Positions 1-36,645 of a stretch of DNA of 36,645 nucleotides are shown here, piece after piece. How positions within the stretch are numbered: position 1 is the first letter of the stretch; every line of letters begins with the position of its first letter. The notes below the pieces were generated by a model, which worked only from the letters and a program-made list of their open reading frames with translations, did no database searches and had not been told where the DNA came from. This DNA is from SAR116 cluster bacterium AG-325-I21 (lineage in GTDB: Bacteria; Pseudomonadota; Alphaproteobacteria; Puniceispirillales; Puniceispirillaceae): the NCBI GenBank assembly GCA_003282865.1, contig QBYK01000016.1:1-36645 (forward strand). The letters run 5' to 3'. A program made the position numbers and the translations under genes.

Positions 1-1824
1 CAATCGCGAGAGCCATCGGTGATCACAACAGTGTTGAAGTTGTGGCCCTATATTTGGCCGCGCGATCACCCACGGCTCAAACGCCGAGTCTTTGTGGCCC
101 TACTTTTTTTGGTGGCCGCCAAGGTGGCAACGGCAATGGTTCCGTTCTTTTTTAAATTTGTTACCGATGTACTGACTGGCAATGATCTGGACTTGCCAAC
201 GGTGCCTCTTTTTTTGCTGACGCCATTAATGCTTGTCATTGGCTTTATTTCCATGCGGGTCATGACTATTGGATTTAACCAGCTTAGGGATGCTTTATTT
301 GCCCGTGTCGGCCAGCATGCAGTCCGCCAGCTTGCTTTTCGGACATTTACGCACATTCACAAATTGTCATTGAGGTTCCATCTTGAGCGGCGAACGGGTG
401 GTTTGTCTCGTGTAATTGAGCGCGGTACTAAAGGTATTGAGAGCATCGTTCGTTATACTATTTTGAACAGCCTTCCGGTGGTGCTCGAATTTGCACTTTA
501 TGCGGGAATATTTTTTTATTATTTTGGATTTCTCTATGTGATTGTGATTGCGGTTACAGTGATCATCTACAGTGGCTATACAATCAAAACTAGCGATTGG
601 CGAACGCGTATACGGCGCGCAATGAATGAAGCCGATACGGCCGCCCATGCCAAGGCGGTAGACTCTTTGCTGAATTTTGAAACAGTAAAATATTTTGGCA
701 ATGAAACGGCTGAAGCGCAACGGTTTGATCGATCCATGCAGCAATATGAAGCGTCGGCAACTCGGTCATCTACATCTCTTGGCTGGCTGAATTTTGGGCA
801 GTCGACAATTTTTGCTATTGGTATGCTGATAATAATGCTGCTTTCAGCTCGTGCGGTGCAAAATGGAACACAAACAGTTGGTGATTTTGTTTTGATCCAC
901 TTGTTCTTGCTTCAGCTTTCCCAGCCGCTGAATTTCATCGGCGGGGTGTATCGCGAAATTCGGCAATCTCTAACCGATCTAGAGGTGATGTTCTCCCTGA
1001 TGGAAGCGCCAATCGATATTGCGGATGTGCCTAATGCCCGGCCATTAAGACTTAATTCTGGTCATGTCCAGTTCAATAAGGTGCACTTCCACTATGGTTC
1101 GGGCCGACCTATTTTAAAAGATATTTCCTTTGAGATTCCGGCAGGCAAAACCGTTGCAATTGTAGGCCCATCTGGAGCAGGTAAGTCGACGATTTCGCGC
1201 CTTTTGTACCGATTTTACGATCTGGAGAAAGGCACCATCACCATTGATGGACAAGACATAAGTATGGTTCAGCAGGATAGTTTGCGTGCTACTATTGGGA
1301 TGGTGCCACAGGATACGGTGCTGTTTAATGATACGATTGAGTATAATATCCGATATGGAGCGTTAGATGCTAGTGAGGCGGAAATTGCCGAAGCGGCTGC
1401 ATACGCCAAGATTGATAAGTTTATTGCTAGCTTGCCAAAGGGCTTCGATACCGAGGTTGGTGAACGTGGGCTTAAGCTATCTGGTGGAGAAAAACAGCGG
1501 GTGGCAATTGCCCGCACGATTTTGAAATCACCCCCGATTTTGATCCTTGATGAAGCGACATCTGCTCTTGATACGCGCACCGAACAGGAAATCAAATCAG
1601 CTCTCGACATGGTGTCTAAAAATCGCACAACACTGGTAATTGCACACCGTCTTTCTACTGTAACTGACGCTGATGAAATTATTGTTCTTGATGCTGGATT
1701 GATTGCCGAGCGTGGCACACACCATGAATTGTTGGCCCAAAAAGGACTATACATGACCATGTGGAATCGTCAGCAGGCCGTATCTGATGCTCAACAAAGA
1801 TTGCGTGACCTTAGTCAGGTATGA
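1..1824 (+). CDS. Atm1/HMT1-type ABC exporter, fused permease-ATPase (5' end probably outside window)
   Basis: This is an inner-membrane half-transporter of the Atm1 class, whose members export glutathione-linked sulfur or metal species and support cytosolic Fe-S assembly. The first GTG lies at position 19, but the frame is open to base 1 and the family usually has some extra residues ahead of 'LWPYIWPRDHP', so the true start is probably upstream. Numbered from that GTG, about six membrane segments fill residues 25-310. The ATPase domain follows, with Walker A GPSGAGKS near 383-390, signature LSGGEKQR near 487, Walker B LILDEATSALD near 507 and an H-loop in 'VIAHRLST'. All nucleotide-binding motifs are intact. 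No operon partner is visible. The ABC exporter assignment is secure, while the Atm1 subclass rests on overall sequence resemblance. Confidence 0.9.
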   Translation, partial: QSREPSVITTVLKLWPYIWPRDHPRLKRRVFVALLFLVAAKVATAMVPFFFKFVTDVLTGNDLDLPTVPLFLLTPLMLVIGFISMRVMTIGFNQLRDALFARVGQHAVRQLAFRTFTHIHKLSLRFHLERRTGGLSRVIERGTKGIESIVRYTILNSLPVVLEFALYAGIFFYYFGFLYVIVIAVTVIIYSGYTIKTSDWRTRIRRAMNEADTAAHAKAVDSLLNFETVKYFGNETAEAQRFDRSMQQYEASATRSSTSLGWLNFGQSTIFAIGMLIIMLLSARAVQNGTQTVGDFVLIHLFLLQLSQPLNFIGGVYREIRQSLTDLEVMFSLMEAPIDIADVPNARPLRLNSGHVQFNKVHFHYGSGRPILKDISFEIPAGKTVAIVGPSGAGKSTISRLLYRFYDLEKGTITIDGQDISMVQQDSLRATIGMVPQDTVLFNDTIEYNIRYGALDASEAEIAEAAAYAKIDKFIASLPKGFDTEVGERGLKLSGGEKQRVAIARTILKSPPILILDEATSALDTRTEQEIKSALDMVSKNRTTLVIAHRLSTVTDADEIIVLDAGLIAERGTHHELLAQKGLYMTMWNRQQAVSDAQQRLRDLSQV

Positions 1825-2148
1825 AGATGAATTTTTTGAAGATGATTTAATTTGTTTTGTTGACGCGTGTGATTAGATTATCATCTATTCCCGGACGCAC
1901 AGTTTAGCTGTTAGACTATTGGGGGAAAGTTGCAGATTTGCAGGTTAAAAACTATCTATACTTCTATCACATTAAAAGCACTGTTGTGAATTAGTGGGTG
2001 ATCGATTACCCTTTGAGGAATTTTGCTATATCCAGTTGTCTTACCGTTTGATTTTTTTTATTCTTGTCAGCAACAAGCAATTGTTGAATGGGTGATATCC
2101 GCTGATTTTCACTTACCAATTGTCGGTCTCATGGAATAGGAAATTGTG
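1825..2148. other. Intergenic stretch without a recognised gene
   Basis: About 320 bases separate the ABC exporter from the CoA-transferase gene. I see no convincing open frame, tRNA or strong hairpin. Just before the downstream gene an AGGAA box (about 2138-2142) precedes the ATG at 2149. A promoter for the downstream gene is expected here, but I could not pick one with confidence. Confidence 0.5.
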
Positions 2149-3552
2149 ATGTCTGCATTTGATGAATTAATGGAGCTTCGTCCTTTATCCCCTCCCGATA
2201 ATGATGAGCTGGAAATCACTGGTTCAGATCCGGTTCTTGAGACCAAATTTCGTCTTGCTGAAACCGCGTCGGCGACGCTTGCGAGTGTTGGTGTTGCAGT
2301 CAACGACTTGTGGGAATTAAAAACAGGTCAACGCCAGTCTATCGCAATTAATTCAAGAGCGGCAACCGCGGCGTTATGTAGCAATAAATATCTGCAACTA
2401 CAAAATGAGAACGGTGGATTTGATGATTTCATTGATTCAAACCATGAGGCAAATCGTGCTTTAACGGATATGTACCTGACGAAGGATGGACGCTGGGTGC
2501 TTCCACATTTTGGTCTCAACAATCTACGTGAGCGCATGTTAAGCCTTTTGAAGGCAGATGCTGATAAGCAATCCATCGCCAAAGCTGTGGCAAAATGGGA
2601 TGCGCTTGAACTCGAAGTCGCGATGGATGAGGCGCGAGTTTGTGGTGGCATGATCCGTACTAATAAAGAGTGGATGGCAGAAAAACATGGCCAAGTATTA
2701 GGTGCGAAGCCGGTAGTTGAAATTATCAAGATAGGAGACAGCGCACCTGAAGCTATGCCAGAGGGGCCACGTCCTTTATCAGGAATAAGGGCGCTAGATC
2801 TAACCCGCATTCTGGCCGGCCCAATAACTGGTCGTACCCTTGCTGAACACGGCGCAGATGTTCTAATGGTTACGGCCCCGCATTTGCCGCAAGTTCCACC
2901 TTACGTTGGAGATACAAGCCACGGTAAGCGCAGCTGCTTTCTAGATTTGCGCAAAGAAAATGAGAGACAAGCCCTGCTGAGTCTAGTCAAAAGAAGTGAT
3001 GTTTTCTCGCAAGGATACCGGCCAGATAAACTTCGCCGATTGGGGTTTGGGCCAGATACCTTGGCCGCACTTCGGCCGGGATTAATCTATGTATCAATCA
3101 GTTGTTTTGGCGAGAGTGGTCCATTCAGTCACCGCGGCGGTTGGGAACAGATTGCACAAATCATGACAGGCATAGCCGCTGAGGGTATTCAAACTACACC
3201 AGAGTATAAGCCTAGAACGCTGCCAGTGGCAGCGAATGATTATATTACTGGCTATCTTGGTGCTTATGGGGTGCTCTTAGCCCTTGCGCGGCGTGCAAAT
3301 GAGGGCGGCAGTTATCATGTGCGAGTATCTTTGTGCCAAACAGCCATGATGATATATCGGCAGGGAAAAATTACCAGCTTACCTTGTAATTTATCGCTTT
3401 CGGCGGCTGAAATTGCCACGCTTTCTCAACAATCTAACTGCCATCTTGGTCACATACGTCATTTGGCTCCTCTTTTACAATTATCAGAAACGGCCCCACA
3501 TTGGACTTTACCAACGCCAAAATTGGGGTCAGACGCGCCCGCTTGGCTATAA
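2149..3552 (+). CDS. Class III (CaiB/BaiF family) CoA-transferase, long form
   Basis: The family moves CoA between acyl-CoA and free carboxylates in the cytosol. ATG at 2149 is preferred over the adjacent GTG at 2146 because an AGGAA ribosome site sits 6-7 bases upstream. The canonical CaiB/BaiF N-terminal motif ('RALDLTRILAGP', 214-225) begins only after about 210 residues. The long N-terminal part looks like a remnant or partner half of a second CoA-transferase domain. The block 'LIYVSISCFGESGPFSHRGGWEQ' (written here as a motif near 312-334) has Glu333 where racemase and transferase members carry the catalytic Asp. The C-terminus ('GHIRHLAPLLQLSETAPHW') matches the ending of complete family members, so the gene appears whole. 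The substrate is unknown. The gene is convergent with the thiamine-diphosphate enzyme. Confidence 0.82.
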   Translation: MSAFDELMELRPLSPPDNDELEITGSDPVLETKFRLAETASATLASVGVAVNDLWELKTGQRQSIAINSRAATAALCSNKYLQLQNENGGFDDFIDSNHEANRALTDMYLTKDGRWVLPHFGLNNLRERMLSLLKADADKQSIAKAVAKWDALELEVAMDEARVCGGMIRTNKEWMAEKHGQVLGAKPVVEIIKIGDSAPEAMPEGPRPLSGIRALDLTRILAGPITGRTLAEHGADVLMVTAPHLPQVPPYVGDTSHGKRSCFLDLRKENERQALLSLVKRSDVFSQGYRPDKLRRLGFGPDTLAALRPGLIYVSISCFGESGPFSHRGGWEQIAQIMTGIAAEGIQTTPEYKPRTLPVAANDYITGYLGAYGVLLALARRANEGGSYHVRVSLCQTAMMIYRQGKITSLPCNLSLSAAEIATLSQQSNCHLGHIRHLAPLLQLSETAPHWTLPTPKLGSDAPAWL

Positions 3553-3701
3553 AAAATTTGGCGCAGAGATAAAAACCAATGTCACGGTATCATCGTGGTC
3601 GTTTGCTGTTATCAGTTTCAATTTGGTAATCATCATGCGATCGCATAAATCATATCGTCGCTTAAGTCTTCCCTTGTTTAACTTCTTCAAACATGAATCG
3701 A

Positions 3702-5315
3702 TTATAATTCTCGCAGTGCATTGAACTGATCTATATAGCCGGTGGCGTCAATTTTTACACCAATGACTGTAGTTTCTTTACTTTTAAGAGCGTATCCAAG
3801 CGCGGTAAAAAGCGCAGCTTCATTATCTACTGAAGTGCCATTGGCACCAAAGCCTCGAGCTAAATGCTCCCAATCGATACCACCTAGATGTATTCCATAG
3901 GGATTGATACCTTTGATACTTTGTTTGGTTCGTATTAGACCAATCTCACCATCATCAAAGACTAAAATTATAATGGGTAGTTTTTCGCGCACCGATGTTT
4001 GGATTTCAGCAACCGCCATTAGTAAGCCGCCATCCCCAGTAAAAGCGATGATTGGTTTGTCCGGGTGAGCTAAGCGTGCTGCTAGAGCTCCTGGAATAGC
4101 AAACCCCATCGAACCAAGACCGTTTGACGTCAAGAAATTTCGAGGGGCGAAGCATTGCCACTTTTGAACGACTAGCAGTCGGCTTGCGCCAGCATCACAT
4201 GTGGCAATCGTATCACGCGGTAAAATTGTGCGGGCTATTTCTACAGCATGCTGGGGGGAGAGGCCATTCGATGGTGTATCTAAAGCTCTATGCACGCGGG
4301 TTCGGAAATTTCTAGCAGCATCTAGTCCCCAGTCGTTACCTTGTGGGATGATTGTTCGCAATATTTTCAATATAGAATCTAAATTGCCAATAACCTCTTC
4401 ATTGCAAGCAACCAATCCGTCAAGAGATGGATGGCTAGCAAGTGACAGAACCTTAGTTGGGTATGGCCAACCCTTTGGCTGTAGTTCCACGGCATCAAGT
4501 CCAATAGTCACAATGAGATCAGATTTTGAAACCAAATCACGTTCGATTAGCCCGCCTATTATACAGCCGGCGCGAAGTGGATGGTCTTCAATTATTGCGC
4601 CTTTACATTTTGATGTCGTAAGAACTGGCGTTCCAAGATGCTCTGCAAGCGACACCATAGACGAACTAGCGTTATCCCAAAAAGTCCCGAGCCCAACCAG
4701 TAATATTGGCTTGTCAGCAGCCTCGATCATCTCAGCGGCCTTTTCAAGGCCGCGCGGACTAGGTTCTGGGTGATTGTAATTGGGCATTAGGTTTGGCAAG
4801 TTTTGGACCAACCCAGCTTGTTTTTTTGTCTCACTTTGCGGTAGATCAAAATGCACAGGCCCAGGGGCATGGGCTGTTGCAATACGGATGGCTCGTCGCA
4901 TTTGTTGTTTTATAACATTGGCGTCAATAGCTGTTGACCATTTGACAATAGGCCGCATGATGGCTTGATGGTCAAGTCGCTGGCGAATACCGATCGCGTG
5001 TTCGGGACTTGAATATCTGTCAGTAATGGCAATTAGCGGAGCTCTGTCCAGAAAAGCGTGTGCAATACCGTTAACCATATTTGTTGCGCCTGGACCTCGT
5101 GTAGACAAACAAACCCCTGGGCTGCCGCTGATTTCTCCCCATGTAGAGGCTAGCATGGCGCCAGCGACTTCTTGTTTCATAAGTATGAAACGGATCCCCT
5201 GCGCCTTAGCTGCATCTATTAATTCAACCGACTCTCCGCCTGGGTGACCTACAATAAAGGGGGTTCCCATTTCTTTAATTGATGCGGCCATTTCTTGAAC
5301 AGTCGTCGTCGCCAT
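3702..5315 (-). CDS. Thiamine-diphosphate-dependent enzyme, acetolactate synthase-like
   Basis: The protein has the three-domain layout of acetolactate synthase, benzoylformate and oxalyl-CoA decarboxylases: an N-terminal Pyr domain with the cofactor-activating Glu49 ('MKQEVAGAMLA'), a central domain (about 190-325) and a C-terminal PP domain. The PP motif starts at GDGG (427-430) and ends with Asp454-Asp455 where the classical motif has Asn-Asn. That Asp still could hold Mg. 'STRGPGATNMVNG' (71-83) is typical of the family. Length (537) is normal. The gene lies downstream of tctA on the same strand after 208 bases, so it may process a 2-oxo or dicarboxylic acid brought in by that transporter. 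This link is inferred from position only. A regulatory-subunit gene is absent, which argues against true acetolactate synthase. Confidence 0.8.
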   Translation of the reverse strand: MATTTVQEMAASIKEMGTPFIVGHPGGESVELIDAAKAQGIRFILMKQEVAGAMLASTWGEISGSPGVCLSTRGPGATNMVNGIAHAFLDRAPLIAITDRYSSPEHAIGIRQRLDHQAIMRPIVKWSTAIDANVIKQQMRRAIRIATAHAPGPVHFDLPQSETKKQAGLVQNLPNLMPNYNHPEPSPRGLEKAAEMIEAADKPILLVGLGTFWDNASSSMVSLAEHLGTPVLTTSKCKGAIIEDHPLRAGCIIGGLIERDLVSKSDLIVTIGLDAVELQPKGWPYPTKVLSLASHPSLDGLVACNEEVIGNLDSILKILRTIIPQGNDWGLDAARNFRTRVHRALDTPSNGLSPQHAVEIARTILPRDTIATCDAGASRLLVVQKWQCFAPRNFLTSNGLGSMGFAIPGALAARLAHPDKPIIAFTGDGGLLMAVAEIQTSVREKLPIIILVFDDGEIGLIRTKQSIKGINPYGIHLGGIDWEHLARGFGANGTSVDNEAALFTALGYALKSKETTVIGVKIDATGYIDQFNALREL

Positions 5316-5396
5316 GGTGGGTTTTTACCTGCTTACTATTTTGTCTGGATCTGAGCATGATGGAATAAAGCCCACACGCTGTTTCCCAAAAATATC

Positions 5397-5425
5397 ATTT
5401 AACTTTTACCTCGACTCGTTATCAA
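5397..5425 (-). promoter_or_regulatory. Possible sigma70-type promoter of the thiamine-diphosphate enzyme gene
   Basis: Read on the minus strand, TTGATA (5425-5420) is followed after exactly 17 bases by TTAAAT (5402-5397), about 80 bases before the start codon at 5315. The match is five of six bases at -35 and four of six at -10. It would give the enzyme gene a start of its own, separate from the TTT operon. This is a pattern match only, in AT-rich sequence. Confidence 0.33.
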
Positions 5426-5523
5426 AATAATTTAAATAGGAACAGTAAAAGCTCGAATAGGCAAAAGTGTCGCCATGGTCCAACAAATCTCAATATTTGC
5501 GTTTCTGGGCGATAAAAAGGTGG

Positions 5524-7107
5524 CTATTCTAGTGTCACATCTTTGTTTTTTGACATCGATGACACTGCACGAATAATCACAACTGCTGCCCCTATCAAGA
5601 GAAATATTGGCGCGTATGAGAATTTGTTTTGATACTCAAAACTGAAGAATAGCCAGATACCATTATCAGAAATAATCATTGATTGGCGAAAAGCCTCTTC
5701 CATGCTTGAGGTCAGAACAAATGCAATTATGAACGCAGCCGCAGAAAAATTGGTTCGGCGCATACCATAACCAATGATTCCAAATAGAATTGCGAATCCT
5801 ACATCCCATATAGACGCTCTAGAGGAGTAGCTCGCCGCCAAAGAAATCATAAAAATGAATGGATACAGATATTGAGTAGGTAAGATAGCTATTGCCCGAC
5901 CAATCAAGGGTGCTGTGAAATAACCAATTATGGCATAACACGCTATCCCAACGAGGCCAGCAGCAAAAATTCCAAAAATAAATTCGCGAGGGCTCATCAA
6001 TTGTCCGGCTACAAATAAGGGAGGTTCAGTGGCAAAAATCTGGGGGCCAACCTGCAGGCCGTTAACAAGGAACATGCCGATTAAAACTGCTGCTATTGTT
6101 GAGCCTGGTATGCCAAGGGTTAACAGAGGTATCATTGAAGGGCCCGACACCGCATTGTTAGCAGATTCGGGGGCGGCAATGCCCTCAACAACGCCTGTAC
6201 CCCATTTGTCCTTGTTTTTTGCTTTACGTTTTTCTTCCCCATAAGCTACAAAACATGCCACAGAAGATCCTAAACCCGGCATCATACCGATCAGCGATCC
6301 ATAAATTGATGATCTAAACATCAACGGAAAACATCTCTTGAACTCTGGCCAGGTGAAATAGTGAGCGGTAGGATCGTCAAGTTTTGTTTTGTCGAGATCA
6401 ATCATCTTAACTTTGGCTGCTTTTTCAGCCTGGATAATAACCTCTGAGATTACAAAAACTCCGATAAGTAAGGGCACCAACGCCATCCCAGACTCAAGTT
6501 CATCAATTCCCATTGTCATTTTAAATTGACCAGTAATAGTATCTTCACCGATAAGGGCTATAACGGCACCAAATAGGGTTGAGATAATTCCTTTAATTAT
6601 GCTGTCACTAACAACGGAGCCAATGACGACAAAAGCCATGAGGTAGATGGCAAAGTTCTCTGGCGGACCAAATTTCTTTGTGAATGCGGCGATAGCGACC
6701 GCTCCGAATATCAGAATAATTTCGCCAAAATAGTCGCCATATGCCGAGGCAACAGTTGCGGTCTTAAGTGCTTTACCGGCTCGCCCAGACTGGGTCATGG
6801 GGTATCCATCTTGCATGGTTGCTGCTGATGCAGCGGTTCCTGGAGTATTGAATAAAATAGCAGCAATCGAGCCGCCATATCGACCAGATTTACCGATGAC
6901 ATAAAGAAAAGCCAATCCTGCCAGCCCACCTATTTCATCATTGTAGGCTATCAATATGGGTAACATCATCGCTATTGCCGCCGCCGCCGTGAGGCCCGGT
7001 AAAGCGCCAAATACAATGCCAACGAAGGCTGCTAACACCACGAAATAAATGGCGTAGGGGTCACTGAAAAGGGTTGCAAACCCGCCAATAATATCAGCAA
7101 AAACCAT
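5524..7107 (-). CDS. tctA: TTT transporter large permease subunit, system 1
   Basis: TctA is the 12-helix channel subunit of tripartite tricarboxylate transporters, secondary importers driven by an ion gradient and served by a periplasmic receptor. The protein (527 residues) is full length and very hydrophobic, with the two family-typical glycine/proline loops: 'GALPGLTAAAAIAMMLPI' near 33-50 and 'GMMPGLGSSVACFVAYGEEK' near 274-293. The start ATG at 7107 has a GGGGAA ribosome site that lies across the end of tctB, whose stop is six bases upstream. Gene order tctC-tctB-tctA is standard. The substrate cannot be read from the permease. Confidence 0.95.
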   Translation of the reverse strand: MVFADIIGGFATLFSDPYAIYFVVLAAFVGIVFGALPGLTAAAAIAMMLPILIAYNDEIGGLAGLAFLYVIGKSGRYGGSIAAILFNTPGTAASAATMQDGYPMTQSGRAGKALKTATVASAYGDYFGEIILIFGAVAIAAFTKKFGPPENFAIYLMAFVVIGSVVSDSIIKGIISTLFGAVIALIGEDTITGQFKMTMGIDELESGMALVPLLIGVFVISEVIIQAEKAAKVKMIDLDKTKLDDPTAHYFTWPEFKRCFPLMFRSSIYGSLIGMMPGLGSSVACFVAYGEEKRKAKNKDKWGTGVVEGIAAPESANNAVSGPSMIPLLTLGIPGSTIAAVLIGMFLVNGLQVGPQIFATEPPLFVAGQLMSPREFIFGIFAAGLVGIACYAIIGYFTAPLIGRAIAILPTQYLYPFIFMISLAASYSSRASIWDVGFAILFGIIGYGMRRTNFSAAAFIIAFVLTSSMEEAFRQSMIISDNGIWLFFSFEYQNKFSYAPIFLLIGAAVVIIRAVSSMSKNKDVTLE

Positions 7108-7113
7108 GTGGAT

Positions 7114-7620
7114 TTATTCCCCGCTAATCAATATTGTGTATGGACGTAAGTCAACCAGCACCCCACTAGGGTCGTTTAATCTCATAATACCCATAAATAA
7201 CCATTGCATAACAAAAGCCATCACGATGGCGCCAAACATTATTTTTAGATGCTCTCTTACGCCAAAAGCATAGAGCATGGATATATAAGTTACTATAATT
7301 GCAACAAAATATCCAAGCAGCCAGAAAGTAAGGACAAATAAGGAGCCACAGCCGACCACGAGCGTTATGCGCTTCAAGTTGCTCTCTAAAAAGCCATATC
7401 CCTCCTTGAGGTTCCCTGCTTTTCCGCGAAATGCCCTAAACGCTAGCCAGAGCCCGCCAAGAACCAGAGCAACAGCGAGGGTCATAGGCATTGTCCTAGG
7501 GCCCACAGCTTCTTTCGAAACTCCAATTGTGAATGCCTGATATACAAAAAATAGACCGATTAGTGATACAACCGCACTTACACCATATTCGATATTAGTT
7601 TTGTAACTTTCATTCGCCAT
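7114..7620 (-). CDS. tctB: TTT transporter small permease subunit, system 1
   Basis: This 168-residue protein has four hydrophobic segments (roughly 14-30, 43-60, 85-120 and 128-147), the size and layout of TctB (PF07331 family). Sequence is weakly conserved in this family, so the call leans on topology and on position between the receptor and TctA genes. A GGGG run ten bases before the ATG may serve as ribosome site. The gap to tctA is six bases, which suggests coupled translation. Confidence 0.88.
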   Translation of the reverse strand: MANESYKTNIEYGVSAVVSLIGLFFVYQAFTIGVSKEAVGPRTMPMTLAVALVLGGLWLAFRAFRGKAGNLKEGYGFLESNLKRITLVVGCGSLFVLTFWLLGYFVAIIVTYISMLYAFGVREHLKIMFGAIVMAFVMQWLFMGIMRLNDPSGVLVDLRPYTILISGE

Positions 7621-7670
7621 TTAAACCCCGGCTATCAGTTTCAAATTCTTGAAAAGTGGGCACTTTGAAT

Positions 7671-7711
7671 AAAAAAAGGGACAAGTTTCTCTAGTTCACC
7701 TGTCCCTTTTT
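7671..7711 (-). terminator. Stem-loop with U-tract between tctC and tctB, system 1
   Basis: An 11-base perfect stem (7673-7683 paired with 7701-7711, half-site AAAAAGGGACA) has a 17-base loop. In the direction of the operon it ends in seven U. It sits 18 bases after the tctC stop and before tctB. A leaky terminator or 3'-end stabiliser here would make the receptor more abundant than the permease, a common arrangement for binding-protein operons. Confidence 0.7.
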
Positions 7712-7729
7712 GACAATTTCTATGTAGTC

Positions 7730-8704
7730 TTATTGACTTGCAAGTATTTTTGCGACAACTGGACCCATTGTTTTGTACATTACATTCTGCGCGGCTACTG
7801 CTGCTTTTGCATCAGTTTCAAATGCTGCTAGGTTGTTTTTCTTCATAAACTTTTTAAAACCTTTGATGCCTGCAATGTGCTTGATGGCAGCTCCAACTTT
7901 TGTTTTGACCTCTTCAGGCACACCCTTTGGAGCGAATAGGCAGAACAAACCTGTAAAGTCCGCTCCTTCCATACCTTGTTCCGCAAATGTTGGTAGATCT
8001 TTCATTGTTGTGTCGCGGCCGGCGCCAGCTGTGGCCAATGGACGAATTGTGTCCTCAAAGCCCGCAATGGTATTATTGCCACCGAACACTGATTCTACAG
8101 ATTGAGAAACTAGCGCGGCACGGGCTTTAGAACCGCCTTTGAACGGGACCTTTTTATGTGGAATTCCGTAAGTGTCAAAGAAAAGATGCCCAATGCCAGA
8201 GTGCATTGTTGTGGCGCCCGATGTGCCCCAAGTATGGGTCTTTCCAGAAGCTTTTGCTGCGGCGATAAACTCGGCCATATTTTTTGCTGGGTTGGAAGTA
8301 TGAACCTGCAATGAGGTAACGAGCTGCGACATGCAACCTAAATTCACCCAATCATTTCTAACACTGTAAGGTGCGTCTTTACCCTTCGCTAATTCACCTA
8401 CGATAAATGTACCGATATTTATCATGTACAGTGTATGTCCATCGGCCTTTTCCTTCAGGACTTGTTTTGCCGCTTTCTGGCCAGAGGCGCCAGGAAGGTT
8501 AACAATATAGGCAGGCTGTCCACCCATTGACTCTGCTTCGTGCATGTATGACGCAAAGCCACGTGAGGTCGTATCTGTTCCACCACCGGCAGAAAATCCA
8601 ACCATAATCTTAATAGGTTTTTCAGGATAGGCCGCAAGTGCTGCACCTGATGTCAGAGTGAGAGCTGCTGCCGCGCTCAGCACAATTGATTTACGAATGC
8701 TCAT
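7730..8704 (-). CDS. tctC: TTT periplasmic solute receptor (Bug family), system 1
   Basis: This is the periplasmic substrate-binding protein of TTT system 1. I chose ATG at 8704 rather than the in-frame ATG at 8716 because GGAGG lies seven bases before it. The product (324 residues) begins with a typical signal peptide (MSIRKS, then a hydrophobic alanine-rich stretch, cleavage probably near residue 25, 'GAALA-AYPEKP'). The mature part opens with the Bug signature 'PIKIMVGFSAGGGTD', whose glycine loop binds a substrate carboxylate, and ends with the usual 'FKKFMKKNNL' region. Bug proteins bind varied carboxylates (citrate, dicarboxylates, aromatic acids), so the ligand stays open. It is divergent from the reductase gene at 8869. 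Confidence 0.93.
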   Translation of the reverse strand: MSIRKSIVLSAAAALTLTSGAALAAYPEKPIKIMVGFSAGGGTDTTSRGFASYMHEAESMGGQPAYIVNLPGASGQKAAKQVLKEKADGHTLYMINIGTFIVGELAKGKDAPYSVRNDWVNLGCMSQLVTSLQVHTSNPAKNMAEFIAAAKASGKTHTWGTSGATTMHSGIGHLFFDTYGIPHKKVPFKGGSKARAALVSQSVESVFGGNNTIAGFEDTIRPLATAGAGRDTTMKDLPTFAEQGMEGADFTGLFCLFAPKGVPEEVKTKVGAAIKHIAGIKGFKKFMKKNNLAAFETDAKAAVAAQNVMYKTMGPVVAKILASQ

Positions 8705-8868
8705 AAATTCCTCCAAAGCTATCTTTTAAATTTAATTTTTATTTTGACACCATATTTGTGGTTAGATAACGCATTTCTGTCAATGTAATTTTTAGTTTCG
8801 ATTGAATTTTGTGCCACAAAACCAATTTTTTTTTGGAAACACGTCTCAAATTACTTTTAGGTATAGAG

Positions 8869-9882
8869 ATGAAGGAAAAGTCCATACAGTTTTTACCGAA
8901 TAAAATGCGCTTTATTGGCTTGACCACACCTGGTGGACCCAACAACCTATCGATTATGGCTGCTCCGACTCCGCTGCCAAAGGACAATGAGTTATTGATT
9001 AGGGTTCATGCAAGTGGGGTCAATGGTGCAGATCTCCGAGAACGCGAGGGAAGATACCCCGTACCCGCTGGTGCGCCTGATATTATGGGATTAGAGGTTT
9101 CAGGAGAAGTAATGGTCGTTGGGAAATCGTGCAAGCGGTTTAAGCCTGGCGATTTCGTTTGTGCACTCCTGGTTGGTGGAGGATATGCCGAATATGCGAT
9201 TGCCCCTGAAGGTCAATGCATGACCATTCCTGACGGTGTCTCGGTCGTCGATGCGGCCGGGTTGCCAGAAGTGTTTTGCACTGTTTGGACAAACATGATG
9301 GACCGTTGCCAGCTAAAGTCGGGGGAAACAGTCCTTGTTCAGGGCGGGACGAGCGGTGTTGGATTTGCCGCTATTAAGGTAGCAAAGGCATTTGGCGCCA
9401 ACGTATTTGCAACCGCGCGTAACAGAGAAAAATGTGCCGCAATTCTGCGTTTTGGCGCAGATTGGGCGATTAATTACCGAACCGAGGACTTCGCGGACAT
9501 TGTCCAAACCAGAACAAATGGTCGTGGCGTTGATGTGATTGTTGATATTATTGGTGGCGATTATTTACCAAAGGAAGTAGCGCTTCTTGCGCATGGTGGG
9601 CGGCTTATGATTATAAATCTTCGTGGTGGTAAATTGGCAGAAATTGATTTTGGCCATGTTCATAGCAAACATCTCACCATTACAGGGTCCCGCTTGCGGC
9701 CGCGCTCAATCGCTGAAAAATCTGAAATCTGCAGGTCACTTGAAACACACGTCTGGCCGAAATTCACGGATGGAATAATTACTCCTGAAACGCATGCCGT
9801 GTACTCTTTTGCGAACGCTAGTGAGGCACATAAGCTGATGGAGTCGAGTAATCACATAGGTAAGATCTTGCTAACGCCATGA
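8869..9882 (+). CDS. Zinc-free MDR-family NAD(P)H:quinone oxidoreductase-like reductase
   Basis: This medium-chain reductase of the quinone oxidoreductase/PIG3 type uses NADPH to reduce quinones or enals in the cytosol. The GroES-like half holds 'VNGADLREREGRYPVPAGAPDI' (51-72; here only the pattern matters). The Rossmann half carries 'GGTSGVG' (159-165). The structural and catalytic zinc cysteines of alcohol dehydrogenases are missing. The start is uncertain: ATG 8869 has AGG seven bases upstream and gives 337 residues, while ATG 8905 ('MRFIGLTTPGGP') gives 325, closer to many relatives, but lacks a ribosome site. The gene stands alone on the plus strand, divergent from tctC. The substrate is unknown. 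Confidence 0.85.
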   Translation: MKEKSIQFLPNKMRFIGLTTPGGPNNLSIMAAPTPLPKDNELLIRVHASGVNGADLREREGRYPVPAGAPDIMGLEVSGEVMVVGKSCKRFKPGDFVCALLVGGGYAEYAIAPEGQCMTIPDGVSVVDAAGLPEVFCTVWTNMMDRCQLKSGETVLVQGGTSGVGFAAIKVAKAFGANVFATARNREKCAAILRFGADWAINYRTEDFADIVQTRTNGRGVDVIVDIIGGDYLPKEVALLAHGGRLMIINLRGGKLAEIDFGHVHSKHLTITGSRLRPRSIAEKSEICRSLETHVWPKFTDGIITPETHAVYSFANASEAHKLMESSNHIGKILLTP

Positions 9883-9893
9883 CAAAATTCTGG

Positions 9894-9911
9894 TGCTAAG
9901 TTCAATTAGCA
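9894..9911. terminator. Small hairpin between convergent genes, possible two-way terminator
   Basis: TGCTAA (9894-9899) and TTAGCA (9906-9911) form a six-base perfect stem with loop GTTCAA. It lies in the 39-base gap between the converging reductase and tupA genes. Plus-strand sequence after it is pyrimidine-rich, but there is no clean U-run, so this is a weak call. Confidence 0.33.
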
Positions 9912-9921
9912 TTCGTCTTCT

Positions 9922-10731
9922 TCATTGAGCGTTTGGAAAAAACATTTGTTTGCCAGCAACCTTGAAGCGTGCGATGGCTTGTTGTCCATTTTTCGAGATT
10001 AGCCAATCAATAAAAGCTTTACCGCCGTTGCTGTTCACACTGGGGCAGCGAACTGGGTCAATTAGCATCACGCCATAAGGATTAAATAGGCGTTTATCAC
10101 CTTCGACCATAACCTTGAAATCAGATTTGTTGGCATGCACTTCCCAAGACGATCTATCACTCAATGTATAGGCCTCTGTGCCGACAGCCGTGTTCAAGGT
10201 TGCACCCATGCCAGATCCCGTTTCTAGGTACCAACTGCCCGAGCTGGCATCCTGATTCACGCCAGTGCGTTTCCACAAAGATCTCTCTTTGCCGTGCGTT
10301 CCTGAGTCATCACCGCGAGAGGTAAATCTAGACTCTGTAACTGCAATTTTTTTCAAGGCAGCAACAGCATCATTCATTTCGGCAATGCCGGCAGGATCGT
10401 CATTTGGGCCAACAATAATGAAATCATTATACATCACATCATAGCGCTTTTTGGAATAACCGCTGGCAACAAACTGGTCCTCAAGCTTTCGGCTATGAAC
10501 GAGTAATACATCACCATCACAATTCATTGCATTCTTGATGGCGGCGCCGGTGCCAACAGCTACGACGTATACCGTGACGCCAGTCTCCTGTTTTACCAAA
10601 GGCAAAATGTGATCATACAGGCCAGAGTTCTTTGTTGAAGTTGTCGATTGCACCAAGATAGTGTTTTCGGCAACCGCATTTCCTGTAAGGAAAGTGGTAC
10701 AAAAAATTGCAAAAATTTTATATTTTAACAC
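9922..10731 (-). CDS. tupA: Tungstate ABC transporter periplasmic binding protein
   Basis: TupA captures tungstate in the periplasm. The protein (269 residues) has a signal peptide with likely cleavage after Ala21 ('GNAVA-ENT'). The mature start shows the family hallmark 'QSTTSTKNSGLYDHILP' (29-45), whose Ser/Thr residues bind the oxyanion, and 'GTGAAIKNAMNCDGDVLLVH' near 61-80. 'SRGDDSGTH' and 'ETGSGMGATLN' further along are also family-typical. It is the last gene of tupB-tupC-tupA, 50 bases after tupC. Relatives exist that handle molybdate or vanadate, so tungstate is the most likely ligand but not certain. Confidence 0.9.
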   Translation of the reverse strand: MLKYKIFAIFCTTFLTGNAVAENTILVQSTTSTKNSGLYDHILPLVKQETGVTVYVVAVGTGAAIKNAMNCDGDVLLVHSRKLEDQFVASGYSKKRYDVMYNDFIIVGPNDDPAGIAEMNDAVAALKKIAVTESRFTSRGDDSGTHGKERSLWKRTGVNQDASSGSWYLETGSGMGATLNTAVGTEAYTLSDRSSWEVHANKSDFKVMVEGDKRLFNPYGVMLIDPVRCPSVNSNGGKAFIDWLISKNGQQAIARFKVAGKQMFFPNAQ

Positions 10732-10781
10732 TGTTATAATTCCCGCTTAACCCTCATTTCCTTTTTTTAATTCGATTTTAA

Positions 10782-11516
10782 TCAAAGAACAAGGTTGCCA
10801 GCCAGGTAAGTTTTGGCAGCTTTTGAGTCTGGATTCTTGAAAAATGAAGTCGCCGGATTGTGTTCACTTAGGCTTCCATGATTAAGGAATAGCACATCAC
10901 CTGCAAGGCGTTTAGCTTGCCCCAGATCATGGGTGACTAAAATAATTTTTGTGCCTTGCCGGCTGACCATTTGCAAATTTGTCTCTATGGTCTCAACCGA
11001 TGTGGGGTCGAGATTTGATGTGGGCTCATCGAGAAAAAGAATTGCAGGTTTTATTATCAGTGCTCTGGCAAGAGCGAGCCGCTGTTTTTCTCCACCAGAC
11101 AATAGTCTCGCAGGATGTTCGGCCAGATGGTCAAGTCGGAGTTGGGCTAGACAATCTCTCGAAGTTTGTGGATTTGACACGCCGCGTTGACGGGCCACAA
11201 ACAAAAGATTCGCCAAAACTGTGCGACGTAGAATGGTTGGCGCCTGAAAAACCATTGACTGCCGTTGTCGTATAGCCTGTGATGGTGGTTTGCCGGCAAA
11301 TCGTACTTGCCCGGAATCGGGTTTCACCAAACCATGCAGACAGCGTAAAAAAAGGCTTTTTCCAGCGCCATTTGGCCCCATAATAGCGGTTATACCATTG
11401 CCCTTAATCTGACAGGTTATGCGGTCAATCACAACGCGGTCGTTTAAAGCCAATGATAGACTGTCAACGGTAATTGGCAGCAGGCAATTTAAGGCAAGAT
11501 TGGCTATATCAGACAT
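10782..11516 (-). CDS. tupC: Tungstate ABC transporter ATP-binding protein
   Basis: This is the cytoplasmic ATPase of the tungstate importer. ATG at 11516 (244 residues) is chosen over an upstream in-frame start because it overlaps the tupB stop by eight bases (ATGTCTGA) and follows an AAGGCGG box. Walker A GPNGAGKS lies at 47-54. The Q-loop ('MVFQAPTILRRTV'), signature 'LLSGGEKQRLALARAL', Walker B 'ILFLDEPTSNLDP' and switch His ('LVTHDLGQ') are all present. There is no TOBE domain, unlike ModC of molybdate importers, which supports the Tup assignment. Confidence 0.9.
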   Translation of the reverse strand: MSDIANLALNCLLPITVDSLSLALNDRVVIDRITCQIKGNGITAIMGPNGAGKSLFLRCLHGLVKPDSGQVRFAGKPPSQAIRQRQSMVFQAPTILRRTVLANLLFVARQRGVSNPQTSRDCLAQLRLDHLAEHPARLLSGGEKQRLALARALIIKPAILFLDEPTSNLDPTSVETIETNLQMVSRQGTKIILVTHDLGQAKRLAGDVLFLNHGSLSEHNPATSFFKNPDSKAAKTYLAGNLVL

Positions 11517-12216
11517 AGGCCCGCCTTTTGGCAGACGCTTTGAGCCATTGTGCAAGAAAATTAACTGCAAGCGAGATGCTTAATAAAACAAAACCAAGAG
11601 CAAGAGCTAATTCAAGCTCACCTTTCGATGTTTCCAGAGCAATTGCTGTTGTCATTACTCGCGTTAGATGATCTATGTTTCCACCAACGATAATTACCGC
11701 CCCTACCTCAGAAACGGCCCGGCCAAAACCGGCGAGAACGACTGTCATCAGCGAATAGCGCGCGTCAACAATATAAGCGACAAGCGCAGCCAATTTTGGC
11801 ACCACAAGGCTATCAAAAAAATCTTTGTAGCCCTCATGCATATCTTCAAGCACCTGGCAGGATAGCGCTATGATGATGGGGGTAATCAGGATCATTTGCG
11901 CTATGACCATGGCTTGTGGTGTATACAGTAATCCCAGCCAACCAAATGGTCCAGAGCGTGATAAGTGCAGATAAACTAAAAGCCCGACAACAACTGGCGG
12001 CAGCCCCATTAGGGCATTAAAAATGCCAACCAGTGCATCGCGCCCATGGAACTGGCGTATTGCGAGAATGGCCCCAATTGGGAGACCAATCGAGCAAGAT
12101 AGCGCCAACGATAAAAGGCTGACATTGATCGAAAGATAAAGTATCTCCATCAAGTCGCTGTCAGCGGTTGCGAGCAGCCCGAAGGCGGCAGCAAATGAGT
12201 CTGAATAGATCGACAT
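11509..12216 (-). CDS. tupB: Tungstate ABC transporter permease
   Basis: This inner-membrane subunit has 235 residues and five or six hydrophobic helices. The ABC-importer EAA loop is recognisable as 'GFGRAVSEVGAVIIVGGN' near 163-180, with its conserved Gly and the E-x-G-A pattern of Tup/Mod permeases. It is the first gene of the operon: AAGG lies about ten bases before the ATG, and its stop overlaps tupC. The order B-C-A, with the binding protein last, differs from the usual tupA-first layout. Confidence 0.9.
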   Translation of the reverse strand: MSIYSDSFAAAFGLLATADSDLMEILYLSINVSLLSLALSCSIGLPIGAILAIRQFHGRDALVGIFNALMGLPPVVVGLLVYLHLSRSGPFGWLGLLYTPQAMVIAQMILITPIIIALSCQVLEDMHEGYKDFFDSLVVPKLAALVAYIVDARYSLMTVVLAGFGRAVSEVGAVIIVGGNIDHLTRVMTTAIALETSKGELELALALGFVLLSISLAVNFLAQWLKASAKRRAYV

Positions 12217-12322
12217 CTCTAACCTTATTTGTGCGCTTTACATCTACTATGAAAAAAAAAGCCAGGCAATTGGTTTGGTTTTAAAGTCAAAAGGGAATTC
12301 TTAAAATAGGTTTGGGGGTGTT

Positions 12323-12351
12323 TTAGGTGTGGGGAAAATGTAATCACCTAA
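12323..12351 (-). terminator. Inverted repeat after the hydroxyisobutyrate dehydrogenase-type gene
   Basis: TTAGGTG (12323-12329) and CACCTAA (12345-12351) can pair over seven bases with a 15-base loop, just past the stop at 12362 and upstream of tupB. No U-run follows on the minus strand, so it may be a weak terminator, a transcript-end structure or an operator in the tupB leader. Confidence 0.25.
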
Positions 12352-12361
12352 CAATCTTAGC

Positions 12362-13258
12362 CTAATTATTACTAAATTCAGTGCCAAGCACTTGTTCGTA
12401 AATTTTGATGATGGCGCTTTTTGGTTCACTACCCAATCCCGCACTAATAGCCATTTGATAACTACTTGTCATCGCGTTCACTAAGGGGGTTAAAGCCTTG
12501 TTTTCAAGCGCAATCCTCTGAATATTTAGAATATCTTTATATGCGTTTTCCATTGCAAAATCATTATTAAACTGACGTTCCAGCATACGTGGAATAAAAT
12601 GATCAGCAGCGAAGCTCCGTGAGCTGGCTGTGGTAACAACTTTTGTCAACGCTTCGGTGGATAGCCCTCCCGCGACTGCCAACGGTAGAACCTCACACAA
12701 TGCAACAATATTGATATTATAGATAATGTTGTTTACGGCTTTCATCATTTGGCCTGCGCCGCTTTCACCGCAGTAGACAATAAATTCGCCCATCGCGTCT
12801 AATTCTTGTTTTGTTGCATTAAAAAGTTCTCGGCTACCTCCAAACATCAGTGTTAATGTGCCATCGGCGGCTCGAAAAGGCAGGCCTGATATTGGACAGT
12901 CAGCATAAGTAATACCTCGTTTTGCCAATTGGTTGTGAATGGAGATTGCTTCAGTTCGATCAATGGTTGATGTATCAATAATTGACAGGTTGGGGAGTGC
13001 GGAGTCGGCAATGCCGCCGACACCAAAAATTACTTCCTTTACCTCTTTTGCCGATGGCAGACACAGAAAGATCAAATGGCAGTTTTCAGCCACAATTGAA
13101 ACCGAACTGGCAATGATAATGTCGTCACCACTTAGCCCGTCAGTGGCATCTGATACTGCGTCATAAGCATAAAACGGACTTGTCACCTGGCCAAGATTAT
13201 TCGCCATGCCCAGACCCATTTGCCCCAGTCCGATAAACCCAATACCACTATTACTCAT
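12362..13258 (-). CDS. 3-hydroxyisobutyrate dehydrogenase-family NAD(P)-dependent oxidoreductase
   Basis: The product (298 residues) belongs to the beta-hydroxyacid dehydrogenases, which oxidise 3-hydroxyacids or reduce short semialdehydes. The dinucleotide site is 'GFIGLGQMGLGMANN' (7-21). The substrate loop is 'DCPISGLPFRAADGTL' (120-135), where family members usually have D-x-P-V-S-G-G. The catalytic Lys is Lys173 in 'GAGQMMKAVNNI'. The C-terminal helical domain is complete. It lies between tupB and the broken PrpF gene, next to TTT system 2. A role in catabolism of that transporter's substrate is plausible but rests only on proximity. Confidence 0.85.
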   Translation of the reverse strand: MSNSGIGFIGLGQMGLGMANNLGQVTSPFYAYDAVSDATDGLSGDDIIIASSVSIVAENCHLIFLCLPSAKEVKEVIFGVGGIADSALPNLSIIDTSTIDRTEAISIHNQLAKRGITYADCPISGLPFRAADGTLTLMFGGSRELFNATKQELDAMGEFIVYCGESGAGQMMKAVNNIIYNINIVALCEVLPLAVAGGLSTEALTKVVTTASSRSFAADHFIPRMLERQFNNDFAMENAYKDILNIQRIALENKALTPLVNAMTSSYQMAISAGLGSEPKSAIIKIYEQVLGTEFSNN

Positions 13259-13438
13259 CTCACATTTTCCCTTTTTGTCATGTCACATATTCCAAAAGGA
13301 TTAGCCGCAATCCTCGATAGAATACATTCATTCTATACAGAAATTGCGGATTGTATATATGATGGCAGCAGTAAGAGGAGCTATCCTGGATCTCCCTCTA
13401 CATTTTAAAATTTATTTTTCTGTTAAAAGGAATTTCTG

Positions 13439-14427
13439 GTGATCTAGCAACACGAAATCCCCTTTTTTTCATGCGTGTTGGTACCTCGCGTTGACCATAC
13501 TTTAATGCCGCTGACCTGCCAGAAAACAAGGATGATATTACAAGAATTTTGCTCGAGGTGATTGGCGCTGGTCATCCGCTGAATATTGACGGAATTGGTG
13601 GAGGAAATCAGGCGACAAATAAGGTTGCGATATTGTCTCGGTCCAACAACAAAGAGACTGATATTGATTATCTTTTCGCGCAGGTTTCTGTCGCGGATCA
13701 ACTGGTGGACTTCAAGCCGACATGCGGCAACATTCTGTCAGGGGTAGGCCCAGCTGCTATTGAAATGGGTTTAATGCCAACAAGTTTCCCAGTAAACAAA
13801 GTTCGCATCAAATTAGTAAACACCGGTGCGCTTGTTGAGACTCACGTTCAAACGCCGGGCGGTAACGTTTGTTATGGTGGTGATACTGACATTGACGGTG
13901 TGCCGGGTACCACAGCGCGGATTGATCTACAATTCATGGATGTTGTCGGTTCGGTTACCGGGCATTTGCTTCTAACAGGCAATCTGAAGGACTGTTTTGA
14001 TGAGGGTGAGGTGGCATGTCTGGATGTTGCGATGCCCATCGTGATTGCGAAGGCAGAGTCATTTGGTTTGTCAGCTCATGAGACGGTTGAACAGTTGGAG
14101 AACAACACGGATTTTATTGCTCGCATGCAGGCTATACGATCAGCTGCAGGCGTGGCAATGGGGATGGGCGACTTCAGCAGTTCAGTTACTCCAAAATTTG
14201 CCCTTTTCGCGCCAGCCAACTTCGGCGGTATGATAGCGGCCCGCTATTTCATGCCCTAACAAGCCCACCCCTCCATGGCTGTTACTGGAGCGCAATGCCT
14301 AGCATCCTGTGCGGTGCTCCCGAGAAGCATTGCCAAGGGGTTTGTTTTACGCTCAGCAGGGCTTATTCGGACCGCTCGCAAATTGGCAGCAGGAACGTTG
14401 TTTCTATCCTCTCAGGCATGTCTCTAA
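13439..14427 (+). pseudogene. Broken PrpF-family (methylaconitate / oxalomesaconate) isomerase
   Basis: PrpF-type enzymes (diaminopimelate-epimerase fold) isomerise unsaturated tricarboxylates. The intact middle (13549-14256) reads 'HPLNIDGIGGGNQATNKVAI', 'QTPGGNVCYGGDTDIDGVPG' and 'LFAPANFGGMIAARYFMP', all PrpF-like. The remainder continues as family sequence through lesions: a GTG start at 13439 meets TAG two codons on; 'QHEIPFF' shifts frame across a T-run (13463-13469) into 'FMRVGTSR'; TGA at 13492-13494 replaces the Gly of the family's GTS-[KR]-G motif; TAA at 14257-14259 interrupts 'FMP-QAHPSMAVTGAQCLASC'. The end, 'GLIRTARKLAAGT', resembles the true C-terminus, but about 45 residues seem deleted before it. 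The gene converges on tctA of system 2. Confidence 0.83.
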
Positions 14428-14441
14428 AGGGAATTGTGTTC

Positions 14442-16097
14442 CTAGCTATTCTTTTGGGTGGGCTTTTGCTTCGCACTTCGGCGCCAAACGAGATAGGCAC
14501 CAATCGTAACCGCGGCAATTGCCAGAGATGTCCGCAAAATGCCCCCCATCATGAATAAAGGTGTTCCCAATGCCAGAAGCATCATCGGGGAGTATAATTT
14601 TTCTAGCATTGATCCAGTGCCACGTTGCTTTTGATAGATTGGGAATATGATCGAAAAGAGTGCGATGATGGTGAAGAAAAGTGACCATGGTCGCGTGATG
14701 AATAACATAGGGTCAGCATCGATGGCCAATGCTCGTGCGAGATTCAATTCGGCAATATCACCTAGAACAACACCCAAAATCATGGGTGCGAGTGGGAAGC
14801 CATATTGGCGCATAAAAAAACCGAGAATACCAAAGAAAAACAAAGTCCAGATATCCTCAGCAGAATTATGTAGGGCAAATACACCAATCGTCGCAAAGGT
14901 TAAAATGCCGGTTGCCAGCACATAAGTTTTAATGCGTGTCACCAGAACAAATATACGAAGCACACCCGACTGCATGCCAATCATAATAAAATTGGCAAGA
15001 AAGAAAGCGATATAGATGGATGACGCGAGGACTGGCTCGTCACTGATAAATGTTGGGCCAGGTACAATATCATGCATCAGAAGTGCACCAAGCATGATGG
15101 CAGCAGTGATGTCGCCAGGAATGCCAAGTGCCATTAAAGGGGTTAGCGCCCCACCTTCAACAGCATTATTTGATGCTTCAGGGGCAATGATTCCACGCGG
15201 GTCGCCCTTGCCAAAATTGGAGTCATTCTTGGCGGCTTTCTTTGCTTGGTCATATGATAGAATGTTGGCAATTGAACCGCCCGCACCGGGCAGAATGCCG
15301 GTAAACATGCCAATTAAGGCGGACCTGATTACTACAAACCAGTTCTTGATCAAAATTGCAATGGCGCGTCGATGTTCGATTTTCACCCGGATTTGCTTTT
15401 GGTCACTCAGGGCTTTGCGGGCGGTTTCAGGGTTACGCAAATCAGACAGCAATTGTGAAAAGGCAAACAAACCAATCAGCACAGCGATAAAGTCAAAGCC
15501 AGTCAAAAGGTAGTCAGAGCCAAAATCAAACCGCCCAACTCCAACTGCATCATCTTCACCCACGGTTCGGATCAATAAACCAGCAGCGCCTGCAATCAAC
15601 CCCTTGATGAGATGGCTTCCAGCAAGGGATGAGGTAACCGTCAAGGCAAACATCACCAGCATGAAAAAATCCCAAGGCTGAAACTCGAGCCCTACCGCGG
15701 CAAGCTGAGGGGCAAAAAGAACCAATAGAACCGCAGAAATAATGCCACCACAAAAGGACGACCAAACTCCAATACCAAGCGCCAGGCCCGGCTCACCATT
15801 CCGGGCCATTGGAAACCCGTCAAAGGTGGTGGCAACTGATGATGGCGTTCCCGGTATGCCAGTTAAAATACCTGACATAAGGCCACCCGATAATCCGCCA
15901 ACAAGAACTGAAATCATTGTTGCAAGGCCTTGGGATGGCGGCATTGAAAAAGTGAAAGGCAGGGTCAGCACAATGGCCATGGCGATCGTGAAGCCTGGTA
16001 TTGATCCAGCCAGCAAACCAGCTCCAACACCGACAGTCATGAAAATCAAAGTGGCTGGGTCAACAATATTCAAAAAAGCGGGTACGAAAATTTCCAT
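14442..16097 (-). CDS. tctA: TTT transporter large permease subunit, system 2
   Basis: This is a second TctA, 551 residues, with about 12 membrane helices. The family loops are 'GSIPGFTIAMAIVLTLPF' near 31-48 and 'GILPGAGGSIANILSYDQAK' near 270-289, plus 'GIPGTPSSVATTFDGFPMA' in between. It differs clearly from the system 1 protein, so it is not a recent duplication. The start at 16097 lies five bases after the tctB stop. The C-terminus is longer than in system 1 and ends in a lysine-rich tail. Its 3' end almost touches the end of the PrpF pseudogene. Confidence 0.95.
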   Translation of the reverse strand: MEIFVPAFLNIVDPATLIFMTVGVGAGLLAGSIPGFTIAMAIVLTLPFTFSMPPSQGLATMISVLVGGLSGGLMSGILTGIPGTPSSVATTFDGFPMARNGEPGLALGIGVWSSFCGGIISAVLLVLFAPQLAAVGLEFQPWDFFMLVMFALTVTSSLAGSHLIKGLIAGAAGLLIRTVGEDDAVGVGRFDFGSDYLLTGFDFIAVLIGLFAFSQLLSDLRNPETARKALSDQKQIRVKIEHRRAIAILIKNWFVVIRSALIGMFTGILPGAGGSIANILSYDQAKKAAKNDSNFGKGDPRGIIAPEASNNAVEGGALTPLMALGIPGDITAAIMLGALLMHDIVPGPTFISDEPVLASSIYIAFFLANFIMIGMQSGVLRIFVLVTRIKTYVLATGILTFATIGVFALHNSAEDIWTLFFFGILGFFMRQYGFPLAPMILGVVLGDIAELNLARALAIDADPMLFITRPWSLFFTIIALFSIIFPIYQKQRGTGSMLEKLYSPMMLLALGTPLFMMGGILRTSLAIAAVTIGAYLVWRRSAKQKPTQKNS

Positions 16098-16102
16098 GAA
16101 AT

Positions 16103-16582
16103 TTAAAACCCTGTTAGGGAGCCGCGTGGTAAAAATACCTCAAGAGCGTATGTGAAAAGCAACCACATACCGCCAGAGGTGCCAATCGCAACCAGAACAT
16201 GCATAACGAAGGGACGCCAGCCGCCGAGCGCTGAGAGCAGTATAAAGCTGAAGGCAATATTGCCGATCAGCATTCCGAGAAAGGGCAGCGCTAGGAGATA
16301 GGCAGCAAAAATGATAAAAACTGAAAATACATTGCGCCAATAGGCTATAAACTCAACAAGGCTTTTGGGTGGTTCAGCTGATATGTTGGCCTTTGGCATG
16401 CGCAACGATTGGATAAAGTAAAGAACGCCTAAAACGCCCATAATGATAATAATTAAACGAGGCCACGCAGCAGGTGACAAGACGCCATAATCAGGCTCGC
16501 GTATATCAAAACTGGCAACCATTAACCCACCACTTGTCATGATGAGGCATAAAGCAACGATGCTGTCTCGGTTAAATGTCAT
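16103..16582 (-). CDS. tctB: TTT transporter small permease subunit, system 2
   Basis: This 159-residue membrane protein has four hydrophobic spans (about 8-24, 40-58, 85-117 and 124-147). The opening 'RDSIVALCLIMTSGGLMVAS' and the internal 'PRLIIIIMGVLGVLYFIQSL' fit TctB. The assignment is supported by its place between the receptor and TctA genes. Translation is probably coupled to tctA, five bases away. Confidence 0.88.
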   Translation of the reverse strand: MTFNRDSIVALCLIMTSGGLMVASFDIREPDYGVLSPAAWPRLIIIIMGVLGVLYFIQSLRMPKANISAEPPKSLVEFIAYWRNVFSVFIIFAAYLLALPFLGMLIGNIAFSFILLSALGGWRPFVMHVLVAIGTSGGMWLLFTYALEVFLPRGSLTGF

Positions 16583-16623
16583 CGGACTGAACCATCTGTC
16601 TTTTCAATGGTTTTGATCAAGTA

Positions 16624-16647
16624 GGTCGGCAAAAAGCTTTGCCGACC
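16624..16647 (-). terminator. Strong stem-loop between tctC and tctB, system 2
   Basis: GGTCGGCAAA (16624-16633) pairs perfectly with TTTGCCGACC (16638-16647) around a four-base loop. The hairpin lies 48 bases after the tctC stop and 42 before the tctB start. No U-tract follows in the operon direction, so it may act as an mRNA processing or 3'-end protection element rather than a classical terminator. Confidence 0.6.
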
Positions 16648-16694
16648 ATTCTTTGTGATAATGCCACCAGTGAGTAACTAGTTTTTTCGGCATT

Positions 16695-17675
16695 CTACTT
16701 CTTGTACATGCCAATTTCGATGGCAACAGCCTCAAATGACTCGTAAAGCTTCTTTGAGTAAGCCGTGAATTCTTCAGGGCCCTGAAAACGAAGCCCTGTG
16801 CCTTTTGCTGCCATTGCTTTTTGTAGGCTTGGGTTATCAACGGCTTGTTTAATGATGCCGGCCCACATATCAATGATTTCTTTTGGTGTGCCTCTTGGAG
16901 CCACTACGCCACGCTCGAGTGCAAAGCTCATATCGATGCCACGCTCTTTGAGTGTTGGAGTATTTGGGAGCTGGGGATCACGGTCATCATTGGCGATTGC
17001 CAGTGCCTTGATAGTTCCTGCCTCAAGATGCTTTTTGCCAGATGCAACATTGACTGCACCAAGCGTAATTGCACCGGAAAGAAGAGCATTCATTCGCTCA
17101 GCTGTACCGTCGTACGGAACAAGCTTAAGTTTGACCCCAGTAGCTTTCTGAAGCAATAACCATATAAAGTGCGACGTTGAACCAAACGTTGCACCCGCTG
17201 TTACTTGACCGGGGTTTGCCTTAGCATGTGCAATCATGTCTTCAATCGTATCAAACGGCGCATCGCCAGCGGCGCCAACAATATCCGGTGTAATCGTGAC
17301 ATTCGCCACTGCATCAAAGCCGTTGTAATGAAAATCAATACGGCCATTCAGAAAGCTAGTGATGGCCGACTGGTGAATTGCAAATAAAGTGCAACCGTCC
17401 GGCTTGGCCTTGGCTGCTTGTTTGGCACCTTTGTTGCCACCTTGACCGGGAACTGTTACAACCTTCAGGTTGTAGGGTGTGTCCATCTCACCAATCGTTT
17501 TTTCTACCAACGCATAAAGAACCTGCGTCCCGCCACCTGGTTTCCAAGGCACGATTAATTGAGCCGTATCACAGGGCAATTTTGGTACAGAGTGTGACCC
17601 TGCCTGTGCTAATGTAGATGCCATGATTACACCAGCTGCAAATGCGCCAAGAGTCGAAATTTTTGTTTTTAGCAT
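16695..17675 (-). CDS. tctC: TTT periplasmic solute receptor (Bug family), system 2
   Basis: This is the binding protein of TTT system 2, 326 residues. The signal peptide is clear (MLKTKIS, alanine-rich core, cleavage likely after 'TLAQA' near 25). The Bug substrate loop is 'AQLIVPWKPGGGTQ' near 39-52, followed by 'VTVPGQGGNKGAKQAAKAKP' near 78-97, the second carboxylate-contact region. Two cysteines (positions 35 and 95) may form a disulfide. AAGGAGT ten bases before the ATG is a strong ribosome site. Its sequence is far from the system 1 receptor, so the two transporters probably serve different acids. Confidence 0.93.
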   Translation of the reverse strand: MLKTKISTLGAFAAGVIMASTLAQAGSHSVPKLPCDTAQLIVPWKPGGGTQVLYALVEKTIGEMDTPYNLKVVTVPGQGGNKGAKQAAKAKPDGCTLFAIHQSAITSFLNGRIDFHYNGFDAVANVTITPDIVGAAGDAPFDTIEDMIAHAKANPGQVTAGATFGSTSHFIWLLLQKATGVKLKLVPYDGTAERMNALLSGAITLGAVNVASGKKHLEAGTIKALAIANDDRDPQLPNTPTLKERGIDMSFALERGVVAPRGTPKEIIDMWAGIIKQAVDNPSLQKAMAAKGTGLRFQGPEEFTAYSKKLYESFEAVAIEIGMYKK

Positions 17676-17714
17676 TTTGAGATTACTCCTTATTGCTCGT
17701 TTTTAGGCTCCCAC

Positions 17715-17726
17715 CTGTAAATACAG
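17715..17726. promoter_or_regulatory. Short inverted repeat in the leader of tctC, possible operator
   Basis: CTGTA and TACAG face each other across two bases, about 40 bases upstream of the tctC start and between the divergent tctC and aspartate-dehydrogenase genes. TGT-N4-ACA patterns are typical of GntR-type regulators, but no regulator gene is in the window and a 12-base repeat can arise by chance. Confidence 0.22.
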
Positions 17727-17866
17727 ATGTCGCGCTTATTTGATATATTGTTGATAAATAAGGTTGCAAAGGATCGCGCTGAGGAGTCAATATAAATTTC
17801 AGAAAAATCTTTTGTATCTAGTGGTAAAAAAGGGAAGCTTGAGCCAATTGGCCTGCTTGGAATCTT

Positions 17867-18670
17867 ATGCTCTCTGTTGGAATTATTGGTTTGGGTACAA
17901 TTGGTTCTGTAGTAGCCAAAGCACTTGATAGTGGCATGGCTGGAATGACCCTTGCGGCGGTTGCGTCGGGACGTCGTGATAAGGCCATGGCAAATCTTGC
18001 CAACCTATCGTCACCGGTTGACCTGATGACAATTGACGAGATTTCAAAGCGCTGTGAGATTGTTGTAGATTGTGCTCCAAAATCAGTATTTCGTGATATT
18101 GCGGTCGCCGCTTTTGCTCATGGGCGCACCCTTGTAACAATCAGTGGTGCTGGAATTTTAGCCAACGAGGACATTGAAGAAATGGCCCGAGAAAATGGTG
18201 GTCAGCTCGTTCTTGCAACTGGTGCATTGCTGGGTCTTGATGCAGTGAGAGCAGCAGCTGAGGGAACCATACATTCGGTGAAAATGATTACGCGGAAGCC
18301 GCCCAATGCGCTGCGCGATGCGCCATTTATTATTGATAATAAAATAAATCTCGATCAGCTGAATGATGCCGTGCAGGTTTTTTGCGGCAGCGCTAGAGAG
18401 GGGGCCATTGCTTTTCCCGCCAATGTCAACGTAGCAGCAGCCCTCGGCCTCGCTGGTGTGGGGGCTGATTCAACTGGACTGGAGGTATGGGCTGACCCGC
18501 ACCTTGATCGCAACACTCATTCGATTGAGGTTGACTCCGACAGTGCTAAATTCAGTCTAAAAATAGAAAATGTACAGTCGGAAAGCAACCCCGGAACTGG
18601 AAAGATCACTGCATTAAGTGTTATCGCTTGCTTACGGGGGATGACAGCCCCGCTCAAAGTTGGAAGCTAG
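17867..18670 (+). CDS. nadX: L-aspartate dehydrogenase-like protein (NadX family)
   Basis: NadX-type enzymes convert L-aspartate to iminoaspartate/oxaloacetate with NAD(P), either for NAD synthesis or amino-acid catabolism. The product (267 residues) has the nucleotide loop 'GIIGLGTIGSVV' (5-16), the conserved 'ISGAGILAN' (92-100) and 'FPANVNVAAALGLAG' (183-197). 'WADPHLDRNTHSIEVDS' (209-225) holds His212 and His218, one of which matches the proposed catalytic His. The ATG at 17867 has only a weak GGA upstream. No other NAD-biosynthesis gene is nearby. Its neighbours are catabolic, which favours a degradative role (inference). Confidence 0.82.
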   Translation: MLSVGIIGLGTIGSVVAKALDSGMAGMTLAAVASGRRDKAMANLANLSSPVDLMTIDEISKRCEIVVDCAPKSVFRDIAVAAFAHGRTLVTISGAGILANEDIEEMARENGGQLVLATGALLGLDAVRAAAEGTIHSVKMITRKPPNALRDAPFIIDNKINLDQLNDAVQVFCGSAREGAIAFPANVNVAAALGLAGVGADSTGLEVWADPHLDRNTHSIEVDSDSAKFSLKIENVQSESNPGTGKITALSVIACLRGMTAPLKVGS

Positions 18671-18802
18671 GTAACAGGTGCGCTAAAAACATGAGTTTCT
18701 GCAAAATATTTGTTACAAAACAGTTATTTAAAAATAAATGCGTTAAAGATGGGCATCTATTCTTTCCGAAAATTTAGGCGCGGATTACAGTAGGAGACTT
18801 TC

Positions 18803-19660
18803 ATGCGGTTACTCTCATTTCAGGCGGCAAATGGCCTGCATATTGGCGCTATTACTGATGCGGGCGTTGTGGATTTTTCGCTTCTCGACCCTGACGCGCC
18901 GACAGATCTTGGTGAGGCGATCAAAGGCGGCCAGCTCGATGATTTTGCCAGGCTATTGGCTAGCGCTGGTGATCAAGTTCATCACCAAATTAAGGATTTA
19001 ACCCTTACTTTGCCAATATCTAGACCTGGAAAAATTCTATGCCTCGGGCTCAATTATATGGATCATGTCGCTGAAGGGCCGTTTGACAAACAGCTATTTC
19101 CAGCAATTTTCATGCGTAGTTCCACCTCATTGGTTGCAGCAAACGAACCAATTAGAGCTCCTGCAATCTCTCAAACCCTTGATTATGAGGCTGAGTTAGC
19201 AGTTATCATTGGAAAAGAATGCAAAAATTTAAGTGAAGAAACTGCACTCGATGTGATCGCGGGCTACAGCTGTTTCAATGATGGGTCAGTGCGTGAATTT
19301 CAACGTCACACTATCCAATGGACGATGGGAAAGAATTTTGACAAGACTGGTCCATTTGGTCCGGTTCTTGTGACTCCTGATGAATTACCGCCTGCAGCAA
19401 AAGGCTTAAAAATCGAATGCCGATTGAATGGCAAAACTGTGCAATCAAGTTCTACCGACATGATGATGTTTCCTGTTGTTGAAACCCTCGTCTACATTAC
19501 CCAAGCCCTCACCCTTGAGCCCGGAGATCTTCTTATAATGGGAACACCCTCCGGTGTTGGCCATGCGCGCACCCCGCCACTCTGGATGAAAGACGGTGAT
19601 CACGTTGAAATCGAGATTGAAGGTATTGGTGTATTGGCAAACCCAGTTGTTGCAGGGTAA
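18803..19660 (+). CDS. Fumarylacetoacetate hydrolase-family enzyme
   Basis: Members hydrolyse or decarboxylate 2,4-dioxo acids, usually in aromatic or sugar-acid breakdown. The product (285 residues) has a short N-terminal domain and the FAH core from about 77. Metal ligands are visible as Glu129 and Glu131 in 'DYEAELAVIIGK' and Asp160 in 'CFNDGSVREFQ'. 'WTMGKNFDKTGPFGP' (173-187) and 'GDLLIMGTPSGVG' near the end are family-typical. AGGAGA seven bases before the ATG is a strong ribosome site. It lies 132 bases after the aspartate-dehydrogenase gene and may be co-transcribed with it. Ulp/oxaloacetate-type specificity cannot be told from sequence. Confidence 0.88.
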   Translation: MRLLSFQAANGLHIGAITDAGVVDFSLLDPDAPTDLGEAIKGGQLDDFARLLASAGDQVHHQIKDLTLTLPISRPGKILCLGLNYMDHVAEGPFDKQLFPAIFMRSSTSLVAANEPIRAPAISQTLDYEAELAVIIGKECKNLSEETALDVIAGYSCFNDGSVREFQRHTIQWTMGKNFDKTGPFGPVLVTPDELPPAAKGLKIECRLNGKTVQSSSTDMMMFPVVETLVYITQALTLEPGDLLIMGTPSGVGHARTPPLWMKDGDHVEIEIEGIGVLANPVVAG

Positions 19661-19771
19661 GTTCGCAGCAAATTGATGTATGGTGCCGCTGGATTTAAAG
19701 ACGGCCTAAGTTGGACATAAATTTCTAGTCAACCACACCATCACGCTAATTAGATTATGGGCTGAATTTTT

Positions 19772-20593
19772 TCACAGATCAAGCGGCATATGTCGGTTGA
19801 CATCCTTATACAAGAGGTAACGAAATGGTTCTGACCCGCCAGCATAACAGGCTTGAGGGCAAAAGGCGCGCAGCCACATATAATCCCCAGCTTCTACCTC
19901 AACCCAGTCCTGGTTCAAATGGTAAACGGCCTTGCCGCAAAGGACAAACAGCCCATGTTCCATTACATGGGTCTCAGCAAAAGGAATGGTACCACCTGGC
20001 TGGAATGTGACTATATTCACATGCATGTCGTGGCGCATATCAGCTGGGTCAACAAAGTGTGAGGTGGCCCAGCGACCATCCGTGTCAGGCATGGCACTAG
20101 CTTCAACATCTCGATCGTTGGTTATAAATGAGTCTGGTTGATTGATGCCATTAACTGCAACATAACGTTTGCGTATCCAGTGAAAACTTGCGCTTGTAGG
20201 ACCATTGTTGATAAGCGCCCAATCGTTGCCTGCTGGAATATATGCATAGCTGCCTGGCGTCAGCGCATGCTGTTGGCCCTCAATGGTCAGGGTAGGTTTG
20301 CCGCTGGTAACAAAAATGACTGACTGCGCAGCTTCGTCACTATCAGGTCGATCGCTACCACCGTGTGGTTCAACTTGCATAAGGTAATGCGAAAAACTCT
20401 CGGCGAACCCGGTTAAAGGTCGGGCTAGCACCCATAATTTTGTGTTATTCCAAAATGGTAGTTGGCTCGCGACAATATCGTTGAGGACGCCCTTTGGAAT
20501 CACTGCGTATCCTGTGGTGAACACTGCCCGATCTGACACGAGTTGAGCTTGCGGTGGTAATCCACCGGATGGGGTCCAGTACTGGGAACTCAT
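19772..20593 (-). CDS. allE: (S)-ureidoglycine aminohydrolase, double-cupin
   Basis: The enzyme releases ammonia from (S)-ureidoglycine to give ureidoglycolate in purine (allantoin) breakdown. Two cupin domains are seen, about 70-140 and 190-262. The Mn site in the second cupin is complete: Glu207, His209 and His213 in 'PFAETHVMEHGL', and Gln247 in 'FCPQACYAGG'. The C-terminal 'FRYLLYKDVNRH' is a hallmark of this enzyme. GGAG lies about nine bases before the ATG. No other allantoin genes are in the window, so the rest of the pathway must be elsewhere, or the enzyme acts on a related ureido compound. Confidence 0.88.
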   Translation of the reverse strand: MSSQYWTPSGGLPPQAQLVSDRAVFTTGYAVIPKGVLNDIVASQLPFWNNTKLWVLARPLTGFAESFSHYLMQVEPHGGSDRPDSDEAAQSVIFVTSGKPTLTIEGQQHALTPGSYAYIPAGNDWALINNGPTSASFHWIRKRYVAVNGINQPDSFITNDRDVEASAMPDTDGRWATSHFVDPADMRHDMHVNIVTFQPGGTIPFAETHVMEHGLFVLCGKAVYHLNQDWVEVEAGDYMWLRAFCPQACYAGGSEPFRYLLYKDVNRHMPLDL

Positions 20594-20673
20594 ATCATCA
20601 TCTCCTGCGTTGACTCTTTCGTAAATAAAACTACAAAAAGCTCACCAAATTTCACATTGCTATCCCAGCTCCA

Positions 20674-20701
20674 CTAATAGGGAAATATCATTTTTTGTCA
20701 A
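20674..20701 (-). promoter_or_regulatory. Possible sigma70-type promoter of the ureidoglycine aminohydrolase gene
   Basis: On the minus strand a perfect TTGACA (20701-20696) is followed after 16 bases by TATTAG (20679-20674), about 80 bases before the start codon at 20593. The -35 box is ideal and the -10 matches at four of six bases. It lies between this gene and the upstream YghU-type gene, so aminohydrolase may be transcribed on its own. Confidence 0.4.
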
Positions 20702-20735
20702 ATTTCAGTTAGATTATCCAGCAAAATGCGCGCCG

Positions 20736-21617
20736 TTATTTACTTAGTCGGTTGGCAATTTTATCTTGTGTATTTGTCTTGAAATCATCGGCATCATGGC
20801 GTTCACGAAGTTGCATTTCAGGTATGCCTGATACGCGGTTAACCATACGTCCACGCAGCACAGCGGGACGCGCATCAATACTTTTTGCCCAACGCAGGAC
20901 ATGTCCGTATGATTTTACATCCAGAAATTCGGCAGCTTTGTACAACCGGCCAAGTACAAGTTGCCCATACCACGCCCAGATGGCGATATCTGCAATGTTG
21001 TAATCAGCTCCACTGATATAGTCATTGATTGCAAGTTGACGATTAAGAACATCAAGCTGGCGCTTTGTTTCCATGGTGAAGCGATCAATTGGATATTCCA
21101 TCTTTGAGGGCGCATAGGCGTAAAAATGGCCAAAGCCGCCACCAAGATAGGGCGTACTTCCCATTTGCCAAAAAAGCCACGAGAGGCACTCGGAGCGTTC
21201 TGCCGTGCTTTGCGGTAAAAAGGCACCAAACTTTTCGGCCAGGTATAAAAGGATATTGCCGGATTCAAAAACACGGATTGGCGGTGATAAAGAATGATCC
21301 AATAATGCCGGAATTTTCGAATTGGGATTAACCTCAACGAAGCCGTTGCCAAATTGGTCACCATCACGAATCTTAATCAGCCATGCATCATATTCAGCAT
21401 CATGAATATTCATTTGCAATAACTCTTCGAACATAACCGTAACTTTGACGCCATTCGGTGTGGCTAGAGAATAAAGTTGAAAAGGGTGTTTACCAACGGG
21501 GAGCGGTTTGTCATGGGTAGCACCAGCAATTGGCCGATTGATCTTGGCAAACGTCCCACCATTTTCGGATATCCAAGTCCATACTTTCGGTGGTTTATAG
21601 TCACTTTTGTTGGTCAT
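20736..21617 (-). CDS. yghU: YghU-type glutathione-dependent disulfide-bond oxidoreductase
   Basis: This glutathione-transferase-fold protein closely resembles E. coli YghU, which reduces disulfides using two bound glutathiones. ATG at 21617 (293 residues) is preferred over an upstream in-frame start because GGAG lies eight bases ahead and YghU proteins begin in this way. The thioredoxin-like half includes 'YKPPKVWTW' (7-15), 'HPFQLYSLATPNGVKVT' (44-60) and 'VNPNSKIPALLDH'. The helical half includes 'GGGFGHFYAYAP' and ends with 'HDADDFKTNTQDK'. The gene starts inside the last 17 bases of the MFS gene, implying coupled translation. Confidence 0.9.
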   Translation of the reverse strand: MTNKSDYKPPKVWTWISENGGTFAKINRPIAGATHDKPLPVGKHPFQLYSLATPNGVKVTVMFEELLQMNIHDAEYDAWLIKIRDGDQFGNGFVEVNPNSKIPALLDHSLSPPIRVFESGNILLYLAEKFGAFLPQSTAERSECLSWLFWQMGSTPYLGGGFGHFYAYAPSKMEYPIDRFTMETKRQLDVLNRQLAINDYISGADYNIADIAIWAWYGQLVLGRLYKAAEFLDVKSYGHVLRWAKSIDARPAVLRGRMVNRVSGIPEMQLRERHDADDFKTNTQDKIANRLSK

Positions 21618-22881
21618 TCTTATTCTCCATGCTGTTGGGCTTTGTTTGGCCATCTCTCAAATTTGGACACAGATCAGCCAGTCGATCTAACTGGCGCAAT
21701 TTTGGAAATAAGTACCACCCACCAATCGCCGCGCTAAACGCCAATAGTCCACCAATCACAACGGTTGTTACTGGGCCAAAAATAGAGGCTACGCTGCCAG
21801 CACGAATGTCGCCCATTTCGTTAGATGATGATATAAAAATAGAATTGACAGCGCTAACGCGGCCTCGGAGATGATTAGGTGTGGCCAGTTGGATAAGTGT
21901 CATCCTAATGTTCACGCTCACCATATCGGCTGCGCCATAGACAAATAAGGCTGCAAGGCTGATTGAGTAAGTGGTTGATAGCGCAAACACCAAAATTGAC
22001 GTTGCAAAGACAACCAGAGCGGCAAAAAAGCAGAACCCGGATCGTCGCATCGGTGGTAATGCGGCTAGGCCAAGCCCAACAAATACTGCCCCAAGAGCCG
22101 GCATACCGCGTAAAACCCCAAGCGATTCTGGACCTACATTCAGAATATCAGCCGCGTAAACTGGCAGTAATGTTACGACGGACCCCATCAGTACAATAAA
22201 AAGATCAAGCGCAATTGCCCCAAGTAGCATTGGATTTGACCGGACATATGCAACCCCGCCAAGAACCATCGTTAGGCTGCGCCCCTCTGGTTTTAATCGA
22301 GTTAATTTTGGTAAAAACATGTATGCAATGGTGCTGACCCCCATCAAGCTAGCGGCCACCAAATAGGTGTAAACATCAATAAACGCAATTAGTACACCGG
22401 CTAATAACGGGCCGGCCGTTCCAAAGACTTTGCCAACTGTGGCGTTGAGGGCAATGGCTCGAGACAGCATATGGTTTGGCACAATATTTGTGATTATTGC
22501 CTGTTGGGCGGGCGTGTAAAAGGCCTTTGTCGTACCGTGCGCAAACAACAGCATAAAAATTGTGGCAAGGTTAAGGCTTCCGTTAATCATAACCAGGGTA
22601 ATGCTAGCTAGAATAATTATATCGCTGGCGGTGCACATAATCAGCAGAGTTTTCCGGGGCAAGCTGTCGGTGGCCCAGCCTGTGACGAAGAAAAAGAGAA
22701 AAATAGGGGTAACCTGCATTATACCCACGAGCGCAAGATCGAAAGGGTCACCGCTGTTTTGATACAGGTGCCATCCGAGCGCAATTGATAGTATGGCAGT
22801 GACGAGGCTGACAGCAGCTCTCGCGACAAGAAAAAATATGAAATGGAGTGACATTTGTGCCGCCGTAGATCTCGATTTCAT
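21601..22881 (-). CDS. Major facilitator superfamily transporter, EntS-like exporter
   Basis: This 426-residue inner-membrane protein has about 12 hydrophobic helices. The loop after helix 2, 'GWATDSLPRKTLL', is a variant of MFS motif A with the conserved Asp and basic pair. 'YTPAQQAIITNIVPNHMLSRAIALN' is typical of the EntS/MFS_3 branch, which holds siderophore and drug exporters. Its 3' end overlaps yghU by 17 bases, so the two form one unit, perhaps export and glutathione-linked detoxification of the same compound (inference). The start ATG lacks a strong ribosome site. Confidence 0.87.
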   Translation of the reverse strand: MKSRSTAAQMSLHFIFFLVARAAVSLVTAILSIALGWHLYQNSGDPFDLALVGIMQVTPIFLFFFVTGWATDSLPRKTLLIMCTASDIIILASITLVMINGSLNLATIFMLLFAHGTTKAFYTPAQQAIITNIVPNHMLSRAIALNATVGKVFGTAGPLLAGVLIAFIDVYTYLVAASLMGVSTIAYMFLPKLTRLKPEGRSLTMVLGGVAYVRSNPMLLGAIALDLFIVLMGSVVTLLPVYAADILNVGPESLGVLRGMPALGAVFVGLGLAALPPMRRSGFCFFAALVVFATSILVFALSTTYSISLAALFVYGAADMVSVNIRMTLIQLATPNHLRGRVSAVNSIFISSSNEMGDIRAGSVASIFGPVTTVVIGGLLAFSAAIGGWYLFPKLRQLDRLADLCPNLRDGQTKPNSMENKNDQQK

Positions 22882-23058
22882 TAAACTGAGCTTCTTTTAC
22901 GATATGGTCAACAGCTTCAAGTGATCGACGCTGACAAGCAATTTTTTGTCAACTTCAGCGACGGAGTGCAATTAGATAAGATGATTGCTAAACTCCCCCG
23001 GTAAAAAATTTGGCTGAGTGAAATTTTAGTCAATTTTGATCATGCTAAGGAGACTGTT

Positions 23059-25257
23059 TTGCCATATAATGACTATCGCCAAGATCTGATGGGTGCCGCC
23101 ACATTAGCCCCTTCCGGCAATTTTGAAGTTGGGACATTTCAAAGCTTTAAACTTGTTTATAAAGCTGGCAAGTTTGGTATTGATGACCAGGGAGGCTTGC
23201 GTATTGGATTTCGGGGTCACTTTGATGGGTCAGCCATCCAGTTTGATGATCCGTCGGCTCCGGGATATACAACGGTTAAGGCGTCAAATGGTGCTTTTCT
23301 TGAAGCTTCGTGGGAGGTGCGCCGTAATATCAGACCATGGAATAAAAGTCTTTATATCAGATGTTTACGGTTCCTTCGTGAAGGCGATGAGGTAGAAATT
23401 ATCTTTGGTAATCAGAATGAAGGTTCGCCAGGATGGCTCATGCAAACATTTTGTGAGTCAGCATTTACCTTTCAAATCACTGTTGATCCATTCGCGACAC
23501 AAGATTTTATTGCTCTGCCAAGCTCGGATAACCCCACCATATCATTGGTGCCCGGTGAACCCGTTAATTGGCATGCCGTGCTGCCAACATTGCGCCGGCC
23601 AGGTGAGAAATTTCGCCTGTCAATAAAAGGTGATGATTGCTGGGGAAATCCGTCAGATCGATTGACGGGCCGGATCAAGATCAAGGCAAATATGCAAGTT
23701 GCAGGATTGCCAGATTTAGTTGATCTAAGTTTTGGTGATTTTGGTAATGTGATTGAAGGTCTTTCGGTAGATACGCCAGGCTTACTTGAGGTCACTATTT
23801 TGAATGAGAGTGACCAGGTTATTGCCAAGGCAAACCCGCTGGTGATCCGTGCTGATGATGTGGCTCATTTCTGGAGCGATATGCACGCCCAAAGTGGTGA
23901 AACAATTGGTGTTGGCACTGCGCAGGAATATTTTGATTTTGCGAGAAATAAAGCGTTTCTGGATATCGCGGGCCATCAAGGGAATGATTTCCAAATCACT
24001 GATAATTTTTGGCAGCATTTGAACGAGTTAACAGCTCGTTACAATGAGGACCACCGGTTCATAACATTGCCGGGTTATGAATGGTCGGGCAACACTGGCC
24101 TCGGTGGTGATCACAATGTTTGGTACCGGACAGAAGGTCGACCCATTTACCGATCCAGCCGTGCCCTAATCAGTGATCGCACAAACCCAGAAAATGATGC
24201 GCTGTCGACGCCAGAACTAATAGCAAAATTGCATGACGAAGATGCAATTGTTGTTGCGCATGTTGGCGGGCGCTATGCCGATATTAAATATGCTCACGAT
24301 GCCAAATTGGAACCGTCGGTCGAGGTGCATTCCTCGTGGGGAACATTTGAATGGATTCTACGTGATGCCTTTGAGTCCGGTTACCGGGTCGGTATTGTTG
24401 GGTCAAGCGATGGTCATAAGGGTCGGCCAGGCGCGGAGTATCCGGGGGATAGTCAATTTGGATCATACGGTGGTCTGACTTGCCATCTTTTGCCAAAATT
24501 GAATAGAGACAGTTTTTTTGATGCTTTCCGCAGGCGACGCCACTACGCGACAACAGGCGCGCGCATCTATTTGGATGTGACTGCAAGCCTAGGAGATAAA
24601 ACTCTGCAAATAGGTGACATTGTTAACACTGACCAAAATCAGCTTGACCTATCATTCAATGTTATTGGCACTGCGCCTATTGAACGAGTAGATATTTTTA
24701 ATGGGTTGGATCTGGTGCAGACCATTCGGCCTTGGAACGAGTCTGCACCGTTGAACCGACTTCGCGTAACGTGCGCTGGGCAGCATTATCGGGGGCGGGG
24801 CCGGTTGGTTAAATGGGATGTATCCGCACATTTCAGCGATGGTGCAATTAGTGGGATAAACGCCATCAATTTTTGGAATCCAAACCGCCAGCCTCAACTG
24901 ATTTCGGCAAATAAAGCAATTTGGAAGACAGTGACAACAGGCGGGGCATCATCTGTTGATTTCTGGCTTGATGATGCAGCGCTTGCTGGTAACCTCAATG
25001 TTCAAACCAATTTTGAGTCATGGTCGTCAGCTGTGTACAAAGTCACTGAAAATGGCGTCACTGTTGATTGTGGTGGCATGGATATTCGGCTTCATATCGA
25101 ACGATTGCCTGATGTGTTAAATGTGTGTTCGGTTTCGGGTGAACAATCTTTTAACCTTGAAAATCAGTCTGAACAGCGCCTCTATGTCCGCGTCACGCAA
25201 GAAGATGGCCATCAGGCCTGGAGTAGCCCAATTTACGTTCATAGGGGTAAGGCATAG
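23059..25257 (+). CDS. DUF3604-family, PHP-like putative metal-dependent hydrolase
   Basis: The protein (732 residues) has an N-terminal beta-rich region (about 1-270), a PHP-like metal domain (about 270-510) and a C-terminal beta-rich region. Likely metal ligands lie in 'FWSDMHAQSGE', 'AGHQGNDFQ', 'LPGYEWSG', 'GGDHNVWY', 'VAHVGG', 'VEVHSSWG' and 'GSSDGHKG', so the metal-binding pattern looks complete. There is no signal peptide. The TTG start at 23059 is supported by AAGGAG six bases upstream; the next in-frame ATG is ten codons on and has none. DUF3604 proteins are poorly characterised and the substrate is unknown. The gene leads an operon with the GGT-family and hydroxyacid dehydrogenase genes. 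Confidence 0.82.
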   Translation: MPYNDYRQDLMGAATLAPSGNFEVGTFQSFKLVYKAGKFGIDDQGGLRIGFRGHFDGSAIQFDDPSAPGYTTVKASNGAFLEASWEVRRNIRPWNKSLYIRCLRFLREGDEVEIIFGNQNEGSPGWLMQTFCESAFTFQITVDPFATQDFIALPSSDNPTISLVPGEPVNWHAVLPTLRRPGEKFRLSIKGDDCWGNPSDRLTGRIKIKANMQVAGLPDLVDLSFGDFGNVIEGLSVDTPGLLEVTILNESDQVIAKANPLVIRADDVAHFWSDMHAQSGETIGVGTAQEYFDFARNKAFLDIAGHQGNDFQITDNFWQHLNELTARYNEDHRFITLPGYEWSGNTGLGGDHNVWYRTEGRPIYRSSRALISDRTNPENDALSTPELIAKLHDEDAIVVAHVGGRYADIKYAHDAKLEPSVEVHSSWGTFEWILRDAFESGYRVGIVGSSDGHKGRPGAEYPGDSQFGSYGGLTCHLLPKLNRDSFFDAFRRRRHYATTGARIYLDVTASLGDKTLQIGDIVNTDQNQLDLSFNVIGTAPIERVDIFNGLDLVQTIRPWNESAPLNRLRVTCAGQHYRGRGRLVKWDVSAHFSDGAISGINAINFWNPNRQPQLISANKAIWKTVTTGGASSVDFWLDDAALAGNLNVQTNFESWSSAVYKVTENGVTVDCGGMDIRLHIERLPDVLNVCSVSGEQSFNLENQSEQRLYVRVTQEDGHQAWSSPIYVHRGKA

Positions 25258-25271
25258 CGTGAGCGGTTAAC

Positions 25272-26948
25272 ATGAAAAAAAACTTTGTTTCGAACCCCAA
25301 CTTTAACTGTGAGAAATATCCGGTCACTTCTGGCCGTGCTGTAGTTGTGACCAACCACCCTTTAGCATCCGCTGCCGGAGCGCAGATCTTGTCGTCTGGC
25401 GGCAATGCAGTAGACGCCACTATAGCCTCTTTATTCGCACTAACAGTTGTAGAGCCTATGATGGTGGGCGTGCTTGGTGGTGGTTTAATTCATTTACGCG
25501 ACCCCTCGGGGCGGCACATAATTATTGATGGACTCTCAACTGCACCGAGTAGTGCGATGGCAAATATGTTCACACCATTACGCGATGGTCTGTCGAGTGA
25601 GCGCGAAGTAGTTGGAGAGTTGAATTCACTAGGCGCAAAGGCGTTTGCTGTGCCTGGCGCTTTGATGGCCTGGTGCCACGCCTTAAAGGTGTATGGATCG
25701 CTGGCACTTCGTGATATTTTGTTACCAGCAATATCCCTTGCCGAACATGGTTTTTTGGTTACTCCCTATCTCAGTACCTGCATATCAGAAAATGCGGAAA
25801 GAATATCTCAAGATGGAGAGTTAGCAGCGCTTTTTATGCCGGGCTCGCATTCGTTGATGCCTGGCAGTCAATTGAAAAGACCAGATTATGCGGCCACTCT
25901 TCGTGCGATCGCGGCAGAGGGGCCTGATATTGTTTACAACGGAGAAATTAGTGAACGAATCGTTAAAAATTTATCTGCTCGTGGCGGCATCATTAGTTCG
26001 TCCGACTTGAGAAATTATTCTGTTGTTGAGCGTAACCCAATATGCAGTCACTACCGTGGTTTTGAGATTTTTGGCCCTCCACCACCAGCATCCAGTGGAG
26101 TCCATATTTCGCAGATGCTCAATATTTTGGAGGGTTATGACATTTCCTCTTTGGGTTTTGGCTCACCCAAGTCTCTCCATTTAATTGCAGAGGTGATGAA
26201 AATCGCGTTTGCTGACAGGCTAGTTTCGACTGCTGATCCAGATTTCGTCTCTGTGCCGGTTGAGAAGTTGATTTCAAAAGAATATGCCAAACATAGACGT
26301 GCAAAAATTAGCGAAGAGAAGGCGTCAAACTTTCTACCAGAGGTGCACTTTAATGGTGAGTCTCACGAAACAACCCACGTTACCATTGCGGATGAGATGG
26401 GGCGTGTTGTCAGTGCAACCCAAACGATAAATGGACTGTTTGGATCCTGTCTTTCTGTTCCAGGAACAGGCCTAATAGCAAATAATTATATGCTAAATTT
26501 TGATCCTCACCCAAATCGGGCGCTGTCTGTTGCGCCTGGAAAGCGTGTTTTCACATCTATGGCACCCATGATTTTTGAAAAAAATGGTGCGGTAGTGGCG
26601 GCATTGGGGCTTCCCGGAGCTTTGAGGATATTTCCATCTGCACTTCAAACAATTTTAAATTTAATTGACTTTGAAATGGACTTGCAGAGGGCTGTTGAGG
26701 CTCCACGAATTTGGACCGAAGGAGGTGTGGTTGAGGTTGAAGATGGTTTTTCAAATGACATTTGCGAGGCACTTGTTGCGTTCGGGCACAAAGTTATAAG
26801 AGTTCCGCGGATAGCAGGTGGAATGAATGCCGTTAAGTTCAATCAGGATGGAACAATTACGGGCTCGGCGTGCTGGAGAGCTGATGGCGTGCCAATTGGT
26901 TTGGGTGGAGGCCTCGCGCGTGCGGGCGTCGGTTTTTCGGTGGATTGA
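25272..26948 (+). CDS. Gamma-glutamyltransferase-family (Ntn hydrolase) protein
   Basis: These self-cleaving Ntn hydrolases act on gamma-glutamyl or related acyl amides. The predicted nucleophile that would start the small subunit is Thr367 in 'SHETTHVTIADEMG'. 'GKRVFTSMAPMIF' and 'PPPPASSGVH' (270-279) match the active-site loops. No signal peptide is present, so the enzyme should be cytoplasmic, unlike E. coli Ggt. Where Ggt has 'FREMAP', with the Arg that binds the glutamyl carboxylate, this protein has 'GLSTAP' (87-92): Leu88 stands in its place. The substrate may therefore not be a gamma-glutamyl compound. The gene lies 14 bases after the DUF3604 gene and 21 bases before the dehydrogenase gene. 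Confidence 0.87.
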   Translation: MKKNFVSNPNFNCEKYPVTSGRAVVVTNHPLASAAGAQILSSGGNAVDATIASLFALTVVEPMMVGVLGGGLIHLRDPSGRHIIIDGLSTAPSSAMANMFTPLRDGLSSEREVVGELNSLGAKAFAVPGALMAWCHALKVYGSLALRDILLPAISLAEHGFLVTPYLSTCISENAERISQDGELAALFMPGSHSLMPGSQLKRPDYAATLRAIAAEGPDIVYNGEISERIVKNLSARGGIISSSDLRNYSVVERNPICSHYRGFEIFGPPPPASSGVHISQMLNILEGYDISSLGFGSPKSLHLIAEVMKIAFADRLVSTADPDFVSVPVEKLISKEYAKHRRAKISEEKASNFLPEVHFNGESHETTHVTIADEMGRVVSATQTINGLFGSCLSVPGTGLIANNYMLNFDPHPNRALSVAPGKRVFTSMAPMIFEKNGAVVAALGLPGALRIFPSALQTILNLIDFEMDLQRAVEAPRIWTEGGVVEVEDGFSNDICEALVAFGHKVIRVPRIAGGMNAVKFNQDGTITGSACWRADGVPIGLGGGLARAGVGFSVD

Positions 26949-26969
26949 AAAAGAACTGGTAGTGGAAAA

Positions 26970-27941
26970 ATGATAGAAAAGATAGTGGTCCTAGACCCGA
27001 TATCGAGAGAGCGTGCGGACGAGTTGAGAGAGCTGTTGCCTGAGGGTTTCGTGCTTGAATGTGGACAAGGTTTTTCAGATGACGACCTCAAAGCTATAAT
27101 AGCTGACGCAGACTATGCAATTTCAGGCCAGATTGGAGTGAGTGGCAATGTTTTGCGTTCTGCAACGCGGCTTAAGCTTCTTCACAAATGGGGCGTGGGT
27201 GTCGACAACTTGGATCTCGCAACCGCACAGGAGTTGGGCATCAAAGTAGCCCGCACAACGGGTAGTAATGCTCTGTCAGTGGCTGAATATACAATTGGTT
27301 TGATAATCACAGTCCTCCGCGGTATCGGATATGGGCATCATCATCTTAAGGATGGGGATTGGCGAGGCATAACAAAACTTCCAACGTCTACATATCTATT
27401 AAATGGTAAAACAGTCGGTATTATTGGCTTTGGCGCGATTGGACAGAATGTCGCGAGACTGTTGAGATCGTTCAACGCGAAGGTACTTTATGCGAAGCGG
27501 TCAGCATTACCATCTCAGTCTGAATTTCACGACTTTGCCAAAAGGGCTTCCATTGGAGAAATTATAGAATCTGCAGATATCATATGTTTGCATTGTCCGC
27601 TAACCGAACAAACTAAAAATTTGATTGGTAGAAAAGAACTTGAGACAATGAAACCTACGGCATCGTTGATAAATGTCGCGCGAGGGGGGGTTGTTGATGA
27701 AGGCGCCCTGTTTGATGCATTGCAGTCTAAACAAATTCACGGTGCAGCGATGGATGTTTTTATGGCCGAACCGTTACCATCTGACAGTCCTTTATTGACC
27801 CTTGACAACATAGTTGTAACACCTCACCTCGGTGCTGTGACGAAGGATACATTTGGGCCAACTGTGTCTCGAATGTTTAATAATATCGCTATGGTGTCAA
27901 GAGGGCTACCTATACCTGACACGGATCTGGTCGTGTCTTAA
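26970..27941 (+). CDS. D-isomer-specific 2-hydroxyacid dehydrogenase, SerA-like
   Basis: The enzyme interconverts a D-2-hydroxyacid and its 2-oxo acid with NAD. The 323-residue protein has the NAD loop 'GIIGFGAIGQNVARLL' (150-165) and the full catalytic set: Arg238 in 'INVARGGVVDEGALF', Glu267 in 'FMAEPLP' and His286 in 'VTPHLGAV'. The C-terminal ACT domain of long phosphoglycerate dehydrogenases is missing, and serine genes are not nearby, so a catabolic hydroxyacid is more likely than 3-phosphoglycerate. It is the last gene of the three-gene operon starting at 23059. Confidence 0.9.
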   Translation: MIEKIVVLDPISRERADELRELLPEGFVLECGQGFSDDDLKAIIADADYAISGQIGVSGNVLRSATRLKLLHKWGVGVDNLDLATAQELGIKVARTTGSNALSVAEYTIGLIITVLRGIGYGHHHLKDGDWRGITKLPTSTYLLNGKTVGIIGFGAIGQNVARLLRSFNAKVLYAKRSALPSQSEFHDFAKRASIGEIIESADIICLHCPLTEQTKNLIGRKELETMKPTASLINVARGGVVDEGALFDALQSKQIHGAAMDVFMAEPLPSDSPLLTLDNIVVTPHLGAVTKDTFGPTVSRMFNNIAMVSRGLPIPDTDLVVS

Positions 27942-28218
27942 CGTTAAAATTTTTTGACCCTTGTACCTCATGCCCAGGCTTCGATCGTAGTACCTTGAAC
28001 AAATCATGTATTCGAATCAAATTATTACGAATAATTATAGTAATTTAGATAATTTTATTTGGGGTGACTTTTTTATCTTTGAAATTATTGCCCTGTTCGT
28101 TGTCGTTTTTTCTGTGATGTGAACGAATAGTGCACACAATCATTTACAGTTAGCATAGGCGATAGCTTTTTTCCAAAATGTTGCCAGAACATTCTCGGGG
28201 CACCTCGCTTCAACAGAG

Positions 28219-29322
28219 CTAATAATTATGTTCCTTCACAAAAACTGCGACAGATTGAACGGCATTGTTGCCGAAGCCAGCAAGATCCCAAGGTGGAGTT
28301 ATTGGCTGGGTCTCTCCGCTTTCATCTGAAGCCCTGCACTGCAAGATATGCTCTCCGGGTTTCGCATCCCATTGGTATCGCCAGCCTGTCCAAGCGAACT
28401 TTCCAACTTGATCTAGTATTTCAGCCGCCTCCCACTTTCCGTCTAAACCGAATTCAACCTTAGTGATTTTTTTTCCAGCCCCTGACCATGCTCGGCCATT
28501 TACAGTTATTTTGCTTGGTTCAACACACCGGTTGCGGCTTATCCAGTCAGGGACCCCCGGCGGAACCATTAGGGACTTCACTCTCATGGACGTAACGGGT
28601 TGACCTTCATCATCTGCACTTTGTCTGAATCGGTAGGTTTGGGTCTGTTGGAAGCCCAAAAAAGGCTCAGTCAGTGCTTCAACTTTTTTAAGCCACTTCA
28701 CGGACGCCATACCGTACCAGCCAGGCACAATTATTCTGAGCGGCGCCCCATGTTGAGGCAAAAGAGGCTGGCCATTCATGTCGTAAACCAAAAGCACTTC
28801 AAGATTTTTAATCTGATCAAGAGTTAAACTTCGCCCGAAATAATGGCCAACACCGGCATCATAACCGTAGTCAACACCGGTAAAGGAGATTTCAATAACT
28901 GCAGAATGGGGTCTAGCACGTTCAATTAATGGGGCCAGTGGCGTCCCTGTCCACTCTGATGTGCCAACAGCTTCATAAGCCCAGGGCATTGAATACCTTC
29001 TTGGTGAAATCTTGGTGCGACCATTACCAGAGCATTCTAATGTTATTGGCATTGTAACCTTTGGCAGGCTGCGGATGTGTTCCATGTCAAGATGAAAGGA
29101 ATTTTCGAAAGCTCCTGCGAAATTTAATCGATGTTCATTGGAATCAATGATTGGAGTATCAAAATGTGTCAAAAGATAATGAGCACCCAATGGGGTAATA
29201 TTTAGCGCTAGAGTCTCGAGTAGAGTGCCAGAATTTCTATTCGCAAGGCCGCGCTCAAAATCATCATATACCCCATCTTCTGTGTCAGGTTTTTTTTTAG
29301 GGTTAACAAATGGATTGTTCAT
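28219..29322 (-). CDS. Sulfite oxidase-family molybdopterin enzyme
   Basis: The family transfers oxygen at a single-pterin metal centre. The metal-ligand Cys97 is in 'MPITLECSGNGRTK' (91-104), followed by 'GTSEWTGTPLAPLIERA', 'GVDYGYDAGVGHYFGRSL', 'MNGQPLLPQHGAPLRIIVPGW' (spoken of as a region, 190-210) and 'GMASVKWLKKVEAL'. The second half (about 240-365) matches the Mo-co dimerisation domain with 'TVNGRAWSGAGKKI'. There is no haem domain and no twin-arginine or Sec signal, unlike SoxC, so the protein is either cytosolic or its leader is lost. GAGG six bases before the ATG supports the start. It stands alone; a partner cytochrome is not visible. Confidence 0.9.
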   Translation of the reverse strand: MNNPFVNPKKKPDTEDGVYDDFERGLANRNSGTLLETLALNITPLGAHYLLTHFDTPIIDSNEHRLNFAGAFENSFHLDMEHIRSLPKVTMPITLECSGNGRTKISPRRYSMPWAYEAVGTSEWTGTPLAPLIERARPHSAVIEISFTGVDYGYDAGVGHYFGRSLTLDQIKNLEVLLVYDMNGQPLLPQHGAPLRIIVPGWYGMASVKWLKKVEALTEPFLGFQQTQTYRFRQSADDEGQPVTSMRVKSLMVPPGVPDWISRNRCVEPSKITVNGRAWSGAGKKITKVEFGLDGKWEAAEILDQVGKFAWTGWRYQWDAKPGEHILQCRASDESGETQPITPPWDLAGFGNNAVQSVAVFVKEHNY

Positions 29323-29695
29323 GAATACCTCGATCCAATCTTTTTTTGCTGTAAAAGTATATGATTGTGCTGCCTTTAACTTATCATCAGTCTAGTTAAA
29401 ACAGATTGAATTTCAACGCATATGATGTGGCGCCCTGTAAGTTTAGCTTGTCTTCTACGTCACGTCATACCTAAACACTAATTGTAGGGTCTTGAGCAAA
29501 GGTGTCCCCCGCAACCCAGAAAATAATCTCCAATTGAATTGGTTGGCATTTTTATAATTTAAGGCCAATCTTCGCCTTCAAATAATTTTTACCTATGATA
29601 TTTGCGTGACTTTTAACGTTACACGGCCCTAACTTCGGCCAAAAGCAAAAGCCCAATACTAAGCTTATACCCCCGGTCACATTGTGGTTCACTGA
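29323..29695. other. Intergenic stretch without a recognised gene
   Basis: About 370 bases separate the molybdoenzyme start from the end of the acyl-CoA synthetase gene, both on the minus strand. I see no credible open frame or tRNA. A weak five-base stem (AAGGC/GCCTT, about 29561-29578) followed on the minus strand by an AT-rich run could end the upstream operon. The molybdoenzyme promoter is expected here but not identified. Confidence 0.5.
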
Positions 29696-31108
29696 TTATG
29701 TGCTTTGACCAAGGATGCTGCAACGTAAAGCGGTGCGATCTGCTTTCCCAGTTGGGCCAAGCGGAAGGCGCTCTCCATAATGAACTACATCTGGTAACTT
29801 GAACCGGTCGGTACGGTCTTTTGCCCAATCGATCAAAGCTTTTTTACTAGGGGCTCTGGCATTTTTAGGCACCACTAACATATGAATGGACTCACCAAAT
29901 TGTGGGTCGGGAACACCGGTGACTAATACAGCGCTGATCGCAGGATGATCCGCAAAAATAGCTTCTACTTCGATCGGCGCCACCTTATTCCCACCTCGAT
30001 TTATTAGGTCCTTTATTCGGCCACGAAGACTGACAGTGCCATCTTTGTTGATTTTAGCGATATCACCAGTTCTGATCCAGCCGTCGCATATGGTCTCCTG
30101 TGTCAACTCTGGCATATCGAGGTAGCCCAGCATGGCATATGGGCTTTGGATAAGTAATTCCGAGTTTACGGGGTCTGTCATAACTTGGATCTGTTTTGAT
30201 GGATAACCGAGGCTGTCATCAGATGGAAGGCCTGCTCTGTCAAAGCGGAAAAGGTCACAGGTTCCAGTTTCGGTTAAACCATATATTCCGTTGATAGTGG
30301 CATTTGGCCAACGTTGAAAGATAGCACTGTTTAATTTGGAGTTTACTGCTTCACCACCAGTTAAAATGCGCATAGGTGTATTACTGCGCTCGCCTTCCAT
30401 CATTAGGCGGAGCATCGTGGGGACTGCGGCTAGGTGGGTTACGGGTTGATCACGAATTATTTGGTTTGCCCAATCGGCTGAGAAGCGTGCTGTGATATGA
30501 ACTGTCCCACCCATCATCAACGGTAAAAAAGTAGCCCATTGACCAAAGCTAAATTGAAGCTGAAGAGGCACTATAGCAAGGGGATCTCTGCCCATTTTTA
30601 TAGCCTCAAAAATATTAACAAATTTAGCTGATATTCTGTTGCGGGACAGAACAACTCCTTTGGGCTTGCCCGTAGAGCCAGACGTGTATGTAACAATGGC
30701 CGCACCTTCTAATAGCGGACGCTTTGGCGGCAAGGTTTCTGAAATTATTAATGGTTCGGGCAGGCTGCGTTTTTTGAGATTGGGTTTCGATAAAACAAAC
30801 CTTGCAAGTGTTGCGGATTCAAGATGACCACGTACGTCAGTATGGGACTTGCGGTGGAACGGAACTGCAACCCCGCCAGCTTCAATAACTGCCAAGATAG
30901 CGGCTATGTCCTCTGCTTGGCCGCCAACTGGGGTAAGCACCGGCTCACTTGAACACAATCCGAGTTTTTTTAGCACCTCACTTGAATCTGCTGCCATCTG
31001 CTGAATATCGGCCATGCAAAGCCAACCTAGATCGTCCCAAATACCACCACCTGTCGCTGTCATTAGCGCTGTATGGAAATCTGTTGCTGCCGGTGAATTT
31101 ATGTTCAC
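29696..31108 (-). CDS. AMP-forming acyl-CoA synthetase
   Basis: The enzyme activates a carboxylic acid through an acyl-AMP to its CoA ester. 'TYTSGSTGKPKGVV' (140-153) is the phosphate loop, 'GIYGLTETG' the A5 motif, 'GWIRTGDIAKINKDGTVSLRG' spans the hinge region, and 'GPTGKADR' near 456 holds the catalytic Lys. At 470 residues it is shorter than typical members (about 500-560), with the trimming in the N-terminal half. The start is GTG at 31108, which overlaps the upstream enoyl-CoA hydratase stop as GTGA, so the two are translated together. The acid substrate is unknown. Confidence 0.9.
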   Translation of the reverse strand: MNINSPAATDFHTALMTATGGGIWDDLGWLCMADIQQMAADSSEVLKKLGLCSSEPVLTPVGGQAEDIAAILAVIEAGGVAVPFHRKSHTDVRGHLESATLARFVLSKPNLKKRSLPEPLIISETLPPKRPLLEGAAIVTYTSGSTGKPKGVVLSRNRISAKFVNIFEAIKMGRDPLAIVPLQLQFSFGQWATFLPLMMGGTVHITARFSADWANQIIRDQPVTHLAAVPTMLRLMMEGERSNTPMRILTGGEAVNSKLNSAIFQRWPNATINGIYGLTETGTCDLFRFDRAGLPSDDSLGYPSKQIQVMTDPVNSELLIQSPYAMLGYLDMPELTQETICDGWIRTGDIAKINKDGTVSLRGRIKDLINRGGNKVAPIEVEAIFADHPAISAVLVTGVPDPQFGESIHMLVVPKNARAPSKKALIDWAKDRTDRFKLPDVVHYGERLPLGPTGKADRTALRCSILGQST

Positions 31109-31917
31109 TCGCCAAACCTTTTGTCGCGCCAGGCTAGAGCGCCACGCAACCCACCTTTACGGAGTTCCTCAAGAAACGCTTTTTTGTCAATGCTCCCTTC
31201 TCCCTCAAGTTCCAAGTCAATCTCGAGACCGCGTTCTAGTGCTCTAGCCATACCAGCAATTTCCATAGTCTCGTTGATTTGTTGCTTGGTACGTCGCATT
31301 ACCATGGGGTCTACTACTGCTATAGCACGCGCCATTCCCAGCGCAGTTGGTAATACCTCATCATCAGAGACCACTTGATTAACCATTCCAAGATCGCAGG
31401 CTTCTTGAGCGCTCAACTGATCTTTTCCAAGAAAAGCAATTTCCTTTGCTTTTTTTGGGCCAACAATCCAAGGGAGAAGCATTATCACGATGCCTGCGCC
31501 AAACTTGACCTCAGGCTCACCGAATGTTGCCGAATTTCCCGCTATCGTAATATCGCAAGCCATTGCGAGTTCGCATCCACCTGCGAGCGCTGGTCCGTTA
31601 ACAGCCGCGATAGTGGGTTTTTTCAGATTCCAAAAACGGATTACGCTGTCAAAGTTTTGTTGCAGTAGTGGGCGCCATGCCTCTATCCCTTTTGGCGTTT
31701 TTGCGGCCTGATCCTGGAGGTCAAAGCCGGAGGTGAAAGCCCTACCTGAGCCCGTTAAAACGACAACCCGACAAGACTTATCCTCCTCAATCATATCGCA
31801 GGCTGAGTCGATTTCGAGGAGCATTTTTTGGCTCATCGCGTTAAGGCGGTCTGGCCGATTGAGCGTTACTAACCAAATTGCATCTTGACGATCAATCGTG
31901 ATTGTATCAAATGTCAT
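31105..31917 (-). CDS. Enoyl-CoA hydratase/isomerase-family protein
   Basis: This crotonase-fold enzyme (270 residues) has both oxyanion-hole segments, 'AFTSGFDLQ' (60-68) and 'VNGPALAGGCELAMACD' (106-122). Both Glu residues of true hydratases are present, Glu117 and Glu136 ('FGEPEVKFGAG'), so hydratase activity is credible. GAGG about nine bases before the ATG supports the start. It is the first gene of a two-gene operon with the acyl-CoA synthetase, a pairing suited to activation and degradation of an unsaturated or aromatic acid. The substrate is not evident. Confidence 0.9.
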   Translation of the reverse strand: MTFDTITIDRQDAIWLVTLNRPDRLNAMSQKMLLEIDSACDMIEEDKSCRVVVLTGSGRAFTSGFDLQDQAAKTPKGIEAWRPLLQQNFDSVIRFWNLKKPTIAAVNGPALAGGCELAMACDITIAGNSATFGEPEVKFGAGIVIMLLPWIVGPKKAKEIAFLGKDQLSAQEACDLGMVNQVVSDDEVLPTALGMARAIAVVDPMVMRRTKQQINETMEIAGMARALERGLEIDLELEGEGSIDKKAFLEELRKGGLRGALAWRDKRFGE

Positions 31918-32165
31918 GTGTCTGGGCCTCTATGATGACTCGGTTTCCTCAAGGTTCTGAGTAAATACTGCCCCCAAAACAACATATCATATCCCCTAGT
32001 TAGTTCAGGCGCAGTCTCCTGAAACTTTGCCTTTTTTGTGTGAAGCGACGCAAGTGATGAAATTCTGCTGGGTTTTTGTTTCTTGTTCATAAATGCTTTA
32101 CTTGTGGCTGTACATGCTGGAGTCCAAAAACTTATGCTAGTTTGGTAAAGTCGAGGTCTGGAAAA

Positions 32166-33047
32166 ATGTCTACTGTCTCTGTCATAATACCAACTTTTAA
32201 CCGCGAGGGTTTTATCAAGCAATGTGTTGTCTCTGTATTACAGCAGTCAAAAAAACCAGATGAAGTGATTGTTGTTGATGACGGATCAAGTGACAAAACT
32301 TGGGATGTTCTGAGGGTACTTGGTTTTTCTGACTCAAAAGACGAGAGAAACTCACTCCGTTACATTTTTCAGAGGAATAAAGGTGTAAGTGCAGCAAGAA
32401 ATCTAGGAATAAAAGCTGCAAAATATGGGTACATAGCGTTGCTGGATTCTGATGACTTATGGTTAGAAAAAAAATTGGAAAAACAGATCTCAAGTCTGGA
32501 GAGTCAGTCAACACGATACAGGTTAAGTCATACAAACGAAATATGGGTGAGAAATGGTGTTAGAGTAAATGCTGGTCTCAAGCATGAAAAAAGAGGTGGG
32601 GATATCTTTATTCAATGCCTCAAATTATGTTGTATATCGCCGAGTTCTTCATTAGTTGATCGCTCCGTTTTTGATGATTTTGGGTTCTTTGATGAAAACT
32701 TACCCGCATGTGAGGATTATGATTTTTGGCTTCGCTTTTGTGCTTTTGAGGATGTACATTTTGTAAACGAGTATTTGCTGATAAAAAATGGCGGCCACGA
32801 CCAACAGCTCTCAAAAAAGCACTGGGGTATGGATAGATTTAGAGTTACCGCACTTGAAAAACTTCTAAAAGATCGACGTCTGAGCGAGTTTAAACGCAAG
32901 GAAACAACTCAAGAATTGATATTTAGGCTCCAAGTGTTAATTGACGGTGGGCGCAAAAGAAAAAAAGACGCGTTTGTAAAAAAGTTAGAAAAGAAAAAAA
33001 CAACGTTGGAAGCAATGCTTTCACATGAAAGAAATGGTACAGTGTGA
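32166..33047 (+). CDS. Family 2 glycosyltransferase
   Basis: This is an inverting GT-A sugar transferase. ATG at 32166 (293 residues) is chosen because the canonical opening 'VSVIIPTFNREGFIKQCVVS' follows at once and GGA/GAGG lies upstream. Nucleotide contact is at 'VVDDGSSDKTW' (36-46), the metal-binding DxD at 'LLDSDDLWL' (92-100), and the acceptor/base region at 'ACEDYDFWLRF'. There are no membrane helices. The C-terminus is very lysine-rich ('GGRKRKKDAFVKKLEKKK'), perhaps for contact with membrane or nucleic acid. Its stop overlaps the next start as GTGA. Acceptor and sugar are unknown. Confidence 0.88.
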   Translation: MSTVSVIIPTFNREGFIKQCVVSVLQQSKKPDEVIVVDDGSSDKTWDVLRVLGFSDSKDERNSLRYIFQRNKGVSAARNLGIKAAKYGYIALLDSDDLWLEKKLEKQISSLESQSTRYRLSHTNEIWVRNGVRVNAGLKHEKRGGDIFIQCLKLCCISPSSSLVDRSVFDDFGFFDENLPACEDYDFWLRFCAFEDVHFVNEYLLIKNGGHDQQLSKKHWGMDRFRVTALEKLLKDRRLSEFKRKETTQELIFRLQVLIDGGRKRKKDAFVKKLEKKKTTLEAMLSHERNGTV

Positions 33048-33892
33048 ATAATACAAATCGGGAATTTAAGTTCTTTTGGGTTGTCGCTTTGCGGTCTGAG
33101 GCTAATGCACTGATAAAAAAATTTAACTTAAAGAGTTTTTCAAACCACTGTAATTTTCCGATATATATAAATCGCAAAAATGGTCACGCCCTTGTGATAT
33201 CAGGTGTTGGGTCTATCAAATCTGCTGTAGCCACGATGTATTTGAATAAGACTTTTAACCCTGGTCAGGTTGTTGCATGGATTAATATTGGAATAGCAGG
33301 CCATTTTCAAGGGCCTGTAGGAACGCTGTTCCAAGTAATAAAAGTGGTCAACAATGATAATGGCAAATCCTTCTTTCCGGGCCTAAGGTTTCCTAAGTTA
33401 GCAAAGGCCGCAGAGCTTTACACCGTAAGCTCTCCTGAGAATGAATTTACTTTGCCAGTTCTATACGACATGGAAGCTGCTGGTTTTTGTGAGATTGCGC
33501 CAAGTCTTTCTTGTAACGAACTTACTTTTGTTTTGAAAATAGTCTCAGATACATCGGAGCAGTCGCAATCATTAATAACAAAAAAAATGATTGCTGATCT
33601 TTTTAACAAGAACTCTGACATGATTGATAATTTATTGCAGGCTGTTGTTAAAATTGTTGACCGAGAGAGGGCTAGATTGGGAGATCCAATAGAAATGGAC
33701 GGGATAATGTGCTCGCTGCATTTCACAGAAACAAACCGACTTAGATTTCGAAAAATTTATAAAAAGTGGTGGTGTTTATTTCCCAACAAGTCTCTAGCCG
33801 ACAGAGCAAAAAAAGCATCATCTGCACACGACCTAATGCAAAGTATGGAACTGGACATTGCTACAGAAGCACAAACTTGGAAATTGAAATGA
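33044..33892 (+). CDS. Nucleoside phosphorylase/MTAN-superfamily protein, probable nucleosidase
   Basis: The protein (282 residues) resembles methylthioadenosine/S-adenosylhomocysteine nucleosidase. The catalytic triad of that family appears complete: Glu19 ('ALRSEANAL', as in A-M-E-E-E), Glu144 ('LYDMEAAGFCEIA') and Asp169 ('KIVSDTSEQSQS'). 'NIGIAGH' (81-87) fits the conserved N-x-G-x-A-G. After about residue 205 there is an unusual basic C-terminal extension ('RFRKIYKKWWCLFPNKSLA') absent from MTAN. The GTG start overlaps the glycosyltransferase stop, and the stop overlaps the next gene as ATGA. Such enzymes can also cleave 5'-deoxyadenosine, the by-product of radical SAM enzymes, which is of note because the next gene is one. 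Confidence 0.78.
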   Translation: MNNTNREFKFFWVVALRSEANALIKKFNLKSFSNHCNFPIYINRKNGHALVISGVGSIKSAVATMYLNKTFNPGQVVAWINIGIAGHFQGPVGTLFQVIKVVNNDNGKSFFPGLRFPKLAKAAELYTVSSPENEFTLPVLYDMEAAGFCEIAPSLSCNELTFVLKIVSDTSEQSQSLITKKMIADLFNKNSDMIDNLLQAVVKIVDRERARLGDPIEMDGIMCSLHFTETNRLRFRKIYKKWWCLFPNKSLADRAKKASSAHDLMQSMELDIATEAQTWKLK

Positions 33893-34881
33893 TCGAAACT
33901 GTGTTTGTCGAAAGTCAAATAATTGATCATCCGATCACTAAACGTGTTCTTTCATGTCTTCCAAAAGCTGATTTACTCAACATTAATCGATATCAAGAAC
34001 TGTTCAATAAAAGGCAGCAAAACTTTCGTCTCCAAAAAGAAAAGCCTGCACTGATTTTGGCTAAGAAGCACGATAACTTTGTGTTGCCTGCGCCTTCTGG
34101 TTTTGGAATGGACTCTCAAAAGAACTTCTATTTTTCACACATGTATAATTGTATTTATGATTGCCGCTATTGCTTCTTGCAAGGAATGTATTCCTCAGCC
34201 AATTATTTGTTGTTTGTCAACTTCGAAGACTTTTTTAGATCGATATCGGAAACTATCCAAAATAATGCAGGCTCATCACTAACCTTTTTTTCAGGTTATG
34301 ATTGCGACTCTCTTGCTTTTGAAAAAATTACCAGTTTTGCGCAACATACTCTGAGTTTTTTCAAGGAACATCCTGAAGTTGAGTTTGAGTTGAGAACCAA
34401 GAGTGTGAATATTGAAACATTATTGAATCTGGAACCCATCTCAAACTGCGTCGTTGCCTTTAGCTTGTCTCCTGAGAGCGTGGCTGACGTTCTTGATAAA
34501 AAAGCGCCAAGAGTAAATAAACGAATCCGTGCTATAAAGAAGCTCGCAAAATCTGGATGGCTTGTTGGTTTACGATTAGACCCGTTGATATTTTGTGAAA
34601 ATTGGAGAGGACTCTATTCTGAGCTTATAGAAGAGATTATGGCTGATTTAGAAATCACAAACCTGCACTCGGTTAGTTTTGGACCGTTAAGATATCCAAA
34701 AAAAATGTATAACACGATTGCGGCTTTGTACCCTGAGGAGAAGCTGTTTGCATTTCCAATGCAAACAAACGGGCAACTGGTTTCCTACGGACCTGAGATT
34801 GAAAATGAGATGGCAACTTACATTCAAGACGAATTAAAAAAATATCTTGGAGCGGATAGGATATTCCAATGTTTAATATGA
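33889..34881 (+). CDS. Spore photoproduct lyase-like radical SAM protein
   Basis: This 330-residue radical SAM protein carries the 4Fe-4S motif Cys88, Cys92, Cys95 in 'MYNCIYDCRYCFLQGMYSS'. Downstream 'YLLFVNFEDFF' matches 'Y-x-R-T-x-V-N' of spore photoproduct lyase (SPL), which repairs thymine photodimers in spores. By my alignment from memory, the SPL catalytic Cys (141 in B. subtilis) falls on Tyr137 in 'SGYDCDSLAFEKIT', with a Cys two residues later. 'FELRTKS' and 'FSLSPESVADVLDKKAPRV' are typical of the SPL-like branch found in non-spore-formers. The ATG is fixed by the ATGA overlap with the nucleosidase gene. Function outside spores is unproven. Confidence 0.85.
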   Translation: MIETVFVESQIIDHPITKRVLSCLPKADLLNINRYQELFNKRQQNFRLQKEKPALILAKKHDNFVLPAPSGFGMDSQKNFYFSHMYNCIYDCRYCFLQGMYSSANYLLFVNFEDFFRSISETIQNNAGSSLTFFSGYDCDSLAFEKITSFAQHTLSFFKEHPEVEFELRTKSVNIETLLNLEPISNCVVAFSLSPESVADVLDKKAPRVNKRIRAIKKLAKSGWLVGLRLDPLIFCENWRGLYSELIEEIMADLEITNLHSVSFGPLRYPKKMYNTIAALYPEEKLFAFPMQTNGQLVSYGPEIENEMATYIQDELKKYLGADRIFQCLI

Positions 34882-34905
34882 AATGGATACCAAGGAAACA
34901 TTCAA

Positions 34906-35619
34906 TTGCATAGGATTGCTGTTGTTACGGGAAGTTCAAGTGGCATTGGGAGGGCAACTGCCACTCGGCTTTTAGAAGCAGGCTTTACGGTAATTGGCTT
35001 GGCTCGACATCATAACCAATCTGGGATGAGTCATGATCGTTATCATCCTTGCACAGCGGATTTTTCTGATATTGAGGAATTAGATAAAATTGCCGCGGAT
35101 ATTTCAAAAGATCATCCAGAAATTAGTGTGTTAGTTTGTAATGCAGGCTTTGGTGATTTTAGGCATCTTGAAAATTTTTCGTATAAGCAAATCCAAGAAT
35201 TTCTAAATGTAAATTTAGTCGCCCACATTGTTCTCTGTCGCCACATGGCCAGCGGCATGAAAAAGCTTGGGCAAGGAGATATCGTCATAGTTGGTTCGGA
35301 AGCAGCTTTGATAGGCAAAAGAAAAGCAACGCTATATTCAGCGGCCAAATTCGGGATCCGTGGCTTTGCTCAATCTTTGAGAGATGAGGTGGGATCATCT
35401 GGTCTAAGAGTTTGTCTAATTAATCCTGGCATGGTCAGGAGTGCGTTTTTTAATGACCTAGATTTTGAGCCTGGTAACTCTCCAGAAAATGCTATAGAGC
35501 CAGATGATATTGCAAAAGTAATTGTTGAGACGGTTGGGACGCGGAAGGGCACCGTGATTGACGAAGTTAATTTATCGCCAGCATCAAAAGCCATTTATTT
35601 TAAAAATAAAAGATTATGA
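34906..35619 (+). CDS. Short-chain dehydrogenase/reductase
   Basis: This classical SDR has 237 residues: cofactor loop 'TGSSSGIGRA' (8-17), 'LVCNAGFGDF' (76-85), Ser131, and catalytic Tyr144 and Lys148 in 'LYSAAKFGIRGF'. Arg34 after the second strand suggests NADPH. No ATG is available; TTG at 34906 follows AAGGAA by eight bases and gives the expected family start ('HRIAVVTGSSSG'). The only upstream codons before an in-frame stop are non-start apart from ATT at 34900. The gene lies 24 bases after the radical SAM gene and closes the four-gene unit. The substrate is unknown. Confidence 0.88.
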   Translation: MHRIAVVTGSSSGIGRATATRLLEAGFTVIGLARHHNQSGMSHDRYHPCTADFSDIEELDKIAADISKDHPEISVLVCNAGFGDFRHLENFSYKQIQEFLNVNLVAHIVLCRHMASGMKKLGQGDIVIVGSEAALIGKRKATLYSAAKFGIRGFAQSLRDEVGSSGLRVCLINPGMVRSAFFNDLDFEPGNSPENAIEPDDIAKVIVETVGTRKGTVIDEVNLSPASKAIYFKNKRL

Positions 35620-35826
35620 ATTCAGAACAATTAGGCCCATACCCTGAAGATCGTATGCTCAAATTCCAGCCCCGAAACCAACTTTTTCAATTTGTGACAA
35701 TTAATAAGCTGACATAATTTTGAGATAGAAATTGGCTTGCATGACATTGGGGCGTGACCCTTGAAGCGTTTAGATTGCGGTTGCTTGCTATATGATCAAG
35801 GCTTTTTTCTTCCTTAGCTACGCAAA

Positions 35827-36573
35827 TTATTGGAACGTCGGTAAACTGAGACCGATCCAAATAAAATTGATCCCACCGATCACGGTCATTATGTCAACCA
35901 AAATGCCATGAGAGTTGTTGTTCATTCCGCGTAAAAACCTGCGACCGATAATGTTGCCTGGCAAGGTTGCGGCGCCTGCTAATAAACCGACTAAAATTAT
36001 TTCTTGGGTCATCAAGCCAACACTGCCATACGTTACCACCCGCGTGGCGTTTGTCAGGGTGGCAATGACAGCCATTGTGGCGACAAAACTGGTTCGGGAA
36101 AGTCCGTAACCAAGCATAAAGGGAATGAGCAGCATGCCAGGCCCAACAGCTGATCCTGCCAAAAATCCAAAAACACCACCGATGCAACTCAGAGTAAGGG
36201 GAGATGTTTTTACCGATTTTGATTTTGCCCATCTTCTCAATGGAATAGAGATAAGCACGACGCTGCCGAGTAATAATGCGATTGCATTGGCCTCAAGCTG
36301 CGCATAGGTAAGCCCTCCAACAACAACCATTGGCAGCGCTGGTAAAGTGATCCGAAAGAAAACTTCACTGTGGAAATCAACGCGGTTTACCCAAGACCGT
36401 GAAAAGCTTCCAATCGTTAACATGACTCCTAAAACAGGCATAATTGTGGTGATGCCAACAATAGGTGTCAGAAAGATTGCCGGTAACAATCCTCCAGCTA
36501 CACCAGTAACACCTGAAATACACGCGGTAATAAAGGCAATCAGCACGATAAGGAGGAGTTCGAAAGGTTCCAA
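35827..36573 (-). CDS. TauE/SafE-family membrane permease
   Basis: This 8-helix type inner-membrane protein belongs to the family that exports sulfite and other small anions such as sulfoacetate. 'ITACISGVTGVAGGLLPAIFL' in helix 1 and 'GVFGFLAGSAVGPGMLLIPF' midway form the typical internal repeat. The frame is open to the window end. TTG at 36573 with AAGGAT nine bases upstream gives 248 residues, the usual length, and starts just before helix 1; a start farther upstream or beyond the window cannot be ruled out. Sulfite export would fit the sulfite-oxidase-family gene 6.5 kb away, but they are not adjacent. Confidence 0.8.
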   Translation of the reverse strand: MEPFELLLIVLIAFITACISGVTGVAGGLLPAIFLTPIVGITTIMPVLGVMLTIGSFSRSWVNRVDFHSEVFFRITLPALPMVVVGGLTYAQLEANAIALLLGSVVLISIPLRRWAKSKSVKTSPLTLSCIGGVFGFLAGSAVGPGMLLIPFMLGYGLSRTSFVATMAVIATLTNATRVVTYGSVGLMTQEIILVGLLAGAATLPGNIIGRRFLRGMNNNSHGILVDIMTVIGGINFIWIGLSLPTFQ

Positions 36574-36645
36574 TATTTTGTGATCCTTGCCGCCAATTGG
36601 GCAGTTAATTTGTTTATGTTTTTCATGCTTGAGGCTGCTGATCAA

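Follow-up and report, generated by a model that had tools for sequence, protein, structure and literature searches.

The window (the whole 36,645-nt stretch of SAR116 cluster bacterium AG-325-I21 DNA analysed) carries, at 32166-35619, four genes on one strand: a family 2 glycosyltransferase (GT2), an MTAN-like nucleosidase (NUC), a radical SAM enzyme with the fold of spore photoproduct lyase (SPL), and a short-chain dehydrogenase/reductase (SDR), in that order (Table 1). Open frames were verified for all four. The first two junctions are four-base overlaps (GTGA at 33044 between GT2 and NUC, ATGA at 33889 between NUC and SPL), and 24 bases separate the radical SAM stop from the SDR start, all as given in a preliminary description of this DNA. 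That description also took the four genes for one operon, which is supported by their common direction and overlaps, and by the full order being kept among relatives, in 19 of the 20 neighbourhoods fetched and in 56 of 80 named loci (counts that are not independent, since 15 of the 20 are also in the named set, and that in the latter case are biased to close relatives, the named set being the best-scoring 80 of at least 550 confirmed relatives). The four genes have a GC content of 38.7%, against 46.1% across the remaining window. A promoter and terminator scan of the locus gave no convincing candidate, both pattern counts falling below the shuffle means. An anti-phage defence system was rejected, none of the four proteins matching a PADLOC model (E ≤ 0.001).

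Table 1. The four genes of the unit, with the family or fold on which each assignment is based.
Gene	Product	Position	Strand	Basis
GT2	Family 2 glycosyltransferase, 293 aa, distinct subfamily	32166..33047	+	PF00535
NUC	MTAN-like nucleosidase, 282 aa	33044..33892	+	PF01048 sub-threshold; MTAN fold in model
SPL	SPL-fold radical SAM enzyme, 330 aa	33889..34881	+	PF20903; Foldseek SPL
SDR	Classical short-chain dehydrogenase/reductase, 237 aa, TTG start	34906..35619	+	PF00106

The enzyme types first assigned to these genes fit the Pfam results and, for NUC and SPL, the fold models. The GT2 matches its family at 106.6 bits (E 1.7e-30), and its alignment, inspected by eye, shows the subfamily motifs HTNEIW, CCISPSS, CEDYDFW, GGHDQQLS, and WGMDRFR; no equivalog above cut-off is among the 25 NCBIfam matches listed for it. 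The SDR scores 141.8 bits (E 2.3e-41). NUC falls under the cut-offs of both PF01048 (21.3 bits, cut-off 25.1) and NCBIfam NF004079 (29.1, cut-off 169), and a PDB sequence search with it gave no match at E ≤ 0.01. Its AlphaFold2 model (pLDDT 90.4) has as best Foldseek match the MTAN structure 2h8g (E 7.9e-13), and all 50 matches in the Foldseek listing are titled MTAN, MTA nucleosidase, or futalosine hydrolase; there is a C-terminal helical extension at about residues 190-278. Catalytic-type residues are present (E19, M143-E144, S168-D169), and among 84 distinct sequences (out of 98 rows) this motif is intact in 78, lost in five, and truncated in one. The five, from one SAR116-order clade plus the locus L049, lack the Met-Glu and Asp while the ORF and its neighbours persist, so adenine removal by NUC would not always be needed.

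The radical SAM protein matches PF20903 (88 bits, E 7.6e-25; cut-off 27), and a PDB sequence search at E ≤ 0.001 returned SPL entries only. Its model (pLDDT 88.1) has the full-length SPL fold (TM 0.81-0.85 to SPL structures; 4rh0 at E 3.1e-19 and TM 0.83 in Foldseek, with the nearest non-SPL match at 1.2e-4), and its cluster motif, C88-x3-C92-x2-C95, is the radical SAM CxxxCxxC. With the SPL equivalog model TIGR04070 it scores 110.8, below the cut-off of 400. K171 and S192, which we take to bind SAM, are retained in 109 and 106, respectively, of 109 distinct sequences (out of 128 rows). In the sequence alignment, Y137 occupies the column of the SPL catalytic H-donor, Cys140 (Gt) or 141 (Bs), which in the same 109 sequences is never Cys, being Tyr in 92, Glu in 16, and Gln in one. 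F96 aligns with the SPL relay Tyr98 (Gt) or 99 (Bs); of the 92 sequences having Tyr at 137, 89 have Phe in this column, and the remaining three (Fusobacterium/gut) keep Tyr at position 96. C139 and C328 are invariant across a set of 32 rows, C139 lying two residues off the C140 column. In SPL itself, the single mutants C141A and Y99F (B. subtilis numbering) gave about one 5′-dA per repair, and thus no regeneration of SAM (PMC3742179). With no Cys140 and mostly no Tyr98, the SAM-regenerating relay would not be expected in the present family; judged by these aligned positions, the SPL-like protein is not a spore photoproduct lyase.

It had been proposed that the grouping would be accidental if SPL homologues were never found beside the nucleosidase or SDR. 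The outcome is strongly the reverse. Among the best 80 of at least 550 relatives, the SDR is adjacent downstream in 75, NUC adjacent in 64, and GT2 in 60; GT2 is also adjacent in 19 of the 20 fetched neighbourhoods. Two of the 20 named loci in which GT2 was not seen beside SPL end at a contig edge. The four-base NUC/SPL overlap is retained in 43 of the 56 complete named loci, and in a Fusobacterium record the two genes are fused into one ORF, followed by the SDR. SPL and SDR stand alone together in 16 named loci; in 15 of these 16 genomes NUC lies elsewhere, and in seven a strong GT2 match (E ≤ 6.6e-55) is absent. A gut contig (L145) has the SDR and SPL with no NUC match even at E 10. By genome, NUC is present in 44 of the 46 that have SPL and in none of the 105 that lack it, which, the genomes being related, are not 151 independent trials; the corresponding counts for GT2 are 44 of 46 and 1 of 105. 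In a phylum sample, the 397 other genomes yielded neither NUC nor SPL. Distance correlations, computed without a control gene, were r 0.913-0.946. The partnership of NUC and SPL is close to obligate, and the package recurs in many unrelated bacteria: by record title, its hosts are Alpha- and Gammaproteobacteria, Myxococcales, Planctomycetota, Neomarinimicrobiota, Omnitrophica (mostly MAGs), and Fusobacterium.

Carriage as phage cargo was rejected, as only two of 71 pattern matches in viral_contigs code for a relative, each with 30% identity in the matched segment and each lacking the partners. By eye, two gut-origin “phage” records resemble bacterial DNA.

Omnitrophota carry a second SPL-like subfamily, whose partners resemble those of the main family, as seen in 17 loci picked among the higher-scoring of 107 genomes (by BLAST clustering, with Pfam run on one nucleosidase and one aldo/keto reductase only). 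The same GT2 subfamily lies directly upstream in 11. The other six have another PNP_UDP_1-type nucleosidase, directly upstream in four and within 3 kb on the opposite strand in two; in these last two an aldo/keto reductase is directly upstream. In none of the 17 were a nucleosidase and a GT2 seen together.

The probable role of the package is to make or modify a small molecule with part of SAM, rather than to repair sunlight-damaged DNA. The reading favoured here, if tentatively, is a small biosynthetic pathway using SAM as a building block, through adenosylation, deadenylation, reduction, and glycosylation. The SPL-fold enzyme would cleave SAM and add the 5′-deoxyadenosyl radical to a putative unsaturated acceptor, X, with SAM consumed because the Cys/Tyr relay of true SPL is absent. 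NUC, to go by its fold and catalytic residues, would then hydrolyse the N-glycosidic bond, releasing adenine and leaving X-ribose; the SDR (or, in some Omnitrophota, the aldo/keto reductase) may reduce the aldehyde so exposed, giving a ribitol-like polyol to which the GT2 would attach a sugar. The “nucleoside-derived glycoside” of the preliminary description comes near this SAM-derived glycosylated polyol. Supporting such a pathway are the near-obligate pairing and the fusion of NUC with SPL, the changed C140 and Y98 positions, the intact NUC residues and MTAN fold, the similar partners of the second subfamily in Omnitrophota, and the HpnH/HpnG/HpnI precedent (PMC12583986). Counting against it, X is only putative, the NUC residues are lost in five of 84 sequences, and L145 has no NUC; GT2 was not seen beside SPL in 20 of 80 loci, nor together with a nucleosidase in the second, Omnitrophota subfamily; and the SPL positions are alignment-based, with C139 near the C140 column and Tyr at 96 in the Fusobacterium/gut sequences. 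A dedicated nucleosidase could, moreover, equally just clear 5′-deoxyadenosine.

By-product removal of this kind is the main rival. SAM would then be an oxidant or H-abstracting co-substrate, with the radical SAM enzyme rearranging, dehydrating, or oxidising a sugar or diol, the SDR reducing the ketone, NUC destroying 5′-deoxyadenosine, and the GT2 transferring the modified sugar or decorating the product. In apramycin biosynthesis, with the AprD4/AprD3 pair, the resulting ketone is likewise handled by a reductase partner. It accords with this view that the SDR is the most constant neighbour (in 75 of the best 80 of at least 550), that SPL and SDR stay linked alone in 16 loci, and that no other PNP_UDP_1 protein was seen in the window's genome (79.7% complete); relay loss likewise predicts stoichiometric 5′-dAdo, which inhibits radical SAM enzymes and needs disposal (PMC8102628). 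Left unexplained are the near-obligate pairing with a dedicated, C-terminally extended nucleosidase, and the absence of NUC from the 397 other phylum-sample genomes. To our knowledge, other radical SAM enzymes are served by MTA phosphorylases or MTANs without such pairing. The by-product explanation is rated somewhat less probable than the favoured pathway.

Salvage or maturation of a modified base or nucleoside seems improbable. NUC would free a modified purine, the radical SAM enzyme would act on the base or nucleoside, and the SDR and GT2 would finish the product. Queuosine/queuine salvage is a known combination of a nucleosidase with a radical SAM lyase. One solved structure (4fhf, from its entry title) also shows the SPL fold with a dinucleoside photoproduct bound, but at E ≤ 0.001 the PDB sequence search matched SPL entries only, and clustering of the neighbourhoods, with clusters identified in part, revealed no further gene family common to most of them, hence no transporter or base-exchange gene travelling with the cassette. 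That the SPL name points to the true function, repair of UV lesions in DNA or nucleotides, is very improbable: the full-length fold and the near-invariant K171 and S192, with their presumed SAM-binding role, speak for repair, but the absence of Cys140 throughout and of Tyr98 in 89 of 92, the TIGR04070 score, and an operon containing a GT2, an SDR, and a nucleosidase, partners unlike those of repair, led to the rejection of SPL-type DNA repair. The earlier suggestion of DNA-photolesion-type repair or nucleotide salvage is accordingly not upheld beyond the fold. Chance, finally, is scarcely credible as an explanation of the grouping; the SDR and GT2 families are very large, and in the 16 SPL-SDR genomes NUC, where found, is at another place, but order, overlaps, and co-occurrence hold across all the host groups named above, and NUC and SPL can be fused.

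The name and Pfam match pass these proteins off as spore photoproduct lyases, implying DNA repair; on these data, a large branch of the SPL family does something else, its usual company being a nucleosidase, a reductase, and a glycosyltransferase. Should the adenosylation proposed in the favoured pathway be true, marine SAR116 and Rhodobacteraceae, methanotrophs, and oral or gut bacteria would have a new route for converting SAM into a carbon skeleton.

The open-licence literature searched, mostly titles and abstract openings, does not describe this gene set, in support of the preliminary view of an undescribed system. That description could name no pathway with this combination; enzymes of these kinds do act together in the making of C35 hopanoids (PMC12583986), a pathway to which the four genes do not belong. 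With SplB (PDB 4fhc/4rh0; PF20903, TIGR04070), the radical SAM protein shares the whole fold, the CxxxCxxC motif, and the conserved barrel Lys and Ser; it differs in having no Cys140 and mostly no Tyr98, and in operon partners unrelated to DNA repair. NUC is like MTAN in fold and catalytic residues, and unlike it in scoring below Pfam and NCBIfam cut-offs, in its extra C-terminal helices, and in its near-obligate SPL partner.

In the futalosine menaquinone pathway, radical SAM adenosylation by MqnE is followed by an MTAN-like hydrolase (MqnB/MTAN). MqnE (6xig) is a distant fold match of the SPL protein (E 3.8e-4), and futalosine hydrolase (4bmy) is among the fold matches of NUC; however, NUC reaches only 30.6 bits with TIGR03664 (cut-off 124.7), and the two NCBIfam families matched by the SPL protein at E ≤ 0.1 include no MqnE, HpnH, or ArsS model. 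Arsenosugar biosynthesis also has a radical SAM adenosylation step, ArsS adenosylating arsenic en route to arsenosugar (PMC12159101), but besides the missing ArsS match, the GT2 has just 58 bits with TIGR04283 (cut-off 182). Membership in either pathway was rejected, with scores far under cut-off.

The C35 hopanoid side-chain pathway uses similar enzyme kinds in the order adenosylation, deadenylation, reduction, glycosylation: HpnH adds 5′-deoxyadenosyl to diploptene, HpnG, a putative phosphorylase, would remove adenine, and HpnI glycosylates BHT (PMC12583986), while hpnA and hpnB have no known function; the unassigned step leading to BHT is presumably the reduction. The four genes are not members of this pathway. 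No HpnH model is matched by the SPL protein, no HpnG model is among the five NCBIfam families matched by NUC (E ≤ 0.1), and the GT2 scores 25.8 bits with the HpnB model (cut-off 379.25). Squalene-hopene cyclase (PF13249) is present in G143, a genome of another order, and in four of four SPL-SDR genomes tested, and absent from every one of the 14 cassette genomes of the SAR116 order that were tested, out of 45; hopene was rejected as the acceptor in these 14. The favoured pathway would follow the bacteriohopanetetrol logic with a different radical SAM family. Taken further, and put forward with somewhat more reserve than the pathway itself, the comparison raises the possibility of a widespread undescribed pathway in which a relay-less SPL-fold adenosyltransferase works with a reductase, a glycosyltransferase, and a nucleosidase that is fused to it or co-transcribed, so as to build a ribitol-type glycosylated tail from SAM on a non-hopanoid acceptor; the bacteriohopanetetrol logic would then have arisen twice, and perhaps once more in Omnitrophota, where the reductases and nucleosidases differ in part.

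The preliminary description had the first three of four same-strand genes overlapping and the fourth close behind, and this holds: a GTGA at 33044 and an ATGA at 33889 link genes one to three, with a gap of 24 bases to the last. They encode a family 2 glycosyltransferase (GT2), an MTAN-like nucleosidase (NUC), a radical SAM protein with the fold of spore photoproduct lyase (SPL), and a short-chain dehydrogenase/reductase (SDR). GC content is 38.7% in the unit vs. 46.1% in the remainder of the window; the genome is 79.7% complete. Among the matches listed, the closest named relatives are SAR116 cluster genomes, whose radical SAM proteins are 97 and 92% identical to the window's.

Coordinates of the four-gene unit and of other gene sets in the window
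Feature	Positions	Strand	Basis
GT2, NUC, SPL-like radical SAM protein, SDR (in order)	32166-35619	same strand	ORFs
Tripartite tricarboxylate transporter-like set	5524-8716		by eye, ORF list only
Tungstate-type ABC transporter	9922-12216		by eye, ORF list only
Tripartite tricarboxylate transporter-like set	14442-17675		by eye, ORF list only

The grouping, which could have been accidental, proves to be conserved: 19 of 20 fetched neighbourhoods have all four genes in the same order. At the remaining locus (L050), NUC and SPL follow a gene that resembles a methyltransferase only weakly (below Pfam cut-offs), in a stretch that also holds PLP-dependent and rhodanese genes; neither GT2 nor SDR adjoins SPL there. 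Among 80 named loci, the best 80 of at least 550 confirmed relatives, 56 are GT2-NUC-SPL-SDR, 16 SPL-SDR, four GT2-NUC-SPL, three NUC-SPL-SDR (two cut by a contig end), and one NUC-SPL. The NUC stop overlaps the SPL start by four bases in 43 of the 56 complete units, and across these units the four proteins' pairwise distance matrices show correlations of r 0.913-0.946 (calculated without a control gene). Seven contigs of one SAR116-order group (f4/g14) stop inside SDR, 676-704 bases past the SPL match, as if a shared repeat or variable island edge breaks assembly. Fusobacterium vincentii has a single 623-aa ORF comprising NUC and SPL, followed by SDR; one record for this species (NZ_CP084075.1, “plasmid pSB055A”) is chromosome-sized (2.1 Mb) with one annotated feature, and its label looks doubtful. 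Of two gut contigs, L144 carries NUC-SPL-SDR and L145 carries SDR, a 160-aa ORF, and SPL; L145 gave no match to NUC even at E 10.

Across 151 genomes, including the window's own, SPL occurs in 46 and NUC in 44, all SPL-positive; GT2 (E ≤ 1e-40) occurs in 45, of which 44 have SPL (G101 has GT2 without SPL, G085 and G143 the reverse). In a sample of 398 genomes from the phylum, SPL (1e-30) and NUC (1e-20) were found only in the window's genome, which makes the unit rare and its distribution patchy. In a FastTree tree of 46 SPL proteins, one group (support 0.996) unites Rhodobacteraceae with two SAR116 genera, the window's among them, and leaves out the other SAR116 families. This pattern is suggestive of horizontal transfer between marine alphaproteobacteria; support for deeper nodes is low (0.448, 0.5).

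The 16 genomes with SPL-SDR alone are labelled Methylococcales-type methanotrophs (14) or only Gammaproteobacteria or proteobacterium (two). In 15 of them, all but one with a 1.0 Mb assembly, NUC lies elsewhere in the genome, and nine have a strong GT2 match (E ≤ 6.6e-55), several within ~5 kb of NUC. Five methanotrophs have their unlinked NUC, accompanied by GT2 in four of the five, near globin, ferredoxin-reductase, and Rrf2/ArsR-type regulator genes (by eye), surroundings reminiscent of nitrosative-stress loci.

The NUC model (pLDDT 90.4) has the MTAN fold, and the catalytic Glu, Met-Glu, and Asp are kept in 78 of 84 distinct sequences; of the others, one is truncated and five lack catalytic residues (one SAR116-order clade and L049). 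At seven loci, L049 among them, the frame is open with Met-Glu and Asp gone, a putative pseudo-nucleosidase kept beside GT2, SPL, and SDR.

The SPL-like model (pLDDT 88.1) has the SPL fold over its whole length (TM 0.81-0.85; best match after SPL, E 1.2e-4). The profile alignment, which has no gaps over this stretch, pairs SPL Cys140 with Y137 and Tyr98 with F96. In 109 distinct sequences, the residue at the Cys140 column is Tyr (92), Glu (16), or Gln (one), and never Cys; 89 of the 92 with Tyr have Phe at position 96, and the other three (Fusobacterium and gut) have Tyr there. According to a review (PMC3742179), SPL mutants C141A and Y99F produce about one 5′-deoxyadenosine per repair without regenerating SAM, C141 and Y99 of B. 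subtilis being the same residues as Cys140 and Tyr98. Given these mutants and the changes in both columns, the natural SPL-like enzyme probably consumes SAM. In two IMG/VR viral contigs, an SPL-like protein of 305 aa whose Cys140 position is occupied by Glu is encoded near DNA-methyltransferase-like and terminase-like genes (named by eye).

SPL-like matches (threshold 1e-20) were found in 111 of 285 genomes from the phylum to which G564, the source of an Omnitrophica record (L137), belongs. Four are strong, with best E between 4.8e-162 and 2.1e-146, and many of the 107 weaker ones (E ≥ 6.2e-57) are longer proteins. Of 17 weaker loci inspected, 11 have a GT2 of the same subfamily directly upstream, and six a second PNP_UDP_1-type nucleosidase, directly upstream (four) or on the other strand within 3 kb (two, both with an aldo/keto reductase, AKR, directly upstream of SPL); nucleosidase and GT2 were seen together at none of the 17. 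Partners of similar types are thus found again at these loci, the nucleosidase and the reductase being different ones. This second subfamily, common in the sample and partnered by the same GT2 subfamily or another nucleosidase, consists mostly of proteins of ~450-460 aa that are longer by ~100 residues at the N terminus. Several pairs are opposite an lpxI/lpxA/lpxC-like lipid A locus on the other strand (named by eye). In G564, a 546-aa ORF (L224) joins a GT2 homologue to a HAD-type phosphatase (by eye), hinting at a phosphorylated intermediate.

A SAM-consuming radical enzyme paired with a near-obligate purine-type nucleosidase can be read in two ways. NUC might simply clear by-product 5′-deoxyadenosine, an inhibitor of radical SAM enzymes according to PMC8102628; this reading is somewhat the less likely of the two. 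We tentatively favour adenosyl addition to an acceptor by the SPL-like enzyme, with deadenylation by NUC, because NUC is dedicated, fused in one lineage, and accompanied by a glycosyltransferase and by an SDR or AKR as reductase. Deadenylation would leave a ribose aldehyde, on which these two enzymes could naturally act. A strict four-step version of the adenosylation scheme fits poorly with the clade whose NUC is dead and with the genomes that lack GT2.

Hopene itself is an unlikely acceptor in SAR116, since hopene cyclase is absent from all 14 cassette genomes tested of the 45 in the order. A cyclase domain is present in the genome of L050 (G143) and in four of four SPL-SDR genomes tested.

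No paper naming this gene set was found among the matches listed from the open-licence literature. A route to something more surprising is plausible and unproven. The protein families have been described before; neither the system nor the way in which this SPL branch departs from SPL chemistry appears to have been.
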